Below are positions 1-64,000 of a stretch of DNA of 64,000 bases, piece by piece. This DNA comes from Micromonospora sp. NBC_01796 (GTDB taxonomy: Bacteria; Actinomycetota; Actinomycetes; Mycobacteriales; Micromonosporaceae). The position numbers were made by a program, and so were the translations under genes. Position 1 is the stretch's first letter; each line of letters begins with the position of its first letter. The stretch covers positions 186,001 to 250,000 of the forward strand of contig NZ_CP109078.1 of assembly GCF_035917455.1 (NCBI RefSeq), in the 5' to 3' direction. The notes below the pieces were generated by a model. That model was given only the letters and a program-made list of their open reading frames with translations, was not told the DNA's origin and searched no databases.

Positions 1-642
1 GATCACCTGGCTGACCTGGGCGAAGTACTCGTGGTCGACGGGCGACTGTGGCGGCGGCGAACCCGCCTCCCCCGGTGAGTAGTTGTGCAACTCGTTCCAG
101 TACTGCGTGTACAGGACGTCCCAGTACTCCGCGCCGAGATAGGCGGCGAACGTACCCAGCACGAGCGGCACCATCAGGCTGAAGTCGACAACGGGCCCAC
201 CGTCGCGGCCACCTCCGGACGGCCGGAACCGTGGCAGCCCCTGCCACCCGAGGACCGCCGCGCCGATCACCATCAGTGACACCGCGTAGAGCGCCGAGTT
301 GGTCACGACGAAGGCGGACCCGTCGCGCTCCTCGATCGGCCGCGCCAGTACGAGATAGTCGAGTCCGAGATGGAACGCGGAGCCGACGGCGAACCAGTCC
401 CAGCGAAGCCTTCCCGAGGATCCTCTCCGGCTCGCCCAGAGCCCCAGCCCGAAAAGCAGGGCCAGCAGACCCACGTCCACCGGGAGCAGTACCTCACGCG
501 GCGGACCGATCATCTCCCTGGATTCGTACAGCGGCTCCAGCCACTCCTCGCTGAACGCCAGCAGGACGAACAACACGAACAGCGCCGCCGTCAGCAGGAA
601 CGTGTCCCAGCCTGTCGACCTCCGGTACGCCGCTTCCGCCAA
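1..642 (-). CDS. Polytopic membrane protein, unknown function (3' end beyond window)
   Basis: An open frame of 214 codons runs off the left edge, so the C-terminus is missing. About five hydrophobic segments are visible near residues 13-30, 47-67, 79-96, 108-126 and 147-170, separated by charged loops (for example RPIEERDG). This gives an integral membrane protein of no family I recognise. The start is taken as the TTG at 642-640, preceded by GAGGAG about 10 nt upstream. No ATG or GTG lies in frame nearby, so the start is uncertain. Third-position GC is high and the other frames are interrupted, which supports coding. Confidence 0.55.
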   Translation of the reverse strand, partial: MAEAAYRRSTGWDTFLLTAALFVLFVLLAFSEEWLEPLYESREMIGPPREVLLPVDVGLLALLFGLGLWASRRGSSGRLRWDWFAVGSAFHLGLDYLVLARPIEERDGSAFVVTNSALYAVSLMVIGAAVLGWQGLPRFRPSGGGRDGGPVVDFSLMVPLVLGTFAAYLGAEYWDVLYTQYWNELHNYSPGEAGSPPPQSPVDHEYFAQVSQVI

Positions 643-831
643 AGTCCTCGCACTCCTCGGAAAACCGCGCCCCGACAGACGGCAACCAACCCGGGCCGGA
701 CGGGTCCCCCCGCGGACCTGAGTGGACAGATCAGCTCCTGTGGCGGGAAAGATATCCGATCGGACACCCACGATCGAGACCGTACGTGAGTCAGCGGCGT
801 CGACATCCCGACACTGTCTCTGCCGGGAGCG

Positions 832-1089
832 TCAGCGCTCTCGGGCGACATGAAGCCGCCCGAGCAGTACGAGCAGCCCACCGCCGACGACGAGACCGAT
901 GATGGCGAAAGCCAGGGTCTGCACCAACCAGTGGACGCCGCTCAGCAGCGAAACGGCCAGCCAGGCGCAGAGAAGCCCGGCCAGGGTCCCTCCCGCCAAC
1001 GCCACGACGGTCGCTGTGAGTCGTTGTCCGCCGCTGGCCGCGGGATACGTGTTGAACCGGTTGATCGAAAGGCGCTCGCGCTTCGACAT
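832..1089 (-). CDS. Small two-helix membrane protein, unknown
   Basis: This 85-residue protein has a hydrophilic basic N-terminus (MSKRERLSINRFNTYPAA) followed by two strongly hydrophobic segments at about residues 24-48 and 54-78, with a short charged tail. It should be a small hairpin-like inner membrane protein. The family is not recognised. It points the same way as the membrane protein at 1-642, about 190 nt away, which could suggest co-transcription, although no overlap exists. A long perfect hairpin lies upstream at 1265-1329. Confidence 0.6.
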   Translation of the reverse strand: MSKRERLSINRFNTYPAASGGQRLTATVVALAGGTLAGLLCAWLAVSLLSGVHWLVQTLAFAIIGLVVGGGLLVLLGRLHVARER

Positions 1090-1264
1090 AACCCCTGACT
1101 ACCCAAGACCGTGCCGTCGAGAAACGGTTGCGCCAGCGGCGAAGTAACTGAAGCGCCCTGTTAGTCGCCCACGCCCACCCACCCGCCGATGGCATCAACG
1201 ACCCAGCACCTCGGGCTGTGACGACTAACTGCCCCCAGAGGGGCAGCAAATCGCCACAGCCGCC

Positions 1265-1329
1265 ATGATCCACGCGCGCTGAGCTGTCGAAAGACCCGCC
1301 TCACCGACAGCTCAGCGCGCGTGGATCAT
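1265..1329. repeat. Long perfect intergenic hairpin (25-bp arms)
   Basis: Arms 1265-1289 and 1305-1329 are exact reverse complements over 25 bp, beginning ATGATCCACGCGCG, with a 15-nt loop. The element lies 59 nt past the DUF397 stop (minus strand) and about 175 nt before the start of the next minus-strand gene. It could terminate the XRE-DUF397 transcript or be a dispersed palindromic repeat. No U-run follows it. The rest of 1090-1387 shows no gene. Confidence 0.85.
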
Positions 1330-1387
1330 CGACTGGTGTGCGTCGCCCACCCACGCGGGTACCACGAGGCACACCGTCACGGGTGGG

Positions 1388-1588
1388 TCAGCTTCCGTAG
1401 GGCAGGTCTGCTTGGTGGGGCAGGTCGGCGAGGAACGCACGCCACGCGTGGTCGGGGAACGCGAGCACCGGCCCGGCCTGGTCCTTGCTGTCACGCACCG
1501 AAATCACCCCAGGCAGCCCAGCCACCTCGACGCAGTCACCATTGCCGCCCGAGCGGGTCGACTTGCGCCACACTCCATCAGTACGCAC
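1388..1588 (-). CDS. DUF397 domain protein
   Basis: This 66-residue protein has the DUF397 signature: VWRKSTRSGGNGDCVEVA at the start, a central VRDSK, and a C-terminal FPDHAWRAFLADL. DUF397 proteins are partners of DUF5753-type XRE regulators in actinomycetes and modulate development or antibiotic production in some species. The chosen start is the GTG at 1588, with AAGGAG seven nt upstream. A further ATG at 1612 has no such site. The start overlaps the upstream regulator gene by 11 nt, so translation is probably coupled. The specific target is unknown. Confidence 0.85.
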   Translation of the reverse strand: MRTDGVWRKSTRSGGNGDCVEVAGLPGVISVRDSKDQAGPVLAFPDHAWRAFLADLPHQADLPYGS

Positions 1589-2462
1589 TGTGGAACTCCT
1601 TCGCTGTCGCAATGATCAACTCTTGTGATTCTCCCGGATCCAGCGCCAACTCGGTGAGCGAGCGCCAGGCTTCCTCATAGGTTGCGATTTCGTAGGGCTT
1701 TTCGAGGTAGACCGCCCCGCAGGGGCCATCCATGTAGACGGTGGAAGGCTCCGGCTCACGGACGTTCTCGGTCGCGAAGTCCATGATCGTGAAACTGCCG
1801 GTGGTTGCCCACCGCTGGATACCGCTGGCCAACGGCACGACTCTGATGTTCACGTTGTGCCGCTGCCCAGCCGCCACCAGGTAGTCGAGCTGGCGACCCA
1901 TCGCCGCCGGACTGCGCAACGGCCGGCGCAACACCGCCTCGCTCAGCATCACGTCGAGGTTCGGCGCGGGCGGCACGGCTCGGGCCAGCAGCCCCTGTCG
2001 CCGGATTCGGACATCCGTCTTGGCCTGCCGATCCGGATCAGCCATTGTCGGATGGTCGGTCGCCATGATTTCCCGGACGTACTCCACGGTTTGGAGGAGT
2101 CCGGGGATCACGTTGGCTTCGTACTTGCGTAGCTTGACGGCGGCTGCTTCCAAGCCGATGTAGAGCTTGAACCAGTCGTCCACCGCTTCGCCGTAGCTGT
2201 GCCACCAGCCGCGTGACTTGGTTTCCCGGGCCAGGCCGCGCAGCGTTTCGGTCCGCTCCGGCGTGGCGCCGTAGAGCCGGCACATCGCCTCGACGTCGTT
2301 CGGGTGCATCGGCACCTGGCCGGTCTCGTACCGCCAGATCCGGGGCACCGACCACTCCAGGGCCTTGGCCGCGGCGGTCGCGGTGATGTGCGCGTCGTCG
2401 CGAAGCTCCCTCAGATACCTACCGAGTTGCCTACGCGGGACGGTGCTCTCGTCAACGTCCAC
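1578..2462 (-). CDS. XRE-family regulator with DUF5753 domain (Scr1 type)
   Basis: The protein is 294 residues, typical for the family. Residues 10-65 form a helix-turn-helix of the XRE class (LGRYLRELRDDAHITATAAA, then WSVPRIWRYETGQ). Residues ~100-285 match the DUF5753 ligand-like domain seen in actinobacterial regulators (PGLLQTVEYVREIM, then VYLEKP and YEEAWRSL). It is followed with overlap by a DUF397 gene, the usual pairing. It is divergent from the small-protein operon starting at 2666, and a 15-bp inverted repeat lies between them. Ligand and regulon cannot be read from the sequence. Confidence 0.9.
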   Translation of the reverse strand: MDVDESTVPRRQLGRYLRELRDDAHITATAAAKALEWSVPRIWRYETGQVPMHPNDVEAMCRLYGATPERTETLRGLARETKSRGWWHSYGEAVDDWFKLYIGLEAAAVKLRKYEANVIPGLLQTVEYVREIMATDHPTMADPDRQAKTDVRIRRQGLLARAVPPAPNLDVMLSEAVLRRPLRSPAAMGRQLDYLVAAGQRHNVNIRVVPLASGIQRWATTGSFTIMDFATENVREPEPSTVYMDGPCGAVYLEKPYEIATYEEAWRSLTELALDPGESQELIIATAKEFHSAY

Positions 2463-2595
2463 GTTATGTCCCCCTCTGCCGCTGCGTTAGGCGCCTCATT
2501 CCCCGGTGTCGATTGTGGTGCACGGGATTGCGCCAAGCCAAGGGCTCCCTGAAATATCTTTTGCAACTCGCCGATCCCCCACCCGGCGAGCACCG

Positions 2596-2648
2596 GCAGG
2601 GGCACGGGTGAATTCACCAACGCCACATTTCCCCACCCGTGCCCCTGC
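2596..2648. promoter_or_regulatory. 15-bp inverted repeat before small-protein operon
   Basis: Arms 2596-2610 (GCAGGGGCACGGGTG) and 2634-2648 are perfect complements with a 23-nt AT-richer loop. The repeat ends 17 nt before the ATG at 2666, just ahead of the purine-rich ribosome site GACGAGGA. It sits between a divergent XRE regulator and the operon, so it may be an operator or an mRNA hairpin controlling translation. Which of the two is not decidable from sequence. Confidence 0.6.
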
Positions 2649-2665
2649 GCGGAGAGACGAGGACG

Positions 2666-2896
2666 ATGTTTCCCGAACTGCACCGGCGACTGATCCGCCT
2701 TGAGCGCGACGACTATCAGGGCGGCGACCGACCACTGGTCGTCCGGGTCAGCCGCGAGCCGACCCCGACCGCCGATCCCGACTGGTGTGACCTGCACGGC
2801 ATCCACATCGCCGGCAACGGCGACCGCCTCGGCGAGCGACTTCTCCGGGTACGGACAAGCGCCCTGCGCGATCGACTGGAAAGCGAAGGGCTGTGA
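2666..2896 (+). CDS. Small unknown protein linked to XRE/DUF397 locus
   Basis: This is a 76-residue acidic/basic protein beginning MFPELHRRLIRLERDDYQGG and containing WCDLHGIHIAGNG. It has no membrane segment and I do not recognise the family. The ATG at 2666 is chosen because GACGAGGA precedes it closely, whereas the more upstream ATG at 2639 lies inside the inverted repeat. The stop overlaps the next start (TGATG), so the two are translationally coupled. The position beside an XRE/DUF397 pair suggests it belongs to the same regulatory module, by inference only. Confidence 0.6.
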   Translation: MFPELHRRLIRLERDDYQGGDRPLVVRVSREPTPTADPDWCDLHGIHIAGNGDRLGERLLRVRTSALRDRLESEGL

Positions 2897-3114
2897 TGAG
2901 CGAAGATCATATGGCGGTACGACCCGCCTGGTCCTGCACCTGTGGAGCCGCCGAATGGCCGTGCGAGCGGGCCCGCACTCTCCTTCTCCTCACCACTGAT
3001 CGGATCAGCCTTGCCATGTTCGCGGCCGGCTGGATGACCGGTGCCGCTCGGGACCTGCCGGACGTGACGCCGATCCAGCTTTTCGAGCGGTTCATGAAAT
3101 GGACGCGCGAATAG
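2896..3114 (+). CDS. Small Cys-containing protein
   Basis: This 72-residue protein carries SCTCGAAEWPCERAR near the N-terminus. The three cysteines could bind a metal or form a disulfide. Short proteins with an AW-C-x-C-x(5,6)-WPC start are common next to XRE/DUF397 genes in actinomycetes and their function is not established. The ATG at 2896 shares its A with the preceding TGA. A GTG at 2893 is an alternative. The downstream acetyltransferase gene begins about 45 nt later. Confidence 0.6.
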   Translation: MSEDHMAVRPAWSCTCGAAEWPCERARTLLLLTTDRISLAMFAAGWMTGAARDLPDVTPIQLFERFMKWTRE

Positions 3115-3158
3115 TGCGTACACGAAAAAGCATCCATTGTATCGAGCCGGAAGGAACC

Positions 3159-3779
3159 GTGTTGGCCACCACCACATCGGACCCGGAGTTGCGTACGGCC
3201 GGCTTCGCCGACATCTCCGGCATCAGCCACATCATGGCCGAGGTGTTCCGGCAGGAGCCGGTCGCGCAGTGGCTGGTGCCGGACCCGGTCCAGCGTTATC
3301 CCGTGCTCTACGACCTCTTCGGTGAGCTGGTCACGCACACCCTCGGGGCCGGCACGGTGCACGTCACCACCGAACTCTCCGCCGCCGCCCTCTGGCTGCC
3401 CCGGATCACCCCGCACCACCGACCGCCCGACCTTGCCGACCTCCCCGCCCGCCTGCGCGCCGCCGCCGGCCCGTACGCGCAACGGTTCCACCTGCTGGAG
3501 ACCACGCTGGGCGGGCACCATCCGGGCGGTCCGCACCACCATCTGAGCTGGCTCGGGGTGCACCAGGTGCGGCGGTCGCGGGGTGTCGGCAGTGCGCTGC
3601 TCCGGTACCAGCACCGGATCCTCGACGCGGCACGGGTCCCCGCCCACCTGGTCGCGGGGAGCGAGGCTGGCCGCGACTTCTGCCAACGGCATGGCTACGT
3701 CAGCGAGGGCCGGATCACCCTGCCCGACCGAGGCCCCTCCCTCTGGCCCATGTGGCGCCATCCGCGCGCCATCCCGTAG
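3159..3779 (+). CDS. GNAT-family N-acetyltransferase
   Basis: The protein is about 206 residues. It has a GNAT fold signature: an N-terminal receptor-side region (GISHIMAEVF) and an acetyl-CoA loop (LGVHQVRRSRGVGSALL) near residues 128-145, followed by the closing FCQRHGYVSEG typical of motif B. Substrate is unknown. The start is placed at GTG 3159, where AAGGA precedes. TTG at 3162 gives better spacing and is possible. A frame extension back to 3099 overlaps the previous gene and has no ribosome site. It may be the last gene of the small-protein operon. Confidence 0.8.
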   Translation: MLATTTSDPELRTAGFADISGISHIMAEVFRQEPVAQWLVPDPVQRYPVLYDLFGELVTHTLGAGTVHVTTELSAAALWLPRITPHHRPPDLADLPARLRAAAGPYAQRFHLLETTLGGHHPGGPHHHLSWLGVHQVRRSRGVGSALLRYQHRILDAARVPAHLVAGSEAGRDFCQRHGYVSEGRITLPDRGPSLWPMWRHPRAIP

Positions 3780-3837
3780 CCCATGATCCGGGAGGGTTCG
3801 GCTCGCCGGAGCCGGCCGGACTCTTCGAGATCATGGG
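3780..3837. repeat. Degenerate intergenic hairpin
   Basis: CCCATGATC at 3780-3788 pairs exactly with GATCATGGG at 3829-3837 and the inner part pairs imperfectly. It begins directly after the acetyltransferase stop. It resembles a decayed version of the longer palindromes elsewhere in the window and may serve as a terminator. Confidence 0.5.
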
Positions 3838-3966
3838 GCGGGTGCAGCCGCTGTAGCTGCGGATACTTCACTCGGCGTTCGGCTGGCGTTGCCCGTACTG
3901 GTGATCATCGTTCGGAGCTGTCGCCCCTAATGTGCCCGAGCCTTCGTCACATCTGGGAGCCCTGAC

Positions 3967-5871
3967 ATGCAAGAGCCTATTGATAATTCCCTTTCGCCCG
4001 TTCCGGGCGCCGCCAGCCGCCGTACGTTCCTCCGGGGTGCCGGTCTGGTCGGTGCGGGCGCGGCGGCGGCCGGTGTGCTCGGCGTCGCCGCCCAGCCCGC
4101 CCTCGCCGCCGACCAGGCCGCCGGCACCACCGCCACCGGCAACGGCAAGGTCGACCCGGAGAACCCCCGATTCACCATCGCCGTCATCCCGGACACGCAG
4201 TATCTCTTCGACGGCGACCGGGGTGACCCTGCCCCGCTGACCGCGAGCCTGCGGTACATCCTGGACCAGCGCGAGGAGCACAACATCGTCTTCGCCGCGC
4301 ACCTCGGGGACGTGGTCGAGAACGCCGCCGCGTCCGAGCTGACCGCCGCGGGCAAGGTCTTCGAGATCTTCGACAAGCGCAAGATGCCGTACAGCGTGCT
4401 CGCCGGCAACCACGACATCGACTCGCGTACGGACGACCAGCGCGGGCCGAGCGCCTACCTCGACGTTTTCCCCCCGTCGCGGTTCGCCCCGCTCTCCACG
4501 TTCGGTGGGTCCACCCCCGACGGCTACAACACCTACCATCTCGTACGCGCCGCCGGCCGGGAGTGGCTCGTCTTCGCGCTGGACTGGCGGGCTTCCGCCG
4601 GCACCATCGCCTGGGCGAAGCAGGTTCTTGCCGCGCACCCGCGTACGCCGGCGATCCTCACCACCCACGAGGTCGCGTCGGCCGACGCGGCCGGCAAGGC
4701 CACGTTGTCGGCCTACGGCCAGTCGCTCTGGGACAACCTCGTCAAGGACAGCGACCAGATTTTCCTGACCCTCAACGGTCACTACTGGCCGTCGGGGCGG
4801 ACCGTGCTCACCAACGCCGCCGGGCACGACGTGCACGTGCACGTCACCGACTACCAGGACCGCTACTACGGCGGCAGCGCGATGATCCGGCTCTACCACT
4901 TCGACCTGGCCCGGAACACGATCGATGTGGAGACGCTGTCGCCGTGGATCCTCGGCAAGCCCGCCGAGCGGCGCAACCCGCTGGAGCAGGGTGAGATCGA
5001 GCTGACCGGCCTCGCCGACCGGTTCAGCCTCGCGATCGACTTCCCGGCCCGGTTCGCCGGCTTCGCCCCGGTGCCGGTGCCGCCGGTCCGCCCGGTGAAG
5101 GAGATGCTGGTCAAGGGGACCGTCGGCTACTGGCGGTTCGACCAGTCGGCGACCGACGGCGCCACCGTCCCGGATGGATACCGGGTCAACGACCTCTCCG
5201 GCAACGGGAACGACCTGACCCGGGTCACCCTCGCCGGCAGTGACGCCACCGCGCTGCGCTGGTCGACCGAGCACCACCCGGCCCAGCCGACCCGGTCGAG
5301 TCTCCGGTTCGCCGGCGGCAAGAAGCCGGCCCGGGGCGCCTACCTGCGTACGGCCGACGCCGCGCCGATGAACACGATGACCTTCACCGGCGGCTACACG
5401 ATCGAGGCGTTCGTCAAGCTCCCCGCCGACGCCAAATCGACCAACCACGCCTGGATGAGCGTGGTCAGCCGGTTCGGTGCGGGTGCCGACGCCGGCAAGA
5501 CCGGTGGCGACCCGGCCGAACCGCTGGCGACGCTGTCGCTGTCGGACGGGATGGCGTTGCAGTGGGCGTTCTTCCCCACCAACCAGAACGACATCTCCAC
5601 CAACTGGGGCCACGAGATGCGCACCGGCGAGTGGTTCCACGTCGCGGTGGTCAACGACGGCCAGCACACCGTCCTGTACGTCGACGGCGCCCCGCTGCTG
5701 CGCAACCCGAGCACCCCGGCGATCGGCCTGGCGACCTCGGGTGAGCCGTGGTTCTTCGGCGCGTACCACTACGACCGGCTGATCGAGCAGGGCTTCTACG
5801 GCTGGCTCGGTGACGTACGCATCGTCGACCACGCCCTGCCGGTGGCCCGTTTCATGAACGCCACCGCCTGA
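3967..5871 (+). CDS. Tat-exported metallophosphoesterase with LamG-like C-terminus
   Basis: The 634-residue protein starts with a Tat signal (SRRTFLRG at 17-24, a hydrophobic stretch, AQPALAA near 45), so it is exported folded. Residues ~65-330 carry calcineurin-type phosphoesterase metal motifs: DTQ (~75), GDVVEN (~115), GNHD (~147) and NGHYW (~268). Residues ~380-630 resemble a concanavalin/LamG-like carbohydrate-binding domain (GYWRFDQS, then TGEWFHVAVVNDG and WLGDVRI). GGGAG lies 8 nt before the ATG. The likely role is extracellular phosphate-ester cleavage on a polysaccharide- or lipid-linked substrate. The substrate is unknown. It is convergent with ltrA. Confidence 0.85.
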   Translation: MQEPIDNSLSPVPGAASRRTFLRGAGLVGAGAAAAGVLGVAAQPALAADQAAGTTATGNGKVDPENPRFTIAVIPDTQYLFDGDRGDPAPLTASLRYILDQREEHNIVFAAHLGDVVENAAASELTAAGKVFEIFDKRKMPYSVLAGNHDIDSRTDDQRGPSAYLDVFPPSRFAPLSTFGGSTPDGYNTYHLVRAAGREWLVFALDWRASAGTIAWAKQVLAAHPRTPAILTTHEVASADAAGKATLSAYGQSLWDNLVKDSDQIFLTLNGHYWPSGRTVLTNAAGHDVHVHVTDYQDRYYGGSAMIRLYHFDLARNTIDVETLSPWILGKPAERRNPLEQGEIELTGLADRFSLAIDFPARFAGFAPVPVPPVRPVKEMLVKGTVGYWRFDQSATDGATVPDGYRVNDLSGNGNDLTRVTLAGSDATALRWSTEHHPAQPTRSSLRFAGGKKPARGAYLRTADAAPMNTMTFTGGYTIEAFVKLPADAKSTNHAWMSVVSRFGAGADAGKTGGDPAEPLATLSLSDGMALQWAFFPTNQNDISTNWGHEMRTGEWFHVAVVNDGQHTVLYVDGAPLLRNPSTPAIGLATSGEPWFFGAYHYDRLIEQGFYGWLGDVRIVDHALPVARFMNATA

Positions 5872-5884
5872 CGGCGGCGTCTTC

Positions 5885-5916
5885 GGGTGGACGGCGGGGC
5901 GATCCGCCGTCCACCC
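5885..5916. terminator. Bidirectional terminator hairpin
   Basis: Arms 5885-5897 (GGGTGGACGGCGG) and 5904-5916 are perfect 13-bp complements with a 6-nt loop. The hairpin fills the gap between the two convergent stop codons of the phosphoesterase and ltrA, as expected for a shared terminator. Confidence 0.8.
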
Positions 5917-7098
5917 CTAGATGGCGGGTGACGGGGACTCGGGGGGACGGCCGCGTGCCCGGAGGACGTCGGCGACGGCGACCCCGGTCAGGACCAGGGT
6001 GGCCACGATTGCGATCCCGAGCGGCGGGACGAGAATCATGATCGGCGCGGCGATCACCAGTACGACCAGTGCGATCCACCGGGAGGGGGACACCCGGCTG
6101 AACACCTCGTACTCGAATCTGGCCCGGCCGAGCAGGAACAGCACCGGCCCGCCGAGGACGACACCGACCATGCCCGCAGTGGTGTCCCCGGTGGGGTGGT
6201 GGATGACGGCTTCCGCCCCGGCCGCGGCGACGACCACACCGGCCACCATGAACAGGTGGGTGTAGGGCGCGGACCGCATGAGGCGGCCGGGGTCGCGGGA
6301 CGACTCGATGGCCGCCTGCAACAGCGCTCCGGCCCGCTGGACGTAGATCTGCCAGAGCAGCACGGCGTTGGCGAACCCGACCACGAACGCGGCGGTCCGG
6401 TCCGGGGCGAAACCGGTCCCGGCGTACGTCAGGCTGGTGACCAGGATGAGATCGCCCAGTGCGAGGGTGAAGAACTGCTGGTAGCGCTCGGCCAGGTGTT
6501 CGGCCGCCAACCGGTACTGCGGCCGGGGCACGCGGCCGAGCCACGGGGTGGGATAACGCAGCAGCGCCGCCAGGTAGTCGACGGCGAGCGCGAGTGCCCA
6601 CAGCAGCCCGCGCGCGGTGCCCGCCACGACGGCTCCGACCAGCCACGGTACGGCCGAGACGAGGAACCAGAAGAAGAAGCGGCCGGCGTGCCGGCGTACC
6701 TCCCGGCCCTGGAGTGCCGGGGTGAGGAAGAGGCTGCGGCCGAGGTGGATCGCCACGTACGCGCCCGCGAAGACGGCGGCGCTCTGGCCGAAGGCGGCCG
6801 GCAGTGCGGCGGCCATCAGCATGGTGCCGAACATGACCGAGATGGTCATCGGGTAGATCGGTGGGTGCTGGGTCAGGTAGAGGTCGGTGGTGAGGGCGGT
6901 GACGGACCAGACCCACCAGAGCGCCATCAGCAGCACCAGGCTCTGGAAGGCTCCGGTCCAGCTCAGATCGGCGGAGAGCTTCTGCGAGGTCAGGGCGAGG
7001 GCGGCGACGAAGACGAGATCGAGGAACAGCTCCAGCAGGGTGGCCCGCTGGGGCCCGTCTGCCTGGCGGTTCAACCCCACCGCCCGGTCGACGGTCAC
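5917..7098 (-). CDS. ltrA: Low temperature requirement protein A (LtrA) family
   Basis: The protein is 393 residues with about ten or more hydrophobic helices across its length. It opens with the LtrA signature TLLELFLDLVFVAALA followed by WWVWSVTALTTDLYL, and later has the charged FEYEVFSRVSPSRWIAL. LtrA proteins are membrane proteins named for cold growth of Listeria, and their biochemical activity is not established. The start is the GTG at 7098. A 17-nt inverted repeat lies about 40 nt upstream (7136-7152). It is transcribed alone, convergent with the phosphoesterase. Confidence 0.9.
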   Translation of the reverse strand: MTVDRAVGLNRQADGPQRATLLELFLDLVFVAALALTSQKLSADLSWTGAFQSLVLLMALWWVWSVTALTTDLYLTQHPPIYPMTISVMFGTMLMAAALPAAFGQSAAVFAGAYVAIHLGRSLFLTPALQGREVRRHAGRFFFWFLVSAVPWLVGAVVAGTARGLLWALALAVDYLAALLRYPTPWLGRVPRPQYRLAAEHLAERYQQFFTLALGDLILVTSLTYAGTGFAPDRTAAFVVGFANAVLLWQIYVQRAGALLQAAIESSRDPGRLMRSAPYTHLFMVAGVVVAAAGAEAVIHHPTGDTTAGMVGVVLGGPVLFLLGRARFEYEVFSRVSPSRWIALVVLVIAAPIMILVPPLGIAIVATLVLTGVAVADVLRARGRPPESPSPAI

Positions 7099-7135
7099 CG
7101 GCCGCCACAGTCGCAGCTAGACAAAATACCCCCTC

Positions 7136-7152
7136 TCGTACTAATAGTACGA
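7136..7152. promoter_or_regulatory. Candidate operator upstream of ltrA
   Basis: TCGTACTAATAGTACGA has 7-bp perfect arms and a 3-nt centre. It sits in an AT-rich island 38-54 nt before the ltrA start, where promoter elements are expected. The size and symmetry fit a dimeric repressor site. The binding protein is unknown. Confidence 0.45.
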
Positions 7153-7216
7153 AATGCCTACAGCTCCCATTGCCCGCCGACGGTAACGAGCACGCCTCGC
7201 GTCCGAGTCAGAACGA

Positions 7217-7253
7217 AGCAGCCAGGTCGAGCCGTGAGCTCAACCTGGCTGCT
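7217..7253 (-). terminator. Terminator of yebC
   Basis: Arms 7217-7232 and 7238-7253 pair over 16 bp with one G-U-tolerant mismatch and a 5-nt loop. The first arm begins AGCAGCCAGG. It lies about 40 nt beyond the yebC stop (minus strand). No U-tract is evident. Confidence 0.7.
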
Positions 7254-7290
7254 TGATCGATCAGTCGACGCGGACTCCGCTCGACGGGGC

Positions 7291-8040
7291 TCAGTCGACG
7301 GCGGCCATGACCTCGTCGGAGATGTCGAAGTTGCCGTAGACGTTCTGCACGTCGTCGGAGTCCTCCAGCGCGTCGATCAGCTTGAAGATCTTCCGCGCGC
7401 CGTCCTCCTCGAGCGGGATGGTGACGCTCGGGACCAGGGACGACTCGGCCGACTCGTACTCCATGCCGGCTTCCTGGAGCGCGGTACGGACCGCGACCAG
7501 GTCGGTCGGCTCGGAGATGACCTCGAACGCCTCGCCCAGGTCGTTGACCTCCTCGGCACCGGCGTCGAGGACCGCGAGCAGGACGTCGTCCTCGGACAGC
7601 CCCGCCTTCGGCACGATCACCACACCCTTGCGGGTGAACATGTACGACACCGAGCCGGCGTCGGCGAGCGAGCCGCCGTTACGGGTGAGCGCGGTCCGCA
7701 CCTCGGTCGCGGCCCGGTTCCGGTTGTCGGTGAGGCACTCGATCAGGAGCGCGACGCCGTTGGGGCCGTAGCCCTCGTACATGACCGTCTGCCAGTCGGC
7801 GCCGCCGGCCTCCAGGCCGGAGCCGCGCTTGACCGCGCGGTCGATGTTGTCGTTCGGAACCGAGCTCTTCTTCGCCTTCTGGATGGCGTCGTAGAGGGTC
7901 GGGTTGCCGGTCGGGTCACCACCGCCGGTACGCGCCGCCACCTCGACGTTCTTGATCAACTTGGCGAACATCTTGCCGCGCTTGGCGTCGATGACCGCCT
8001 TCTTGTGCTTGGTCGTCGCCCACTTTGAGTGGCCGGACAT
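7291..8040 (-). CDS. yebC: YebC/PmpR-family DNA-binding protein
   Basis: The 249-residue protein matches YebC in length and from its first residues ([20 protein letters not shown], then [17 protein letters not shown] and [13 protein letters not shown]). YebC proteins are cytoplasmic. Family members act as transcriptional regulators, and some have been linked to translation of proline-rich stretches. The start has an ideal GGAGGTAACAG site. It stands next to pdxT/pdxS, as in mycobacteria, where it precedes the ruv genes. Here the downstream neighbour is instead a terminator and ltrA. Confidence 0.95.
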
Positions 8041-8300
8041 CTGTTACCTCCGTCGCTAACCCACGCGTCAACAGTCGACTGCCCGCTCATCTTCCCGGCG
8101 ATATCGCCGATTTCGCGACAATCAGGCCGGGTGAAGATCCGCTGTCGGCTCTGGGCGGAAGGCGATTGGAGCAGACTGCCCGGCCGAACCCGGCAATCCT
8201 ACCGGCGCGACCCGCCCGGCCGTCACACCCCGTCAGGCGGTGGCGTTGCACGCGGCCCGACGGCGGTGCTCCCACCCGCCGACCTTGTCGGCGCAGCGGT

Positions 8301-8906
8301 TCAGGCGGTGGCTTCCCGGACCAGGTCCACGAAGTACTGGTGCACCCGCAGATCCCCGGTCAGCTCCGGGTGGAACGAGGTGGCGAGCAGGTTTCCCTGC
8401 CGTACCGCGACGATCCGGTTCGCCGCCGGACCCTCGGTCACCCGGCCCAGCACCTGGACCCCGTCACCCACCCGCTCCACCCAGGGAGCCCGGATGAAAA
8501 CGGCGTCGAACCGGGGACCGGGCACACCGGTGATCTCCACCGGGGCTTCGAACGAGTCGACCTGCCGGCCGAACGCGTTGCGCCGGACGGTCATCTCGAT
8601 GCCGTCGAAGCCGCGCTGGTCGGGTCGCCCGTCGAGGACCTCGGTCGCCAGCATGATCATGCCGGCGCAGGAGCCGTAGACCGGCATGCCGTCGGTGATC
8701 CGCTTGCGGATCGGTTCGAGCAGCTCGAACTCGGCGACCAGCTTGCTCATCGTGGTGGACTCGCCGCCCGGGATGACCAGGGCGTCGACGTCGTCCAGCT
8801 CCGAGGGCCGGCGGATCGGCCGGGCGATCGCGTCGTCGGTGCTGGCCAGGGCCAGCAGGTGCTCGCGTACGTCACCCTGCAACGCGAGCACGCCGATGGT
8901 GGTCAT
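8301..8906 (-). CDS. pdxT: Pyridoxal 5'-phosphate synthase glutaminase subunit PdxT
   Basis: This 201-residue class I glutamine amidotransferase supplies ammonia to PdxS for PLP synthesis. Visible motifs are [11 protein letters not shown] at the N-terminus, GGES at 47-50, the nucleophile Cys in YGSCAGM (Cys80) and the His-Glu pair in SFHPELTGD. Start: ATG 8906 fits the usual family N-terminus and has GGGAG before it. An ATG at 8942 would add 12 atypical residues and overlap pdxS. The gene follows pdxS by about 25 nt, so they form one operon and one enzyme complex. Confidence 0.96.
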
Positions 8907-8931
8907 CTGCCGCTCCCGTTTGCTACCGGGT

Positions 8932-9849
8932 TCACCAGCCACGCTCGGCGAGGCGGTGCGGCTGCGGGATCTCGTCGACGTTGATGCCGACCATCGCCTC
9001 GCCCAGGCCCCGCGAGACCTTCGCCAGCACGTCCGGGTCGTCGTGGAAGGTGGTCGCCTTGACGATCGCGGCGGCCCGCTGCTCCGGGTTGCCGGACTTG
9101 AAGATCCCCGAACCGACGAAGACCCCCTGCGCGCCGAGCTGCATCATCATCGCGGCGTCCGCCGGGGTCGCGATGCCTCCGGCGGTGAAGAGTACGACCG
9201 GCAGCTTGCCCGTCTCGGCCACCTCACGGACCAGCTCGTACGGCGCCTGGAGCTCCTTCGCCGCGACGTAGAGCTCGTCCGGGGCGAGCGAGCCGAGGCG
9301 GCGGATCTCGCCCAGGATCTTGCGCATGTGGGTGGTCGCGTTGGAGACGTCACCGGTGCCGGCCTCGCCCTTGGAGCGGATCATCGCCGCACCCTCGGTG
9401 ATCCGGCGCAGCGCCTCGCCCAGGTTCGTCGCCCCGCAGACGAACGGCACCGTGAACGCCCACTTGTCGATGTGGTTGGCGTAGTCGGCCGGGGTCAGCA
9501 CCTCGGACTCGTCGACGTAGTCGACACCGAGCGCCTGGAGCACCTGTGCCTCGACGAAGTGGCCGATCCGGGCCTTGGCCATCACCGGGATGGAGACCGC
9601 GTTGATGATGCTGTCGATCATGTCCGGGTCGCTCATCCGGGAGACGCCGCCCTGGGCCCGGATGTCGGCCGGCACCCGCTCCAGCGCCATCACCGCGACC
9701 GCACCGGCGTCCTCGGCGATCTTCGCCTGCTCGGCGGTGACCACGTCCATGATCACGCCGCCCTTGAGCATCTCGGCCATCCCGCGCTTGACTCGGGCAC
9801 TGCCGACGACGGGGCTGGCGGACTCTGGCTGCACGGCGGAATCGGACAC
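8932..9849 (-). CDS. pdxS: Pyridoxal 5'-phosphate synthase lyase subunit PdxS
   Basis: The 305-residue PdxS/SNZ protein condenses ribose 5-phosphate, glyceraldehyde 3-phosphate and ammonia into PLP. Visible features are the amidotransferase contact region [20 protein letters not shown], the first catalytic lysine in VMAKARIGH, the second in RSKGEAGTG, and the phosphate-binding AGGIATPAD and GSGIFKS. The start is GTG 9849 with GAGGAG nine nt upstream. It is first gene of the pdxS-pdxT operon. Its position between the PIM genes and yebC matches mycobacterial gene order. Confidence 0.97.
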
Positions 9850-9975
9850 GCTCAGTCACTCCTCAGGGGCGGGATTCACATTCCGCAACCGATGTTACGC
9901 GCGCCCGACGCCCCGCCCCACAGCCAATCAACCCCCCCGTGGCCTCCCCTGTGCCCAACCTCACCCCACCCAAAA

Positions 9976-10059
9976 CCCCGTCGATCTTGCACTTGTGGTC
10001 GTGGACGAATCACCACTTTCACCACATCCCCTGGCACCACAACTGCAAGATCGACGGGG
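9976..10059. repeat. Intergenic hairpin, GATCTTGCACTTGTGG type
   Basis: Arms 9976-9999 and 10036-10059 pair over 24 bp with one mismatch around a 36-nt loop. The core CGATCTTGCACTTGTGG recurs in the hairpin at 40900-40977. It lies between the stop of the membrane-protein gene (10124, minus) and the pdxS start, after a C-rich transcript stretch. It may be a terminator or a dispersed palindromic repeat. Confidence 0.8.
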
Positions 10060-10060
10060 C

Positions 10061-10140
10061 TCTGGGTGGGCGGGGCGGGTGGGGACGGGGCGGGGTGGGT
10101 GGGGTGGGGTGGGGTGGGGTGGGTCAGGCGGGGGCGGGGC
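10061..10140. other. G-rich tract (C-rich on the transcript)
   Basis: The plus strand is almost pure G with T interruptions (repeats of GGGGT). On the minus-strand transcript this is a C-rich, G-poor run covering the last codons of the membrane-protein gene and leading into the hairpin at 9976-10059. It could form a G-quadruplex in DNA or act as a Rho-loading stretch. A similar tract lies at 17034-17085. Confidence 0.5.
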
Positions 10141-10699
10141 GGTTGTCGGGGGTTGGGGTGGGTTGGGGCAGCGGGGGTGGTGGTGATGGTGGTGAGGGTG
10201 GTGAGAGGGCGGCGGGGAGGGGGTGGAGGGTGGGGTCGTCGACGTCGAAGTAGGTGGGGCGCTCGTGCTTGCGAGCCATCCGGAGCAGGCGTACGACGGG
10301 GCGACGGCGGGCGGTCAGCGCGTCGCGTACGAGATCGGTGTGGACCTGGCGGGCCAGGCCGAGCCGGCGGCTGGCCGCGATCACCGACTCGGCGGCCGGG
10401 TCGTCCGCCGCGATCGGGGTGAAGCGGAGCTGGCGGGTGAGGTCGTTCTCGGCCGCCTCACGCTCCTGCGGTCCGGCGTCGAGCGCGATCCGGGCCGCCG
10501 CGTAGAGCTCCACCGAGAGGTGCTCCTCGGCCAGCACCGCCGCGGCGGCGGCCCGGCGCAGCAGGTGCGCGTCGAGGGACCGGGCGGCCGAGGCGACCCG
10601 GATGTGGAGCCGGTCGACCCGACCGGCCGTCCAGGACAGGTACACCGCGATCAGGCCGATCACGGCGACAGCACCCACCAACCACCACATGTGCGGCAT
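10124..10699 (-). CDS. Single-pass membrane protein of the PIM locus
   Basis: The 191-residue protein has one N-terminal membrane helix (WWLVGAVAVIGLIAVYLSW, residues 5-23) and then a long helical cytoplasmic region (~25-150) rich in Ala, Arg and Glu, ending in a Pro-rich tail. It has no enzyme motif. In mycobacteria the gene at this place, next to pimA, encodes a membrane protein with a NUDIX domain. The present protein has a comparable membrane N-terminus but no NUDIX box. I infer a locus-conserved membrane protein of unknown role. It lies 83 nt downstream of pimA. Confidence 0.75.
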   Translation of the reverse strand: MPHMWWLVGAVAVIGLIAVYLSWTAGRVDRLHIRVASAARSLDAHLLRRAAAAAVLAEEHLSVELYAAARIALDAGPQEREAAENDLTRQLRFTPIAADDPAAESVIAASRRLGLARQVHTDLVRDALTARRRPVVRLLRMARKHERPTYFDVDDPTLHPLPAALSPPSPPSPPPPLPQPTPTPDNRPAPA

Positions 10700-10782
10700 C
10701 GTCGTGCGGCTCCCTCATCCCGTCCGGCCGGAGGCGCGTGTACGCCGCCGGCACCTGCATGCGAGCCGACCGCCGTCCCGGC

Positions 10783-11943
10783 TCAGCGTGGCCCCACCCA
10801 CTCCTGGTCGATCACCCGTCCGTCGGTGGCCTCGATCGCAGCTGCGTATACCTCCAGAACCCGGCGGGCAACCATCGGCCAGTCGAACATCGCCACGACC
10901 TCCCGCGCGCAGGCCGACAGGGCCGCCCGGCGCTCCCGGTCGTCGAGCAGTTCGACGAGCGTACGACGCAGCGCCTGGGCGTCACCGGTGGGGAAGAGCT
11001 GCCCGGCCCGGCCCCCGTCCAGCACCCGGCGGAACGCGTCCAGGTCACTGGCGACGATGGCGGCTCCGGCGGCCATCGCCTCGGTGAGGATCATGCCGAA
11101 CGACTCACCACCGGTGTTCGGTGCGACGTAAACGTGCACACTGCGCAGCATGCGTGCTTTGTCCGCCTCGGAGACCAGGCCGAGGAAGGTGATCCGATCG
11201 CGCAGCTCCGCCGGGACGTCCTCCATCAGCTCGGTCGGCTCGCCCGGCCCGGCCACCAGCAGACGCAGGCCGGGGCGTTCCGCGGCGAGCGCCACGAACG
11301 CCTCCCGGAGCAGGGCGAACCCCTTGCGCGGCTCGGTGAACCGGCCGAGGAAACCGATCGTGCCGCCGGTGCCGGGCGCGCACTCCCCCGGCCACCCCGG
11401 CAACGGCTCGGCGTCGGCGAACTTCGCCACCGCCACCCCGTTGGGGATCTCCACCGCGCCGCCGTCGAGGTGCTCCACCTGCACCTTGCGGGCCAGTGCG
11501 CTGACCGCGATCCGGGCGGTGATCCGCTCCAGCACGATCTGGAGCATGCCCTGCGCCGCGGCGAGCGCCCGGGACCGGGTCATCGCGGTGTGGAAGGTCG
11601 CCACCACCGGACCCCGCGCCGACATCACGGCCAGCAGCGACAGGCTCAACGCCAGCGGCTCGTGCACGTGCAGTACGTCGAAATCGCCCCGGGCGATCCA
11701 CCTGCGTACCCGGGCGGTCGAAACCGGGCCGAAGGTGATCCGGGCCACCGACCCGTTGTACGGAAACGGCACCGACCGGCCCGCCGTCACCACGTACGCC
11801 GGTAGCGGGGAGTCCTCGTCCGCCGGGGCGAGCACGCTCACCTCGTGTCCGAGACCGATCAGGGCCTCGGCCAGATCCATGATGTGGTTCTGCACCCCGC
11901 CCGGCACGTCGAAGGAGTACGGGCACACGATGCCGATCCGCAC
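10783..11943 (-). CDS. pimA: Phosphatidylinositol alpha-mannosyltransferase PimA
   Basis: This 386-residue GT4 enzyme transfers the first mannose from GDP-mannose to phosphatidylinositol on the inner membrane face. The N-terminal acceptor domain begins GIVCPYSFDVPGGVQNH. The C-terminal donor domain has GFLGRFTEPRKGFALL and the GT4 E-x7-E region in NTGGESFGMILTEAMAAG. Start: GTG 11943, since PimA proteins begin at this MRIGIV-type motif. Upstream extension would run into the acyltransferase gene. It follows that gene by 14 nt, as in other actinobacterial PIM operons. Confidence 0.93.
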   Translation of the reverse strand: MRIGIVCPYSFDVPGGVQNHIMDLAEALIGLGHEVSVLAPADEDSPLPAYVVTAGRSVPFPYNGSVARITFGPVSTARVRRWIARGDFDVLHVHEPLALSLSLLAVMSARGPVVATFHTAMTRSRALAAAQGMLQIVLERITARIAVSALARKVQVEHLDGGAVEIPNGVAVAKFADAEPLPGWPGECAPGTGGTIGFLGRFTEPRKGFALLREAFVALAAERPGLRLLVAGPGEPTELMEDVPAELRDRITFLGLVSEADKARMLRSVHVYVAPNTGGESFGMILTEAMAAGAAIVASDLDAFRRVLDGGRAGQLFPTGDAQALRRTLVELLDDRERRAALSACAREVVAMFDWPMVARRVLEVYAAAIEATDGRVIDQEWVGPR

Positions 11944-11957
11944 TTGCGCCCTCCCCC

Positions 11958-12890
11958 TCAGGCCGGCCCGGGGGCGGCTGGTGTCACCGGGTCCGAGGGT
12001 GCCCGATCCCCGTCGGCCAACCACATCCGCTGCAACATGTGCCAGTCTTCCGGATGCTGGGCGATACCGGCCGCGAGATGGTCGGCAATGTCCTGGGTCA
12101 GCGCCCGTACCCGCTCGGTGAGGGTGCCGCTGTCCGGGTCCGGCAACTTCAGCGGGCCGATCAGCTCGGCGAGCGCCTTGTCCGGTTCGTACCACATCGA
12201 GGCGACGTAGAGCGGGGCCCCCGTACTGAGGGCGAGCAGGGCCGGACCGGCCGGCATCCGGGTACGGGCACCGAAGAACCGGACCTCGATCCCCCGACGG
12301 GTCAGGTCCCGGTCGGCGAGCAGCGGCACCACGTGCCCCTGACGCACCCGCTCGGCGAGGACGTCGAACGGCGGCTGCTGCCCCCCGGTGAGCGGGATGA
12401 TCTCCATGCCGAGCCCCTGACGGAACTCCAGGAACCGGGTGTAGATCGCCTCCGGCTTGAGCCGCTCGGCGACCGTGGTGATCGGCCAACCCATCGCCGC
12501 GACCCAGGCACCGGCCGCGTCCCAGTTGCCCCCGTGCGGCAACGCGATCACCGCGCCCCGCCCGGCGGCCACGTCGGCGGCCAGCATCTCGGTCCCGACC
12601 AGCTCGAACGTGGCCAGCCGCTGGGCGTGCGACAGCGACGGCAGCCGGAACAGCTCCAGCCAGTAACGCGCGTACGAGCGCAGCCCACGCCGTACGAGCT
12701 GGTCGAACTCGGCCTGCGGCAGGTCCGGGCCGACGACCTGGCGCAGGTTGTTCGCCAGCCGCTTCACCCCGGGGCCACCCTGCCGGTACGCCCGGTCGGC
12801 GCCGAGCCGGAACACGGCGGCGGCCAGCGGCCTGGGCACCGTACGGGTGATCCGCCAGCCGGCCAGATAGCCCAGCTCGACCAGATTCAC
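11958..12890 (-). CDS. PIM acyltransferase (HtrB/LpxL-like)
   Basis: This 310-residue lysophospholipid-acyltransferase-superfamily protein acylates a mannose of PIM in the related mycobacterial pathway (PatA/Rv2611c type). The catalytic HxxxxD motif is present as LPHGGNWDAAG near residue 119, followed by RFFGARTRMPAGPALLA and a PEDWHMLQ C-terminal signature. It lies between pgsA and pimA, which defines its pathway. It has no signal peptide but amphipathic N-terminal helices for membrane contact. A gap of 37 nt separates it from the pgsA stop. Confidence 0.9.
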   Translation of the reverse strand: MNLVELGYLAGWRITRTVPRPLAAAVFRLGADRAYRQGGPGVKRLANNLRQVVGPDLPQAEFDQLVRRGLRSYARYWLELFRLPSLSHAQRLATFELVGTEMLAADVAAGRGAVIALPHGGNWDAAGAWVAAMGWPITTVAERLKPEAIYTRFLEFRQGLGMEIIPLTGGQQPPFDVLAERVRQGHVVPLLADRDLTRRGIEVRFFGARTRMPAGPALLALSTGAPLYVASMWYEPDKALAELIGPLKLPDPDSGTLTERVRALTQDIADHLAAGIAQHPEDWHMLQRMWLADGDRAPSDPVTPAAPGPA

Positions 12891-12927
12891 CCGACCACGA
12901 TCCCGGCACTCGGTCCGATCATCCGCC

Positions 12928-13578
12928 TCACCGGTCCACGCTCGACTCGGTCGGCTGGGCCGGCTGTGCCTGCTGGGCCGCCTGGCGGTAGACGTGGGTC
13001 ATCCGCTGTCCGACGGTGAAGACCGACACCGCGGCCAGCAGCCAGAGCGCGACGGTCAGCGCGTGCGGGACCCCGGCACCATCGAGGATGCCGCCGATAC
13101 CCACGATGATCAGGCGCTCGGTGCGCTCGGCGATGCCCACGTTCGCGGTCATCCCGAGCCCCTCGGCCCGCGCCTTCACGTAGGAGACGACACCACCGGC
13201 GACCAGGCAGACCAGCGCGCCGGCCACTCCCCACTGGTCACCCTCGCTGGCGAGCCAGAAGGCCACCGCCCCGAAGACGGCACCGTCGGCCACCCGGTCC
13301 ATGCTCGAATCGAGGAAGGCGCCGAACTTGGTGGAGCCACCGGACATCCGCGCCATCGTCCCGTCGAGCAGGTCGGTGAGCGCGAAGAAGGTGACGATGA
13401 TGGCACCGGTGACGAGGTAGCCGCGGGCGCCGAAGCCGAGGGCTCCGATCAGCACCCCGACGGTACCCGTCACCGTTACCGCATTGGGGGTCACGCCGCG
13501 GCGCAGCAGCGCGCGGGCGACCGGTTCGATGACGCGGGTCAGGCCCGCGCGGGCAGATACTTGGAAGATCTTCGCCAT
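12928..13578 (-). CDS. pgsA: Phosphatidylinositol phosphate synthase (CDP-alcohol phosphatidyltransferase)
   Basis: The 216-residue integral membrane enzyme joins CDP-diacylglycerol and inositol 1-phosphate. The CDP-alcohol phosphatidyltransferase signature D-x2-D-G-x2-A-R-x8-G-x3-D-x3-D is complete: DLLDGTMARMSGG followed by GAFLDSSMD near residues 69-90. About six hydrophobic helices are visible. It is the first gene of the pgsA-acyltransferase-pimA group. Position and motif favour the inositol-type enzyme rather than PGP synthase. The upstream 327-nt gap is divergent with the GTPase gene. Confidence 0.92.
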   Translation of the reverse strand: MAKIFQVSARAGLTRVIEPVARALLRRGVTPNAVTVTGTVGVLIGALGFGARGYLVTGAIIVTFFALTDLLDGTMARMSGGSTKFGAFLDSSMDRVADGAVFGAVAFWLASEGDQWGVAGALVCLVAGGVVSYVKARAEGLGMTANVGIAERTERLIIVGIGGILDGAGVPHALTVALWLLAAVSVFTVGQRMTHVYRQAAQQAQPAQPTESSVDR

Positions 13579-13905
13579 GGCGGTCTCACGATAACGGTCG
13601 CCGCGCCGATCGTGGTAAGCCCGGTGGTGTCACTTGCCGGCGTGGGGTTGTGTACCGTCCGCCGCGGGCGTGGACCGCGTATGGGAACGTGAGCTGGGTA
13701 ACGTAACGAAACGTCATGTTCCCGGCATCCGGCAGGCTACCCCAGGAAATCGCCGCGAGGCACCCGGGCCGCTTCCCGCCGGGACCCGCCCCGCTGCGGT
13801 TCCACCCGGTCGCCATCGCGGCGCCCACCACCAACCACCGGCATGTCGTCGCAGGCCAGCGGCGTGTCGTCAGCGACCAGCCACCGGCAGAGGGAGGTGC
13901 GCCCG
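13579..13905. promoter_or_regulatory. Divergent promoter region pgsA / GTPase
   Basis: This 327-nt spacer separates two divergent genes and holds no convincing gene. A lower-GC patch with the repeated motif GTAACGTAACGAAACGT lies near 13698-13714 and the stronger AGGGAGGTG ribosome site precedes 13906. Promoters for both directions are expected here but cannot be placed precisely. Confidence 0.4.
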
Positions 13906-15174
13906 ATGGCGCAGAAGAGTCAGGACAAGGGCGGCACCGGCCTCGCGCCGATGGCGGACGAACCCGCCAACATCCGCAACGTGGTCCTCGTCGGCCACTC
14001 CGGGGCCGGCAAGACCACCCTGGTCGAGGCGCTGCTCGCGGCCACCGGCACGATCACCCGGGCCGGTACGGACACCGACGGCAACACCGACCACGACCCC
14101 GCGACCGTACGCCAGCAGCGCTCCGCCGCCCTCGCCTGCACGACGTTCCGGCACGACGGGATCAAGGTCAACCTGCTGGACACCCCCGGTGACGCCGACC
14201 TCCTCGGCGAGGTGCGGGCCGGTCTGCGCGCGGCCGACGCGGCCCTGTTCGTCGTCTCCGCGGCCGGCGGAATGGACGCGACCACGGTCGACCTCTGGGA
14301 GGAGTGCGCGGAGGTCGGCCTGCCCCGCGCCGTCGCCGTCTCCCGGCTGGACCACCCCAAGGCCGACTTCGACGAGGCGGTGGCACTGTGCCAGCGGCTC
14401 TTCGGCGACAACGTCGCTCCGCTGTACCTGCCGATGCTCGGCGACGACGGCGTGTCGGTGGCCGGTCTGCTCGGTCTCATCACCCGCCGGGTCTTCGACT
14501 ACTCCGAGGGCCTTCCGGCGGACGTACGCGACCCCGACCCGCAGCACGTACCCGCCATCGGCGAGTCCCGCGACGAGCTGATCGAGGGAATCCTCGCCGA
14601 GAGCGAGAACGAAACCCTGCTGGACCGCTACCTCGATGGCGAGGAGATCGCCGTCGACGTACTCATCGACGACCTGGAGACCGCGGTCGCGCGCGGACAC
14701 CTCCACCCGGTGGTGCCGGTCTGCGCCGAGACCGGCGTTGGGCTCGACGCCCTGATCGAGGTGCTGACCTCCGCCCTCCCCTCGCCGCTGGAGCACGACC
14801 CGCCCGTGGTCACCGGCGTGGACGGCTCGCCCCGGCCGCCGCTGCCCTGCGACCCGGACGGCCCGCTGGTCGCCGAGGTGGTCACCACAACCGCCGACGG
14901 GTACGCCGAGCGGATGTCCCTGGTCCGGGTCTTCTCCGGCACGCTCCGCCCCGATCAGGGGGTGCACGTGTCCGCACCCGGGACGGCCGGACGCGACCAC
15001 CCCGACATCGAGATCGAACGCCTCCACACCCCGCTCGGCACGACGCTGCGCGAGGTGTCCGCCTGCGTCGCCGGGGACATCTGCGCGATCACCACCTCCG
15101 GCGACCCCGAGGCCGGCGACACCATCTCCGCCAGGGAGGTCCCGCTACGGGTCGAGCGGGGGGAAATGGTCTGA
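13906..15174 (+). CDS. EF-G-like GTPase lacking C-terminal domains
   Basis: The product is 422 residues, against about 700 for EF-G and EF-G2. It has an EF-G2-type G domain: P-loop GHSGAGKTTL, a RQQRSAAL switch segment, LLDTPGDADLLGEVRAGLRAADAALFVVSA. It also has a domain II-like part (AERMSLVRVFSGTLRP, ending GDTISAREVPL). It then stops. Domains III-V, needed for ribosomal translocation, are absent and I find no continuation in any downstream frame before the HIT gene. The G4 motif NKxD reads SRLD. It could be a decayed paralogue or a reduced GTPase with a new role. The ribosome site AGGGAGGTG is excellent. Confidence 0.8.
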   Translation: MAQKSQDKGGTGLAPMADEPANIRNVVLVGHSGAGKTTLVEALLAATGTITRAGTDTDGNTDHDPATVRQQRSAALACTTFRHDGIKVNLLDTPGDADLLGEVRAGLRAADAALFVVSAAGGMDATTVDLWEECAEVGLPRAVAVSRLDHPKADFDEAVALCQRLFGDNVAPLYLPMLGDDGVSVAGLLGLITRRVFDYSEGLPADVRDPDPQHVPAIGESRDELIEGILAESENETLLDRYLDGEEIAVDVLIDDLETAVARGHLHPVVPVCAETGVGLDALIEVLTSALPSPLEHDPPVVTGVDGSPRPPLPCDPDGPLVAEVVTTTADGYAERMSLVRVFSGTLRPDQGVHVSAPGTAGRDHPDIEIERLHTPLGTTLREVSACVAGDICAITTSGDPEAGDTISAREVPLRVERGEMV

Positions 15175-15256
15175 CCGGACCGCCCGCACCATCTCGCGCG
15201 GTGGCACCCGTTCGGGAGCACCCGCCGGTCGCTGCCGCTGACGCCACCGGGGTCCG

Positions 15257-15799
15257 TTACGGCCAGGCGGTGGTGAGGAGGTTGCGGGTGTCGGTCAGCA
15301 GCTGGGGCAGGACCTTGGTCCGGCCGATCACGGGCATGAAGTTGGCGTCGCCGCCCCACCGGGGCACCACGTGCTGGTGCAGGTGGGCGGCGATGCCGGC
15401 ACCGGCCACCCCGCCCTGGTTCATCCCGATGTTGAAACCGTGCGCGCTGCTGACCTTGCGGATCACCCGCATCGCGGTCTGCGTGTGGTCGGCCAGTTCG
15501 GCGGTCTCCTCGGCGTCCAGCTCGGTGTAGTCGGCCACGTGCCGGTACGGGCAGACCAGCAGGTGCCCCGGGTTGTACGGGTACAGGTTCAGCACCACGA
15601 AGACCCGCTCGCCCCGGGCGACCACCAGGCTGTCGTCGCCCTCCCTGCCCGGTGCCAGGCAGAACGGGCACCCGGACGGTTTCTCGTACCCCTCGGCCGG
15701 CTGGTCCTGCCCGGAGATGTACGTCATCCGGTGCGGGGTCCAGAGCCGATCCAACCCGTCCGACAATCCGGTGTCCGTGTGCCGCGCCGCCCCTGTCAC
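15257..15799 (-). CDS. HIT-family nucleotide hydrolase/phosphorylase
   Basis: The 180-residue protein carries the histidine triad HLHQHVVPRW at about residues 139-148, plus GCPFC near 44 and NLYPYNPGHLLVCPYRH, typical of Ap4A phosphorylase-like HIT enzymes of actinobacteria (Rv2613c type). It probably cleaves dinucleoside polyphosphates. In mycobacteria the homologue lies between thrS and pgsA. Here the GTPase gene and the pectinesterase gene have come between. It starts 16 nt after the pectinesterase stop, so it may be read through from that gene. Confidence 0.9.
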   Translation of the reverse strand: MTGAARHTDTGLSDGLDRLWTPHRMTYISGQDQPAEGYEKPSGCPFCLAPGREGDDSLVVARGERVFVVLNLYPYNPGHLLVCPYRHVADYTELDAEETAELADHTQTAMRVIRKVSSAHGFNIGMNQGGVAGAGIAAHLHQHVVPRWGGDANFMPVIGRTKVLPQLLTDTRNLLTTAWP

Positions 15800-15815
15800 A
15801 CCGGTGATCCTACGT

Positions 15816-16871
15816 TCAGCGTCGCGGATCCCACCCGTCCGTACCTGCCAGGTAGGCGCTCGGGGTCAGCGCGGCGGCCTGCGCGGCGGTGAGCTGCGGC
15901 CGGTCGGTTCCGGAGGCCGCACCGGGGCCACGGTTGCGGTACTCGGCGTAGCGGGCGTCGCGCCAGGACCAGGTGCCGAAGTCGGTCCACGGGGCCGGGT
16001 TGACGTGGGCGCCGAGGGTGCTGTCCCGAATCACCGTCTGGGCCATGGCGAGCGGATCGTTGCTCGGGTGCCAGGGGCGGCCGAGGTAGACGGTGCCGGG
16101 CGCCACGGTGCCGGTGAACTTGCTGTCGACGAAGAGGAAGCCGTACGGGTTGGCGGTGTCGGTGCTGGCCGCGGTGACGTACCCGTTGTTGGTGGTCGAT
16201 GCGCGGTCGAGTGAGCGGATCTCGCACCGGTCGAAGACGGCGGTCCCCCGGCCGAAGATGAAGTCGACGTCTCCCTCGACGTAGCACTTGCGGAAGTAGG
16301 CGCGGCTGAAGGTGGCCACGTCGGGGCTGTTCACGTAGAGGGTGTCCTGGTTGCCGAGGAACCGGCAGTTGTCGAAGACCAGCCGATCCGCCCGGGTCAG
16401 TACGGCCACCGCCTGCTCGCCGCTGGTGCCGGGATTCGCCGCCTCGTCGAAGTCGTTGGCGAAGGTGAGGTTGCGGGCACTGAAGTCGGCTCCGGAGATG
16501 GTGACCGAGGCGCTGCCCGAGGTGCCCCAGGTGCCGCCGTCGGGGCGGGGCGTGCCGTTGGCCCGGTTGTCGACGATCACCACCTGGCCCGGGTCGGCGC
16601 CCTGACCACGAAAGACCAGGTACGGCTTGTCGGCGGGGATGATCACCTGGCCGACGTACCGGCCAGGTTTGATCTTGATGGTGAAGGTCGACGGGTTTCC
16701 GGCCGGCACCAGGTCGACGGCGGCCTGGATGCTCGTCACGTCACCACTCCCGTCGGCGGCAACCGTCAGGTACGGCCCCGGCCACCCCCACGCCTCCCGC
16801 CCGAGCGTGAGCGGCCCGGCAACGCCCACCCCGGTGGCGAGCCCAGCCGCAAGCAGAGTCCTACGTCGCAT
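15816..16871 (-). CDS. Secreted pectinesterase (CE8)
   Basis: The 351-residue protein begins MRRRTLLAAGLATGVGVAG, a signal peptide with an Arg-rich n-region (Tat-like). The CE8 beta-helix motifs are present: GRYVGQV, the catalytic region NQDTLY (~172), DFIFGRG (~205) and YLGRPW (~264). It would de-esterify plant pectin outside the cell. The ATG at 16871 is chosen because it opens the signal peptide. The frame continues upstream to 16964 without a good site. A LacI-type palindrome lies at 16893-16908. It interrupts the conserved thrS-HIT neighbourhood, suggesting later insertion. Confidence 0.92.
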   Translation of the reverse strand: MRRRTLLAAGLATGVGVAGPLTLGREAWGWPGPYLTVAADGSGDVTSIQAAVDLVPAGNPSTFTIKIKPGRYVGQVIIPADKPYLVFRGQGADPGQVVIVDNRANGTPRPDGGTWGTSGSASVTISGADFSARNLTFANDFDEAANPGTSGEQAVAVLTRADRLVFDNCRFLGNQDTLYVNSPDVATFSRAYFRKCYVEGDVDFIFGRGTAVFDRCEIRSLDRASTTNNGYVTAASTDTANPYGFLFVDSKFTGTVAPGTVYLGRPWHPSNDPLAMAQTVIRDSTLGAHVNPAPWTDFGTWSWRDARYAEYRNRGPGAASGTDRPQLTAAQAAALTPSAYLAGTDGWDPRR

Positions 16872-16892
16872 ACGCGCACACCACCCCGGTCT

Positions 16893-16908
16893 AGGAAAGG
16901 GCTTTCCT
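16893..16908. promoter_or_regulatory. LacI-type operator candidate before pectinesterase
   Basis: AGGAAAGGGCTTTCCT has 7-bp perfect arms around GG and resembles GAAAG-CTTTC operators of LacI-family sugar repressors. It lies 22-37 nt before the pectinesterase start. No LacI-family gene is adjacent, so the regulator would act from elsewhere. Confidence 0.5.
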
Positions 16909-16969
16909 CCCCAGGGCAGACTACGAACCCCAACAACCCCCGTCAATGCCCCACCCCCGCTCACCCAGG

Positions 16970-17033
16970 GCGTTGATCATGAAGTTAGCGCGTTTTCGAT
17001 CTTCTCCAGTGTCGCTAACTTCATGATCAACGC
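16970..17033. repeat. Perfect intergenic hairpin, GTTGATCATGAAGTTAGCG type
   Basis: Arms 16970-16990 and 17013-17033 are perfect 21-bp complements (arm: GCGTTGATCATGAAGTTAGC plus G) with a 22-nt loop. It lies 34 nt beyond the thrS stop (minus strand), after a C-rich transcript stretch. It is terminator-like and of the same general class as the hairpins at 1265, 9976 and 40900. Confidence 0.85.
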
Positions 17034-17067
17034 GACGGGGCGGGGTGGGGTGGGGTGGGGGTGGGGG

Positions 17068-19116
17068 TTAGGCAGTGGGGGTGGGGTCGGCGGAGGGGCC
17101 GGTGTTGGTGCGGGAGCGGACCACGTCGACCACGTGGGCGACGGCTTCGGCCAGGGGGATGCCGTTGCGCTGGGAGCCGTCGCGGTAGCGGAAGGAGATT
17201 GAACCCGCCTCGACGTCGGAGTCGCCGGCGATCGCCATGAACGGGATCTTCTGCTGTTGGGCGGTACGGATCTTCTTCTGCATCCGGTCGTCGGAGCTGT
17301 CCACCTCGGCCCGGATGCCCTGGTCACGCAGTGCCTCGACGAAGTCGGCCAGGTAGCCGGAGTGCTCCTCCCGGATCGGGATGCCGACCACCTGCACCGG
17401 CGCCAACCAGGCCGGGAACGCCCCGGCGTAGTGCTCGGTCAGCACCCCGAAGAACCGCTCGATCGAGCCGAAGAGGGCACGGTGGATCATGACCGGGCGC
17501 TGCCGGCTGCCGTCGGAGGCCTGGAACTCCAGACCGAAGCGCTCCGGCAGGTTGAAGTCGACCTGGATGGTGGACATCTGCCAGGTACGGCCGATCGCGT
17601 CCTTCACCTGCACCGAGATCTTCGGGCCGTAGAACGCCGCGCCGCCCGGGTCGGGCACCAGGTCCAGCCCGGACTCCTCGGCCGCCGACCGCAGCGCCTC
17701 GGTGGCCCTCTCCCAGTTCTCGTCGGTGCCGACCGACTTCTCCGGGTTACGGGTGGACAGCTCCAGGTAGAAGTCGTCCAGGCCGTAGTCGCGCAGCAGG
17801 TCGAGCACGAAGCTCAGCAGCGACTTCAGCTCGCCTGCCATCTGCTCGCTCGTGCAGTAGATGTGCGCGTCGTCCTGGGTCATGCCGCGTACCCGGGTGA
17901 GGCCGTGCACCACGCCGGACTTCTCGAACCGGTAGACCGAGCCGAACTCGAACAGCCGCAGCGGCAGTTCGCGGTAGGAGCGACCCCGGGCCCGGTAGAT
18001 CAGGTTGTGGAACGGGCAGTTCATCGGCTTGAGGTAGTAGTCCGCGCCCTCGACCGACATGGGCGGGTACATGCCGTCGGCGTACCACTGGAGGTGGCCG
18101 GAGGTCTCGAACAGGTGGCCCTTGGTGATGTGCGGGGTGTTGACGAACTCGTACCCGGCCCGCTCGTGCCGCTGCCGGGAGTAGTTCTCCATCTCCCGCC
18201 GGATGATCCCGCCCTTGGGGTGGAAGACCGCCAGGCCCGAGCCGATCTCGTCGGGGAAGCTGAACAGGTCGAGGTCCGAGCCGAGCTTGCGGTGGTCGCG
18301 CCGGGCGGCCTCCTCCAACAGCTTCAGGTACGCCTTGAGCGCGTCCCGGGTCGGCCAGGCGGTGCCGTACACCCGCTGGAGCTGCGGGTTCTTCTCCGAC
18401 CCGCGCCAGTACGCGGCGGCGGAGCGCATCAGCTTGAACGCGCCGATCAGCCGGGTGGTGGGCAGGTGCGGTCCACGGCACAGGTCGGACCAGCAGACCT
18501 TGTCGGTGCTGGCGTCGACGTTGTCGTAGATGGTGAGTTCACCGGCACCGACCTCCATCACCTCGCCCGCGTCCAGTCCGGCCCCACCGGCCGAGTCGCC
18601 GGCACCCTTGACCTCGATCAACTCCAGCTTGTACGGCTCGTCGGCCAGCTCCGTACGGGCGGCGTCCAGGGTGTCGAAGCGACGGCGGCGGAACCGCTGC
18701 CCGGACTTGACGATCTCCTGCATCCGCTTCTCGAGCTTCTCGAGGTCCTCGGGCTGGAACGGCTTCGCCACGTCGAAGTCGTAGTAGAACCCGTTCTCGA
18801 TCGGCGGGCCGATGCCGAGCTTCGCCTCCGGGAAGATGTCCTGTACGGCCTGGGCCAGGACGTGCGCGGTGGAGTGGCGCAGCACCTTCAGCCCGTCCGG
18901 GGAGTCCAGGCTGATCGGCTCGACGGCGGTGTCGACCTCGGGTGCCCAGTCGAGGTCACGCAGTTGGCCGGTGCCGTCGTCGGTCACCTCCCGGACGACC
19001 ACGATCGCCTTCGGGCCGGCCGCCGGCAGACCTGCCGCGGCCACCGCGTCGGCCGCCGTGGTCCCGGCCGCGACGACGACCGGGTCAGCCACGACAGGGG
19101 TACGGGATGCGGACAC
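17068..19116 (-). CDS. thrS: Threonine-tRNA ligase
   Basis: The 682-residue cytoplasmic class II synthetase charges tRNA-Thr. Order: an N-terminal TGS-type region, the second additional domain with [11 protein letters not shown] (~78-88), a class II core with [27 protein letters not shown] and [15 protein letters not shown], and a C-terminal anticodon domain (VGIPIREEH). The start is the GTG at 19116, since AAGGAG lies six nt upstream. The TTG at 19131 would place that site inside the gene. Length is normal. It marks the end of the conserved PIM/PLP block. Confidence 0.96.
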
Positions 19117-19230
19117 GGTGTACTCCTTCAATTAAGACATAACGGGCATCGCCCGTGGATCGGCTATCCGATGCTATCGGTCCTGCTTTTACGCCTCCCA
19201 GCGACGCGACTGCGGCGTTAGATTGGCGCG

Positions 19231-20373
19231 GTGGCACCCGCGGACTTAGTCAGCGCGCTCCAGCGCAGGTACGAGACCTTTTTCGCCGCCCAACCGGCAA
19301 TGCCGTTTGCGGTGGCGGACGCCGGCGCGCCGGCACACCTATTCGGCACCGGTGACCCGAAGTTCACCATCACCATCAGCGACCCCCGTGGCGCGAAGGC
19401 ACTGGCCGGGCTCGACCAGTTCGGCGTCGCGGTCGCGTACCTCCAGGGCTGGCTCGACGTCGAGGGTGACCTCGCCGCGGCGCTGCGGATGCGCGGATTC
19501 TTCACCGACTTCCACCCGATCGCCTGGATGGGCCGGTTCCTGCCGGCCCTCGTCCGGGGCCGACGGGAGGACGACCGGCGCTCGATCTCCCACCACTACG
19601 ACGAGGATTCCGCGTTTTTCCTCACCTTCCTCGACACCCGGCACCGGTGTTACACCGAGGGTGTCTTCGCCTCGGACGACGAGCCGCTCGAGGACGCGAT
19701 GACCCGGAAGATGGACCTCGCGATCGAGGCGATCGGGGTCGGCCCCGGCGACCACGTCCTGGAGGTCGGCGGCGGCTGGGGCGCGTTCTCCGAACACGCC
19801 GCCCGGCGCGGGATCAACGTCACCACCACCACGCTGGCCAAGGAGTCGGAGCGGTACCTGGTCGACCTGTTCAACCGCGAGCAACTGCCGGTACGGGTCG
19901 TCCGCGAGCACATCTTCAACTACTCCCCCCACCAGCGCTTCGACGCGATCGTCAACATGGGCGTCACCGAGCACCTGCCCGACTACCGCACCACCCTGCG
20001 CAAGTACGCCGAGCTGCTCAAGCCGGGCGGGCGGGTCTACCTGGACGCGCTGGCGATGCGGCGCAAGCACGCCGCGTCGACCTTCCTCAAGCGCTACATC
20101 TACCCCGGCGCGTCGGCCCCGCTGCTGCTGCACCAGTACCTGCGGCACGTCGCCCGGTCGCCGTTCGAGCTACTGAGCGTGACCGACGACCGGCACAACT
20201 ACTACCTGACCTGCCGGGAGTGGGCCAGCCGGCTGGACGACGCCCGGGACGAGATCGTGAACAACTGGGGTGAGCCGCTCTACCGCCGGTTCCGGCTCTT
20301 CCTGTGGGGATCGGCCGCCGGCTTCGACACCGGCATGGTCCAGGCCTACCGCTGGGTCCTCCGCCTGCCCTGA
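19231..20373 (+). CDS. Cyclopropane-fatty-acyl-phospholipid synthase family methyltransferase
   Basis: The 380-residue protein has the family layout: an N-terminal lipid-binding region (~30-130), HHYDEDSAFFLTFLD and CYTEGVF before the SAM site, then the SAM loop VLEVGGGWGAFSEHAARRG (~170-188) and IVNMGVTEHLPDY. Family members add methylene or methyl groups to membrane lipid acyl chains from SAM. The exact product (cyclopropane or methyl-branched) is not readable. The start is a GTG. It is divergent from thrS by 114 nt and convergent with the hydrolase at 20423. Confidence 0.88.
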   Translation: MAPADLVSALQRRYETFFAAQPAMPFAVADAGAPAHLFGTGDPKFTITISDPRGAKALAGLDQFGVAVAYLQGWLDVEGDLAAALRMRGFFTDFHPIAWMGRFLPALVRGRREDDRRSISHHYDEDSAFFLTFLDTRHRCYTEGVFASDDEPLEDAMTRKMDLAIEAIGVGPGDHVLEVGGGWGAFSEHAARRGINVTTTTLAKESERYLVDLFNREQLPVRVVREHIFNYSPHQRFDAIVNMGVTEHLPDYRTTLRKYAELLKPGGRVYLDALAMRRKHAASTFLKRYIYPGASAPLLLHQYLRHVARSPFELLSVTDDRHNYYLTCREWASRLDDARDEIVNNWGEPLYRRFRLFLWGSAAGFDTGMVQAYRWVLRLP

Positions 20374-20422
20374 CCGCTCTCTCGCCGCCTTCCCCGAGTG
20401 GTACGCCACCGGACGGCGGCGG

Positions 20423-21340
20423 TCAGGGTAGCCAGGCGGGCAGCGGTTCGCGGGCGGCGAGCCAGTCGGCCGGCACGCCGCCCGGCACGCCCACCCCGGT
20501 GTACGTGGCGACGATGCCGCCGACTATCGCCGCCGTGGTGTCCACGTCGCCACCGGCGTCCACGCAGGCACGGATCGCCGTCGGGTAGTCGTCGAGGTAC
20601 CTGGCCGCCACCCAGACGGAGAACGGGACGGTGTCCGCGGCGCTGATCCGGCTCCCGTTGCCCAGTTCGTCGGCGACCTCCACCACCGGACGGTCACCGA
20701 CCGTGATCGCCCGCTGGATGCCGCGCCACACTCGACCGGCGGGGTCGAGCGGACCAGCCACCGCGGCGAGGAACCGGTCCGGCTCCGGCCGGTACCCGGT
20801 GAGCCGGGCACGGGCGGCCTGCGCGGCGGCCACCGCCACCGCCACCGCACCGGCGATCCCCTCCGGGTGCGCGTGGGTCACCTCGGCCGAGGCCGTCGCC
20901 TGCGCCACCGCCCGACCGGTCGAGTCACCGAAGTACGCACCGCACGGGGCGACCCGCATCGCCGCCCCGTTGCCGTACGAGCCCTGGCCGTCGAAGGCGG
21001 ACACGGCGGCGACCGGCCACGGCGTACCGGCACGGATGAGTTCGAGCAGTTCGACCGCGCCGGCACCGTAGCGCCGACCGGGGTCGTACCGGGCCGCGAA
21101 GGACTCGGCGAGTTCGTCCCGGTCGATCGTTCCGCGCCGGGCCAGGACGGCAAGAACCGAGCAGGCCATCTCCGTGTCGTCGCTCCACACCCACGGACTC
21201 TCCGGCGGGGTGTCGCGCCAGGGCGACACGCCGGAGCCGGGAACGAAGAACTGCGCGCCGAGGGCGTCGCCCACCGACAGACCGGCCAGACTGTCCCTAG
21301 CCAGGGCAAGTCGCGCGTCATCGACAAGTACGAAGGACAT
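20423..21340 (-). CDS. ADP-ribosylglycohydrolase
   Basis: The 305-residue protein is of the ADP-ribosylglycohydrolase (DraG/ARH) fold. It has the expected metal ligands: GLSVGDALGAQ near the N-terminus, WSDDTEMA (~60), GSYGNGAAMRVAP, ATASAEVTHAHPEG and the C-terminal DAGGDVDTTAAIVGG. It removes ADP-ribose from proteins or small molecules in the cytoplasm. The substrate is unknown and no ADP-ribosyltransferase lies nearby. The ATG at 21340 is preferred over an upstream ATG at 21379 whose extension is atypical. Confidence 0.9.
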   Translation of the reverse strand: MSFVLVDDARLALARDSLAGLSVGDALGAQFFVPGSGVSPWRDTPPESPWVWSDDTEMACSVLAVLARRGTIDRDELAESFAARYDPGRRYGAGAVELLELIRAGTPWPVAAVSAFDGQGSYGNGAAMRVAPCGAYFGDSTGRAVAQATASAEVTHAHPEGIAGAVAVAVAAAQAARARLTGYRPEPDRFLAAVAGPLDPAGRVWRGIQRAITVGDRPVVEVADELGNGSRISAADTVPFSVWVAARYLDDYPTAIRACVDAGGDVDTTAAIVGGIVATYTGVGVPGGVPADWLAAREPLPAWLP

Positions 21341-21414
21341 GGTACGGGGAGCATGCCGGCAAAAGGCACGTGGGCGCAATCCGCCGCACTTGCCAGGGGC
21401 AGTACGGTGCTCAC

Positions 21415-22104
21415 GTGGCCACGGTGCTCCTGGTCGAGGATGACCACGTCGTGCGCGGCGCGATGCTGCGCTCCCTGGCCGATCGTGGGCACGCGGTGCA
21501 CGCGGTCGGTACGGCTCTCGACGCCCTGCGTCGGGTGGCCGCCGAAACCCCCGACCTGGTGGTGCTGGATCTCGGACTACCCGACCTGGACGGGGCGGAC
21601 GCGTTACGGATGCTGCGCGGCATCACCGACGTGCCGATCATCATCGCGACCGCCCGCGACGACGAGCAGTCGGTCGTCCGGCTGCTCCGGGCCGGGGCGG
21701 ACGACTACATGGTCAAGCCGTTCACCGGCGCGCACCTGGACGCCCGGATAACCACCGTGCTGCGCCGGGCCGGCCGGGCGAGCCGTACGGTGGCGCCCGC
21801 GGTCCACGAGGTCGGTGGCCTGCGGGTCGACGTGGGTGAACGCAGTGCACTGCTGGACGGCGTGCCACTCGCGCTGACCCGGAAGGAATTTGACGTGCTG
21901 GCCTATCTCGCGGCACGACCGGGCCGGGTAGTGTCCCGCCGGGAACTGTTGGAGGAGGTATGGCGGCAGCCATCGGTCGGCGAGGATCAGACAATCGACG
22001 TACATCTGTACTGGCTTCGTCGCAAACTGGGCGAGTCCGCAGCGAAACCCCGCTACCTGCGCACCGTGCGGGGGGTCGGGTTCCGGTTGGTGGCACCGGA
22101 CTGA
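21415..22104 (+). CDS. OmpR/PhoB-type response regulator
   Basis: The 229-residue protein has a receiver domain (1-~115) with phospho-acceptor Asp in VVLDLGLPD (~51), Thr in IIATARDD and Lys in VKPF (~100). A winged-helix DNA-binding domain (~130-228) follows, with LTRKEFDVLAYLA and TVRGVGFRL. It forms a pair with the kinase that begins immediately after its stop. Start: GTG 21415, the point where receiver homology begins. No strong ribosome site is visible, so a leaderless or weak start is possible. Confidence 0.93.
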   Translation: MATVLLVEDDHVVRGAMLRSLADRGHAVHAVGTALDALRRVAAETPDLVVLDLGLPDLDGADALRMLRGITDVPIIIATARDDEQSVVRLLRAGADDYMVKPFTGAHLDARITTVLRRAGRASRTVAPAVHEVGGLRVDVGERSALLDGVPLALTRKEFDVLAYLAARPGRVVSRRELLEEVWRQPSVGEDQTIDVHLYWLRRKLGESAAKPRYLRTVRGVGFRLVAPD

Positions 22105-22106
22105 GG

Positions 22107-23525
22107 TTGGCGCTGGCCTACCTCGGGGCCGGCATGACCTCGATCGTCGCTCTCGCCTTCCTCATCCCGCTCGGCCTGTCGTTGCAGCAGGAGGCGCGGG
22201 AGCACGCGCTCGCCGACGCCGGGCGGCACGCCGCGGTGGTCGTCGGGGCGCTGGCCGCAGGGGCCGATCCGACGCTGCTCACCCAGGTGATCGGGCAGTT
22301 CGCCGACGGTCCGGCCGACCGGCCGGTGGTGCACGGTCTGGAGACCGGTGGCACCCCACGGGCCAGTGAGGACGACGTCGACCGGGCCCGCGCCAGCGGT
22401 GAGCTGGTCATCGCCGACGTGGACGGCGGGGTGGTCCGGCTGGAACCGGTGTCGCTCGGCGACCGGGTCGCGGTGGTCGAGGTCTTCATCCCCTCCTCCG
22501 CCCTGGAGCCGGGGGCCGGTGGTCGGTGGCTCACGCTGATCGCCATCGCGATCGGGCTGGTGGTGGTCTCGGTGATCGTGGTGGACCGGCTCGCCGGCCG
22601 GGCGGTCGCGTCCGCCCGGGGACTGGTGCAGGCCGCGCTCGCGGTCGGCGACGGCGACCTCGACCTGCGGATCGAACCGAGCGGCCCGCGCGAGCTGGCC
22701 GAGGCCGGGTACGCCTTCAACCGGATGGCGGACCGTCTGGTCACCTCCCGGACCGACGAGCGCGAGTTGGTCGCCGACCTGTCGCACCGGTTGCGTACGC
22801 CGCTGACCGTGCTGCGGCTCGACGCCGACGCGCTCGACTCCGACGACACGAGCGTGGGGTCGTTCAGCGAGGCGGAACTCGACCGGCGCCGGACGATCCG
22901 ACGGATCCGGCAGGCGATCGTCACCCTGGAGGGTGAGATCGACGTGCTGATCAACACGACCCGCAAGACGGTCGTGCAGGAGACCGAACCGGGCATGTGC
23001 GACGTCAGCGAGGTGGTCCGGGACCGGATGGTGTTCTGGGCCGCGCTCGCCGGTGACCAGAACCGGCCGCACCGGATCAGCGGCGCCCAGCTGCGCATTC
23101 CCGTGCCGGTGCCGCGGGCCGAGCTGGCCGCGGCGTTGGACGCGGTGCTCGGCAACGTGTTCCGTTACACCCCGCAGGGCACGGCCTTCGAGGTCGCGGT
23201 GTCCCGACGGGACGGTTACATAGCGGTCCGGGTCGACGACGCCGGGCCGGGCATCGCCAACCCCGACCGGGCCCTGCGCCGGGGCGCCAGCGACCGGGGT
23301 TCCACCGGCCTGGGGCTGGACATCGCCCGGCGGGTGGCGTTGCAGGCGAACGGCTCGGTCAGCATCGACCGGGCCCGGCTCGGTGGGGCCAGCGTCGTGA
23401 TGCTGCTCACCGATCCCGAGGCGACGCCACGTCAGGTCAGCCGGTTCGGGCTGGTCGGCCGGTTGGCCCGGGAACGCGACGGCAAGGGCCGCCGCCAGGC
23501 AAAATCCGGCGGTACGGAGAACTGA
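22107..23525 (+). CDS. Sensor histidine kinase
   Basis: The protein is about 472 residues. The membrane helix at ~1-25 and second helix at ~140-162 enclose a ~110-residue extracytoplasmic sensor with no recognised fold. A HAMP region (AGRAVASARGLVQAAL) follows, then the H-box LVADLSHRLRTPLTVL (His ~227), the N-box VLGNVFRYTP (~350), DDAGPGI and GSTGLGLDIA. It is membrane-bound and autophosphorylates for the preceding regulator. The start is uncertain: TTG 22107 follows the regulator stop by two nt, and ATG 22134 and overlapping upstream starts are alternatives. Confidence 0.9.
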   Translation: MALAYLGAGMTSIVALAFLIPLGLSLQQEAREHALADAGRHAAVVVGALAAGADPTLLTQVIGQFADGPADRPVVHGLETGGTPRASEDDVDRARASGELVIADVDGGVVRLEPVSLGDRVAVVEVFIPSSALEPGAGGRWLTLIAIAIGLVVVSVIVVDRLAGRAVASARGLVQAALAVGDGDLDLRIEPSGPRELAEAGYAFNRMADRLVTSRTDERELVADLSHRLRTPLTVLRLDADALDSDDTSVGSFSEAELDRRRTIRRIRQAIVTLEGEIDVLINTTRKTVVQETEPGMCDVSEVVRDRMVFWAALAGDQNRPHRISGAQLRIPVPVPRAELAAALDAVLGNVFRYTPQGTAFEVAVSRRDGYIAVRVDDAGPGIANPDRALRRGASDRGSTGLGLDIARRVALQANGSVSIDRARLGGASVVMLLTDPEATPRQVSRFGLVGRLARERDGKGRRQAKSGGTEN

Positions 23526-23593
23526 GGCCGCCGGTTGCCCGTACCGGGCGCCGCCGAGTCACCTTCACCCCGCCGTCCACTGTCCACCGGTTT

Positions 23594-23632
23594 CCGGATG
23601 CCGACCCTCCACTGTGGAGGGCTGGTGTCCGG
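23594..23632 (+). terminator. Terminator-like hairpin after the two-component operon
   Basis: CCCTCCAC and GTGGAGGG (23605-23621) pair perfectly with a single-base loop, and outer CCGGA/TCCGG (23594-23598, 23628-23632) can extend the stem. It lies about 70 nt beyond the kinase stop. An AT-richer stretch follows at 23640-23700. The rest of 23526-23995 contains no convincing gene. Confidence 0.5.
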
Positions 23633-23843
23633 TGCCTTACCGGAAATCAGTAAGAAATCTTCAAGTTCAGCTTAGGTCTGGATTAACCGCGCAGTACACG
23701 GTGGCGGGCGCTGGCAGGATTGGCACCGATCCCATCCAGTTCCGCCGGACCATCACTTTCCCCACGCGGTCCGGCGGGAAATCGTGCGCGCGGCGGGACT
23801 CGGTCCCCCACACCCGTCCCGTCGCGCGCGCCAGCTCGGCGAC

Positions 23844-23890
23844 GCCACGGCGCCGCCCGACCACCCCTCGGTCGGGCCCGGCGCCGTGGC
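23844..23890 (-). terminator. Hairpin downstream of add
   Basis: Arms 23844-23862 and 23870-23890 form a 19-bp stem with a 2-nt bulge (CC at 23877-23878) and a 7-nt loop. It is very GC-rich (GCCACGGCGCCG outer arm). It lies about 106 nt past the deaminase stop on the minus strand and is the likely end of the tam-add transcript. Confidence 0.6.
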
Positions 23891-23995
23891 CTCCGCCCAC
23901 GAACGCTGGCCCGGTGCGGCCGCCCGCAGCACCCCGCGCCGGGCCAGCCCCTTTTCCTCGTCCGACATTCCCGGAGCGGGGCGGGTACGGTCGGG

Positions 23996-25021
23996 TCAGG
24001 CGCCGCTGGTGGCGAGGTAACCGTCGATCTCGGTGATGATGCGCTGCTGCTCCGGCGCCGGCAGGAAGGACGCGGTGACCGCGTTGCGGGCCAGCGCGGC
24101 CACCCCGTCCGGGCCGAGGTCGAGCAGGTTGGCCGCGACGGCGTACTCCTGCTCCAGGGTGGTGCCGAACATCGGCGGGTCGTCGGAGTTGACGGTGACC
24201 AGCACCCCGGCCGCGACCAGCGCGGGCAGCGGGTGCTCCTCGATGACCCGGACAGCGCGGGTACGTACGTTCGACGTCGGGCAGACCTCCAGCGCGATCT
24301 GCCGCTGCGCCAGGTACTCCAGCAGTTGCGGGTCCCGGGCGGCGGAGATGCCGTGCCCGATCCGCTCGGCGCCCAGCTCCCGCAGGGCGTCCCAGATCGT
24401 CTCCGGGCCGGTGGTCTCGCCGGCGTGCGGGACCGAGCGGAGTCCGGCCGCCCGCGCCTGGTCGAAGTACGGCTTGAACTGCGGCCGGGGCACCCCGACC
24501 TCCGGCCCGCCGAGGCCGAAGCTGACCAGCCCGTCCGGGCGCTCGTCCAGGGCGATCCGGAGGGTCTCCTCGGCGGCCGGCAGTCCGGCCTCGCCGGGGA
24601 TGTCGAAGCACCAGCGCAGCTCGATCCCGAGTTCGGCGGCGGCGGCCTTGCGGGCGTCCTCGATCGCCTCACAGAACGCCGGTGCCGGGATCCCCCGCTT
24701 CACGTGCGAGTACGGGGTGATGGTCAGCTCGGCGTACCGGACCTCCTGGCGGGCCAGCTCACGGGCCACCTCGAAGGTCAGGATCCGTACGTCGTCGGGG
24801 TCCCGGATCAGGTCGACCACGCTCAGGTAGACCTCGATGAAGTGGCCGAAGTCGCGGAAGGCGAAGTAGTCGGCGAGCGCGGCCGGGTCGGCGGGCACCG
24901 GGGTACGCCCCTCGTGCCGGGCCGCCAGTTCGGCCACGATCCGCGGTGATGCGGAACCGACGTGGTGTACGTGCAGTTCCACCTTGGGTAGTCCGGCGAT
25001 GAAGGCCGACAGGTCGGTCAC
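23996..25021 (-). CDS. Adenosine deaminase family protein
   Basis: The 341-residue metal-dependent deaminase has zinc ligands HVHH (~18), HAGETTG (~196) and NSDDPPMFG (~280), with the proton-shuttle Glu in HAGE. The family converts adenosine to inosine. Some actinobacterial members instead deaminate 6-aminodeoxyfutalosine in menaquinone synthesis, and the opening PKVELHVHHVGSASPR is reminiscent of those, but this is only suggestive. The start GTG overlaps the tam stop by 4 nt, so the two are translationally coupled. Confidence 0.85.
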   Translation of the reverse strand: MTDLSAFIAGLPKVELHVHHVGSASPRIVAELAARHEGRTPVPADPAALADYFAFRDFGHFIEVYLSVVDLIRDPDDVRILTFEVARELARQEVRYAELTITPYSHVKRGIPAPAFCEAIEDARKAAAAELGIELRWCFDIPGEAGLPAAEETLRIALDERPDGLVSFGLGGPEVGVPRPQFKPYFDQARAAGLRSVPHAGETTGPETIWDALRELGAERIGHGISAARDPQLLEYLAQRQIALEVCPTSNVRTRAVRVIEEHPLPALVAAGVLVTVNSDDPPMFGTTLEQEYAVAANLLDLGPDGVAALARNAVTASFLPAPEQQRIITEIDGYLATSGA

Positions 25022-25842
25022 GGGTTCTTCCTAACTGCGGGTGGTGCGCCGGTCACGGCGTGGGCGCCGGTCCGGGCGACGAAGAAGTGGCGATGGAACG
25101 GGAAGTACACCAGACCGTCCCGGACCGGGTACGCCTCGGCGAGTCGCCGGTTGAGCGCGGCTCGGAAGTCGGCCCACGCGGTGGTGTCGCCGCCGAGGCT
25201 GGCCCGGACCGGTCGCAGCGCGGTCCCCTCCATCCAGCTCAACACCGGATGGTCGACCACGTCACGGGCGGGCAGGAGGTGCACGTAGGTAGTTTCCCAG
25301 GCGTCCACCGCGCACCCCGCGCCGGTCAGCAGGGTGGCGTACCCGACCGCGTCGAGCACCGGTGCCGACCGGAGCAGGTCGCGCATCTGCTCGCTCCAGC
25401 GCGGGTCTGCGGCGACGGCCCGCAGGGCCCGGTGCGAGGCCGCGTCGAAGTTGCCCGGCACCTGGACGGCGAGCCACGATCCGGCCGGCAACTCCCCGGC
25501 CCAGCGGCGCAGCAGTGCCTCGTGCCCCGGCACCCACTGCAGTACGGCGTTGGAGACCACCACGTCGACCGTCGGGTCCGGGACCCAGTCGCGTACGTCG
25601 GCGACCGCGAAGTCGGCGCCGGAGCCCAGCCCGAGCGCCTTGTCGATCATCTCGGGCGAGGAGTCGAACCCGCTGATCCGGGCCTGTGGCCAGCGCTCCC
25701 GCAGGGTCACGGTGAGGTTGCCGGGGCCGCAGCCGAGGTCGACCACGGTCCTCGGCCGGTCCGCGGGCACCCGGGCGACCAGGTCGTGGAACGGGCGGGA
25801 GCGTTCGTCGCCGTACCGCAGGTAGGTGTTCGGGTCCCACAT
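25018..25842 (-). CDS. tam: Trans-aconitate 2-methyltransferase-like SAM methyltransferase
   Basis: The 274-residue class I methyltransferase opens MWDPNTYLRYGDERSRPF, the Tam family signature. It has the SAM loop VVDLGCGPGNLT, the acidic residue in ISGFDSSPEM, VVVSNAVLQWVP and a C-terminal FPFHRHFFVA. Tam esterifies trans-aconitate, which otherwise inhibits aconitase. The second of two adjacent ATGs (25842) is taken because GGAGG lies six nt upstream. It is divergent from the aldo/keto reductase and coupled to the deaminase by a GTGA overlap. Any functional link between the two is unknown. Confidence 0.88.
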   Translation of the reverse strand: MWDPNTYLRYGDERSRPFHDLVARVPADRPRTVVDLGCGPGNLTVTLRERWPQARISGFDSSPEMIDKALGLGSGADFAVADVRDWVPDPTVDVVVSNAVLQWVPGHEALLRRWAGELPAGSWLAVQVPGNFDAASHRALRAVAADPRWSEQMRDLLRSAPVLDAVGYATLLTGAGCAVDAWETTYVHLLPARDVVDHPVLSWMEGTALRPVRASLGGDTTAWADFRAALNRRLAEAYPVRDGLVYFPFHRHFFVARTGAHAVTGAPPAVRKNP

Positions 25843-25929
25843 CATCGGCCTCCAAACCGTACGTACGTCTTGTTGAAGAATAGGGGCAGGACGCCGTCCC
25901 GTCAGCCCCGGGGGTCTAGGCTCCCGTTC

Positions 25930-26913
25930 GTGGAAAAGCGCAGCTTCCCCCGATTGGGGCGTGAGGTCGGTGTGGTCGGGCTCGGCGCCTGGCAACTCGG
26001 CGCGGACTGGGGCACGGTCGGCGAGGACGAGGCCCTCGAGATCCTTGCCACGGCCGTCGAGGCCGGGGTCACCTTCCTGGACACCGCCGACGTGTACGGC
26101 GACGGCCGCAGCGAGCAGCTCATCGGCCGGTTCCTGCGGGAGCGCCCGAACTCCGGGCTGACCGTGGCGACCAAGATGGGCCGGCGGGTGCCGCAGGTCC
26201 CCGAGGCATACACCCTGGACAACTTCCGGGCCTGGACCGACCGGTCCCGGACCAACCTCGGCGTCGACCGGCTCGACCTGGTGCAGTTGCACTGCCCGCC
26301 GACGCCGGTCTTCCGGGACGACCGGGTCTACGACGCCCTCGACACCCTGGTCGAGGAGAAGCGCATCGCCGCGTACGGGGTGAGCGTGGAGACCGTCGAA
26401 GAGGCCCTGGCGGCGATCTCCCGGCCCGGAACCGCCAGCGTCCAGATCATCCTCAACGCGTTCCGGCTCAAGCCCCTGGAGCGGGTCCTGCCCGCCGCGG
26501 CGCAGGCCGGGGTCGGCATCATCGCCCGGGTACCGCTGGCCAGTGGCCTGCTCTCCGGCCGGTACGACGAGCACACCAGCTTCGGCGCCGACGACCACCG
26601 CAACTACAACCGGCAGGGCCAGGCGTTCGACGTCGGCGAGACCTTCTCCGGAGTCGACTTCACCGTCGGCCTGGACGCCGTCGCGCGCCTGCGGCCACTG
26701 GTCCCGTCCGGGGCGACGATGGCCCAGTTCGCGCTCCGGTGGGTCATCGACCAGCCGGGTGTCACCGTGGTCATCCCGGGTGCTCGCAATCCCGGACAGG
26801 CCCGGGGCAACGTCGCCGCGGCCGACCTGGCACCCCTGCCTGCGGAGACGCTGGCCGGCGTCAACGCCGTCTACGACGAGCTGATCCGCCCGCAGGTGCA
26901 CAACCGCTGGTAG
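25930..26913 (+). CDS. Aldo/keto reductase
   Basis: The 327-residue (beta/alpha)8 NADPH-dependent oxidoreductase has the catalytic tetrad: Asp and Tyr in DTADVYGDG (~52-58), Lys in VATKMGRR (~83) and His in QLHCPP (~123). The cofactor loop IPGARNPGQARGN lies near the C-terminus. Substrate is unknown. The start is GTG 25930, where homology begins (EKRSFPRLGREVGVVGLG). It is divergent from tam across 87 nt and is followed by a strong shared terminator. Confidence 0.9.
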   Translation: MEKRSFPRLGREVGVVGLGAWQLGADWGTVGEDEALEILATAVEAGVTFLDTADVYGDGRSEQLIGRFLRERPNSGLTVATKMGRRVPQVPEAYTLDNFRAWTDRSRTNLGVDRLDLVQLHCPPTPVFRDDRVYDALDTLVEEKRIAAYGVSVETVEEALAAISRPGTASVQIILNAFRLKPLERVLPAAAQAGVGIIARVPLASGLLSGRYDEHTSFGADDHRNYNRQGQAFDVGETFSGVDFTVGLDAVARLRPLVPSGATMAQFALRWVIDQPGVTVVIPGARNPGQARGNVAAADLAPLPAETLAGVNAVYDELIRPQVHNRW

Positions 26914-26925
26914 CCCGTGGAATGC

Positions 26926-26963
26926 GTCGAGCCCCGTGACCACTGCTGGTCACGGGGCTCGAC
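26926..26963. terminator. Bidirectional terminator, 17-bp perfect stem
   Basis: Arms 26926-26942 (GTCGAGCCCCGTGACCA) and 26947-26963 are perfect complements with a CTGC tetraloop. It stands between the convergent aldo/keto reductase and cold-shock genes. Confidence 0.9.
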
Positions 26964-27016
26964 GTCGATCCGGTGAGGGATCAAATACAGGGCCGGCGGC
27001 GGCCGGCCGTCATGAA

Positions 27017-27220
27017 TCAGATGGGGCGGACCTGCTCAGCCTGCGGGCCCTTCTGGCCCTGAGCGATCTCGAACTCCACCCGCTGGTTCTCCTCCAGCGT
27101 GCGGTAGCCGCTGGACTGGATCGCCGAGAAGTGGACGAACACGTCAGCACCCCCGCCGTCGACGGTGATGAAGCCGAAGCCCTTGTCTGCGTTGAACCAC
27201 TTCACGGTTCCCTGCGCCAT
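27017..27220 (-). CDS. Cold-shock domain protein (CspA family)
   Basis: The 67-residue OB-fold protein has RNP1 (KGFGFI) and RNP2 (VFVHF) RNA-binding motifs and opens [14 protein letters not shown]. It binds single-stranded RNA/DNA and acts as an RNA chaperone. The start has AGAAGGAG seven nt upstream. A long untranslated leader is likely: a 9-bp hairpin lies at 27322-27344, about 100 nt upstream, consistent with cold-responsive leader structures known for csp genes. That role here is inference. Confidence 0.96.
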
Positions 27221-27726
27221 GTGTATCTCCTTCTAAACTGGCGGCCGAGCACGCCGTGCGGCCGGTTGGCCGTTTTCGAGCAGCGGCGCCTGAGCGGCCC
27301 CCACAGAGGGAGACTTCTCAACCCCGCTGTCTCTAACAGCGGGGAACAGCAAACCACGTACGCAAAAACTTCGCACAGCCTACCCGACGATATTCTCCGA
27401 CATGTGACCTGAACGCCCGTGACTTCTTCGTCCGGCGATCGATCGCGAGCGCGTTGTCGGAGCGACGATCGCCCGGTCAGAGCGTTGTACGGCAACACGC
27501 TGCGTACACGCCGGGAGTCCATGATGCTCGGCCGAACGAGCCGACCGGATCCCTTCACGCATCGTCGTACCCGCTTGTCGTTACCGGCGGTGGCGATAGG
27601 AGCACCTGCCGGATACCGAGAGCGATCCGGTGGCGGGGCATAGGACTACTTCGGCACCATTGACAACGGTTCGCATAGCGTCGCGAGTGGGGCAAGCCGT
27701 ACCAAAGGACGGCACCGATCGGGGAC
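27221..27726. other. Gene-free stretch with csp leader
   Basis: I see no credible gene here. Open frames lack ribosome sites and family features. It contains the probable csp leader, including the hairpin ACCCCGCTGT...ACAGCGGGG (27322-27344, 9-bp perfect arms, loop CTCTA), and a lone TTGACA at about 27659 with no gene behind it. GC content is lower than in flanking genes. Confidence 0.5.
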
Positions 27727-27999
27727 TTACTGCGGCCAGCTACCGGTCAACCGTCGTACGCCGATCGCACCGCCCCGGTCGACCGCGGCCCGGACCACCG
27801 CGAAGATCGCCCCCTGCAACGCCGCGGCGGCCAGGATCTCGACCCAGCCCCGGTCCTCGTCGATGGCGTCGGGTGCCTCGCCGTCGCCCGCGGTCACCTT
27901 CCAGACCTGCCGGAACAGGGCACCCGCCAACACACCGGCACCCATCCCGAGCAGCAGCCCGACCGGCTTGTACGCGGCCCGTCCGATGCCCCCGCTCAT
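27727..27999 (-). CDS. DUF4235 membrane protein
   Basis: The 90-residue protein opens MSGGIGRAAYKPVGLLLGMG, with hydrophobic segments at ~10-30 and ~55-75 separated by the acidic DGEAPDAIDED, then the KxVGxxxG-like and RGG-type ends of the DUF4235 family. Function is unknown. The ATG at 27999 overlaps the DUF3618 stop by 4 nt (ATGA), which fixes the start. It is the third gene of a coupled operon with Holin-X and DUF3618. Confidence 0.85.
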   Translation of the reverse strand: MSGGIGRAAYKPVGLLLGMGAGVLAGALFRQVWKVTAGDGEAPDAIDEDRGWVEILAAAALQGAIFAVVRAAVDRGGAIGVRRLTGSWPQ

Positions 28000-28334
28000 C
28001 GCCGCGACCGCCGCACCACCAGGTACGCGATCGCCGCCGCCAGGGTCGCGGCGGCCAGTACGCCGGCACCCCACGGCACCGGCCGGCGACGGATCGCCCG
28101 GTTCGCCTCGGACACCGACGAGCGGACCTCGTCGGCCCGCTCCCCGGCCTGCGCCCGAACCTGCCCGGCCTGCCCGCGCAGGCGGCCGGTGACCTGGGCG
28201 GCGGAGCCCTTGATGCGCGCCTTGACATCCGCCTTGTTGGCCAGCGCCTGGACCGTTTCCGCCAGTTCTGCACGCGTCTGCCGGATTTCATCCCGCAACG
28301 CTTCGTGGTCGCCGTGGCCATTACTCAATGTCAT
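27996..28334 (-). CDS. DUF3618 protein
   Basis: The 112-residue protein has an N-terminal amphipathic helical region with LRDEIRQTRAELAETVQALA and KADVKARIKG, characteristic of DUF3618. A coiled-coil-like Gln/Ala/Glu stretch (50-80) and one C-terminal membrane helix with a basic tail (VPWGAGVLAAATLAAAIAYL, then RRSRR) follow. It is probably a membrane-tethered coiled-coil protein. It is coupled to the genes on both sides by ATGA overlaps. Confidence 0.88.
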   Translation of the reverse strand: MTLSNGHGDHEALRDEIRQTRAELAETVQALANKADVKARIKGSAAQVTGRLRGQAGQVRAQAGERADEVRSSVSEANRAIRRRPVPWGAGVLAAATLAAAIAYLVVRRSRR

Positions 28335-28765
28335 GGCTGTCCCCTGTCCTTGACCGCAGCGGTGACCGTGTCGACGTCGGCGCGCACGCTTTTCACCGCG
28401 GCGCTCGGCACCGGCGGCACGGCCCGGGTCACCTGACTCTTGCCGATCAGCGCGAGCAGGCCGGCGCCGATGAACAGCACCCCGGCGATGATCAGAGCCG
28501 CGGCCCAGGCCGGCAGCACCAGATCCAGCGCCAGGATGGCCGTGGCGACCAGCGCGCCGAGTCCGTAGAGGGCGAGCGCACCACCGCCGCCGAAGAGCCC
28601 GACGCCGATCCCGGCGTGCTTGCCCTTCTGGGCGAGTTCGGCACGGGCCAGGGCCAGTTCGTCGCGGACCAGCTTCGACACCTGCTCGGTCCCGTGCTGC
28701 ACCAGCTCGGCGACCGACTGTTCGGCCACCGGCCGGGTGACCTTGCCGTCACGCAGGTCGGCCAT
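28331..28765 (-). CDS. Actinobacterial Holin-X / phage holin superfamily protein
   Basis: The 144-residue protein has a soluble N-terminal helix (AELVQHGTEQVSKLVRDELA), then two long membrane helices at ~50-75 and ~83-108, and a polar C-terminus. This is the pattern of the Actinobacterial Holin-X family (PF07332). Despite the name, these are chromosomal membrane proteins of unknown role, not tied to a prophage here. First gene of the Holin-X/DUF3618/DUF4235 operon. Confidence 0.88.
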   Translation of the reverse strand: MADLRDGKVTRPVAEQSVAELVQHGTEQVSKLVRDELALARAELAQKGKHAGIGVGLFGGGGALALYGLGALVATAILALDLVLPAWAAALIIAGVLFIGAGLLALIGKSQVTRAVPPVPSAAVKSVRADVDTVTAAVKDRGQP

Positions 28766-28924
28766 GGTGTCCCCCTATCCGCTTGCCGACCTGAATGCCC
28801 CGAATCCCACCCGGGCAATCCTGTTCGGCGAAAGTTCGTCCCCTCCCACCCTGAGGGAAGGAAGGGTCCCTCGTTGCCGATTCGGCACAGGAAGGGGTGC
28901 CTGCCGACCGCCGGGTACGTCCGC

Positions 28925-30139
28925 CTAGCTCCTCGGTGAGTTGGCATCGACCGGTTCGTCCGGTCCGACGAAGGTGCTGCTGCGCGCGTCGCCGTCGTCG
29001 CTGCCGCCGAAGACCCGGGCGTCGTCGGGAGCCTCGGCGGCCGGCGTCGGGCCGACCCGGACCGGGGGCTGGACACCCTGCCAGTCGAAACCACCGTTGG
29101 CGTCGCCGACCTCGGCCCGGGTACGGGGCAGGGCGATCGGGCGCTGGTCCCGGATCCAGCCGACCAGGTGTTCCCGGACCAGGCAGCGCAGGTCCCACAG
29201 GCTCGGCGCGTCCGCGGCGCTGACCAGGGCCCGTACCCGGACCAGGCCACCGGTGGCCTCGGTGACCTGCAGGACGCAGACCCGCCCGTCCCACAGCTCG
29301 GTGCCCTCGACCAGCCGACGCAGTTCCTCGCGCATCTGCTGGACCGGGACCGACCAGTCCACATCGAACTCGGCGGTACCGAGGACCGCGGCCCGGGTAC
29401 GGGTCCAGTTCTGGAACGGCTTGCTGGTGAAGTAGGAGGTGGGCAGGATCAGTCGCCGGTCGTCCCAGATCTGGACCACCACGTAGCTGAGGGTCAGCTC
29501 CTCCACCCGTCCCCACTCCCCCTCGACCACCACCACGTCGTCGAGGCGTACCGCGTCGCTGAAGGCGAGCTGGATACCGGCGAAGACGTTGCCGAGCACG
29601 GTCTGCGCGGCCAGCGCGGCGACCACGCCGATCACACCTGCGGAGGCGAGCACGCTGGCGCCGACACCCCGGACGCTGGGGAAGGTCATCATGGCGGCGC
29701 CCACGGAGAGCACGACGATCACCGCGATGGTGACCCGGCGCAGCATCACCACCTGGGTCTTGATCCGACGGGCCTGCCGGTTGTCCGGTACGTCGACGCG
29801 GAACCGGGCCAGGGCGGTGTCCTCGGCGGCCAGCAGTACGGCACCCACCAGCCACGCGGCGCCGGCGATGATGCCCAGGACCAGCAGGTGCAGCAGGACC
29901 TCGCGCCAGGTGTCGCCCACCGCGTAGTCGGTGTTGCCCCGGATCGCGACCTGTACGGCGAAGACCGTACCGGCGAGCTGGAACGGCCGGTGCCCGTGTT
30001 CGGAGAGCTCGACCAGTAACAGCGAGCGTCGACCGAGCCAGTGCAGCAGGCGGTAGAGCACCTCGGCCACCAGCAGGGCGATCGCCGCGGCACCCAGCGC
30101 GGCGGCGAGGGTTTCGGCGTATTCGGGCACGTCCGGCAC
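28925..30139 (-). CDS. MscS-family mechanosensitive ion channel
   Basis: The 404-residue membrane protein has about four helices in the first 190 residues. The pore/beta-domain signature is VLASAGVIGVVAALAAQTVLGNVFAGIQLAFSD split around residues 165-200, followed by DDVVVVEGEWGRVEELTLSYVVV and a cytoplasmic domain (~250-350) with a disordered acidic tail. It should relieve turgor on osmotic downshift. Start: GTG 30139 with GGGGAG seven nt upstream. An upstream ATG at 30232 gives a non-homologous extension. Confidence 0.9.
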   Translation of the reverse strand: MPDVPEYAETLAAALGAAAIALLVAEVLYRLLHWLGRRSLLLVELSEHGHRPFQLAGTVFAVQVAIRGNTDYAVGDTWREVLLHLLVLGIIAGAAWLVGAVLLAAEDTALARFRVDVPDNRQARRIKTQVVMLRRVTIAVIVVLSVGAAMMTFPSVRGVGASVLASAGVIGVVAALAAQTVLGNVFAGIQLAFSDAVRLDDVVVVEGEWGRVEELTLSYVVVQIWDDRRLILPTSYFTSKPFQNWTRTRAAVLGTAEFDVDWSVPVQQMREELRRLVEGTELWDGRVCVLQVTEATGGLVRVRALVSAADAPSLWDLRCLVREHLVGWIRDQRPIALPRTRAEVGDANGGFDWQGVQPPVRVGPTPAAEAPDDARVFGGSDDGDARSSTFVGPDEPVDANSPRS

Positions 30140-30306
30140 GACTTTTCTCCCCTGGGACCCGGCCGGCAACACGCAGAGCTGACCGGTGTCCCGCGCGGGG
30201 CTGGCGGCTGGCGCCGGCCTGCGGGGGAACACCGGTCAGGCGGTACGGGTGGCTCGACCTCTGAGCAATTGCAGTAGTTTGCCCAACCTAGCCAGTTCTA
30301 TTCGGG

Positions 30307-31140
30307 CTAAACCTTGCGATACCGCGCCTGCACGAAGCAGAACGCCCCGAACGCCGCGATGCCGAGCGCGACCAGCGACAGCAGGAGCGTGCCGTACGAC
30401 TGCTCGCGCAGGGTGTGCAGCGCGGCGTCCAGACCACGGGCCCGGTCCGGGTCGTACGTGACCGCGGCGGTCACCACGAGGATCCCGGCGATGCCGTACG
30501 CGATGCCCTTGGCGCTGTAACCGGCGACGCCCAGCCGGCGGCTCAGCGTCCGGGTCTGCGGGCTCATCTGGCCGGTCATCAGGTGCTTCTCGAACCGCTT
30601 CTTCACCCCGTAGATCACCAGCCCGATGCCGAGCGCGGCGAGGGCGAGCCCGGCCACACCGACCAGCCAGCGCCCCCCGGAGGAGGCCATCAGTTCCTCG
30701 GTCAGCGCCTGCTGCTTGTCCGCGCTGGACGAGTTCGCGTGGTTGAACACCTGGTACGCGGTCCAGGCGAAGTAGAGGTAGACGATCGTACGGCCGGCGG
30801 AGGCGACACGCTCCAGCACCCGCTCACGGCCCCGGTCCTCGGTGTGTCCGATGGCGGCCTCGAAGGCCTGCCAGATCGCCATGGCCAGCAGGCCGACGGC
30901 GATCGCGATCACCAGGAAGCGGCCCAGCGGCTGTTCGGCCAGGGTACGCAGGGCGCCGGACTGGTCCCCGTCGTCGGCCGCCTTGCCGAAGGCGATCTGC
31001 AGGGCCAGCCAGGCGAAGAGGAGGTGGACGATCCCGTAGCCGACGAACCCGGCCCGAGCCAGTGCGGCCAGGGCGGGGCTGTTCGCGGCGCGGGAGGCGG
31101 CACGGGAGGCGGTGGCTTCGGCGCCACGGGTCATCGACAT
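30307..31140 (-). CDS. DUF1206 membrane protein
   Basis: The 277-residue protein has about six membrane helices in three repeated pairs, each beginning with a Gly/Tyr-rich element: LARAGFVGYGIVHLLFAWLA, ASAGRTIVYLYFAWTAYQVF and LGVAGYSAKGIAYGIAGILV. This threefold repeat is the hallmark of DUF1206. Function is unknown. Start ATG 31140 (a second ATG at 31134) fits the cytoplasmic N-terminus TRGAEATASRAASR. It lies downstream of the lipoprotein gene on the same strand. Confidence 0.88.
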   Translation of the reverse strand: MSMTRGAEATASRAASRAANSPALAALARAGFVGYGIVHLLFAWLALQIAFGKAADDGDQSGALRTLAEQPLGRFLVIAIAVGLLAMAIWQAFEAAIGHTEDRGRERVLERVASAGRTIVYLYFAWTAYQVFNHANSSSADKQQALTEELMASSGGRWLVGVAGLALAALGIGLVIYGVKKRFEKHLMTGQMSPQTRTLSRRLGVAGYSAKGIAYGIAGILVVTAAVTYDPDRARGLDAALHTLREQSYGTLLLSLVALGIAAFGAFCFVQARYRKV

Positions 31141-31265
31141 GGACCTGTCATTGACCGGAAGGCGCGATTTCCAAACGTCGCCCACCACACACCGCCCAAG
31201 AGGCCGGGTGGCGGCCGGGGTCACCCCAACCGCCACCGCACGCCACCGGAGCGGACGCTACGAGA

Positions 31266-31595
31266 TCAGAGCTTGCCGATCCGTACCTGGACCTGCTGGT
31301 CGGTGACGCTCTCCAGGGTCACCGCCATGCCGCCGATCTCGGTGGCCTGCTGACCCGTGGTCAGGGTGAGCTGCTCGCCGCCAACCTCGAGGGTGACCTG
31401 GTCGCCCTCGGCCTTGACCAGCTTGGCGTTGACTCCGAGGATCGAGGCGTTCGCCTCGACGCCGCGCTCGAAGGTGACCGTGCACTGGTCGATGCCACAG
31501 TCGGTGGAGGCACCCTCGGAGCTACAGCCGGCGAGCAGGGCGGCACCGAGAGCGAGACCAGCGGCAAGACCGGTGATTCGACGGACATACGTCAT
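31266..31595 (-). CDS. Small lipoprotein
   Basis: This 109-residue protein has a signal peptide ending in a lipobox, ALLAGCS (Cys24). The mature part is about 85 residues, rich in beta-type residues, with two further cysteines (DCGIDQC) and alternating Val/Thr/Glu strands. It is anchored to the outer face of the membrane. No family is recognised. The ATG at 31595 is the only start giving a proper signal sequence. It is divergent from the desulfurase-like gene. Confidence 0.82.
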   Translation of the reverse strand: MTYVRRITGLAAGLALGAALLAGCSSEGASTDCGIDQCTVTFERGVEANASILGVNAKLVKAEGDQVTLEVGGEQLTLTTGQQATEIGGMAVTLESVTDQQVQVRIGKL

Positions 31596-31687
31596 TCTGG
31601 GATACCTGCGGGGGCTATTCACCCTCACAAGGGTACGAGAGTGATGCGACCGAGCGCGTTCGCCGCGACGATCTTCGACCGGATATC

Positions 31688-32929
31688 GTGCCTGACATGC
31701 CGTACGACATCGCCCGGGTACGGGCCGCCTACCCCGCTCTCGCCGAGGGCTACCTGCACTTCGACGGGGCCGGGGGCAGCCAGGTGGCCGCCGGGGTCGC
31801 CGACGCGGTGGCGGAGACGATGCGTACGGCGGTGGCGAACCGGAGCACCGCGTTCGTACCCGGACAGCGGGCGTACGGGTACGTCGCGCAGGCCCGAGCG
31901 GCGATCGCCGACCTGGTCGGCGGGGTGCCCGAAGGGGTGGTGTTCGGGCCGAGTTCGACCGCGCTGACGTACACCGTGGCCCGGACGGTGGGGCGGAACT
32001 GGCGGCCGGGCGACGAGGTGGTGCTCTCCCGGCTCGACCACGACTCCAACGTCCGCCCCTGGGCACAGGCAGCCGAGGCCGCCGGTGCGACCGTACGCTG
32101 GGCGGAGTTCGACCGGGACAGCGGCGAGCTGCCGGTCGACCAGTACGCCGATCTGATCACCGAACGGACCCGCCTGGTGGCGGTCACCGGGGGCAGCAAC
32201 GCGATCGGCACCGTGCCGGACGTACCGGCGATCGCCAAGCTCGCGCACGCGGCCGGCGCCCTGGTCTACGTCGACGGCGTACACGCCGCCCCGCACGCCC
32301 CGACGGACCTGGCCGACCTGGGCGCGGACTTCTTCGTCACCAGCGCCTACAAGTGGTCCGGCCCGCACCTCGCCGCCGTTGTCGCCGCGCCCGGGGTGTG
32401 GGAGCCGCTGCGGCCGGCGAAGCTGATCCCGTCGCCGGACGCGGCTCCGGACCGGTTCGAGTTCGGCACCCCGAGCTTCCCCCTACTCGCCGGGGTACGG
32501 GCGGCCGTCGACCACCTCGCCGGGCTGGCCGAACTGGCCGGCGTCGCCGACCCGGCCACGCCCGCCGACCGTCCGGCGCGGCTGCGGGCCAGCCTGACCG
32601 CGGTACGGACGTACGAGGAGTCGATCTTCGAGCGGCTGCTGACCGGGCTGGCCGGACTGCCGGCGGTGACCGTCTACGGCTCGGCCCGGCACCGCTGGCC
32701 CACGGTCTCGTTCCGGGTCGCCGGGCAGGCACCGGCCGAGACCGCGGCGGCCCTCGGTGCGCTCGGGATCTGCGTCTCCGCCGGTGACTACTACGCCTAC
32801 GAGTACTTCCAGACCATGGGTTTGCGCGACACCGGCGGTGCGGTACGGGCCAGCGTCTACCACTACAACACCGCCGACGAGGTGGACCGGCTGCTCACCG
32901 AGCTGGACCGGTTGAGCCCGCGCGGCTGA
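31688..32929 (+). CDS. Cysteine desulfurase-like class V aminotransferase
   Basis: The 413-residue PLP enzyme has the class V fold: a phosphate-site region FGPSSTALTYTVAR, SRLDHDSNVRPW, the aspartate in ALVYVDGVHAAPHAP and the PLP lysine in TSAYKWSGPH (~222). The active-site Cys loop of SufS/IscS is not obvious, and the sequence resembles the 'cysteine desulfurase-like' subgroup whose substrate is not established. Start GTG 31688. ATG 31697 is equally plausible. Confidence 0.87.
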   Translation: MPDMPYDIARVRAAYPALAEGYLHFDGAGGSQVAAGVADAVAETMRTAVANRSTAFVPGQRAYGYVAQARAAIADLVGGVPEGVVFGPSSTALTYTVARTVGRNWRPGDEVVLSRLDHDSNVRPWAQAAEAAGATVRWAEFDRDSGELPVDQYADLITERTRLVAVTGGSNAIGTVPDVPAIAKLAHAAGALVYVDGVHAAPHAPTDLADLGADFFVTSAYKWSGPHLAAVVAAPGVWEPLRPAKLIPSPDAAPDRFEFGTPSFPLLAGVRAAVDHLAGLAELAGVADPATPADRPARLRASLTAVRTYEESIFERLLTGLAGLPAVTVYGSARHRWPTVSFRVAGQAPAETAAALGALGICVSAGDYYAYEYFQTMGLRDTGGAVRASVYHYNTADEVDRLLTELDRLSPRG

Positions 32930-32948
32930 CGGGTGTGCGCGGGCCGCG

Positions 32949-33698
32949 TCAGACCGCGTGCTCCGGTGCGGGCAGCTCGTTGAACGGGAACCGCGACCGG
33001 AAGTCGGGCCAGGGCACGGTCAGGCGTACCCGGCCGTCGCCGCCGCGCCAGTCCACTTCCAGGTCCGCGATGCCGCCGAGGTCGGTCAGGCCCTGCCGGG
33101 TCTGCTCCACCGGCAGACCGGCTACCTCGGCCAGGCCGGCGAGGTCGGTGCTGACCATCCGCCGCCGCCACCGCCGCCGGGTGCGCTGGGCCAGCCGGCG
33201 GACCGCGATGGCGACCAGCACCGCCCGGTCGTCGCGCTGGGCGCGGATCTCGAGTTCCCGCTCCTCGACCGAGAGCGGCAGCACGTCGAGCGGATCCTGG
33301 TCGAGGCGGGGTCGTACCCACGGGTCGTCCGTGGCGCCGTCGTGGACGATCTCGAACAGGCCGAACCCGGCCAGACAGGGCAGCAGCTCACCGACGGTGT
33401 GCGGGATCGGCAGGTCCCGGCGCCGGCACATCTCGCCGAACAGTTCGATCCGCGCGCCGCGTACCTCGACCAGCCAGTCGTAGTGCTGGCGCGCGTGCAA
33501 CTCCGCGTGGACGGCCTCCCGGCGCGGATGGCGGTGCCGCGATCGGGTCACCCACTCCTCCACGTCACCGGGATCGCACCAGAGCGCGTCGTCCCAGGGC
33601 ACGAGACCGTGCCAGGCCGAGCGACGGAACGGCACCGGGCCGGGGACGACGGTCAGATAGACAAAGGAGCACGGAAGCCAGCGAATCCAGGACGGCAT
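32949..33698 (-). CDS. DUF6042-like protein
   Basis: The product is about 249 residues, soluble, with WIRWLPCSFVYLTVV at the N-terminus. A central LPIPHTVGELLPCLAGFGLFEIV and VLPLSVEERELEIRAQRDDRA resemble DUF6042 proteins of actinomycetes. The C-terminal half contains a winged-helix-like segment (STDLAGLAEVAGLPVEQTRQ). Function is unknown. The start is uncertain: ATG 33698 is used, GTG 33728 is possible, and neither has a strong ribosome site. It is convergent with the desulfurase-like gene. Confidence 0.65.
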   Translation of the reverse strand: MPSWIRWLPCSFVYLTVVPGPVPFRRSAWHGLVPWDDALWCDPGDVEEWVTRSRHRHPRREAVHAELHARQHYDWLVEVRGARIELFGEMCRRRDLPIPHTVGELLPCLAGFGLFEIVHDGATDDPWVRPRLDQDPLDVLPLSVEERELEIRAQRDDRAVLVAIAVRRLAQRTRRRWRRRMVSTDLAGLAEVAGLPVEQTRQGLTDLGGIADLEVDWRGGDGRVRLTVPWPDFRSRFPFNELPAPEHAV

Positions 33699-33882
33699 CG
33701 TCGCGGCCCGCTGCCAGCGAGGGGTCACCGGACGGACAATACCGCGACTCGACGTGAAGGTGGGGGCACCCTTCGTAAAGATTGGATTGATTCCGGTATG
33801 GACTGACACCGATCGGATCCGACCCGTGGATCCGGCCCCCGCGCCAACGAACGCGGGCCCGGACGAGGTCCCGACCGTCCCC

Positions 33883-35400
33883 TCAGGAGCGACCGGCGAG
33901 CAGTTCGGCGGCGGCGCGTGCACCGGCCCGGGTCGCGCCGTACGTGGACAGGTGGAGCCGACCGGTGACCAGCTCCGGCACGCCCAGTTCCACCACGACG
34001 GTGTCGGGTCGTACCGCCAACACCCGGGCCACGGTCGCCGCCATCCAGTCGTGCCGGTGCAGGTCCCGGACCACCAGGACCAGCGGGCGGCCCACCGCCG
34101 GGGCGAGCAGGGACGACGGCAGCCGGTCACCGGTCGGCAGGTCCTCGGCGGTGAGCCGGACCGAGGTGGTGCCGGACAGCAACGCGGCCAGCGGTTCGGC
34201 CAGCCCCCAGGGCGTCTCCGCGCCGATCGCGATGTTGCGCGGCGGGGCGAACTCCACCACGTGCACCGGACCGGCCAGCGGCAGCGCGACGGCGTCGGCG
34301 GTCGCGGTCAGCCGTACCGCACGTCGGGCGGCCGCGAGCCCGATGACCGACCCGTCCGGCCCGGAGCCGGCACCCGCCGGCAGGTCGGCGCGGGCGGCGG
34401 CGGTCCAGGCGGCGAGTTGGCCGACCCGCTTGGCTGCCTCCACCAGTCGCTCCTCGGGCAGCTCACCGTTGACCACGGCGGCCACGATCGCGTCCCGCAA
34501 CCGGCGGGCGGTCTCCTCGTCGGCGTGGTCGCCACCGACACAGATCGCGTCGACCCCGCTGGCCAGGGCGCGTACGGCCACCGCCTCCAGTCCGTAGCGG
34601 TCGGCGACGGCCCGCATCTCGATCCCGTCGGTGATGACCACACCCTGGAAGCCGAGTTCCTCCCGGAGCAGGCCGTTGAGCACCCGGCGGCTCAGGGTCG
34701 CCGGCCACTGTCCGTCGATCGCCGGGACCAGCAGGTGCCCGGTCATGATGGCCTGCACCCCGGCGTCGATCGCGGCCCGGAACGGCGGCAGCTCGGCCGC
34801 GTCGAGCTGCTCGCGGGTCGCCCCGATCCGGGGTACGTCGATGTGCGAGTCGACGCTGGTGTCACCGTGGCCGGGGAAGTGCTTGGCGCAGGCGGCGACC
34901 CCGGCGGACTGGAGTCCGCGTACCCAGGCGGCGGTCTGGCGGGCCACCAGGGCCGAGTCGGCCCCGAAGGCGCGTACGCCGATGACCGGGTTGTCGGGGT
35001 TGGAGTTGACGTCGGCGACCGGTGCGTAGTTCAGGGTGATTCCGGCGGCGGCCAGGTCGACGCCGAGGTCACGGGCCACCCGCTCGGTCAGGTCCGGGTC
35101 GTCGATCGCACCGAGGGCGAGGTTGCCGGGCCGGGAACTGCCGAGCTGCGACTCGAACCGGGTGACGTCACCGGCCTCCTCGTCGATCGCCACCAGCACG
35201 TCCGACCGCTCGGCCCGCAGGGCGGCGGTGAGCGCGGAAACCTGCTCGGCGTCGCGTACGTTGCGGGCGAAGAGGGCGACCCCACCGAGCCCCTCACCGA
35301 GCCAGCGGCGCACCCAGTCCGGCGGAGCGGCACTGCCCTCGAAACCCGGTTGCAGGACCGCCGCGGCCAGAATCGAAAGGCCGCCCGTCGGTGTGCTCAT
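33883..35400 (-). CDS. Glycoside hydrolase family 3, beta-N-acetylhexosaminidase type
   Basis: The 505-residue protein has the GH3 N-terminal barrel (~10-330) with AIDEEAGDVTRF, KHFPGHGDT (the His-containing loop diagnostic of NagZ-type enzymes) and the nucleophile Asp in VVITDGIEM (~247). The remaining ~170 residues resemble the accessory alpha/beta domain of actinobacterial members. There is no signal peptide, so a cytoplasmic role in muropeptide or chitobiose recycling is likely. A -35-like TTGACT lies on its strand at 35493-35488. Confidence 0.9.
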   Translation of the reverse strand: MSTPTGGLSILAAAVLQPGFEGSAAPPDWVRRWLGEGLGGVALFARNVRDAEQVSALTAALRAERSDVLVAIDEEAGDVTRFESQLGSSRPGNLALGAIDDPDLTERVARDLGVDLAAAGITLNYAPVADVNSNPDNPVIGVRAFGADSALVARQTAAWVRGLQSAGVAACAKHFPGHGDTSVDSHIDVPRIGATREQLDAAELPPFRAAIDAGVQAIMTGHLLVPAIDGQWPATLSRRVLNGLLREELGFQGVVITDGIEMRAVADRYGLEAVAVRALASGVDAICVGGDHADEETARRLRDAIVAAVVNGELPEERLVEAAKRVGQLAAWTAAARADLPAGAGSGPDGSVIGLAAARRAVRLTATADAVALPLAGPVHVVEFAPPRNIAIGAETPWGLAEPLAALLSGTTSVRLTAEDLPTGDRLPSSLLAPAVGRPLVLVVRDLHRHDWMAATVARVLAVRPDTVVVELGVPELVTGRLHLSTYGATRAGARAAAELLAGRS

Positions 35401-35548
35401 CAGGCTCCGTACCCCCCGTTATCCACAGTGAATACGCGCCGGTCCGGTCGCGGCGCGTGCTGCCATGGTCACACCGGCCCAGGAAATAGTCAATAAACCT
35501 TTCTATTAGCGGGATGCGCCGTTCCGGCAGCCGTACGACAATGCTCGG

Positions 35549-35683
35549 ATGGGTCAGATTCCGCTCGCCGCGCAGGAAACAAGCTGGTACGACGTTCCCG
35601 GCGTACGACTGCTCGGTGCCGTACTCGGTGCACTTCTGCTGATCGCGGCGATCCGCTCGATGTTCGGTAAGGGCGGTCGCTGA
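35549..35683 (+). CDS. 44-residue membrane microprotein
   Basis: This short frame encodes MGQIPLAAQETSWYDVPGVR followed by one hydrophobic helix (LLGAVLGALLLIAAI) and the basic end RSMFGKGGR. Codon third positions are GC-rich and the pattern (short amphipathic start, single helix, basic tail) is typical of real membrane microproteins. No ribosome site is visible, so it may be leaderless. It stands alone between the glycosidase promoter and the next plus-strand gene. Confidence 0.5.
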   Translation: MGQIPLAAQETSWYDVPGVRLLGAVLGALLLIAAIRSMFGKGGR

Positions 35684-35842
35684 CCTGCCCGAGAGACCGG
35701 GTTGGGCGAACGCCCGTGGGGGTAACACGGCGTAGCACCAACCTGATCTAACCTGTCACCTGATCCGACTCAGCCCGGTGCGGCGACCGATGCCGACCGC
35801 CGGGCCTCGCTTGTTGATCGACGTACGCGAAAGGGGCATGCC

Positions 35843-36346
35843 GTGACCGACCAGCCGGTATTCACCAAGCTCGGTTTCTCCGACGAGGAGTGGGGGCTGC
35901 TCGTCGGCCTGCCGCAGGCGGTGCTGACCGCGGCGAGCGCGGCCGAGTCGAACGGCTCCCGGCGCACCCGCAACGAGAGCGCCGCCGGCCTGGAGGCGAT
36001 CTCCGCCGGACGGGAGTCGGCCAGCCCGCTGGTCGCCGCGGTGGCCGGCGAGGTGATCGCCCGCGCCGGTGACCCGGAGACCGGCGAGGAACTGCCGGTG
36101 ATCGAGCCCGACGATCCGCAGGCCATGATCGACGACGTGCTGCTGCGGGCCAAGACCGCCGTGACCCTGCTCGGGAACAAGGTGCACGAGGGCGAGGTCG
36201 GCGCGTACGAGCACTGGCTCGTCGAGATCGCCGACCAGGTGGTGTCGGCGGCCCCCAGCGGCGGCATCCTGGGCCTCGGCGGCGACACCGTCAGCGACGC
36301 CGAGCGACGCTTCCGCGACCGGCTCGCCTCGGTGCTCAACGACTGA
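35843..36346 (+). CDS. Conserved hypothetical protein
   Basis: The 167-residue soluble acidic protein opens TDQPVFTKLGFSDEEWGLLV. A helical middle contains RRTRNESAAGLEAISAGRESASP, and a C-terminal segment contains QVVSAAPSGGILGLGGDTVSDAE. I do not recognise a family with a known role. The GTG start has AAAGGGG six nt upstream. It converges on the gene at 36349 with only 2 nt between stops. Confidence 0.75.
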   Translation: MTDQPVFTKLGFSDEEWGLLVGLPQAVLTAASAAESNGSRRTRNESAAGLEAISAGRESASPLVAAVAGEVIARAGDPETGEELPVIEPDDPQAMIDDVLLRAKTAVTLLGNKVHEGEVGAYEHWLVEIADQVVSAAPSGGILGLGGDTVSDAERRFRDRLASVLND

Positions 36347-36348
36347 CG

Positions 36349-37374
36349 TCACCGAGCCGGCTGCGTGTCGGCCCACTCCTGCCAGGCGTCGAGACCGCCG
36401 TCGCGGTGGACCTCCCAGGCCCGCTGCGCGGCGGCACTGCGTACGTTCTGCTCGCCGGTCGCGGTCACCCAGACCACCTCGTTGACCGCCCGTTGCCGCA
36501 ACCCGGCCCGCTGCCACCATGGCGCGCGTTCCTGGAGGTCACCGATCTGGGCGACCATCACGGTGACCGCGTCGCGGGCGTCGGCGGTGCCCTGGTCGCG
36601 AAGCTGCCGCTGCCGGCGGATCGCCGCCTCCCAGCGCGGTCCCCAGTCGGCGGGTAGCTGACCGAAGGGACGGTTCAACAACAGCCGCGCCGCCCTCTCC
36701 GCGTGGTCGGCGATCGTCATCGACAGCAGGCCGTGGTGGGCCCAGAGCGGCTCGGTCGAGTCCGGGCCGGTCAACGTCCTCTCCTCCGGGCGGGCAACGG
36801 CGGCGAGCGCCGCCAGGGCCTCGTTCCGCCGGGACGCGTACGAGCCGAGGTCGGTGAGACGGACCAGGGCGGGGAGCGTCGAGATCCCCCGCCCGGTCAC
36901 CGTCACCACCACGTCGTCGAGGACGACCCGCCACACCACGTACCCGTCCACCCGCTGGACCTGTGCGGACGTCGGCGTCGCGTCGACAGTCAGCTCGACC
37001 GGACGCGACCGGGGCGCCTCCGGCAGTTCCCGGTCCGACGCCGCCGGCAACGCCCCCGGCACCGGGTAGTCCCGTCCGTCGGCGGCGAACCGGAGGGCGA
37101 GGACCCAGTCGAGGGAGTGGAACAGCACTCCGGCACGGGGCTGGGTCTCCACCAGCAGCCAGGTGTCGTCCACCCGCAGCCCGTAGCCGATCTCCACCGC
37201 CACGACCGTGCCGTCCTGGCGCGACCAACCGGCCAACCAGCCGGACTCCACCGAGTCGGCCAGCCCGTAGACCGGCCAACCGGGCAGGTGGAGGTCCAAC
37301 TCGGCCCGCTGTCGCTCGGCGACCTCGCGCAACGTTCCCGCCCAGCCCGCGTCCTCGGGTCCCATGATCCCCAT
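36349..37374 (-). CDS. Hypothetical protein
   Basis: The product is about 341 residues, soluble, Trp-rich, with LHLPGWPVYGLADSVESGWL and a C-terminal helical part (WWQRAGLRQRAVNEVVWVTA). Composition and GC3 support coding. I recognise no domain or catalytic motif. The start is placed at ATG 37374 (MGIMGPEDAGW). ATG 37365 is an alternative. A 34-nt perfect palindrome lies upstream, between it and the exporter gene. Confidence 0.7.
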   Translation of the reverse strand: MGIMGPEDAGWAGTLREVAERQRAELDLHLPGWPVYGLADSVESGWLAGWSRQDGTVVAVEIGYGLRVDDTWLLVETQPRAGVLFHSLDWVLALRFAADGRDYPVPGALPAASDRELPEAPRSRPVELTVDATPTSAQVQRVDGYVVWRVVLDDVVVTVTGRGISTLPALVRLTDLGSYASRRNEALAALAAVARPEERTLTGPDSTEPLWAHHGLLSMTIADHAERAARLLLNRPFGQLPADWGPRWEAAIRRQRQLRDQGTADARDAVTVMVAQIGDLQERAPWWQRAGLRQRAVNEVVWVTATGEQNVRSAAAQRAWEVHRDGGLDAWQEWADTQPAR

Positions 37375-37408
37375 GGCCCATTGTCTCGGAGGACCGGCGT
37401 CCACACCA

Positions 37409-37442
37409 GCCGGTGACACGTCCGCGCGGACGTGTCACCGGC
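37409..37442 (-). terminator. 34-nt perfect palindrome after the DHA2 exporter
   Basis: GCCGGTGACACGTCCGC is followed directly by its exact reverse complement, with no loop. It lies about 92 nt after the exporter stop and 35 nt before the start of the next minus-strand gene. It could terminate the exporter transcript or, given the absence of a loop, be a protein-binding site for the gene at 36349. Two near-copies of GTGTTACCGG lie beside it at 37506-37545. Confidence 0.55.
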
Positions 37443-37533
37443 GTGGGTGGCCAGAGCCCGGGATCCCCGGGTACGGGCCGATCGGCGTCGCGGGGCTCCG
37501 CCCCCGGTGTTACCGGCGCGTGCGGCAGTGGTG

Positions 37534-39036
37534 TTACCGGTGCGCGTGCGGCAGGTGCAGTTCCACGGGCTCCGGCGGGAGGTCGTCCACGCCGGCCGCG
37601 ACGGCCTGCTGGTGGCGGCGGTGCGCCGACGGCAGGGCGAGCGCGGCGAACACGGCGAGTACGGCCACACCCGCGCAGACCCAGAAGCCGGTGGTGAACG
37701 CCGAGTCCATGGGCAGGCCCTCAGGGGTGCTCTTGGACGTGATGACGGCCGCGACCACGGCCGCCCCGATGCTGCTGCCGATGGTCCGCGCGATGGTGTT
37801 GACCCCGCTCGCCTCACCGGTCTGCGCGGCCGGGACGCTCTCGATGATGGCGTTGGACATCGCCGCGAACGCCAGGCCGATCCCGGCGCCGGTGAGCACC
37901 CCGGAGAGCAGCACCTGCCAGGTCGCACCGTGGGCGAGGGCGGGCAGGACGAACGCGACGACCACCGAGACGGTGCCGAGGAACATCGGCACCTTGGGGC
38001 CGAACCGGCGGTCCAGCAGGCCGGCCAACGGGCCGAACACCACCATCATCACGACGGTGGGCAGCAGGAACAGTCCCGCCTGGGACACCGACTTGCCGAA
38101 CCCGTACCCGGTGGCGGCGGGGAGCTGGAGCAGCGTCGGTACGAGCACGAACGTACCGAACATCGCGAAGCCGAGGATCAGGGCGACCAGGTCGGTGGCC
38201 CACACCCCACGGATCCGCATCAGGCTCATGTCGATGAGTGGTTCCCGTACCCGCAACTCGACCAGGACGAAGACGACCAGGGCGACCGCACCGAGCAGGA
38301 GCAGGCCGATGGTCTTCGGCTCACCCCAGCCCCAGCCCTGTCCCTTGCTCACCGCGAGCAGCAGCGACACCAGGGACACCGACAGGATGAACGCGCCGAG
38401 CATGTCGAGCCGGCCCGGTGTGCGTACGGGCGACTCCGGCATCCCGAAGATGGCCCCGAGCAGCGCGATGACGACAAGAACCAGCGGCAGCCAGAACAGC
38501 CAGTGCCACGACAGGTGCTCCACGATCGGACCCGCGGCCACGATGCCGACACCGGCACCGACACCGAAGATCGCCGACAGCAGGCCGACGGTGACGCCGA
38601 CCCGTTCCCGGGGCAGTTCGTCCCGGACGATGCCGATCGACAGCGGCAGGATCGCCCCGGCCGCCCCCTGCAACGCGCGGGCGATGATCAGCACGGCCAG
38701 GTTCGGGGCGAGGGCGGCCAGCAGGGTGCCCACGGCGAGGGTGGCCAGGATGCCGATGAGGACCCGGCGCTTGCCGACCATGTCGCCGAGCCGGCCGAGG
38801 ATGGGCGTCAGGACCGACGCGGCCAGCAGGTATGCGGTGAGGACCCAGCTGATGTCCCCGGTGGAGACCTCAAGGTCGCGCGCGATGGTCGACATCGCGG
38901 GCGCCACCAGCGACTGCAGCACCGCGAACGCGAGGCCGCCCAACGACAGGTACACCACCAGGAGCGTGCTGTTGGCGCGCGGAGCCACGCCGACGGTGGA
39001 GCCGGTGTGACCCGGCTCCTCGATGGTCTGGGTCAT
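37534..39036 (-). CDS. MFS drug exporter, DHA2 (14-helix) family
   Basis: The 500-residue protein has about 14 helices. It shows the MFS motif A region LGRLGDMVGKRRVLI (~80), a motif C-like GVGAGVGIVAAGPIVE (~157) and DHA2-type helix spacing with a C-terminal His-rich tail. It exports small molecules with proton antiport. The divergent TetR gene and three copies of a 22-bp box in the spacer indicate repression by that TetR, released by a ligand, probably the exported drug. The start ATG 39036 has GGGGA upstream. Confidence 0.92.
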   Translation of the reverse strand: MTQTIEEPGHTGSTVGVAPRANSTLLVVYLSLGGLAFAVLQSLVAPAMSTIARDLEVSTGDISWVLTAYLLAASVLTPILGRLGDMVGKRRVLIGILATLAVGTLLAALAPNLAVLIIARALQGAAGAILPLSIGIVRDELPRERVGVTVGLLSAIFGVGAGVGIVAAGPIVEHLSWHWLFWLPLVLVVIALLGAIFGMPESPVRTPGRLDMLGAFILSVSLVSLLLAVSKGQGWGWGEPKTIGLLLLGAVALVVFVLVELRVREPLIDMSLMRIRGVWATDLVALILGFAMFGTFVLVPTLLQLPAATGYGFGKSVSQAGLFLLPTVVMMVVFGPLAGLLDRRFGPKVPMFLGTVSVVVAFVLPALAHGATWQVLLSGVLTGAGIGLAFAAMSNAIIESVPAAQTGEASGVNTIARTIGSSIGAAVVAAVITSKSTPEGLPMDSAFTTGFWVCAGVAVLAVFAALALPSAHRRHQQAVAAGVDDLPPEPVELHLPHAHR

Positions 39037-39052
39037 GAGATCCCCGGAGCTA

Positions 39053-39074
39053 GATGTAAACGTTTGCTGACTTA
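39053..39074 (-). promoter_or_regulatory. Repressor box copy 1
   Basis: Read on the minus strand it is TAAGTCAGCAAACGTTTACA plus TC. It lies between the exporter -10 and start codon, where bound repressor would block transcription. Confidence 0.65.
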
Positions 39075-39077
39075 GCC

Positions 39078-39106
39078 CAGTATCCGCAGCTCGGAGCTAA
39101 AGTCAA
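39078..39106 (-). promoter_or_regulatory. Exporter promoter
   Basis: On the minus strand, TTGACT (39106-39101) is separated by 17 nt from ATACTG (39083-39078). The -35 lies inside repressor box copy 2. Confidence 0.5.
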
Positions 39107-39120
39107 CAATCGTTTACGTC
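39099..39120 (+). promoter_or_regulatory. Repressor box copy 2
   Basis: AAAGTCAACAATCGTTTACG plus TC, in plus orientation. It overlaps the exporter -35 hexamer. Confidence 0.65.
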
Positions 39121-39178
39121 ACACCTCCGGCTCGGCGCGCCGCCCGCCGCACGGGGCGACCGGGTCCACTTACGGCCA

Positions 39179-39200
39179 CAAGTCAACAAATGTTTACATC
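39179..39200 (+). promoter_or_regulatory. Repressor box copy 3
   Basis: CAAGTCAACAAATGTTTACA plus TC, in plus orientation. It overlaps the -35 of the tetR promoter, implying autoregulation. Confidence 0.65.
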
Positions 39201-39221
39201 GTGTGTCGGGGCGGTTACGCT
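39193..39221 (+). promoter_or_regulatory. tetR promoter
   Basis: TTTACA (39193-39198), a 17-nt spacer and TACGCT (39216-39221) form a good housekeeping-type promoter 28 nt before the GTG start. Confidence 0.55.
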
Positions 39222-39248
39222 GGCGGCAAGAGCGAGAGAGGACGTGCC

Positions 39249-39893
39249 GTGACCGCACAGCCCCCCGGCCGCGTGACTCGGAAGGCGGCTCCGACCGCCA
39301 CCGACCCGACCCCGCGTCGGCGCAGGGACGCGACCGAGACCCGTCAACTCCTGCTCGACGCGGCCCGCCGTCGCTTCGCCAGCGACGGCTACGCGGCGAC
39401 GACCGTACGGGACATCGCCGACGCCGCGGGCGTCAACGTCGCCCTGATCAGCCGCTACTTCGCGTCGAAGGAGGGACTGTTCGAGGCCTGCCTGGGGGCC
39501 GCCGGTGACGAGTTGCGGCGTACCACCGGCGAGGTGCCGTTCGAGCGGATTGCCGAAGCCATCGCACACCAGGTCGCCGGCCTCCCGACTTCGGGAGTCC
39601 CCAGTCAGTTGACACTGCTCCTGCGTTCGTCAGGGGACACCCGCGCCGACGAGATCCGGCTCGGCGTACTGCACCAGTCCGGTGAACGACTGGCCGCCGC
39701 CGCCGGTTGGCGACCCGACGAGCCGGACAGCGACCGGCTGCTCCTCCAGGCCCAGATGGTGCTGGCCACCACCATCGGGCTGGCGGTACTGCGTACGACG
39801 TCGACCCCGCTGCAACCGCTGGCGTCGGCCACCGAGCAGGACCTGGTCGAGCCACTGCGCGCCCTGGTCGACGCACTGCTGCCAGCCAGGTAG
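39249..39893 (+). CDS. TetR-family repressor
   Basis: The 214-residue protein has a helix-turn-helix at ~30-75 (LLLDAARRRFASDGYAATTV, then IADAAGVNVALISRYFASKE) and a C-terminal ligand-binding helical domain. The start is GTG 39249 with AGAGGA upstream. Its divergence from the exporter and the three shared boxes make it the exporter's local repressor. The ligand is unknown. Confidence 0.92.
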   Translation: MTAQPPGRVTRKAAPTATDPTPRRRRDATETRQLLLDAARRRFASDGYAATTVRDIADAAGVNVALISRYFASKEGLFEACLGAAGDELRRTTGEVPFERIAEAIAHQVAGLPTSGVPSQLTLLLRSSGDTRADEIRLGVLHQSGERLAAAAGWRPDEPDSDRLLLQAQMVLATTIGLAVLRTTSTPLQPLASATEQDLVEPLRALVDALLPAR

Positions 39894-39960
39894 GACGCAC
39901 CGCTGCCACCCCGGTGACCGGTGATGATTGCCGGCGGTCCGGGGTGGGCACAGTGATCGA

Positions 39961-40836
39961 ATGTTCGAGGGCTTCGACCTGCAGATGATCGACGTCGGTC
40001 CCGCCGAGCTGCGGGTACGCAGTGGCGGTGCCGGGCCACCCGTCGTGCTCCTGCACGGCCACCCGCGTACGCACACCACCTGGCATCGGGTGGCGCCGCT
40101 GCTGGTCGCGGCCGGACACACCGTGGTCTGCCCCGACCTGCGCGGGTACGGCCGCTCCTCGAAACCCGCCACCACCAACGACCATTCGCCGTACTCGAAA
40201 AGGGCGATGGCCGGCGACGTCCTGGCGCTGATGCGCGGCCTCGGACATCGGCGGTTCGCGGTGGTCGGCCACGACCGGGGCAGTTACGTGGCCACCCGGC
40301 TGGCGCTCGACGCGCCCGACGCGGTCACCGGACTGGCCGTGCTGGACTGCGTGCCGATCGGCGAGGCCCTCGCCCGAGCGGGGAGCAGATTCGCCGCCGC
40401 CTGGTGGCACTGGTTCTTCTTCGCCCAGCCGAACAAGCCCGAGCGGGCGATCCTGGCCGACCCCGACGCCTGGTACGGCGGTGACCCGGACCGGATGGGC
40501 GCGGAGAACCACGCCGACTACCGGGCGGCGATCCACGACCCCGCCACCGTCCGGGCCATGCTGGAGGACTACCGCGCCGGCCTCGGGGTGGACCGGGCGG
40601 CGGACGACGCGGACCGGGCGAACGGCCGCCGGGTCGACTGCCCCGCCCTCGTCCTCTGGTCCACCCGTGACGACCTGGAACACCTGTACGGCGACGTTCT
40701 CGCGATCTGGCGTGACTGGTCCTCCGACCTGCGGGGCGGCGGGCCGATCGAGAGTGGTCACCACATGGCCGAGGAGGCACCGGAGGAACTGGCCGGCAAA
40801 CTCATCCCGTTCCTCGCGACCCTCGGCCACAGGTAA
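39961..40836 (+). CDS. Haloacetate dehalogenase-like alpha/beta hydrolase
   Basis: The 291-residue protein follows fluoroacetate/haloacetate dehalogenases closely: an oxyanion region LLHGHPRTHTTWH, the DLRGYGRSS loop, the nucleophile Asp in GHDRGSYVA (~104), VLDCVPI (~129), the halide-site HW in WHWFFFAQP (~148) and the catalytic His in SGHHMAEEAPEEL (~266). It may hydrolyse haloacetates or a related ester. Specificity is not proven by sequence. Start ATG 39961 is used. It may be read from the tetR transcript, 67 nt upstream. Confidence 0.82.
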   Translation: MFEGFDLQMIDVGPAELRVRSGGAGPPVVLLHGHPRTHTTWHRVAPLLVAAGHTVVCPDLRGYGRSSKPATTNDHSPYSKRAMAGDVLALMRGLGHRRFAVVGHDRGSYVATRLALDAPDAVTGLAVLDCVPIGEALARAGSRFAAAWWHWFFFAQPNKPERAILADPDAWYGGDPDRMGAENHADYRAAIHDPATVRAMLEDYRAGLGVDRAADDADRANGRRVDCPALVLWSTRDDLEHLYGDVLAIWRDWSSDLRGGGPIESGHHMAEEAPEELAGKLIPFLATLGHR

Positions 40837-40899
40837 CCGTCAACCAGATCACACCACCCTGCGGCGGCCCCACCTCTCGTCCCGCTCCCCCGATCCCCT

Positions 40900-40977
40900 C
40901 GACGATCTTGCACTTGTGGCGCCCGGAATTACGGCACTCATCCGGATTTGTGTGCCACCACAAGTGCAAGATCGTCG
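40900..40977. repeat. Perfect intergenic hairpin, GATCTTGCACTTGTGG type
   Basis: Arms 40900-40919 and 40958-40977 are perfect 20-bp complements (CGACGATCTTGCACTTGTGG) with a 38-nt loop. They share 16 nt with the hairpin at 9976-10059. The element lies 63 nt after the hydrolase stop, following a C-rich transcript stretch, so it is terminator-like or a dispersed repeat. Confidence 0.85.
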
Positions 40978-41059
40978 CGACCGGCTGGTCCGCGGTGTGT
41001 GGGAGTGGTTCGAATCTGGGGGTTTCGGTGGGGTTCTGGGCAGGACCTAGGCTGGGCGG

Positions 41060-42100
41060 GTGCCGGAGCCGACCGAAGACCTGATCCGGCCCGGGTGGTC
41101 GATGGAGCCGCTGGGGCACAACCCGTTCAACGCGGCCACCGGCGGCATCTGGCGGGTACGACGGGACACCGACACCGCCATTCTCAAGATCGCGACGCCG
41201 AACCGGCGCGACGACCACCCCGCACACTGGGCGACCAGCGCGGACCCGACGCACTGGAACTACTGGCGGCGCGAGGTGCTCGCCTACCGCACCGGGCTGG
41301 CGGCGCAGGCGTACTCGACCGCCGGGATCCGGGCGCCGGTGCTGCTGGACGCGGTGGACCGGGCCGACGGGTCGGTGGCGCTGTGGCTGGAGGACGTACG
41401 AGGCCGGGCCGGCATGGAGTGCTCACCCGAGCAATTGGGCGAGTTCGGATACCGGCTGGGCGTCGCGCACTCCTCGTGGCTGGGGCGGGAGACGGAACCG
41501 GCCTGGCTGTCGCGGGACTGGCTGCGGGCGTACACGACGTCCCGGCCGGTGCCGCAGACGCCACGGTGGGACCACCCGGTGGCGGTACAGACCTGGTCGG
41601 CCGACCTCCGCGACGGGCTCCGGACGCTGTGGGAGCGGCGGTACGACGTACTCGCCGCCACCGACGCGCTGCCCCGGACGCTGGGCCACCACGACGTGTG
41701 GCCGATGAACCTGATCGTCGACCAGGGCGGTCCGGTGCTGCTCGACTGGACCTTCGTCGGGCCGGGGCCGATCGGCGAGGACGCCGCCAACCTGATCCTG
41801 GACACCTTCTTCGACGGGCTGGTCGACGTGGACCTGCTCGACGACGTGGTCACCGAGGTCAGCGCCGGTTACCAGCGCGGGCTCGCCCCGGCCGTGGACG
41901 CCGGCACCGTACGCCGGGCGGTGCTGCTCGGCGCCGCCGCCAAGTACTTCTGGCTCGCCCCCGGCATGCTCGCCGCCCTCGACCGGGACAATCCGAACCG
42001 GAGCCAGCAGTACGACCGCCGCGACGACCTGGCCACCTTCGACGGTCGCCGGAAGGTGCTCGAACTCCTGGTGAGGTGGTTCCGGGCGGCCCTGGACTGA
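41060..42100 (+). CDS. Aminoglycoside-phosphotransferase-family kinase
   Basis: The 346-residue protein has the APH/choline-kinase fold: an N-lobe with TAILKIATPN (ATP-contact Lys ~44), the catalytic loop LGHHDVWPMNL (~213-223) and the metal-binding LLDWTFVG. Residues ~275-330 form the helical C-lobe. Its phosphate acceptor is unknown. There are many metabolic members besides drug-resistance enzymes. It starts at a GTG. It is convergent with the DUF1963-like gene. Confidence 0.85.
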   Translation: MPEPTEDLIRPGWSMEPLGHNPFNAATGGIWRVRRDTDTAILKIATPNRRDDHPAHWATSADPTHWNYWRREVLAYRTGLAAQAYSTAGIRAPVLLDAVDRADGSVALWLEDVRGRAGMECSPEQLGEFGYRLGVAHSSWLGRETEPAWLSRDWLRAYTTSRPVPQTPRWDHPVAVQTWSADLRDGLRTLWERRYDVLAATDALPRTLGHHDVWPMNLIVDQGGPVLLDWTFVGPGPIGEDAANLILDTFFDGLVDVDLLDDVVTEVSAGYQRGLAPAVDAGTVRRAVLLGAAAKYFWLAPGMLAALDRDNPNRSQQYDRRDDLATFDGRRKVLELLVRWFRAALD

Positions 42101-42119
42101 CCGCGTCCCACGGGCCGGC

Positions 42120-43151
42120 TCACTGGAGGTCGAGCAGGTACGGGGTGTCCGGGCAGCGCGGACAGACGAAGATCCGCAGCGCACCCCACCTGCCGACCTG
42201 GATGCCGGTGGGCTCCTGCGAATCGAAGCGCCGGGGGTCGGCCCACTCCAGGTGCTGCTCCTCGACCGGGCGCCACCGGTCCCGGGTGCCGCCGTCGTAC
42301 TCCTTGGAGTCGATGACCAGGGCCAGCGTGGTCGGACCGGCGCAGTTCGGGCAGAGTGTCGTGCCCAGGTCGGTGAGACTCCAGTTGGCGTACCCGCCGA
42401 CCTTCCAGCCGGGCGCCATGAACGTGCTGACGTAGTTGACGCCGGACGCTTCCACACGTTCGCGCAGATCGTCGGGGAGCTCCTGCGGGAACGGGTACTC
42501 CACGACCTGTTCCGGGTGCAGCCGGCACGGCCGGGGCCGGTAGACCTCGTTACCGATCTCGCCGGTCGGCGGGTCGGCCAGAATCCCGGTCAGCTCCGAC
42601 TCCCGGCGCCAGTGCAGACGTACCGTCGGTCCCCAGAGGCTCTCCTGCTGGTGCTCGTACGGGCACCAGAGCACCTGGAGAAGGTCCGCGCCTCCGGGTC
42701 GGGGCAGGTCCGGGATGTCCCCGGCACGCAACTGGGCCACCGGCAGCATCGGGTGGGGTGTCGGGTGCGGGCGGGAGACGTACCGATGGCCGACCGTGGG
42801 GCCGCCGTCACGCGAACCCCAGCCGGTGAAGCCCGCCCCGACCAGGTCGGCGATCTCGTCGTGCACCTCGCGCTCGCCGTCGGCGAGCTGGTGCGAGACG
42901 GTACGGCGTGCCTCGGCGGCCCGCATCCGTTCGACCAGCTCGGCCGGGAGCGGCACCTCCTCGTGCACCTGGTACGGGTCCGCGCAGGTCGGCCAGGGTT
43001 CGTCCGCCGGCCACCGCAACGGTCCCCCGACGTGGCTGTCCCGCACGCCGACCTCGCCGGGACGCGGGTGCAGTCGGGTGGCGGTCCGGCCGAGGTCGGC
43101 CAGCCCCGGCAGGCGGTCGAGGGTTTCCGGCGGCAGCGGCGGCGTCTTCAC
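42120..43151 (-). CDS. DUF1963-like protein with Cys pairs
   Basis: The 343-residue soluble protein has GGPLRWPADEPWPTC near residue 42, resembling YwqG/DUF1963 proteins, LWCPYEHQQESLWGPTVRLHWRR in the middle and two CxxC pairs near the C-terminus (LCPNCAG, VCPRCPD) that may bind zinc. Function is not established. It starts with GTG and lies just downstream of, but not overlapping, the topoisomerase gene on the same strand. Confidence 0.72.
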   Translation of the reverse strand: MKTPPLPPETLDRLPGLADLGRTATRLHPRPGEVGVRDSHVGGPLRWPADEPWPTCADPYQVHEEVPLPAELVERMRAAEARRTVSHQLADGEREVHDEIADLVGAGFTGWGSRDGGPTVGHRYVSRPHPTPHPMLPVAQLRAGDIPDLPRPGGADLLQVLWCPYEHQQESLWGPTVRLHWRRESELTGILADPPTGEIGNEVYRPRPCRLHPEQVVEYPFPQELPDDLRERVEASGVNYVSTFMAPGWKVGGYANWSLTDLGTTLCPNCAGPTTLALVIDSKEYDGGTRDRWRPVEEQHLEWADPRRFDSQEPTGIQVGRWGALRIFVCPRCPDTPYLLDLQ

Positions 43152-43232
43152 CGGTCGATCCTAGGAGTCCGGCATGTACACCCGGCGAACACCGCCGACC
43201 GTTGGAGCGGCATGGCGGAGCCCCGCCCCGCG

Positions 43233-44213
43233 TCACTCGGAGAGGAACTCGATCACCGCGCGCTCGATGGCCTCCGGTGCGCCGTCGGGATCGATCTCGG
43301 CCGTGTGACCGTCGTGGTAGCGGTCGATCAGCCTCGGGTCCACGTAGGACGCCCGGGCCACGGCCGGGGTGTTGCCGAGCAGCTCGGCCACCTCGCGCAT
43401 GACCCCGGCGACCACCCGCTTGCGCCTGGTCTCGGACCGCTCCGGCCCCTGCCGCGCCAGCGCGAGGGACGTCCGTAACGTGGCGTGCCAGGTTCTGAAG
43501 TCCTTCGCGGTCATCTCGCCACCGCTGGCCGCCCGCAGGTACTCGTTGATCTCGTCGCTGCGTACGTCCCGCCAGCCGTGGCCGTCCCAGTAGCCGAACA
43601 GCCGGTCCGCGTCACGCCGCCGCCTGCGCAGGTCCCGCAGTACGGCGCAGAGGCCGGCGTCGTCGATCCGCTGCACCCGGGCGATGCCGCCCTTGGCCGG
43701 GAACTCGAACACCACACACCCGCGCCGGGTACGGGTGTGCTCCGGACGCAACGTGGCGACGCCGAAGGTCGGGTCGTCGCCGGCCGCGTACTGGTCGCTG
43801 CCGATCCGGAAGGTGCCGGAGTCGAGCAGGCTCGCCACGGTGGCCAGCACCCGTTCCCGACCCAGGCCCCGACCACTCAGGTCGGCGCCGAGACGGGCGC
43901 GCAGCGCCGGGAGCCGGGCGGCCACCTCCAGCACGTGGTCGAACTTCGCCTCGTCCTGGCGTACCCGCCATTCGGGGTGGTAGAGGTACTGCTTGCGCCC
44001 GGCGGCGTCGATCCCGGTGGCCTGGATGTGCCCGGCCGGGTCGGGCGAGATCCATACGTCCCGCCAGGCGGGCGGGATCACCAGTCCCCGGAGCCGGTCC
44101 AGCTCCCGGGAGTCGCGGATCGGGCGGCCACCGGGGTCGACGAAGCTCACGCCGCGACCGCGGCGACGCCGACCGTACCCGAGCTTCGCCGGGTCGCTAC
44201 GTCGCAACCGCAT
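43233..44213 (-). CDS. DNA topoisomerase IB (poxvirus type)
   Basis: The 326-residue enzyme has the bacterial TopIB N-terminal domain (SFVDPGGRPIRD, then LVIPPAWRDVWISPDP and HIQATGIDAAGRKQYLYHP). Its catalytic domain has FEFPAKGG, AKDFRTWHAT and the tyrosine in RASYVDPRLIDRY (~290). It relaxes supercoils by nicking one strand. The ATG at 44213 is where homology starts and overlaps the GT9 gene by 17 nt, so it sits at the end of the heptose/glycan operon, an unexpected partner. Confidence 0.93.
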   Translation of the reverse strand: MRLRRSDPAKLGYGRRRRGRGVSFVDPGGRPIRDSRELDRLRGLVIPPAWRDVWISPDPAGHIQATGIDAAGRKQYLYHPEWRVRQDEAKFDHVLEVAARLPALRARLGADLSGRGLGRERVLATVASLLDSGTFRIGSDQYAAGDDPTFGVATLRPEHTRTRRGCVVFEFPAKGGIARVQRIDDAGLCAVLRDLRRRRRDADRLFGYWDGHGWRDVRSDEINEYLRAASGGEMTAKDFRTWHATLRTSLALARQGPERSETRRKRVVAGVMREVAELLGNTPAVARASYVDPRLIDRYHDGHTAEIDPDGAPEAIERAVIEFLSE

Positions 44214-45210
44214 AGCGGGTCCGCCCCACCCGGTCGACCTCGTCGACGGCGGCGAGTACCTGTTCGATGCCGATCGCGGCCAGCGTCGGATGGGTCGTGG
44301 AACGCTCGCTGTCCCCGTCGACCGGCACCTGGTCCGGCACCTCCGGGTCGAGCCCCGGCAGCCCCGGATCGTCCGCGTCGGCCATCGCGGCGGCCCACAG
44401 TGCACGGTGCCAGGGCCGGTCGGCCGGCGGACCCCAGTGCTCGGGGCGGACCGGGCCGAACAGCACCACCGAGGGAATGCCGTACGCGGTCGCCAGGTGC
44501 GCCACACCGGTGTCCGCACTGACCACCAGCCGGCTGTGCGCGACCACCGCGGCCAGCCCGGAGAGGTCGAGCCGGCCGGCGAGGACCGCCGGACCGGGCA
44601 GGCCCGCCCGGTGGGCCACCTGTTCGGCCAGGTCACGTTCGGCGGCCGAGCCGGTCACCACCACCCGATGCCCGGCCCGGGTCAGTTCCGCCGCCACCGC
44701 CGCGAACCGCCCCGGCGACCAGCGCTTGGCCGCGATCTTCGCGCCGGGGTGGACCACCGTCACCCCGACCGGCACCCGGTGCGGGCTGGGCCGGCTCAGG
44801 GCCAGGTCGGTCGGGTCGGCGGGGATGTCGTACCAGTCGAGCAGCCGGCACCAGCGGTCCACCTCGTGCTCGTCGGCCGACCACGGCGGACCGTCGGTGT
44901 GGTGCGCCTCCGGGTTGTGGAACGCGCACAGCCGCTCCGGCCCGGCGGCCTGGAGGACCCGGTGCGACCGGGGCCCGCGCCCGTGCAGGTTCACCGCCCA
45001 GTGCGGCGCCGGTCCCGGCCAGTCGACCCCGTCCAGACCGTCGGTGGGCACCAGCCGGTCGACCCCGCCGACCAGGTCGACCAGGGGCGCCAGCCAGGCC
45101 GGCGCGGCCAGGGCGAGGGTCCGGTCCGGGAACGCGGCGCGCAGGCCGCGCAGCGCCGGGACCGCGGTCGCGAGGTCACCCACGCCGAGCGCCCGCAGGA
45201 CCAGGATCAC
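44197..45210 (-). CDS. Glycosyltransferase family 9 (heptosyltransferase type)
   Basis: The 337-residue GT-B protein opens ILVLRALGVGDLATAVPALR, the GT9 start. It has VVHPGAKIAAKRWSPGRFA (the donor-binding HPG) and VVSADTGVAHLATAYGIPSV near residue 230. GT9 enzymes transfer ADP-heptose in Gram-negatives. Adjacent genes for heptose precursor synthesis support the same donor class here. It overlaps the dehydrogenase gene by 4 nt and topoisomerase by 17. Confidence 0.88.
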   Translation of the reverse strand: MILVLRALGVGDLATAVPALRGLRAAFPDRTLALAAPAWLAPLVDLVGGVDRLVPTDGLDGVDWPGPAPHWAVNLHGRGPRSHRVLQAAGPERLCAFHNPEAHHTDGPPWSADEHEVDRWCRLLDWYDIPADPTDLALSRPSPHRVPVGVTVVHPGAKIAAKRWSPGRFAAVAAELTRAGHRVVVTGSAAERDLAEQVAHRAGLPGPAVLAGRLDLSGLAAVVAHSRLVVSADTGVAHLATAYGIPSVVLFGPVRPEHWGPPADRPWHRALWAAAMADADDPGLPGLDPEVPDQVPVDGDSERSTTHPTLAAIGIEQVLAAVDEVDRVGRTRYAVAT

Positions 45211-45908
45211 GGGTACGACGTCTCTTGCTCGGCGCAGACCACGAGTTCACGGATCGCGCAGCCGGCCGGCTGGCTGAGCGCGAACAGGACGGCGGAGGCC
45301 ACACTCGCCGGATCGTTGAGCACCGCGTCGGCACCCGGCCGGTACTGCTCCGTACGCTCGTCGAAGAAGGCCGTACGCATCCCGCCCGGCACCAGCAGGG
45401 TGACCCCGACCGAGCCCGCCAGCTCGGCGGCGAGCGCCCGGGTGAAGCCGACCACCCCGAACTTGGCCGCGCAGTACGCGGTCGCGTCGCTGACCGCCTT
45501 CACGCCCAGCGTCGAGGCGACGGTGACCACCGTCCCGTGCGTACGTTCCAGGTACGGCAACGCCGCCCGGACCACCGCCACGGTGGCCAGCAGGTCGACC
45601 GTGACCACCTTCTCCCAGGTTTCGGCGGGCAGGTCGACCAGCCGGCCGGGCACGTCCATGCCGGCGGCGGTGACCAGCCCGTCGAGCCCACCGGCCTGCT
45701 CGGCGAGCTGTCGGGTGGCCTGCTCGGCGGCGCGGGTGTCGGCCAGGTCGCACTCCACCCACGGCACCCCGTCGGCGGGCGCCTGCCGGTCCAGCACGTA
45801 CGGCCGGCCGCCGGACTTGGCCACGGCGGTGACCACCGCCGCGCCCAGCCCGCTGGACCCCCCGCTGATCAGTACGGCCGGACCGGCGCCCGGCATGGTT
45901 GCGGTCAT
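45207..45908 (-). CDS. Short-chain dehydrogenase/reductase
   Basis: This 233-residue classical SDR has the nucleotide loop ISGGSSGLGAAV (~14-25), the catalytic Ser in VASTLG, Tyr-Lys in YCAAKFG (YxxxK, ~148) and LVPGGMRTAFF. Its substrate may be a sugar or sugar nucleotide given the operon. It is too short and lacks features of HldD epimerase, so an epimerase role is not supported. It is coupled by 4-nt overlaps on both sides. Confidence 0.9.
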   Translation of the reverse strand: MTATMPGAGPAVLISGGSSGLGAAVVTAVAKSGGRPYVLDRQAPADGVPWVECDLADTRAAEQATRQLAEQAGGLDGLVTAAGMDVPGRLVDLPAETWEKVVTVDLLATVAVVRAALPYLERTHGTVVTVASTLGVKAVSDATAYCAAKFGVVGFTRALAAELAGSVGVTLLVPGGMRTAFFDERTEQYRPGADAVLNDPASVASAVLFALSQPAGCAIRELVVCAEQETSYP

Positions 45909-47344
45909 CGCGCTCCTCCCGTCAGGCGTCGCGCGGCCGTACGGGCCAGCGCGATCATGCCGGTGGTGGACCGTCCGTCCAGGTACGGCACCACCACCGT
46001 GTGCCCACCCCACCGGTGGACGATCCCGGCCTCGGGCAGGTCCGGTTCGTCGCCGCCGCCGGTGCCGTAGTCGCCACCCTTGACCCAGATGTCCGGGCGC
46101 AGCCAGGACAGGGCCGCGTGCGGGGTGGACTCGTCGAAGATCACCACGGCGTCGACGCAGCCGAGCGCGGCCAACAGCCGGCTGCGGTCGTACTGCGGCA
46201 CCAGGGGGCGGTCGGGGCCCTTCAGGTCGGCCACGCTCGCGTCGGAGTTGAGGCAGACGATCAGGCAGTCGCCGAGCCGGCGGGCCGCCTCCAGGGTGGC
46301 CACGTGGCCGGCGTGCAGCAGGTCGAAACAGCCACCGGTGGCGACCACGGTCCCACCGGCGGCGCGCACCTCGGCGACCAGTGCACCGGCCGCCGCGGCA
46401 CCGATCCGTTGTTCCCCTCCGGCGACCGAGACCGAGACCGGCTCGGGCACCGGGGCCGGTACGGCAGCCGCCACACCCCCGCCGGCCACGTACGCGGACG
46501 CCTCGGCAACCGCCTGCTGCACCGCCTCGGAGACCAGTGCGCCCCGGGCCAGTGCCACGGTCGCGGCGGCGGCGAACCGGTCCCCGGCCCCGCAGGTGTC
46601 CCCGTCCGCGCTGGTCGGCGACGGCACCACCAGCGGCGTCGAGCCGGCGTGGCAGAGCAGCGCACCGTCCCCGCCCAGGGTCACCGCGACCGCGCCGACC
46701 CGCCACCGCTGGCGCAGCCCGTTCGCTCCCCGGGAGGCGGTGATCAGGCGGGACGCGCCGGGCGTACCGCCGGCCAGTTCGCGTACCTCGACCTCGTTCG
46801 GGCAGGCCAGGTTGACGCCGGGCACCGCCGCCGGGCCGCGCGGGTGCGGGTCCCAGACCACCGGTGCGGTCGCGGTGGCCAGGGCGGCGCGCAACCCGGG
46901 CTGGGCCGCCACCCCACGCCCGTAGTCGCTCACCAGGATCCCGGCCGCCCCGGCGAGCAGGTCCAGGATCGCCTCGCTCGGTTCGCCGGGCGGACCGGCG
47001 GCACCGCCCCGGTCGAGTCGCAGCAGCACCCGGCCACGGGTCCGCAACCGGATCTTCTCCGGCGTGGCGCCGGGCAGCGGCAGCGCGTAGACCTGCACCC
47101 CGGCGGCGGTCAGCAGGCTGCTCAACCGGGCCCCACCGGCGTCGTCGGCGAGCGCGGTGACCAGGGCGACCTCGAAGCCCTGCCCGACCGCGAACAGGGC
47201 AGCCAGACCCGCGCCACCGGGCCGGTCGACGTGGGTGCTCTCGTCCAGCACCGGCACCGGGGAATCCGGGCAGAGCCGGTTGACCACACCCTCCACGTCC
47301 CGGTCGAGCAGGGTGTCGCCGATGACCACCAACTGCCCGGTCAC
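45905..47344 (-). CDS. hldE: Bifunctional heptose 7-phosphate kinase / heptose 1-phosphate nucleotidyltransferase
   Basis: The 479-residue two-domain protein follows HldE/RfaE. Residues 1-~290 are a PfkB-type kinase (GDTLLDRDVEG, then SDYGRGV, anion-hole DGDTCGAGDRF ~250). Residues ~335-479 are a cytidylyltransferase-type domain with GGCFDLLHAGHVATLEA (HxGH ~343) and VKGGDYGTGG. It would make heptose 1,7-bisphosphate and then a nucleotide-heptose. Which nucleotide (ADP or GDP) is not readable. Start GTG 47344 overlaps the isomerase stop by 4 nt. Confidence 0.88.
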   Translation of the reverse strand: MTGQLVVIGDTLLDRDVEGVVNRLCPDSPVPVLDESTHVDRPGGAGLAALFAVGQGFEVALVTALADDAGGARLSSLLTAAGVQVYALPLPGATPEKIRLRTRGRVLLRLDRGGAAGPPGEPSEAILDLLAGAAGILVSDYGRGVAAQPGLRAALATATAPVVWDPHPRGPAAVPGVNLACPNEVEVRELAGGTPGASRLITASRGANGLRQRWRVGAVAVTLGGDGALLCHAGSTPLVVPSPTSADGDTCGAGDRFAAAATVALARGALVSEAVQQAVAEASAYVAGGGVAAAVPAPVPEPVSVSVAGGEQRIGAAAAGALVAEVRAAGGTVVATGGCFDLLHAGHVATLEAARRLGDCLIVCLNSDASVADLKGPDRPLVPQYDRSRLLAALGCVDAVVIFDESTPHAALSWLRPDIWVKGGDYGTGGGDEPDLPEAGIVHRWGGHTVVVPYLDGRSTTGMIALARTAARRLTGGAR

Positions 47345-48180
47345 GGCCCGGCTCCACGGCCGTTCGGCCCCCGGCTGTGCGTACGCCGCGAGCGGACCGG
47401 CCGGTGTTCCCCCGGCTGCCACTCCCCCGGCTCCCGCTCCACCAGTGGCGGATCCACCACCCCCGGCACCACCAGGTCGGAGTCGACCAGCGGCGGATCG
47501 ACCACCTGCGGCTCGGTGGTCCCGAAGGGGTCGTCGGCTCCTCCGCTCCCGTCCGGTGTCGGGTCGACGAGCGGCAGTGCGGCGTACCCGGCCGGTACGC
47601 CGAGCGCGGTGGGCAGGGCCAGTTCGACGTACTCGCAGAGCAGGTGGGCCGAGACGAGGTGGAGTTCCTGCACCACCTGCGGGTCCGGTGACGGTACGGC
47701 GAGCACCTCCGCGCAGACCTCGGCCAGCGGGTTCGGCACCGGCCCGGTGAACGCCCAGCACCGCAGCCCGGCCTCCCGTCCGGCGCGGGCGGCCCGGATC
47801 AGGTTGGCGCTGCGCCCGCTGGTCGACAGCAGCAGGAGGATGTCGTCGCGGCGGCCGTGTGCGCGTACCTGCCGGGCGAAGACCTCCTCGAAGCCGTAGT
47901 CGTTGCCGATCGCGGTCAGCGAGGAGGTCTCCGCGCTGAGCGCGATCGCGGACAGCGGCGCCCGGTCCGCCCGCAGCTTGCCGACCAGTTCGGCGGCGAG
48001 GTGCTGGGCCTCGGCGGCGCTGCCCCCGTTGCCGGCGACCAGCAGCCGCCCGCCCCGGGCGAGCCGGTCGGCCAGTTCGTCGCCCCACCGGGCGAGGTCG
48101 CCCGCCACCCGCCGGTACGGCAGCAGTGCCGAGGCCAGACCGGCGAGGTGCGCGTCGATCACCTCGGTGGAGTGCGTCAT
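47341..48180 (-). CDS. gmhA: Sedoheptulose 7-phosphate isomerase-like SIS protein
   Basis: The 279-residue protein has a SIS domain (~1-195) with LVAGNGGSAAEAQHLAAELV (~45-64), AETSSLTAIGNDYGFEEVFA and LLSTSGRSANLI, the phosphate-binding motifs of GmhA. A further ~80 residues (acidic and Pro/Val-rich, ending in an Arg-rich stretch) are absent from standard GmhA of about 190 residues. It would supply heptose 7-phosphate to the next gene product. The ATG shares one base with the preceding stop (TGATG). Confidence 0.88.
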   Translation of the reverse strand: MTHSTEVIDAHLAGLASALLPYRRVAGDLARWGDELADRLARGGRLLVAGNGGSAAEAQHLAAELVGKLRADRAPLSAIALSAETSSLTAIGNDYGFEEVFARQVRAHGRRDDILLLLSTSGRSANLIRAARAGREAGLRCWAFTGPVPNPLAEVCAEVLAVPSPDPQVVQELHLVSAHLLCEYVELALPTALGVPAGYAALPLVDPTPDGSGGADDPFGTTEPQVVDPPLVDSDLVVPGVVDPPLVEREPGEWQPGEHRPVRSRRTHSRGPNGRGAGP

Positions 48181-49397
48181 CAGGCCACCACCCCGCTCGG
48201 CCGCCGCACCTCGCTGACCGCCGTGTACACCCCGCCCAGTTCGGCTGCGGCGCGCCGCCACGAGTACTGCTGCCGGGCCCGGTCCAGGGCCGCCTGGGCG
48301 TAACCGAACCGGCGGGTCCGGTCGGCCAGCAGGCCGGCGATGGCGGCGCCGAGCGCGCTCGGGTCGCGCGGCGGCACCAGGTCACCGGTCCGGCCGTCCA
48401 CCACCGTGTCGATGAGCCCGCCGACCCGGGTGCCGATCACCGGTACGCCGCAGGCCATCGCCTCCAACGGGGTCAGCCCGAACGGTTCGTACCAGGGGGC
48501 GGCGACCAGGACGTCCGCCGACCGGTACCACTGGGGCATCTCCTCGCGGGGTACCGCACCGACCAGGCGTACCCGGTCGGCGAGGCCGCACGAGCGGGCC
48601 AGCGCCCGCAGCCGGCGCGCCTGCGGGTCCTCGCCGAGCAGTTCCTCCGGCGGCCCGCCGACGATCACACACTCGGCGTCCGGTACCGCGCGCATCGCCC
48701 GGATCACGTCCTGGAAGCCCTTGCGTTCCACCAGCCTGCCCACGGTCAACACCCGGGGTCGGCCGGTCTCCCGGGCGGCGACGGGTCCGGCCGGGGAGAA
48801 GTTCTCCACGTTGACCCCGGACGGCACCACCACCATCCGGTCCTGCGGCACGCCCATCCGGACGAGTTCGCGTACCTCGTCCTGGCTCTGCGCGATGACC
48901 CGGTCCATGGCCCGCCCCAGGGCGCGTTCGTAACCGATCCGGCGGGCCGGGCTGGTGTCCGCCGCCCCCTGGTGCCTCCGCTTGACCGTGCCCAGCGCGT
49001 GGTAGGTCTGCACCACCGGCACGCCGGTCTGCCGGCCGGCGGTGATCGCCGCGAGGCCGCTCATCCAGAAGTGCGCGTGCGCGACGTCCGGGACCCAGTC
49101 GTCGCGCCGCCACGCCGCGACCAGCCAGCGGCTGAACTCCTTCATGTACGGCAGCAGCGCGTCCTTCACGATCGGCTCGGGTGGACCGGCCGGTACGTGC
49201 ACCACCGCCACCCCGTCGAGCATCCGTACGAGTTCGGGCAGGTCGGCACTGTCCCGCCGGGTGTAGACCCGTACGTCGTGTCCGGCCGCGGCCAGCGCGG
49301 CGGAGAGCTCGGCGACGTGCGTGTTCTGCCCACCGGCATCCTCCCCGCCCAGCGTGGCGAGCGGACTGGCGTGCTCCGAGATCATCGCGATCCGCAT
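48180..49397 (-). CDS. Glycosyltransferase family 4
   Basis: The 405-residue GT-B enzyme has an N-terminal domain beginning MRIAMISEHASPLATLGGED and a donor domain with VLTVGRLVERKGFQDVI and the E-x7-E element in WYEPFGLTPLEAMACGVP. The AGGQNTHVAELSAALAAAGH segment recalls sucrose-phosphate-synthase/MshA-like GT4 enzymes. Acceptor and donor are unknown. The GAGGAGGAG ribosome site is strong. It overlaps the next upstream glycosyltransferase by 16 nt. Confidence 0.9.
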   Translation of the reverse strand: MRIAMISEHASPLATLGGEDAGGQNTHVAELSAALAAAGHDVRVYTRRDSADLPELVRMLDGVAVVHVPAGPPEPIVKDALLPYMKEFSRWLVAAWRRDDWVPDVAHAHFWMSGLAAITAGRQTGVPVVQTYHALGTVKRRHQGAADTSPARRIGYERALGRAMDRVIAQSQDEVRELVRMGVPQDRMVVVPSGVNVENFSPAGPVAARETGRPRVLTVGRLVERKGFQDVIRAMRAVPDAECVIVGGPPEELLGEDPQARRLRALARSCGLADRVRLVGAVPREEMPQWYRSADVLVAAPWYEPFGLTPLEAMACGVPVIGTRVGGLIDTVVDGRTGDLVPPRDPSALGAAIAGLLADRTRRFGYAQAALDRARQQYSWRRAAAELGGVYTAVSEVRRPSGVVA

Positions 49398-50359
49398 AGC
49401 TCCTCCTCCAGCAACCGGTCCCAGTCGGTGAGGAAGCGGTCCAGGCCGTACCGGGTCCGGGCGGTCTCCCGGGCCCGGGCGCCGAGCCGGTGTGCCGCCG
49501 CTGGCTGGTCGATCAGGTGCGCGGCGGCGGCCAGCAGGGTGTCGACCCGGGTGGACAGCACGCCCGCTTCCGGTGGCACCGCCGCCACCGCCTCGGTCGC
49601 CGCGAGTACGACCACCGGCATGCCGATGGCCATCGCCTCGATCAGGCTCAGCCCGAGCGAGGTCCACCGGCACAGGTGCAGGTACGCCCGGCGCCGGCCG
49701 AGTTCGGCCTGCATCCGGCTCTGCGGGAGATCGTCGTGGGTGGTCAGCCGCTCGGGCGGCAGGCCGAGGTGGTCACCGAGACCGGCCACGCCCAGCCCGA
49801 AGACGTCGAGTGGAGCGACCTCGGCGAAGCGCGGCAGCAGGTCGGTGCCGGTGACCCGGCCTCGGCGTACCGGTTCGTTGATCACGACGGCGAGGCGGTC
49901 GAGTTCGCCGGTGTAGCTCGCCACCGGGTCGACGATGCCGTGTTCGACGACCGTGGTCCGGGTGCCGCCGGTGTCCCAGAACAGCGAGTTGAAGTGGGTG
50001 ACGTGGGCGATCAGCAGGTCGTCCCGGTCGGCCATCGGGTGCCGGCTGTTCGGCACCGCGCCCTCCTTGGGCGTGTTGTGCTCGACGAAGATCGCCGGCA
50101 ACGAGCCCCCGATCGGGCGGCGCAGCCACTGCCCGGCCAGCTCGAACTCCTCCGGCCGTTGCAGGATCACCAGATCCACGTCGGCGTCGGCCAGTTGCTC
50201 CGGGGTCACCTCCTCGGCCGTGTCCGGCCAGGGGTACGTGCGGGCCCGGCCCAACCCGTACGGGCCCCGGTCGGGGGTGACCGGCACCAGGTAACGGTGC
50301 TTGCCGTGCACGAAGGACGTGGTCCATGAGCCGTGCACGTGCCAGAGCAGGATGTTCAT
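49382..50359 (-). CDS. Glycosyltransferase (GT4-like)
   Basis: The 325-residue protein opens NILLWHVHGSWTTSFVHGKH. A donor-side region has RRRAYLHLCRWTSLGLSLIE and AMAIGMPVVVLAATEAV, equivalent to the GT4 E-x7-E area. Actinobacterial glycan clusters often contain this short type. The ATG at 50359 overlaps the phosphatase-GT9 stop by 4 nt. Donor and acceptor are unknown. Confidence 0.85.
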   Translation of the reverse strand: MNILLWHVHGSWTTSFVHGKHRYLVPVTPDRGPYGLGRARTYPWPDTAEEVTPEQLADADVDLVILQRPEEFELAGQWLRRPIGGSLPAIFVEHNTPKEGAVPNSRHPMADRDDLLIAHVTHFNSLFWDTGGTRTTVVEHGIVDPVASYTGELDRLAVVINEPVRRGRVTGTDLLPRFAEVAPLDVFGLGVAGLGDHLGLPPERLTTHDDLPQSRMQAELGRRRAYLHLCRWTSLGLSLIEAMAIGMPVVVLAATEAVAAVPPEAGVLSTRVDTLLAAAAHLIDQPAAAHRLGARARETARTRYGLDRFLTDWDRLLEEELCGSR

Positions 50360-52260
50360 GCGGTGCCGCCGGGGACCCGGACCGTGACGCCGGCAAGCGA
50401 CCCGTCGGTGGCGCCGGCGAGCAGTCGGTCGGCGGTGCCGACGAGGGGTCGGTCGGTGGTGTCGACGAGGGGTCGGTCGGTGGTGCCGGCCGGCAATCGG
50501 TCGGTGGCGAGGAGCCGGACCGCCTCGACGACGCTGTCCGGCGCGACCCGGGACAGGCACGGGTGACCGGGCACCGGGCAACGGGTGGCCCGGGTGTGCC
50601 GGCAGCCGGCGGCGGCGTCGCCGAGTCGGACCGTGGGCACCCGGTACGGACCCCACTGTCCGAACGAGACGGTCGGTGCGAAGAGGCTGATCACCGGCGT
50701 ACCCAGGGCTGCGGCGAGGTGCGCGGGCCCGGTGTTTCCGACGACCAGGCACCCGGCGCGGGCGATGATCGCGGCGAGTCCGGTCAGCGAGGTCTGGCCG
50801 CCGAGGTCGACGCCGGACCGGCCGGCGACCCGGGCGCTGAGCGCCCCCTCGCCCGGTCCCCCGGTGACCACCACCCGGTGTCCGGCAGCGGCGAGCGCGG
50901 TCACGATCCGGGCACAGAGGTCGGGCGGGCAGGCGCGGGCGGCCACCGACGAACCGGGGTGGACCACGACGTAACCGGGTTCGGCGAGCGCGCCGTCGGT
51001 CGGTCCGCTCTCCAGGCACTCGGCCCGTAACCGCAGCGCCGGATCGTCCCCCTCGGGAAGCGGGAATCCGGCGGCGGCGGCGAGCGAGAGCGCGCGTTCG
51101 GTCTCCGGGATGCCCAACGGCACCCGGTGCCGTACGTCCAGCAGGGAGCCCGGGTAGTCGTCGCTGATCGCCGAGATCCGGCCGACCCCGGCCATCCGGA
51201 GCACCAGGGCGAGCGGCAGCGCGGACTGGTGGAAGGAGGTGAACAGGACCGCCTCGTCGGCGCCGACCTCGGCGAGCCGGCGGGTCAGCCGGTCCACCTC
51301 GGACCGGTCGACCGGGGTCGGTTGCGGGTCGATCCACGGCAGCGGCCACTCGATCAGCTCGTCGATGCCGGGCAGCAGTTCGGCGGCGGCCCGACCCCGG
51401 GGTCCGCAGAGCATCACCACCCGGTCGGCACCGGCCGCCACCGCCCGGATCGCCGGCCCGGTGACCAGCACGTCTCCGGCCGAGTCCGGCCGGGCCACCA
51501 GGACGCAGCGCGGCCGGCGCGGGGATCCGGCGGCGACCGGGTTCGGCTCGGTCGCGAGCCGGTCGGCGCCGGTGGACACGCTGTCACGGGCGGGCGAGAC
51601 GAGTCGTTGGCGGCGCAGGATGAGGTCGACCGCGCCCGGCAGGTCACCGGCGACAGCCGGGGCGGCGGCGATCTCCTCCATCCGGGTCTGCGGGGTCGGC
51701 ACCAGGATTCCGGCCGCTCCGGCGGCCCCTGCGGCGATCATGTCCGCACCGATGTCTCCGACCAGGACGCAACGGTCGGGTGTGGTGCCGAGGGCGCGGG
51801 CGGCGTCGGAGACCATGCCGGGTGACGGCTTGCGGCAGCGGCAGCCGGAGACACCCGGGCCCGGTTCGCCGTGCGGGCAGATCTGCCAGGTGTCGAACGG
51901 ACCGAGCAGTTCCTCCACCCGTGCGTTGACCCGCTCCAGGTCACGATGGCTGAACCGGCCCCTGGCGAGGCCGGACTGGTTGGTGACCACGCCGAGGCGC
52001 AAACCGGCCGCGCGCAGCCGGTCGAGTGCCTCCCGGGCACCCGGCACCGGCTCGACCAGCATCGGGTCCCCGTTGTACGGCACGTCGTGCACCAGGGTGC
52101 CGTCCCGGTCGAAGAGCACCGCGTCGAACAGCGGGGGGCGGATCAGCCCCTCCCGCTCCGGCTCGTCGCGGTTCCGTCCCGGTTCAGGTCGGCCCTGCGC
52201 GGGGCCGGCGATCGTGCCGCCTGACCTGCGCTGATGCGGGTCGACCTGATCGTTTCGCAC
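50356..52260 (-). CDS. Fusion of GmhB-type phosphatase and family 9 glycosyltransferase
   Basis: The 634-residue protein has two enzymes. Residues ~42-220 are a HAD-IIIA phosphatase: LFDRDGTLVHD (Asp51, Asp53), VTNQSGLARG, the GmhB zinc loop ICPHGEPG...CRCRKPSPGM and LVGDIGADM. Residues ~250-590 are a GT9 domain (LVARPDSAGDVLVTGPAIRA, VVHPGSS and GNTGPAHLAAALGTP). The C-terminus is five near-copies of an 8-residue unit (TDRPLVGT type). It would remove the 7-phosphate and use the product in the same chain. The start GTG 52260 is uncertain. It is the first gene of the operon. Confidence 0.87.
   Translation of the reverse strand: MRNDQVDPHQRRSGGTIAGPAQGRPEPGRNRDEPEREGLIRPPLFDAVLFDRDGTLVHDVPYNGDPMLVEPVPGAREALDRLRAAGLRLGVVTNQSGLARGRFSHRDLERVNARVEELLGPFDTWQICPHGEPGPGVSGCRCRKPSPGMVSDAARALGTTPDRCVLVGDIGADMIAAGAAGAAGILVPTPQTRMEEIAAAPAVAGDLPGAVDLILRRQRLVSPARDSVSTGADRLATEPNPVAAGSPRRPRCVLVARPDSAGDVLVTGPAIRAVAAGADRVVMLCGPRGRAAAELLPGIDELIEWPLPWIDPQPTPVDRSEVDRLTRRLAEVGADEAVLFTSFHQSALPLALVLRMAGVGRISAISDDYPGSLLDVRHRVPLGIPETERALSLAAAAGFPLPEGDDPALRLRAECLESGPTDGALAEPGYVVVHPGSSVAARACPPDLCARIVTALAAAGHRVVVTGGPGEGALSARVAGRSGVDLGGQTSLTGLAAIIARAGCLVVGNTGPAHLAAALGTPVISLFAPTVSFGQWGPYRVPTVRLGDAAAGCRHTRATRCPVPGHPCLSRVAPDSVVEAVRLLATDRLPAGTTDRPLVDTTDRPLVGTADRLLAGATDGSLAGVTVRVPGGTA
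50401..50512. repeat. 24-bp tandem repeat encoding the fusion protein's tail
   Basis: Four to five near-identical 24-bp units (each like CGGTCGGTGGTGCCGACGAG plus GGGT) lie in frame at the 3' end of the phosphatase-GT9 gene. They give an 8-residue Thr-Asp-Arg-Pro/Leu repeat. Such a run is prone to copy-number change by slippage. Confidence 0.7.
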
Positions 52261-52718
52261 GGGGGGCGGGTTCCCTCGGGTAGGAGGAGTAAACCTGGGT
52301 TCCGCCCGCTCGCCGGGCCGCCCAGCCCGCCCCCGGCGGCTGCTGCGGCCACTGTGCGCCCTGCTTCTCGCCCACTACGCGCTCCGCACCGGTACCCGCG
52401 TCGGCGCCCGGCTAACCGGAATGCCCGGACCGACCGCCGTAGCGTTCCTGCCGGGTCGCGGTGACCCGCGCTTGCGTTGGGTAGTGTTCGACAACGCCGT
52501 GCGTGACCGGACGCAGCGCCGTTTGTAGCGTTGCGATAACGGTGCGACACTCCCGACAACCCGCTCGAACGGCCCGTAGGAACGCCCTCCCGCACGTGGT
52601 ACGGCATATGGCCGCCCCGCGCAATGGTGGTAAACAGGATGTACGCGGATGGCCCGGTGGTCGCGCCGGGTTACCCACGCAACTACCCTCTCCCCTGACC
52701 GCTGTCGGCAGAACGAGG
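52261..52718. other. Divergent regulatory stretch without a recognised gene
   Basis: This 458-nt region separates the glycan operon from the divergent mannosyltransferase gene. Short open frames on both strands lack family features and good starts. A purine run GTAGGAGGAGTAAAC at 52279-52293 looks like a ribosome site but no convincing frame follows. Promoters for both operons should lie here, and I could not place them. Confidence 0.4.
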
Positions 52719-53495
52719 ATGTCCGTAATGATCGAACCCGTGCAGTTGCCATCCCCGTGGCGGGATGAGCGGCTCACCGTCGTCGTCCCCACCTACAACG
52801 AGGCGGGCAATCTGCCCTTGTTGGTCGACCGACTGCTGGCTCTGCCCCTGACAGGGCTGAGCGTCCTGATCGCCGACGACAACTCCCCGGACGGAACCGG
52901 CGAGGTGGCGGACAAACTCGCCGCCGAGCACCCCGACCGGGTACGGGTCGTGCACCGGCCCGGCAAGGAGGGGCTGGGGCGGGCGTACGTCGACGGGATC
53001 AGTCGGGCGCTCGACGGCGGCGCGGACTTCGTGGCCCAGATGGACGCGGACCTGTCCCACCCGCCGGAGGCGCTGCCGGGCATGCTCGGCGCACTGCTGT
53101 CCACCCAGGCCGGCGTGGTGATCGGTTCACGCTACGTGCCCGGCGGGCAGCTCGACGAGGCATGGCCGCTCTACCGTCGCGCCCTGAGCGGCTGGGCCAA
53201 CCTCTACGTGCACACCCTGCTCCAGGTACGGATCCGCGACCTGACCGCCGGCTTCAAGATCTGGCGGGCGGACTCGCTGCGCGCGATCGGGCTGGACCGG
53301 GTGCAGTCCAACGGCTACAGCTTCCAGGTCGAGATGCACTACCTGGCGACGAAGCTCGGGCACACCATCCTCGAGGTGCCGATCAGGTTCGAGGAGCGCC
53401 GGGAGGGTGCCTCGAAGATGACCACCGCGACGAAGATCGAGAGTGCGCTGATGCCGTTCAAGCTGCGTACGCGGCATCGCAACATCACCTCGTAG
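52719..53495 (+). CDS. Polyprenol monophosphomannose synthase-like GT2
   Basis: The 258-residue GT2 enzyme has LTVVVPTYNEAGNLPLLVD, DDNSPDGTGEVAD, the DxD in QMDADLSHPPEALP, RDLTAGFKIWR and the closing PIRFEERREGASKM, all typical of DPM1/Ppm1 catalytic domains. It moves mannose from GDP-mannose to polyprenyl phosphate, feeding periplasmic mannosylation and late PIM/lipoglycan steps. Start: ATG 52719 or 52728. The latter has GAGG at better spacing. It has no membrane domain, so an N-acyltransferase partner would be elsewhere. Confidence 0.9.
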   Translation: MSVMIEPVQLPSPWRDERLTVVVPTYNEAGNLPLLVDRLLALPLTGLSVLIADDNSPDGTGEVADKLAAEHPDRVRVVHRPGKEGLGRAYVDGISRALDGGADFVAQMDADLSHPPEALPGMLGALLSTQAGVVIGSRYVPGGQLDEAWPLYRRALSGWANLYVHTLLQVRIRDLTAGFKIWRADSLRAIGLDRVQSNGYSFQVEMHYLATKLGHTILEVPIRFEERREGASKMTTATKIESALMPFKLRTRHRNITS

Positions 53496-53497
53496 TG

Positions 53498-53512
53498 GCC
53501 GGGCAACCCGGC
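53498..53512 (+). terminator. Short hairpin after mannosyltransferase
   Basis: GCCGGG and CCCGGC pair with a CAA loop 2 nt after the stop codon. A 6-bp stem without a U-run is weak, and read-through into the dehydrogenase gene 44 nt on is likely. Confidence 0.3.
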
Positions 53513-53555
53513 GAAACGGCGTTTGTCAGCGCCAGACCGGGGCATCCAGCGCGCC

Positions 53556-54995
53556 ATGTACGAGGTGCAGCAGCTCATCGACGGGGTGTGGAGCGCGGCC
53601 GGCGAGACCGGTGACCTGCTGGTCATCGATCCGGCCGACAACACCGAGGTGACCCGGGTTCCGGAGGCCACCGAGGCGCACGTGGCGGCGGCGGTGAAGG
53701 CGAGTCGGGTCGCCGCCGCCGGTTGGGCCGCCACTCCGGCGGCGGCACGGGGTGCCGCCCTGCACCGGGTGGCGGATCTGCTGGAGTCCTCCGCCGATCA
53801 ACTCGCGGAGGCACAGACCGCCGAAATGGGACGTCCGATCGGGCTGTCCCGGGGCGGGGTGGAGGCCGGTGTCGGCACCCTGCGCCAGTACGCCGAACTC
53901 GGCCCGATCCACCGTGGTCAGGCGCTCGCCGGCAACCCCGAGGCGATCGACCTGATGGCGGTGCAGCCCCGGGGCGTGGTGGCGGCGCTGACGCCGTGGA
54001 ACGACCCGGTGGCGGTCTCCTGCGGCCTGCTCGGGGCCGCCCTGGTCACCGGCAACACGGTGGTCTTCAAGCCGAGTGAACGCAGCCCGGTGAGCGGCTG
54101 GTTACTGGCCCGACTCTTCGCCGCACACCTGCCCGCGGGCGTCCTGTCCCTGCTCACCGGGGGTGCCCGGGTCGGTGCCTCGCTGGCCGCCCAGGAGGTC
54201 GACGTGGTCGCCCACGTCGGTTCCACCGCCACCGGGCGGTCGATCGCCGCGACCTGTGCCGGCACCGGGGCGAAGGCGCTGCTGGAGAACGGCGGGAGCG
54301 ACCCGCTCATCGTGGACGACAACGTCGACCCGCGCTGGGCCGCCGAGCAGGCCGCCCTGGGCGCGTTCACCAACTCGGGTCAGCTCTGCGTCGCGGTCGA
54401 GCGGATCTACGTACTGCGGGGGGTCGCGGACGCGTTCGTCGACGCGCTGGTGGCGCGGGCGGAGGCGCTGCGGGTCGGACCTGGACGCGATCCGGGTACG
54501 GAGGTCGGTCCGCTGGTCGACCGCCGGCAGCGGGCCACGGTCGACGCCCAGGTGCGGGCGGCGGTCGCGGACGGGGCCCGGGTACGCACCGGCGGAAGTG
54601 TGCCGGACGGGCCGGGGGCGTTCTACCCGCCCACCGTGCTGGTCGACTGCACCGACGAGATGGCGGTTATGCGGGAGGAGACCTTCGGCCCGGTCGCCCC
54701 GGTACTGGTGGTGAACTCGTTCGACGAGGCCCTGTCGCGAGCCGCGCACTCGCCGTACGGGTTGTCGGCGAGCGTGCTGACCGGGTCGATGACCCACGCG
54801 CAGCAGGCCTGGCGGGAGCTTCCGGTCGGCACCGTGAAGATCAACAATGTGTTCGGTGGGGCACCCGGCGGCGCCGCCCACCCCCGCCGGGGCAGCGGCC
54901 AGGGCTTCGGGTACGGCCCTGAGCTGCTCGACGAGCTGACCGTGACGAAGGTGGTGCACATCGCCGCGCCGGGCGGACCCGCCGGGCGCTGGTGA
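53556..54995 (+). CDS. NAD(P)-dependent aldehyde dehydrogenase
   Basis: The 479-residue enzyme has the ALDH cofactor loop VGSTATGRSIA, the general-base Glu in LLENGGSDPLIV and the nucleophilic Cys in TNSGQLCVAVERIY (~280), with EETFGPVAPVLVV toward the end. Length is normal. The aldehyde is unknown. ATG 53556 is taken because homology begins at YEVQQLIDGVW. The frame opens upstream at 53523. It may be co-transcribed with the mannosyltransferase. Confidence 0.92.
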   Translation: MYEVQQLIDGVWSAAGETGDLLVIDPADNTEVTRVPEATEAHVAAAVKASRVAAAGWAATPAAARGAALHRVADLLESSADQLAEAQTAEMGRPIGLSRGGVEAGVGTLRQYAELGPIHRGQALAGNPEAIDLMAVQPRGVVAALTPWNDPVAVSCGLLGAALVTGNTVVFKPSERSPVSGWLLARLFAAHLPAGVLSLLTGGARVGASLAAQEVDVVAHVGSTATGRSIAATCAGTGAKALLENGGSDPLIVDDNVDPRWAAEQAALGAFTNSGQLCVAVERIYVLRGVADAFVDALVARAEALRVGPGRDPGTEVGPLVDRRQRATVDAQVRAAVADGARVRTGGSVPDGPGAFYPPTVLVDCTDEMAVMREETFGPVAPVLVVNSFDEALSRAAHSPYGLSASVLTGSMTHAQQAWRELPVGTVKINNVFGGAPGGAAHPRRGSGQGFGYGPELLDELTVTKVVHIAAPGGPAGRW

Positions 54996-55027
54996 CCCGA
55001 CCGGACCGCCGCCCGCACGCCCACCCG

Positions 55028-55435
55028 CTACTTTTTCCGGGCCCGTGCGGTCTCCCGGTTGTTCGCCTTCTGGATCGCGCCCACCAGCTCGGACTTGTTC
55101 ATCCGGGCCCGGCCCCGCACGTCGAGTTTCTTCGCCACCTCCAGCAGGTGGTCCTTCGTGGCGTTCGCGTCGACACCACCCGCGGTGGGTGCCCGACGGG
55201 CCGGTCCACCACCGGCGGCCTGCTCGTCGCTCGGGCCCCGGTGCCCGTTCTCCTTCTGCTCCCAGTGGTCGCCGACCTTCTCGAACGAGTGCTTCACCGC
55301 CGCGTACGCGGTCCGGTGTGCCCGTTCGCCCTCGCCGTACGTCTCCACCGCCGAATCGTGGGTTTTCACCCACGTGTCCTGGGCCTTGTCCGGCGAGCGT
55401 TGCAACGTACTCGGAAGCACCTCACGTCCCGGCAT
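55028..55435 (-). CDS. ChaB-domain protein with Rho-N-like C-terminus
   Basis: The 135-residue protein has a ChaB domain (1-~62: PSTLQRSPDKAQDTWVKTHD, then AHRTAYAAVKHSFEKVGDHW) and, after a Gly/Ala linker, a Rho-N/SAP-like helix pair (KDHLLEVAKKLDVRGRARMN, then ELVGAIQKAN) with a basic tail. Such proteins are small, probably nucleic-acid-binding and stress-linked in actinomycetes. Start ATG 55435 matches the ChaB start MPGREVLPS. It converges on the aldehyde dehydrogenase. Confidence 0.85.
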   Translation of the reverse strand: MPGREVLPSTLQRSPDKAQDTWVKTHDSAVETYGEGERAHRTAYAAVKHSFEKVGDHWEQKENGHRGPSDEQAAGGGPARRAPTAGGVDANATKDHLLEVAKKLDVRGRARMNKSELVGAIQKANNRETARARKK

Positions 55436-55597
55436 GTCATCCTCCTGGAGTCCCGGACCGGTCCGTACCGGCCCTGACTGTCGTCGGCCAACCCTCACTC
55501 TTCCCGGCACCACCGCCCCCAAACGCGTTCGCCCAGTTCAGGGGCGACCGACCGGCGATTCGGTTTACCGGGTGGGCCTCGGGGTAGCGCATAGGAC

Positions 55598-56008
55598 ATG
55601 GACCGGGGCAACAGCAAACACGGACCGCGGCTCGACGACGAGATGAGCCGGGAGGTCGCCAGCACGGTGAACAACACCGCCGGCTCCCGAGCCGAGGAGT
55701 GGCGTGAGCCGGAGCCCGCTGGCGAGGACCAGCCGGGCTCGACCAGGGCGCCGAGTGCCGACACCCGCTCCGGGGCGCCCGCGGGCATGACCTCGGTCGA
55801 GGTCGAGGAGCGCAGCCGGCTGGGCCGTTTCATCAGCCTGTCCGCGCTGCCCGGTGACCGGGACGCGTTGCGCCGCAGCGCGGAGAACAACGAGGCGCCG
55901 GACGAGATACTCGCCCAGTTGGACCAACTGCCCCCGGACACCGAGTTCCGTACGGTCTCCGAGGTCTGGGCGGTGCTCGGGCATCCGAACGAGACACAGC
56001 GCTGGTGA
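55598..56008 (+). CDS. DUF2795 protein
   Basis: The 136-residue soluble protein has an opening MDRGNSKHGPRLDDEMSREV, a disordered middle and a DUF2795 domain (~70-136: RSRLGRFISLSALPGDRDAL, then APDEILAQLDQLPPDTEFRT and VSEVWAVLG). Function is unknown. It is a frequent companion of small stress proteins in Micromonosporaceae and Streptomyces. It precedes the SRPBCC gene by 63 nt on the same strand. Confidence 0.87.
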   Translation: MDRGNSKHGPRLDDEMSREVASTVNNTAGSRAEEWREPEPAGEDQPGSTRAPSADTRSGAPAGMTSVEVEERSRLGRFISLSALPGDRDALRRSAENNEAPDEILAQLDQLPPDTEFRTVSEVWAVLGHPNETQRW

Positions 56009-56071
56009 CCCGTCCCCGCGTACACGCGGGATGCGGTGGGTTTCCGGCAGACGAGGAAGGAAGTCAGTCAG

Positions 56072-56536
56072 ATGAGTGCGGTAACCGAATCCGTGGACGT
56101 GGCCGTCCCCGTACGGACCGCGTACGACCAGTGGACCCAGTTCGAGGACTTCCCCCGTTTCATGGAGGGAGTCGAGGAGGTCCGCCAGGTCTCCGACACG
56201 ATGACCCACTGGAAGGTCGGGATCGTCGGGGTGGAACGTGAGTTCGACGCCCGGATCACCGAGCAGCTACCCGACGAGCGGGTGGCATGGACCTCCACGA
56301 ACGGCACCAACCAGGCCGGCGTGGTGACCTTCCACCGGCTCGACGACGGGCACACCCGGGTCACCCTCCAGCTCGACTTCGAGCCGCAGGGCATGACCGA
56401 GAAGGCCGGCGACAAGCTCGGCATGGTGGACCGCCGGATCAAGGGCGACATGCAGCGGTTCAAGAACTTCATCGAGGCTCGCGGCGGTGTCGAGACCGGC
56501 GCCTGGCGTGGCCAGGTGGACCGGCCGCAGCCGTAG
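56072..56536 (+). CDS. SRPBCC-fold (polyketide cyclase/dehydrase-like) protein
   Basis: The 154-residue protein has the START-like fold signature: VDVAVPVRTAYDQWTQFEDF, FMEGVEEVRQ, WTSTNGTNQAGVVTFHRLDD and a final long helix GDMQRFKNFIEAR. This subgroup binds small hydrophobic ligands. Its members are often general stress proteins rather than polyketide cyclases. The ATG at 56072 has GAAGGAAGT upstream. It is followed by a clear terminator hairpin. Confidence 0.9.
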   Translation: MSAVTESVDVAVPVRTAYDQWTQFEDFPRFMEGVEEVRQVSDTMTHWKVGIVGVEREFDARITEQLPDERVAWTSTNGTNQAGVVTFHRLDDGHTRVTLQLDFEPQGMTEKAGDKLGMVDRRIKGDMQRFKNFIEARGGVETGAWRGQVDRPQP

Positions 56537-56554
56537 GAACCCTCGAAATCGACC

Positions 56555-56584
56555 GGTGCCCGTCGGGATCTCCCGGCGGGCACC
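56555..56584 (+). terminator. Terminator after SRPBCC gene
   Basis: Arms 56555-56567 (GGTGCCCGTCGGG) and 56572-56584 pair over 13 bp with one G-U pair and an ATCT loop, 18 nt beyond the stop. Confidence 0.75.
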
Positions 56585-56622
56585 ACCGGTTTGCCGGTCC
56601 GGTCGCCGGGTACGGCCAGAGC

Positions 56623-56880
56623 ATGACCGACAACGACAGCTCCGTCTGGCGCGACGACGAACGCCTACCCCTGCGGGACCTGGAGCGCGCGATGGGCGCG
56701 TCGACGGGTGACGGCCAGGTGGACGACATGACCGGCAACGAGGCGGGCGCGGAGGCGACGTTCGGCAACGGAGCCGAGGCGGACGACGTACTGCCGAGCG
56801 ACGAGGCCGCCCGGGAGGAGATGACCGACCCGGAGCGCGCCTACCGGCCGTCGACCACCGGTCGCAACGGCCCGTCCTGA
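56623..56880 (+). CDS. Small acidic hydrophilic protein
   Basis: This 85-residue protein is rich in Asp, Glu, Gly and Ala with no hydrophobic core (DDERLPLRDLERAMG, then ADDVLPSDEAAREEMTDPER). It is probably disordered. No family is recognised. The ATG at 56623 lacks a strong ribosome site but composition and GC3 support translation. It may belong to the same stress-protein group. Confidence 0.55.
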   Translation: MTDNDSSVWRDDERLPLRDLERAMGASTGDGQVDDMTGNEAGAEATFGNGAEADDVLPSDEAAREEMTDPERAYRPSTTGRNGPS

Positions 56881-56916
56881 CCTGGGCTCTGGTCAGGCGG
56901 ACTGCGCAGGCGTTGG

Positions 56917-58113
56917 TCAGGCCGGGACGGTCCGGGTGCGTGCCCGGCGGGTGGAGGCGAGGTAGAGACCGAGCAGGATCAGCGAGAGCACCAGTAGGGA
57001 CGGCCCGAGCGTCTCGACGCCGAGCCGGCTGAGCAGGACCCCGATTCCGGCCGGGAGCAGGGCGCCGCCGAGACCGGCGGCGCCGATCTGCAGGCCGATC
57101 GTCCGGTCCGCGTGCGCGACGCCGACCCGGTCGGCCGTGGTCAGGGTGAGCAGCGGGAAAACCGGGGCCGCGGCGAAGCCGATGATGGCGAGCCCGGTCA
57201 CCGCCAGTGCGCCCGGCCCCGGTACGGCGACCAGCGCCGCACCCACGGCCATCCCGATCAGGCTGCCCCGGAGCACCGCGACGCTGCCCAACCGTTCGGC
57301 GACCAGCCCCTGCACGACTCGCCCGACGAACAGGCTGCCCCAGTAGATCGAGACGCAGATGCCGGCGACCGTCGCGCTGACGTGACGTCCCTCGGTGAGC
57401 AACAGGAAGGCCCAGAGTCCGGCGCCCACCTCGACGCCGACGTAGACGGCGAACGCCAGGGCCCCGGTCCAGACCGCCGGCAGGGCGAGGGTGGCGGCGA
57501 TCGGTAGCCGGGTCGGTCCGGCTGCGTGCTCCGACGTCCCGTCCGGCGTCACCGTGCGGCGGTCCCAGGCCCGTACGGTGAGCACGAACGCGAGGGCGAG
57601 CAGGACCTGAGCGCTGGCGACGATGCCGTACCCCCAGCGCCAGGAGAGTCCGGCACTGATCGCACTCGTCATGATCAACGGGCCGAGGGCCACCCCGAGG
57701 CCGAAGAACGCGTGCAGCCAGTTCATGTGTCGGGGCCCGAAGGCGCTCGCCGCGTACGCGTTGAGCCCGGAGTCGACCGCACCGGAGCCGAGCCCCAGCA
57801 CCAGCGCGCTGACGATCATGACGGTCAGTACGGGCGCCAGCGCGTACCCGGTCAGGGCGATGCTGGCCAGCGCGGTGCTGCCGGCCAGTAGCCACCCGAC
57901 CCCGACCCGGGCGAGGGTGAAACCGGCCGCGACGCTCGACGTCAGGTAACCGATCGTGCCGGCGGTGAGCAGGAGCCCGACGGCTTCGGTCGGCACCCCG
58001 AAGGCGGCGCGGATCGACGGCCAGCCGACGCCGAGCAGGCCGTCGGGCAGGCCGAGGCTGACGAAGGCCAGGTAGGCCAGGATGAGCAGGGCGGGGCGGG
58101 GGCGGTTTGGCAC
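56917..58113 (-). CDS. MFS transporter
   Basis: The 398-residue protein has 12 predicted helices. The opening LLILAYLAFVSLGLPDGLLG and motif LLTAGTIGYLTSSVAAGFTL, then LGSGAVDSGLNAYAASAFGP and HAFFGLGVALGPLI, place it among fucose-permease/FHS-like MFS proteins often seen in actinomycetes. Substrate is unknown. A direct repeat (CCGGAATATT / CCGGAGTATT) lies 40-65 nt upstream. Confidence 0.88.
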   Translation of the reverse strand: MPNRPRPALLILAYLAFVSLGLPDGLLGVGWPSIRAAFGVPTEAVGLLLTAGTIGYLTSSVAAGFTLARVGVGWLLAGSTALASIALTGYALAPVLTVMIVSALVLGLGSGAVDSGLNAYAASAFGPRHMNWLHAFFGLGVALGPLIMTSAISAGLSWRWGYGIVASAQVLLALAFVLTVRAWDRRTVTPDGTSEHAAGPTRLPIAATLALPAVWTGALAFAVYVGVEVGAGLWAFLLLTEGRHVSATVAGICVSIYWGSLFVGRVVQGLVAERLGSVAVLRGSLIGMAVGAALVAVPGPGALAVTGLAIIGFAAAPVFPLLTLTTADRVGVAHADRTIGLQIGAAGLGGALLPAGIGVLLSRLGVETLGPSLLVLSLILLGLYLASTRRARTRTVPA

Positions 58114-58152
58114 GTCTCGCGATCTTTCCGGATCCCCGGCCGCCGCCGCTAC

Positions 58153-58178
58153 CCGGAATATTCAGCAACCGGAGTATT
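58153..58178. promoter_or_regulatory. Direct repeat upstream of MFS gene
   Basis: CCGGAATATT (58153-58162) and CCGGAGTATT (58169-58178) repeat with 16-nt periodicity in an AT-richer spot between two divergent genes. The layout fits an activator or two-component regulator site. Confidence 0.4.
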
Positions 58179-58286
58179 GCCGCTTCCGGTACGGCGGGCC
58201 CCGGAGCCATCTAATCCGGACAGCTCCCCCAGAATCGGCCGATCGGACGACGGGCGAACGGGAAAACACCCGGCAGAATTCTTGAG

Positions 58287-58499
58287 ATGCATGAACGCTC
58301 CGGTCTGCTCTCCGCGCGTCAACGCCGCCTGGCCTGGGTCGGCTTCCTGCTGACCGCGCTCCAGGCCCCCGTTGCCGCCCAGGTCCTGCCCGACGCCTCC
58401 TGGCTGTTCAGCATCGTGGTGGCGCTGATGGTGGCGACAACGATCCTCGCCGACGACGCGATGCGCCGCCGGCCGGCGGAGGCCACACCGGCCGAGTAG
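58287..58499 (+). CDS. Small membrane protein
   Basis: This 70-residue protein has two hydrophobic segments: WVGFLLTALQAPVAAQVL (~17-34) and WLFSIVVALMVATTILA (~39-55). Basic residues lie at the N-terminus (RQRRLA) and RRR in the tail. Family not recognised. It is divergent from the MFS gene and convergent with the repeat-tail membrane protein. Confidence 0.6.
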   Translation: MHERSGLLSARQRRLAWVGFLLTALQAPVAAQVLPDASWLFSIVVALMVATTILADDAMRRRPAEATPAE

Positions 58500-58548
58500 T
58501 CCGGCCCGACCCCACACCGGAACCCTCGGCCGGACGCGGGACCCGGAC

Positions 58549-59811
58549 CTACCGGGACGCCTCGTCGGCGCCGCCGGTGGGCCGCTCGGGGGCCGGCGTC
58601 AGCAGGTCGGACGGGTGGCTGGCGGCACCTTCCGTGAGCGGGTTCGGCTGGTAGGCGGGCACGCCGTCCGTTGACGGTGCCACCGAGGCCAGCCCCTCCG
58701 GCGCCACCTCGTACCCGGCCGCCAGCACGTCCGGCAACGGCTCGTACGCGGTCGAGATCCCGTCCGGCAACGGCTCGTACGCGGTCGAAATCCCGTCCGG
58801 CAACGGCTCGTAGCCGGCCGTGAGCGTGTCCGGAAGCGGCTCGTACGGGGTCGAGATCCCGTCCGACAGCGGCTCGTAGGCGTTCAGCCCGTCCGTCGCG
58901 GGGTCGTACCCGCCGGTCGGACCGGACGAGGCCGGCTCGTACGAGCCCAGCAGGCCGTCCGGGGCCGGCGAGGTCGGCACGTCGGCCAGGGTGGGATCGG
59001 CCAGGGTGGGGACGGCCGAGGTGGCTCCGGTCAGTGGCGGGACCGACGCACGGGCGGTGACCGCCGGCTCGGCGTACGGCGAACCGGGGTCCGTGCCGCG
59101 CGGGTACGCCTCGGCACGTGCCCGACGCTGCCGGGCCTCGTCGGCCACCCGCCGCAGCCACTCCTCCCAGCGCACCCGCATCGGGCCGACCAGACCCCCG
59201 CCGACACCGACGATCAGGATGCCGGCCACGGTGGCGAGCAGGGTGACGAGGACCGGCACGGTGACCACCCGGGCCACCCCGGTCTGCACGAACGCGGCGA
59301 TCACCCCTAGTGCGATGACCAGGAGCGACACCACGTCGGCCAGGAGCCGGCCGTAGGAGACCCGGCCCAGCGCGTCGGTGATCAGGTCGTGCACCGCGTT
59401 GGCGATGACCACGGAGACCGCCACCACCACGAGCGCGACGAAGGCCTGCGGCAGCCAGCCGACCACGGCTTCGACCAGGTCGTGTGCCGGGTTGGGACCC
59501 CAGATCGCGAACGCCAGCCGCAGGGTGAACAGCAGCAACAGGTAGTACGCCACCCGGGCGAGGACGGTGGCCGGCCGGTACCGGGTACGGGCCACCAGCC
59601 GCCCCAGCCCGCCACGCTGGACGACCTGGTCGAAGCCGAACCGGTCGAGCAGCCTGATCGCCATCCGCAGGACGAACCGGGCCAGCAGCCAGCCGAGCAT
59701 CAGGATGCCCGCGCACCCGATCAGTCGGGGCACGAACAGCAGCACCGAATTCCAGATCTCGGTCAGCTCGGTGGCGACTTCGACCTGCCGTACCGCGAGG
59801 ATTCCCGGCAT
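58549..59811 (-). CDS. Membrane protein with conserved TM helices and tandem-repeat tail
   Basis: The 420-residue protein has a first half (~1-215) with about five membrane helices resembling the 'conserved TM helix' proteins related to small mechanosensitive channels (VLLFVPRLIGCAGILMLGWL, then LDRFGFDQVVQRGGLGRLV). A hydrophilic second half carries six near-copies of an 11-residue unit (YEPLPDGISTA type) at ~300-370. No MscS pore motif is seen. ATG 59811 has GGGAGG seven nt upstream. The tail is probably disordered and faces the cytoplasm. Confidence 0.82.
   Translation of the reverse strand: MPGILAVRQVEVATELTEIWNSVLLFVPRLIGCAGILMLGWLLARFVLRMAIRLLDRFGFDQVVQRGGLGRLVARTRYRPATVLARVAYYLLLLFTLRLAFAIWGPNPAHDLVEAVVGWLPQAFVALVVVAVSVVIANAVHDLITDALGRVSYGRLLADVVSLLVIALGVIAAFVQTGVARVVTVPVLVTLLATVAGILIVGVGGGLVGPMRVRWEEWLRRVADEARQRRARAEAYPRGTDPGSPYAEPAVTARASVPPLTGATSAVPTLADPTLADVPTSPAPDGLLGSYEPASSGPTGGYDPATDGLNAYEPLSDGISTPYEPLPDTLTAGYEPLPDGISTAYEPLPDGISTAYEPLPDVLAAGYEVAPEGLASVAPSTDGVPAYQPNPLTEGAASHPSDLLTPAPERPTGGADEASR
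58690..58890. repeat. 33-bp tandem repeat in coding sequence
   Basis: Six 33-bp units (each containing GTCCGGCAACGGCTCGTACG or a close variant) encode the YEPLPDGISTA-type repeats of the membrane protein tail. Two units near 58740-58800 are almost identical at DNA level, suggesting recent duplication. Confidence 0.8.
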
Positions 59812-59996
59812 TGGCGTCCCTCCCGTCACTGGACCACCGCCGCCCGCGTACCCGGCTGGCCCTGGTTCATTCCGGACCCGGCGGCGGCGTACGGCGGCTC
59901 GCGTACCGCGGTGTCCCCGATCCGGTGGAAACGCCGGAACCGTCCCGCGGCCCGTTGATCGACGGCGGGTTCGTGCCGGCCGGTTAGGCTGCTGTC

Positions 59997-62144
59997 ATGC
60001 CAGGCTCGGTCGGGCGGGTTCCCGCTCCCCCCTCCCGGCGGACCGGTCTGTCCCCGACGCCCGAATCATCCCGGGAGCCCGACGCGGGGATCCGATGGGC
60101 GGACACGCCCCTGGGGCCAGCCGACCGGTGGGACCCGGCCCTGCGTGCGGTGGTCGACCTGGTGCTCTCCGCGTCCGTGCCGATGACCCTCGCGTACGGC
60201 GACGACCTCACGCTGATCTACAACGACGGCTACGCGCAACTCATCGGTGGCAAGCACCCGGGCGCGTTCGGCCGTCCCGCCGCCGAGGTCTTCCGCGAGA
60301 TATGGCACCTGCCCGGCGTGGGTGACGAGATCGAACGGGTCTACCGCACCGGCACGAGCTACCTGGAGAAGGAAGGCCAGCTACCGGCGGAGCCCGGCGA
60401 GCCGGACCACGCCGACCAGGTGGTCTTCACCCGGGGTTACTCGCCGGTCCGGGACGGCGAGGGACGGATCATCGGCACCCTGGTCATCGCCGTCGAGAGC
60501 ACCCAGGTCACCCGGCGGCTACAGAGCCTCAGCGAGCTGGCCAGCGCGCTGTCGGGCACCCTCACCCTGGACGATGTGGCCCGGGCAGCCCTGCGGTACG
60601 CCCTGGAGTCGTTCGACGCCGACCAGGTCGCGTTCGGTGTGGACGACGGGGTCGACTGGCGCGGCGTACGGCGGGTCCGGGGCGAACTGCTCGACGAGGC
60701 CGACGAACGCCTCCCCCCGCTGTGGCGTACGTACCCGCCGGAGTCCCCCGCCCCGCTGATCGGCACCGCCATCGCCGGGACCCCGCGCTACTGGAACAAC
60801 GGTCAGCCGCTGCTGCCGACCGCCACCGACCGGCACGACGAGAAGATCCAGGCGCTGGCCGCGCTGCCGCTGCGTACCGTGTCGCTGCGCGGGGCGCTGA
60901 CGGTCGGCTACCGCAGCCCCCATCCGTGGTCACCGGCGGAGCGGGCACTGCTGACCGCCGCGGCGGAACTGGTGGCCCAGGCCGCCGAGCGGGCCCGCCG
61001 GTTCGAGAACCAGCACGGCACCGCCCAACTGCTGCAACGCAGCATGCTGCCGGAGAACCTGCCCGACCTGCCGAGGCTGCGGCTGGCCGCCCGGTACGAC
61101 ACCGGGGTCGACGGCAACGCCGCCGGTGGCGACTTCTACGACGCCTTCCGGCTCAGCGGGGGCAGGTTGGCGGTGGTCCTCGGCGACGTGGCCGGGCACG
61201 ACGTGCACGCCGCCGCGATGATGGGCCAGGTACGGGCCGCGCTGCGCGCCCTGGCGCTCAGCGACCCGGACCCGGCGGCAGTCCTGTCCGGCCTGGACCG
61301 GCTGGTGGAGAGCCTGGGCACCGACGCCCGGCGGGACGAGCTGTTCGTCACCGTGGTGTACGGGGTGATCGAACCCGCCACCGGGCTGATGACCCTGGCC
61401 AGTGCCGGTCACCCGGCCCCGCTGCTGCGCCGCGCCCCGGCCGGCGGGCCGGTCACCGCCGAGTATCTCGAGGTGCATCCGGGGGTGCCGCTGGGACTGG
61501 GCGGTCATCGCCCGACCAGCACCCTGCCCTTCCTGCCCGGTGACACGCTGCTGCTGTTCAGCGACGGGGTGGTGGAGCGGCGGCAGCAGAGCCTGACCGA
61601 CGGGTTCACCGCCCTCGCCACCGCCGTCGCCTCGGCCGCCGTCAGCGACCCCCGTACGCTCTGCGCGGTTGCCAGTGGGGCGGTGCCGGGGTCGAGCGAG
61701 GACGACGCCGCGGTGCTGGCGGTCGAGCACGCGCTGACCCCGAGCCGCTCGGCGGCGTTCGAGGTGCCGGCCGAGCCGACCGCACCGGGGCGGGTCCGGC
61801 AGTGGCTGACCACCCAGCTCACCACCTGGCAGGTGGCCGAGTCGGTGATCGGTGCGGCGGTCCTCTGCACCAGCGAGCTGACCACCAACGCGCTGCTGCA
61901 CGCCGGGACGGCGGCGCGGGTGGAGATCGATCTGAGCCCGGAGCGGCTGCTGGTGTCCGTGGCCGACCAGGGCACCCGGGGGACCGTGACCCGGGCCCGT
62001 ACCGACACCCTGAGCAGTCGGGGGCGGGGACTCGGGCTGATCGAGCAGCTCAGCGACGCGTGGGGGACCGACCCGACCGTACGCGGTTCGACCGTCTGGT
62101 TCGAGATACTGACAGCGGAGGGTGATCCCGACGTACACAGGTAG
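59997..62144 (+). CDS. PAS-GAF-PP2C phosphatase with anti-sigma-type ATPase domain
   Basis: The 715-residue signalling protein has four parts: a PAS-like sensor (~30-165, LGPADRWDPALRAVVDLVLS and LIYNDGYAQLIGGKHP); a GAF domain (~175-345); a SpoIIE/RsbU PP2C domain (~365-575, with AGGDFYDAFR, LGDVAGHDVHAA and LFSDGVVERR); and a HATPase_c_2 domain (~590-710, SELTTNALLHAG and GRGLGLIEQLS). It probably dephosphorylates an anti-anti-sigma factor and can itself act as its kinase. No membrane segment is present. It is followed by a HAD gene 5 nt on. Confidence 0.93.
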   Translation: MPGSVGRVPAPPSRRTGLSPTPESSREPDAGIRWADTPLGPADRWDPALRAVVDLVLSASVPMTLAYGDDLTLIYNDGYAQLIGGKHPGAFGRPAAEVFREIWHLPGVGDEIERVYRTGTSYLEKEGQLPAEPGEPDHADQVVFTRGYSPVRDGEGRIIGTLVIAVESTQVTRRLQSLSELASALSGTLTLDDVARAALRYALESFDADQVAFGVDDGVDWRGVRRVRGELLDEADERLPPLWRTYPPESPAPLIGTAIAGTPRYWNNGQPLLPTATDRHDEKIQALAALPLRTVSLRGALTVGYRSPHPWSPAERALLTAAAELVAQAAERARRFENQHGTAQLLQRSMLPENLPDLPRLRLAARYDTGVDGNAAGGDFYDAFRLSGGRLAVVLGDVAGHDVHAAAMMGQVRAALRALALSDPDPAAVLSGLDRLVESLGTDARRDELFVTVVYGVIEPATGLMTLASAGHPAPLLRRAPAGGPVTAEYLEVHPGVPLGLGGHRPTSTLPFLPGDTLLLFSDGVVERRQQSLTDGFTALATAVASAAVSDPRTLCAVASGAVPGSSEDDAAVLAVEHALTPSRSAAFEVPAEPTAPGRVRQWLTTQLTTWQVAESVIGAAVLCTSELTTNALLHAGTAARVEIDLSPERLLVSVADQGTRGTVTRARTDTLSSRGRGLGLIEQLSDAWGTDPTVRGSTVWFEILTAEGDPDVHR

Positions 62145-62149
62145 GTGGC

Positions 62150-62827
62150 ATGGAGATCGACAAACCCGCAGGGGTGTTGTTCGACGTTGACGGCACGCTC
62201 GTCGACACCGCCTATCTGCACACCGTGAGCTGGTGGGAGGCACTGCGCCAGGCCGACCAGGAGATCCCGATGGCGGCCATCCACCGCGCCCTCGGTATGG
62301 GCTCCGAGCGGTTGCTGCAACACCTGCTCGGCCCGGAACGCGACCGGGACGCCGACGAGCGGATCCGGTACGGCCACGACAGCCTCTTCGCCGAGTTCTG
62401 GGACCGGCTGCGTCCCCTGCCCGGTGCGGCGGAGCTCCTCCGGGCCTGTTCCGCGCGTGGGCTACGGGTGGTGCTGGCCACCTCGGCGACCGAACGTGAG
62501 CTGGCCGCGCTCCGCGCCGCCCTGCTCGCCGACGACGTGATCGACGGCATCACCTCGGTCACCGACCCCGACGTGCGGGGGTCGGGTCCCGATCTGTTGG
62601 CGGCGGCCCTGGATCGGGCCGGGCTGGACCGCAGCCGGGTGGTCTTCGTCGGCGACTCGGTCTGGGACGTCGCCGCCGCCGGTGACCTCGACATCCCGTG
62701 CATCGCGTTGACCTGCGGCGGGACCGGGCGCAGCGAACTCGCCGGGGCCGGCGCGGCGGCCATCTTCGACGACCCGGCGGCCCTGCTGGCGGGCCTGTCC
62801 GACTCGCCGGTCGCCGCCCTCGGCTAG
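62150..62827 (+). CDS. HAD-superfamily phosphatase
   Basis: The 225-residue protein has motif I LFDVDGTLVDTAY (Asp12, Asp14), motif II VLATSAT, a lysine-free loop region and motif IV VVFVGDSVWDVAAAGD, with an alpha-helical cap between. It resembles phosphoglycolate/beta-phosphoglucomutase-like HADs. Substrate is unknown. It starts 5 nt after the phosphatase stop, so the two are co-transcribed. Confidence 0.88.
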   Translation: MEIDKPAGVLFDVDGTLVDTAYLHTVSWWEALRQADQEIPMAAIHRALGMGSERLLQHLLGPERDRDADERIRYGHDSLFAEFWDRLRPLPGAAELLRACSARGLRVVLATSATERELAALRAALLADDVIDGITSVTDPDVRGSGPDLLAAALDRAGLDRSRVVFVGDSVWDVAAAGDLDIPCIALTCGGTGRSELAGAGAAAIFDDPAALLAGLSDSPVAALG

Positions 62828-62829
62828 GA

Positions 62830-62848
62830 CGTCGGTGGGACACCGACG
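62830..62848. terminator. Hairpin between convergent genes
   Basis: CGTCGGTG and CACCGACG pair perfectly around GGA, 2 nt after the HAD stop and 5 nt before the stop of the facing gene. Confidence 0.65.
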
Positions 62849-62853
62849 CCCGG

Positions 62854-63852
62854 TCACCAGTTCATGTGCAGGCGTACGGTGGTCGACTCGTCGGTGGTGT
62901 GCACGTGGACCAGGTCGCAGAGGTGGTTGACCAGCAGCAGGCCCCGCCCCTGTTCGCTGGTGGGCGCCGCGGGCAGGAGACCGGCGAGCCGGTTGGTCAG
63001 CACGCTGGTGCCGATGACCTCGCAGACCATGCCGGTCGGCTCGGCCCAGACCCGCAGGACCGCCGGTTCACCGCCGTGCACGACCGCGTTGGTGGCGATC
63101 TCGTTCGTGGCGAGCCGCAGGTCGGCGACCCGGTCCGGGGCGAGACCGGCCTCACCGGCGAGCGCGGCGACCAGGGCCCGCATCCCGGCCATCCCGGCCC
63201 GGTCGAACAGCAGGGTCGACGGGGTCAGCGGCGGCTCGGACAACGGCCGGTTGAACGCGTCGACCACCGCCTCGGGGCTGCCGTAACCGGCGCTGCCCTG
63301 GGGTACACCGGCCCGGATCAGCACCGGATGGGTGCTGGCCGCGTCCGCGATCACGTCGGCGTTCAGCGCGACCGCGTCGTACGGGCACAGGATGCTGGCC
63401 GGCTCGTCGCCCAGGGCCAGGTTCACCAGCGCCTCGTGCTGCACACAGCGGGGGTACGCGACCGCTGCCCGGCCCGGCCAGATCGGCTCGACGACGATCC
63501 GTACCCGGGTGGTCGGGTGCTCGGCGAGGAAGGCGTGCAGGATGCCGGGGATGATCCAGCCCGGATTGCGCCCGGCGGTGGCCATGTCGACGTACCGCAC
63601 CTCGGGCTTGTCGCCGTCGCCCGCCTCGCGCGGCACCTCGACCGCGTGGCGCGGGACAGCGATCGCCTCGACCGCCCGGCGCAGCGCCTCGTGTCGGGGT
63701 TCCGGAACGACGACCAGGACCGGCTCGGCCGAGGCCAGCCCGGCCTCGACGAACGTCCGTACGCCGGTGACGTAGTCGTCGTCGTCGCGGTAGAAGAGGG
63801 CTTCGTGGCGCAGGGCACCGGATCGGGACACGGCGCGCGGCACAATGGTCAT
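62854..63852 (-). CDS. MEDS-domain anti-sigma regulatory kinase (RsbA-like)
   Basis: The 332-residue protein has an N-terminal MEDS sensory domain (~15-175: HEALFYRDDDDYVTGVRTFV, then EPVLVVVPEP and YPRCVQHEALVN) and a C-terminal HATPase_c_2 domain (~235-332: LATNEIATNAVVHGG, EQGRGLLLVNHL). Such proteins bind sigma or anti-anti-sigma factors as Ser kinases. ATG 63852 begins the conserved part. The frame extends to 63987 without homology. It shares the stress-signalling theme with the PP2C protein. Confidence 0.88.
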   Translation of the reverse strand: MTIVPRAVSRSGALRHEALFYRDDDDYVTGVRTFVEAGLASAEPVLVVVPEPRHEALRRAVEAIAVPRHAVEVPREAGDGDKPEVRYVDMATAGRNPGWIIPGILHAFLAEHPTTRVRIVVEPIWPGRAAVAYPRCVQHEALVNLALGDEPASILCPYDAVALNADVIADAASTHPVLIRAGVPQGSAGYGSPEAVVDAFNRPLSEPPLTPSTLLFDRAGMAGMRALVAALAGEAGLAPDRVADLRLATNEIATNAVVHGGEPAVLRVWAEPTGMVCEVIGTSVLTNRLAGLLPAAPTSEQGRGLLLVNHLCDLVHVHTTDESTTVRLHMNW

Positions 63853-63974
63853 CTGTCGTACCACCGGCCCACGCGCACCCCCGTTGTCCGCACCTCCGGT
63901 TGGCACCCTACGCGCGGCCGTTCGGCTTCCGCACGCGGAGATCGGATAGCCGTCTCTCGGCCGAAGGAGTGATC

Positions 63975-64000
63975 GTGCCCAGAACATCGCACCGCTACCC
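63975..64000 (+). CDS. Start of a gene cut by the right edge
   Basis: GTG at 63975 is preceded by AAGGAG five nt upstream and opens a frame reading VPRTSHRYP to the edge. It is divergent from the MEDS-domain gene. Only nine codons are visible, so no function can be assigned. Confidence 0.5.

Follow-up and report, generated by a model that had tools for sequence, protein, structure and literature searches.

The window, a 64,000-nucleotide stretch of the Micromonospora sp. NBC_01796 genome, carries on its minus strand a run of eight open reading frames extending from position 52260 down to 43233. Gene calls came from a simple codon-bias script and, with starts and stops recomputed, successive frames overlap by 4, 16, 1, 4, 4, 4, and 17 nt. 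A sequence-only reading of this DNA had listed eight minus-strand genes overlapping by 1 to 17 nt; the overlaps hold for all eight frames, but the eighth encodes a topoisomerase IB, and the glycan operon proper consists of seven overlapping genes (44197-52260) that encode eight activities. According to family searches, the first gene (50356..52260; 634 codons, GTG start) fuses a GmhB-type HAD-IIIA phosphatase to a GT9 glycosyltransferase, here GT9a. It is followed by GTx (49382..50359), a diverged glycosyltransferase with a weak GT4-like family match, a GT4 glycosyltransferase (48180..49397), a GmhA-type sedoheptulose 7-phosphate isomerase of the SIS_2 family (47341..48180), a two-domain HldE that joins a PfkB-type heptose-7-phosphate kinase to a nucleotidyltransferase (45905..47344), a classical short-chain dehydrogenase/reductase, or SDR (45207..45908), and a second GT9 enzyme, GT9b (44197..45210). 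The families named earlier (GmhB, two GT9, two GT4-type, SDR) were thus recovered, except that GmhB and one GT9 form a single gene and that one of the GT4-like matches is weak. Because the same order recurs in many genera, the gene set lies far beyond what chance would assemble. The flanks, which were searched in part, contain the topoisomerase, a divergent GT2 gene, an aldehyde dehydrogenase, and one open reading frame without a family. The neighbors that had been read as genes for PIM synthesis do include a PI-phosphate synthase and a PIM acyltransferase above cut-off, but these lie more than 30 kb from the operon.

The enzymes for heptose activation retain their diagnostic residues. The GmhB domain has DRDGT at residue 51, CPH at 128, and CRC at 140, while HldE has GAGD at 252, HAGH at 344, KGGDY at 422, and YLDGRSTT with RSTT at 458. 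GmhA ends in a low-complexity C-terminal tail, and both GmhA and GmhB keep the conserved motif residues, which we take to have the functional roles usual in these families. Because HldE, GmhA, and GmhB all fall below the NCBIfam equivalog cut-offs, we regard them as diverged members, and the activities given here are those predicted from family membership. At the gene level, the isomerase, the HldE kinase, the GmhB phosphatase, and the HldE nucleotidyltransferase are all present with intact motifs, which agrees with the earlier suggestion that this Gram-positive actinomycete has the genes for a nucleotide-activated heptose. The operon very probably encodes the pathway to NDP-D-glycero-β-D-manno-heptose. 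Specifically, the HldE kinase would form the 1,7-bisphosphate, the GmhB domain would take off the 7-phosphate, and the HldE nucleotidyltransferase would yield NDP-D-glycero-β-D-manno-heptose. The nucleotide would presumably be ADP, with CDP- or UDP-heptose also possible because the arginine of GRSTT is present. STTR5 heptose nucleotidyltransferases are described as relaxed in their use of NTPs in the accessible portions of a commentary and a highlight on Tang et al. (2024), one of them PMC11461863; the window HldE shares the GRSTT arginine (YLDGRSTT) with these enzymes but has Tyr rather than Phe or Leu as the first motif residue. In the whole genome, no HldD rose above cut-off (best match 110.4 bits, with 274.6 required) and LpxC had zero matches, in keeping with the sequence-only reading of a Gram-positive cell that has neither an HldD-like epimerase nor LPS genes. 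We propose that the D,D-heptose form is used, since there is no HldD, and on the two absences together we rejected an LPS inner-core reading.

The transferases are of mixed type. Both GT9 proteins score above the Pfam cut-off. In an alignment that included the WaaF structure, GT9b keeps K-R-W and DTGxxH, while GT9a has RAC and NTG in these places. Because GT9a departs from the motifs of GT9b and WaaF, two heptosyltransferases cannot simply be assumed; GT9b is, on its motifs, the likeliest candidate. EX7E is the motif of GT4 enzymes. It is intact in the GT4 protein (EPFGLTPLEA), whose best NCBIfam match is MshA, below the cut-off for that family, and in GTx a Thr replaces its first Glu (RWTSLGLSLIEAM). 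A novel fold for GTx was considered and rejected, as the protein is GT-B and GT4-like. GT9a, GT4, and GTx would act in the cytosol, transferring heptose or other sugars to make a small oligosaccharide destined for the cell envelope.

The cwg-type cluster, named for an operon of Streptomyces, recurs across the phylum. GTx was found in 39 of 396 genomes of a phylum sample, representing 17 families, and 35 of the 39 encode an HldE domain (171 bits or more) no farther than 10 kb from it. The named loci used for counting are the best 80 of 574 confirmed; their ranking followed similarity to GTx, and Micromonosporaceae are overrepresented as a result; 17 of the 80 were shorter than 20 kb and were dropped from the counts, leaving 63 full loci, in which the presence of GTx and its RWTSLGLSL motif is by construction, given the GTx search patterns. 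GmhB, GmhA, and both HldE domains occur in all 63 of these full loci from the best 80 of 574, which were found with GTx alone, and the co-occurrence that the sequence-only reading had proposed to look for in actinobacterial genomes is thus observed. Within the same set, GT9b is present in 61 loci and all core genes in 61, though not always in the same order. The SDR is found in 50 of the 63 and is missing from all 11 full Streptomycetaceae loci, again among the best 80 of 574. In a motif survey across loci, a few rows lack single motifs because matches were partial. The GmhB-GT9 fusion was seen in 46 of the 75 testable loci among these 80, all of them Micromonosporaceae (46 of 50 testable loci in that family versus 0 of 25 elsewhere), and two checked proteins from other lineages have GmhB fused to a GT2 instead. 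This linkage bears on whether the sugar is a heptose at all. HldE-like enzymes of antibiotic clusters, such as that for bleomycin, have been assigned to hexoses, and the scores of GmhA, HldE, and GmhB below the equivalog cut-offs would fit a system in which the HldE homologue and its partners act on a hexose or other sugar phosphate, giving a product without heptose. Yet GmhA and GmhB keep their conserved residues, the linkage in 63 of 63 loci is complete, and the full set of GmhA, GmhB, and HldE would be expected only for a 7-carbon route, making this alternative highly improbable.

The operon has a described relative. In Streptomyces coelicolor, SCO6179-6190 (cwgA-L) is presented in the accessible text of PMC6767563 as a "putative cell wall glycan" operon that is partly σE-dependent and belongs to the σE envelope-stress regulon. 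Because the published cwg promoter occurs exactly, 147 bases upstream of the Streptomyces cluster, we equate that cluster with the cwg operon. The window shares the order of cwgD through cwgJ in compact genes with 48 to 63% protein identity: the GmhB-GT9 fusion corresponds to cwgD plus cwgE, GTx to cwgF, GT4 to cwgG, GmhA to cwgH, HldE to cwgI, and GT9b to cwgJ. The core order of GmhB, GT9, GTx, GT4, GmhA, HldE, and GT9 is found on one strand. In contrast, cwgA (NDP-sugar epimerase/dehydratase), cwgB (O-carbamoyltransferase), cwgC (GT2), and cwgK-L (GT2s) are missing from the window operon and its immediate surroundings, and Carbam_trans_N has no match in the whole genome. The SDR, the GmhB-GT9 fusion, and the downstream topoisomerase IB set the window apart from S. 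coelicolor in turn. Because cwgA-C and cwgK-L are missing, we filed the window as a short variant rather than the full 12-gene form. This short form is common in Micromonosporaceae, and cwgB and cwgC are also missing at L210 and L224, which belong to other families, and at the very diverged L225. On its gene content, the operon is a short form of an actinobacterial cwg-type operon already in print rather than a stand-alone curiosity. In the open-access literature we found no description of the chemical product of cwg, nor did we find cwg together with heptose, or a carbamoyltransferase together with a heptosyltransferase, in Streptomyces.

Two further features of the locus were compared with Streptomyces and other relatives. 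The topoisomerase IB gene (43233..44213, minus strand; Pfam PF01028 and PF21338) is probably co-transcribed with GT9b, which it overlaps by 17 nt, and is not a glycan gene. It lies beside 23 of 23 short-form loci versus 8 of 40 other full loci from the best 80 of 574. We rejected it as a functional part of the operon, because it is of a different family and also adjoins eight long-form loci. In a scan of 76 upstream stretches for σE-type promoters with two regular expressions, no such promoter was conserved upstream of the operon in the window's close relatives. The window gives a single loose match, AAC...GTC, some 270 nt before the GTG start, which the same patterns do not return in L070-L073 or L090. 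A GAAC...CGTC match common to six close Micromonospora loci (L098, L100, L101, L102, L105, and L106) falls inside the called divergent gene, and L115 and L132 match in one place each. The scan says little about long-form loci, where most of the stretch covered belongs to the preceding gene.

Taken together, our best explanation, to which we assign a probability of roughly two in three, is that the short cwg-type form would couple NDP-heptose synthesis to four transferase domains in making a heptose-containing envelope oligosaccharide. We put the envelope nature of the product, taken by itself, at somewhat better than even. In the window's lineage this would be a heptose glycan without the carbamoyl and GT2 decoration of the long form, and the published context of cwg suggests a surface location. 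The operon's families lack a flippase, a polymerase, an initiating transferase, and a ligase. Among the neighbors of 39 compared loci, where a family counted as recurrent from 4 loci upward, flippases, polymerases, and ligases did not recur. A pyruvyltransferase and a sigma factor did so at 6 loci each, and a UDP-glucose/GDP-mannose dehydrogenase and an MFS transporter at 4 each, the transporter being the sole recurrent membrane family. An envelope acceptor is therefore suggested weakly. The pyruvyltransferase and dehydrogenase suit a polysaccharide. Against an envelope glycan, the Streptomyces wall polymers described in the accessible part of PMC11481543, a Kdn/Gal teichulosonic acid and a Gal-GlcNAc poly(diglycosyl phosphate), are without heptose. 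In Frankia, the available text of PMC5563000 reports an "ADP-heptose:LPS heptosyltransferase" gene that is upregulated under salt.

The same evidence could be read as a soluble heptosylated small molecule, that is, a cytosolic glycoside or specialized metabolite. The operon's families include no membrane protein, the closest family or fold matches of GT4 and GTx are enzymes that act on soluble acceptors (MshA, BshA, and sucrose-phosphate synthase), an MFS transporter family that could fit such a product is near 4 of 39 loci, and septacidin in actinomycetes draws on ADP-heptose, as stated in the accessible part of PMC10948575. Conservation over many families and the grouping of GTx sequences by family in a tree are, however, unlike a specialized metabolite; no scaffold-type gene family was found at 4 or more of the 39 loci, and the Streptomyces version sits in the σE envelope-stress regulon (PMC6767563, accessible text), all of which leaves a soluble product unlikely. 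Slightly less likely still is a heptosylated glycolipid or glycoprotein in place of a wall polymer. Few transferases and no polymerase would suit a short, defined oligosaccharide, and heptosylation of E. coli proteins by NDP-heptose is known (PMC11461863, in the part available). The divergent GT2 outside the operon (52728..53495, plus strand), assigned by family search, is polyprenol-phosphate glycosyltransferase-like and adjoins many Micromonosporaceae short-form loci, but at the compared loci outside that family nothing next to the operon matched it, and no protein O-transferase or lipid-specific family occurred at 4 or more of the 39 loci. The envelope oligosaccharide remains our preferred reading. 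With a complete nucleotide-heptose core and linked transferases in 17 sampled families, it makes a testable prediction for the cwg product, namely that it contains heptose and that only long-form species add a carbamoyl group. NDP-heptoses are agonists of the innate immune receptor ALPK1, according to the accessible text of PMC11461863, so heptose-making Gram-positive bacteria would matter for innate immunity as well.

Among known heptose systems, the ADP-heptose and LPS inner-core pathway of Gram-negative bacteria (GmhA, HldE, GmhB, HldD, and WaaC/WaaF) shares with the window the GmhA, HldE, and GmhB families along with GT9 transferases. The window's genome differs in that LpxC is absent and HldD does not reach the cut-off; its operon differs in mixing transferase types and in fusing GmhB to GT9. 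Tang et al. (2018 and 2022) reportedly described actinobacterial NDP-heptose enzymes, including the septacidin/hygromycin B route and tridomain NDP-heptose synthetases. Common to that route and the window would be an actinobacterial heptose derived from sedoheptulose 7-phosphate; compared with the tridomain enzymes, the window HldE has two domains, GmhA is separate, and the cluster includes four glycosyltransferase domains. In Rhodococcus ruber YYL, deletion of gmhD abolishes a capsule-like EPS, as reported in the available portions of PMC12298843 and PMC12786566. This favors our reading, since an actinomycete there needs a heptose gene for its extracellular glycan, although gmhD, a heptose 1-phosphate guanosyltransferase, indicates by its name a GDP-heptose route with another gene set. 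More tentatively, and at somewhat less than even odds, an ancient envelope oligosaccharide based on D-glycero-D-manno-heptose may be common to actinobacteria. The cwg-type cluster would make it, with O-carbamoyl groups in the long form and without them in the Micromonosporaceae short form, and in Streptomyces wall damage would induce it. In sugar chemistry, though not in anchor, such a glycan would be the monoderm equivalent of the LPS inner core.

The window spans positions 186001-250000 of an 8.56 Mb genome consisting of one contig, and its relatives assign it to the family Micromonosporaceae. When recomputed, the overlaps between consecutive minus-strand open reading frames, read from 52260 to 43233, measure 4, 16, 1, 4, 4, 4, and 17 nt, in agreement with the 1-17 nt described in the sequence-only reading. 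In order of transcription, Pfam and NCBIfam assigned a 634-codon fusion of a HAD-IIIA/GmhB-like phosphatase with a GT9 transferase (50356..52260), a weak GT4-like transferase (GTx, 49382..50359), a GT4, a GmhA-like SIS protein, a two-domain HldE, a classical SDR, a separate GT9 (GT9b, 44197..45210), and a topoisomerase IB (43233-44213). The earlier reading had described eight heptose and glycosyltransfer genes. Eight activities are indeed present, but because GmhB and GT9 share one frame and the eighth frame is the topoisomerase, they reside in seven genes. Likewise, the PIM genes named as neighbors are real, but lie more than 30 kb away. With these adjustments, the initial observation is sound. 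The fusion ends C-terminally in low-complexity TDRPLV-like repeat units (50356-50560), and GmhA carries a proline/acid-rich, low-complexity C-terminal tail (47341-47600).

Families and motifs bear out the proposed GmhA/HldE/GmhB-type nucleotide-heptose set, even though all three proteins missed the NCBIfam equivalog cutoffs in the profile search (full-length HldE scored 252.3 bits versus the 521 needed). Solved relatives include phosphoheptose isomerases 2xbl and 2x3y for GmhA, heptose-7-phosphate kinase 4e84 for HldE, and, listed third, D,D-heptose-1,7-bisphosphate phosphatase 2gmw for GmhB. The PfkB GAGD, nucleotidyltransferase HAGH and GRSTT, HAD DRDGT, and CPH...CRC motifs were found. Given these motifs and established knowledge of the families, the operon likely encodes a four-step NDP-heptose pathway. 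GmhA would convert sedoheptulose 7-phosphate to heptose 7-phosphate, the HldE kinase would form heptose 1,7-bisphosphate, GmhB would yield heptose 1-phosphate, and the HldE nucleotidyltransferase would produce NDP-heptose. GT9b may then transfer the heptose, with assembly by the remaining transferases.

Whole-genome searches returned no HldD-like protein at or above the cutoff and no LpxC match, upholding the claimed lack of an HldD-like epimerase and of LPS genes; O-carbamoyltransferase PF02543 also had no matches. GT9 matched three times genome-wide, at both operon copies and next to another HldE, located at 2.348 Mb. This diverged HldE (G000:C1:2346888-2350759; 8889-12760 of locus L088) is 34% identical to the operon HldE and is accompanied by a GT2 and the divergent GT9, with neither GmhA nor GmhB seen adjoining. 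It might take heptose phosphate from the window operon, which would point to a second heptose product.

The suggested check for co-occurrence in actinobacterial genomes was run by tblastn on 20 stretches fetched around HldE matches. Every operon activity was found in 17, 15 of them arranged as in the window; L085 and L086 kept all activities with GT4, or GTx and GT4, displaced. The SDR was missing from a Streptomyces stretch (L089), and the operon from L087 and L088, both picked to represent another type of HldE. Eleven of the 20 stretches also had genes for an O-carbamoyltransferase and a GT2 adjoining the operon. Of 396 genomes sampled evenly across the phylum and searched for GTx and HldE, 39, representing 17 families, contained GTx, and in 35 of these an HldE domain scoring 171 bits or more lay within 10 kb; the exceptions were G237, with only a weak HldE nearby, and G013, G200, and G381, without a strong match in the genome. 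Of the 49 sampled genomes with an HldE this strong, thirteen lacked GTx, which indicates that HldE serves other clusters too.

Twenty further stretches from this sample were examined for genes of the putative cell-wall-glycan (cwg) operon known from Streptomyces coelicolor. Genes cwgB to cwgJ were complete in 15, 12 of which had an SDR with 55% identity or more; within the stretch fetched, L217 was without cwgJ and L219 without cwgH. The carbamoyltransferase (cwgB) and GT2 (cwgC) were both missing within 20 kb in L210 (G008), L224 (G130), and the very diverged L225, so this short form extends beyond Micromonosporaceae; L210 and L224 belong to other families. A second HldE lies near the L210 cluster. 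Two proteins from other actinobacterial lineages join GmhB to the GT2 of the cluster rather than to a GT9 (L213:5966-7582, L211:13157-14686).

A scan of named genomes with GTx alone confirmed at least 574 relatives, and 63 of the best 80 loci, which were kept, measured 20 kb or more. Each of the 63 contained GmhB, the counterpart of the window's fused GT9 (GT9a), GT4, GmhA, and both HldE domains, while GT9b was found in 61 and the SDR in 50. Carbamoyltransferase and GT2 were both present in 38, GT2 alone in 2, and neither in 23, all 23 being Micromonosporaceae. Topoisomerase IB adjoined 23/23 of these short loci versus 8/40 of the others; in the window it shares 17 nt with the final glycan gene. 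Among the matches listed in the GTx tree, the named row closest to the window was Plantactinospora mayteni, all 34 short-labeled rows were Micromonosporaceae, and rows outside that family were long (25) or ended by the contig (4). Some Micromonospora carry long and short copies about 180 kb apart (L118/L120 of Micromonospora mirobrigensis, L075/L076 of G534), and in M. mirobrigensis the two GTx genes group together, as if exchanged. In Verrucosispora sioxanthis (L108), a poor HldE kinase match (52%) and a split GT9b match may reflect gene disruption or errors in the assembly.

We infer a possible envelope location for the operon product from the σE and cell-wall-glycan setting published for cwg. 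Counting against this, there is no export or ligation gene in the operon, and a search upstream found no σE-like promoter shared with close relatives. In Rhodococcus ruber, EPS reportedly depends on gmhD, a heptose gene belonging to a different route (PMC12298843, PMC12786566). The novelty is moderate, with actinobacterial NDP-heptose enzymes and the cwg operon both already in print. In the literature searched, which did not extend to Hong 2002 or Tang 2018/2022/2024, we found neither a statement of the cwg core as a phylum-wide conserved heptose route nor a description of its short form.

The S. coelicolor genes SCO6179-6190 are described as encoding transferases, a "dehydratase" (cwgD), a phosphoheptose isomerase (cwgH), and a bifunctional synthase/transferase (cwgI) (PMC5839063). 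They reportedly form a 12-gene operon, partly σE-dependent and vancomycin-induced, with a promoter 147 bp from the start codon (PMC6767563). We sought this 29-base promoter in 392 Streptomyces genomes with up to two mismatches and found it in seven, exactly in one (G779), where it stands 147 bases ahead of the first of twelve genes in cwg order (L177). It headed a cwg-type cluster at all three sites examined of the seven (L177, L178, L179). In L178, the order is epimerase, carbamoyltransferase, GT2, GmhB, GT9, GTx, GT4, GmhA, HldE, GT9, GT2, GT2, the same layout as in S. coelicolor. Identity between the window proteins and their cwgD-J counterparts in L177 is 48-63%. Judged by this shared layout, the cwg promoter ahead of the Streptomyces cluster, and the level of identity, the window operon is a shortened operon of the cwg type.
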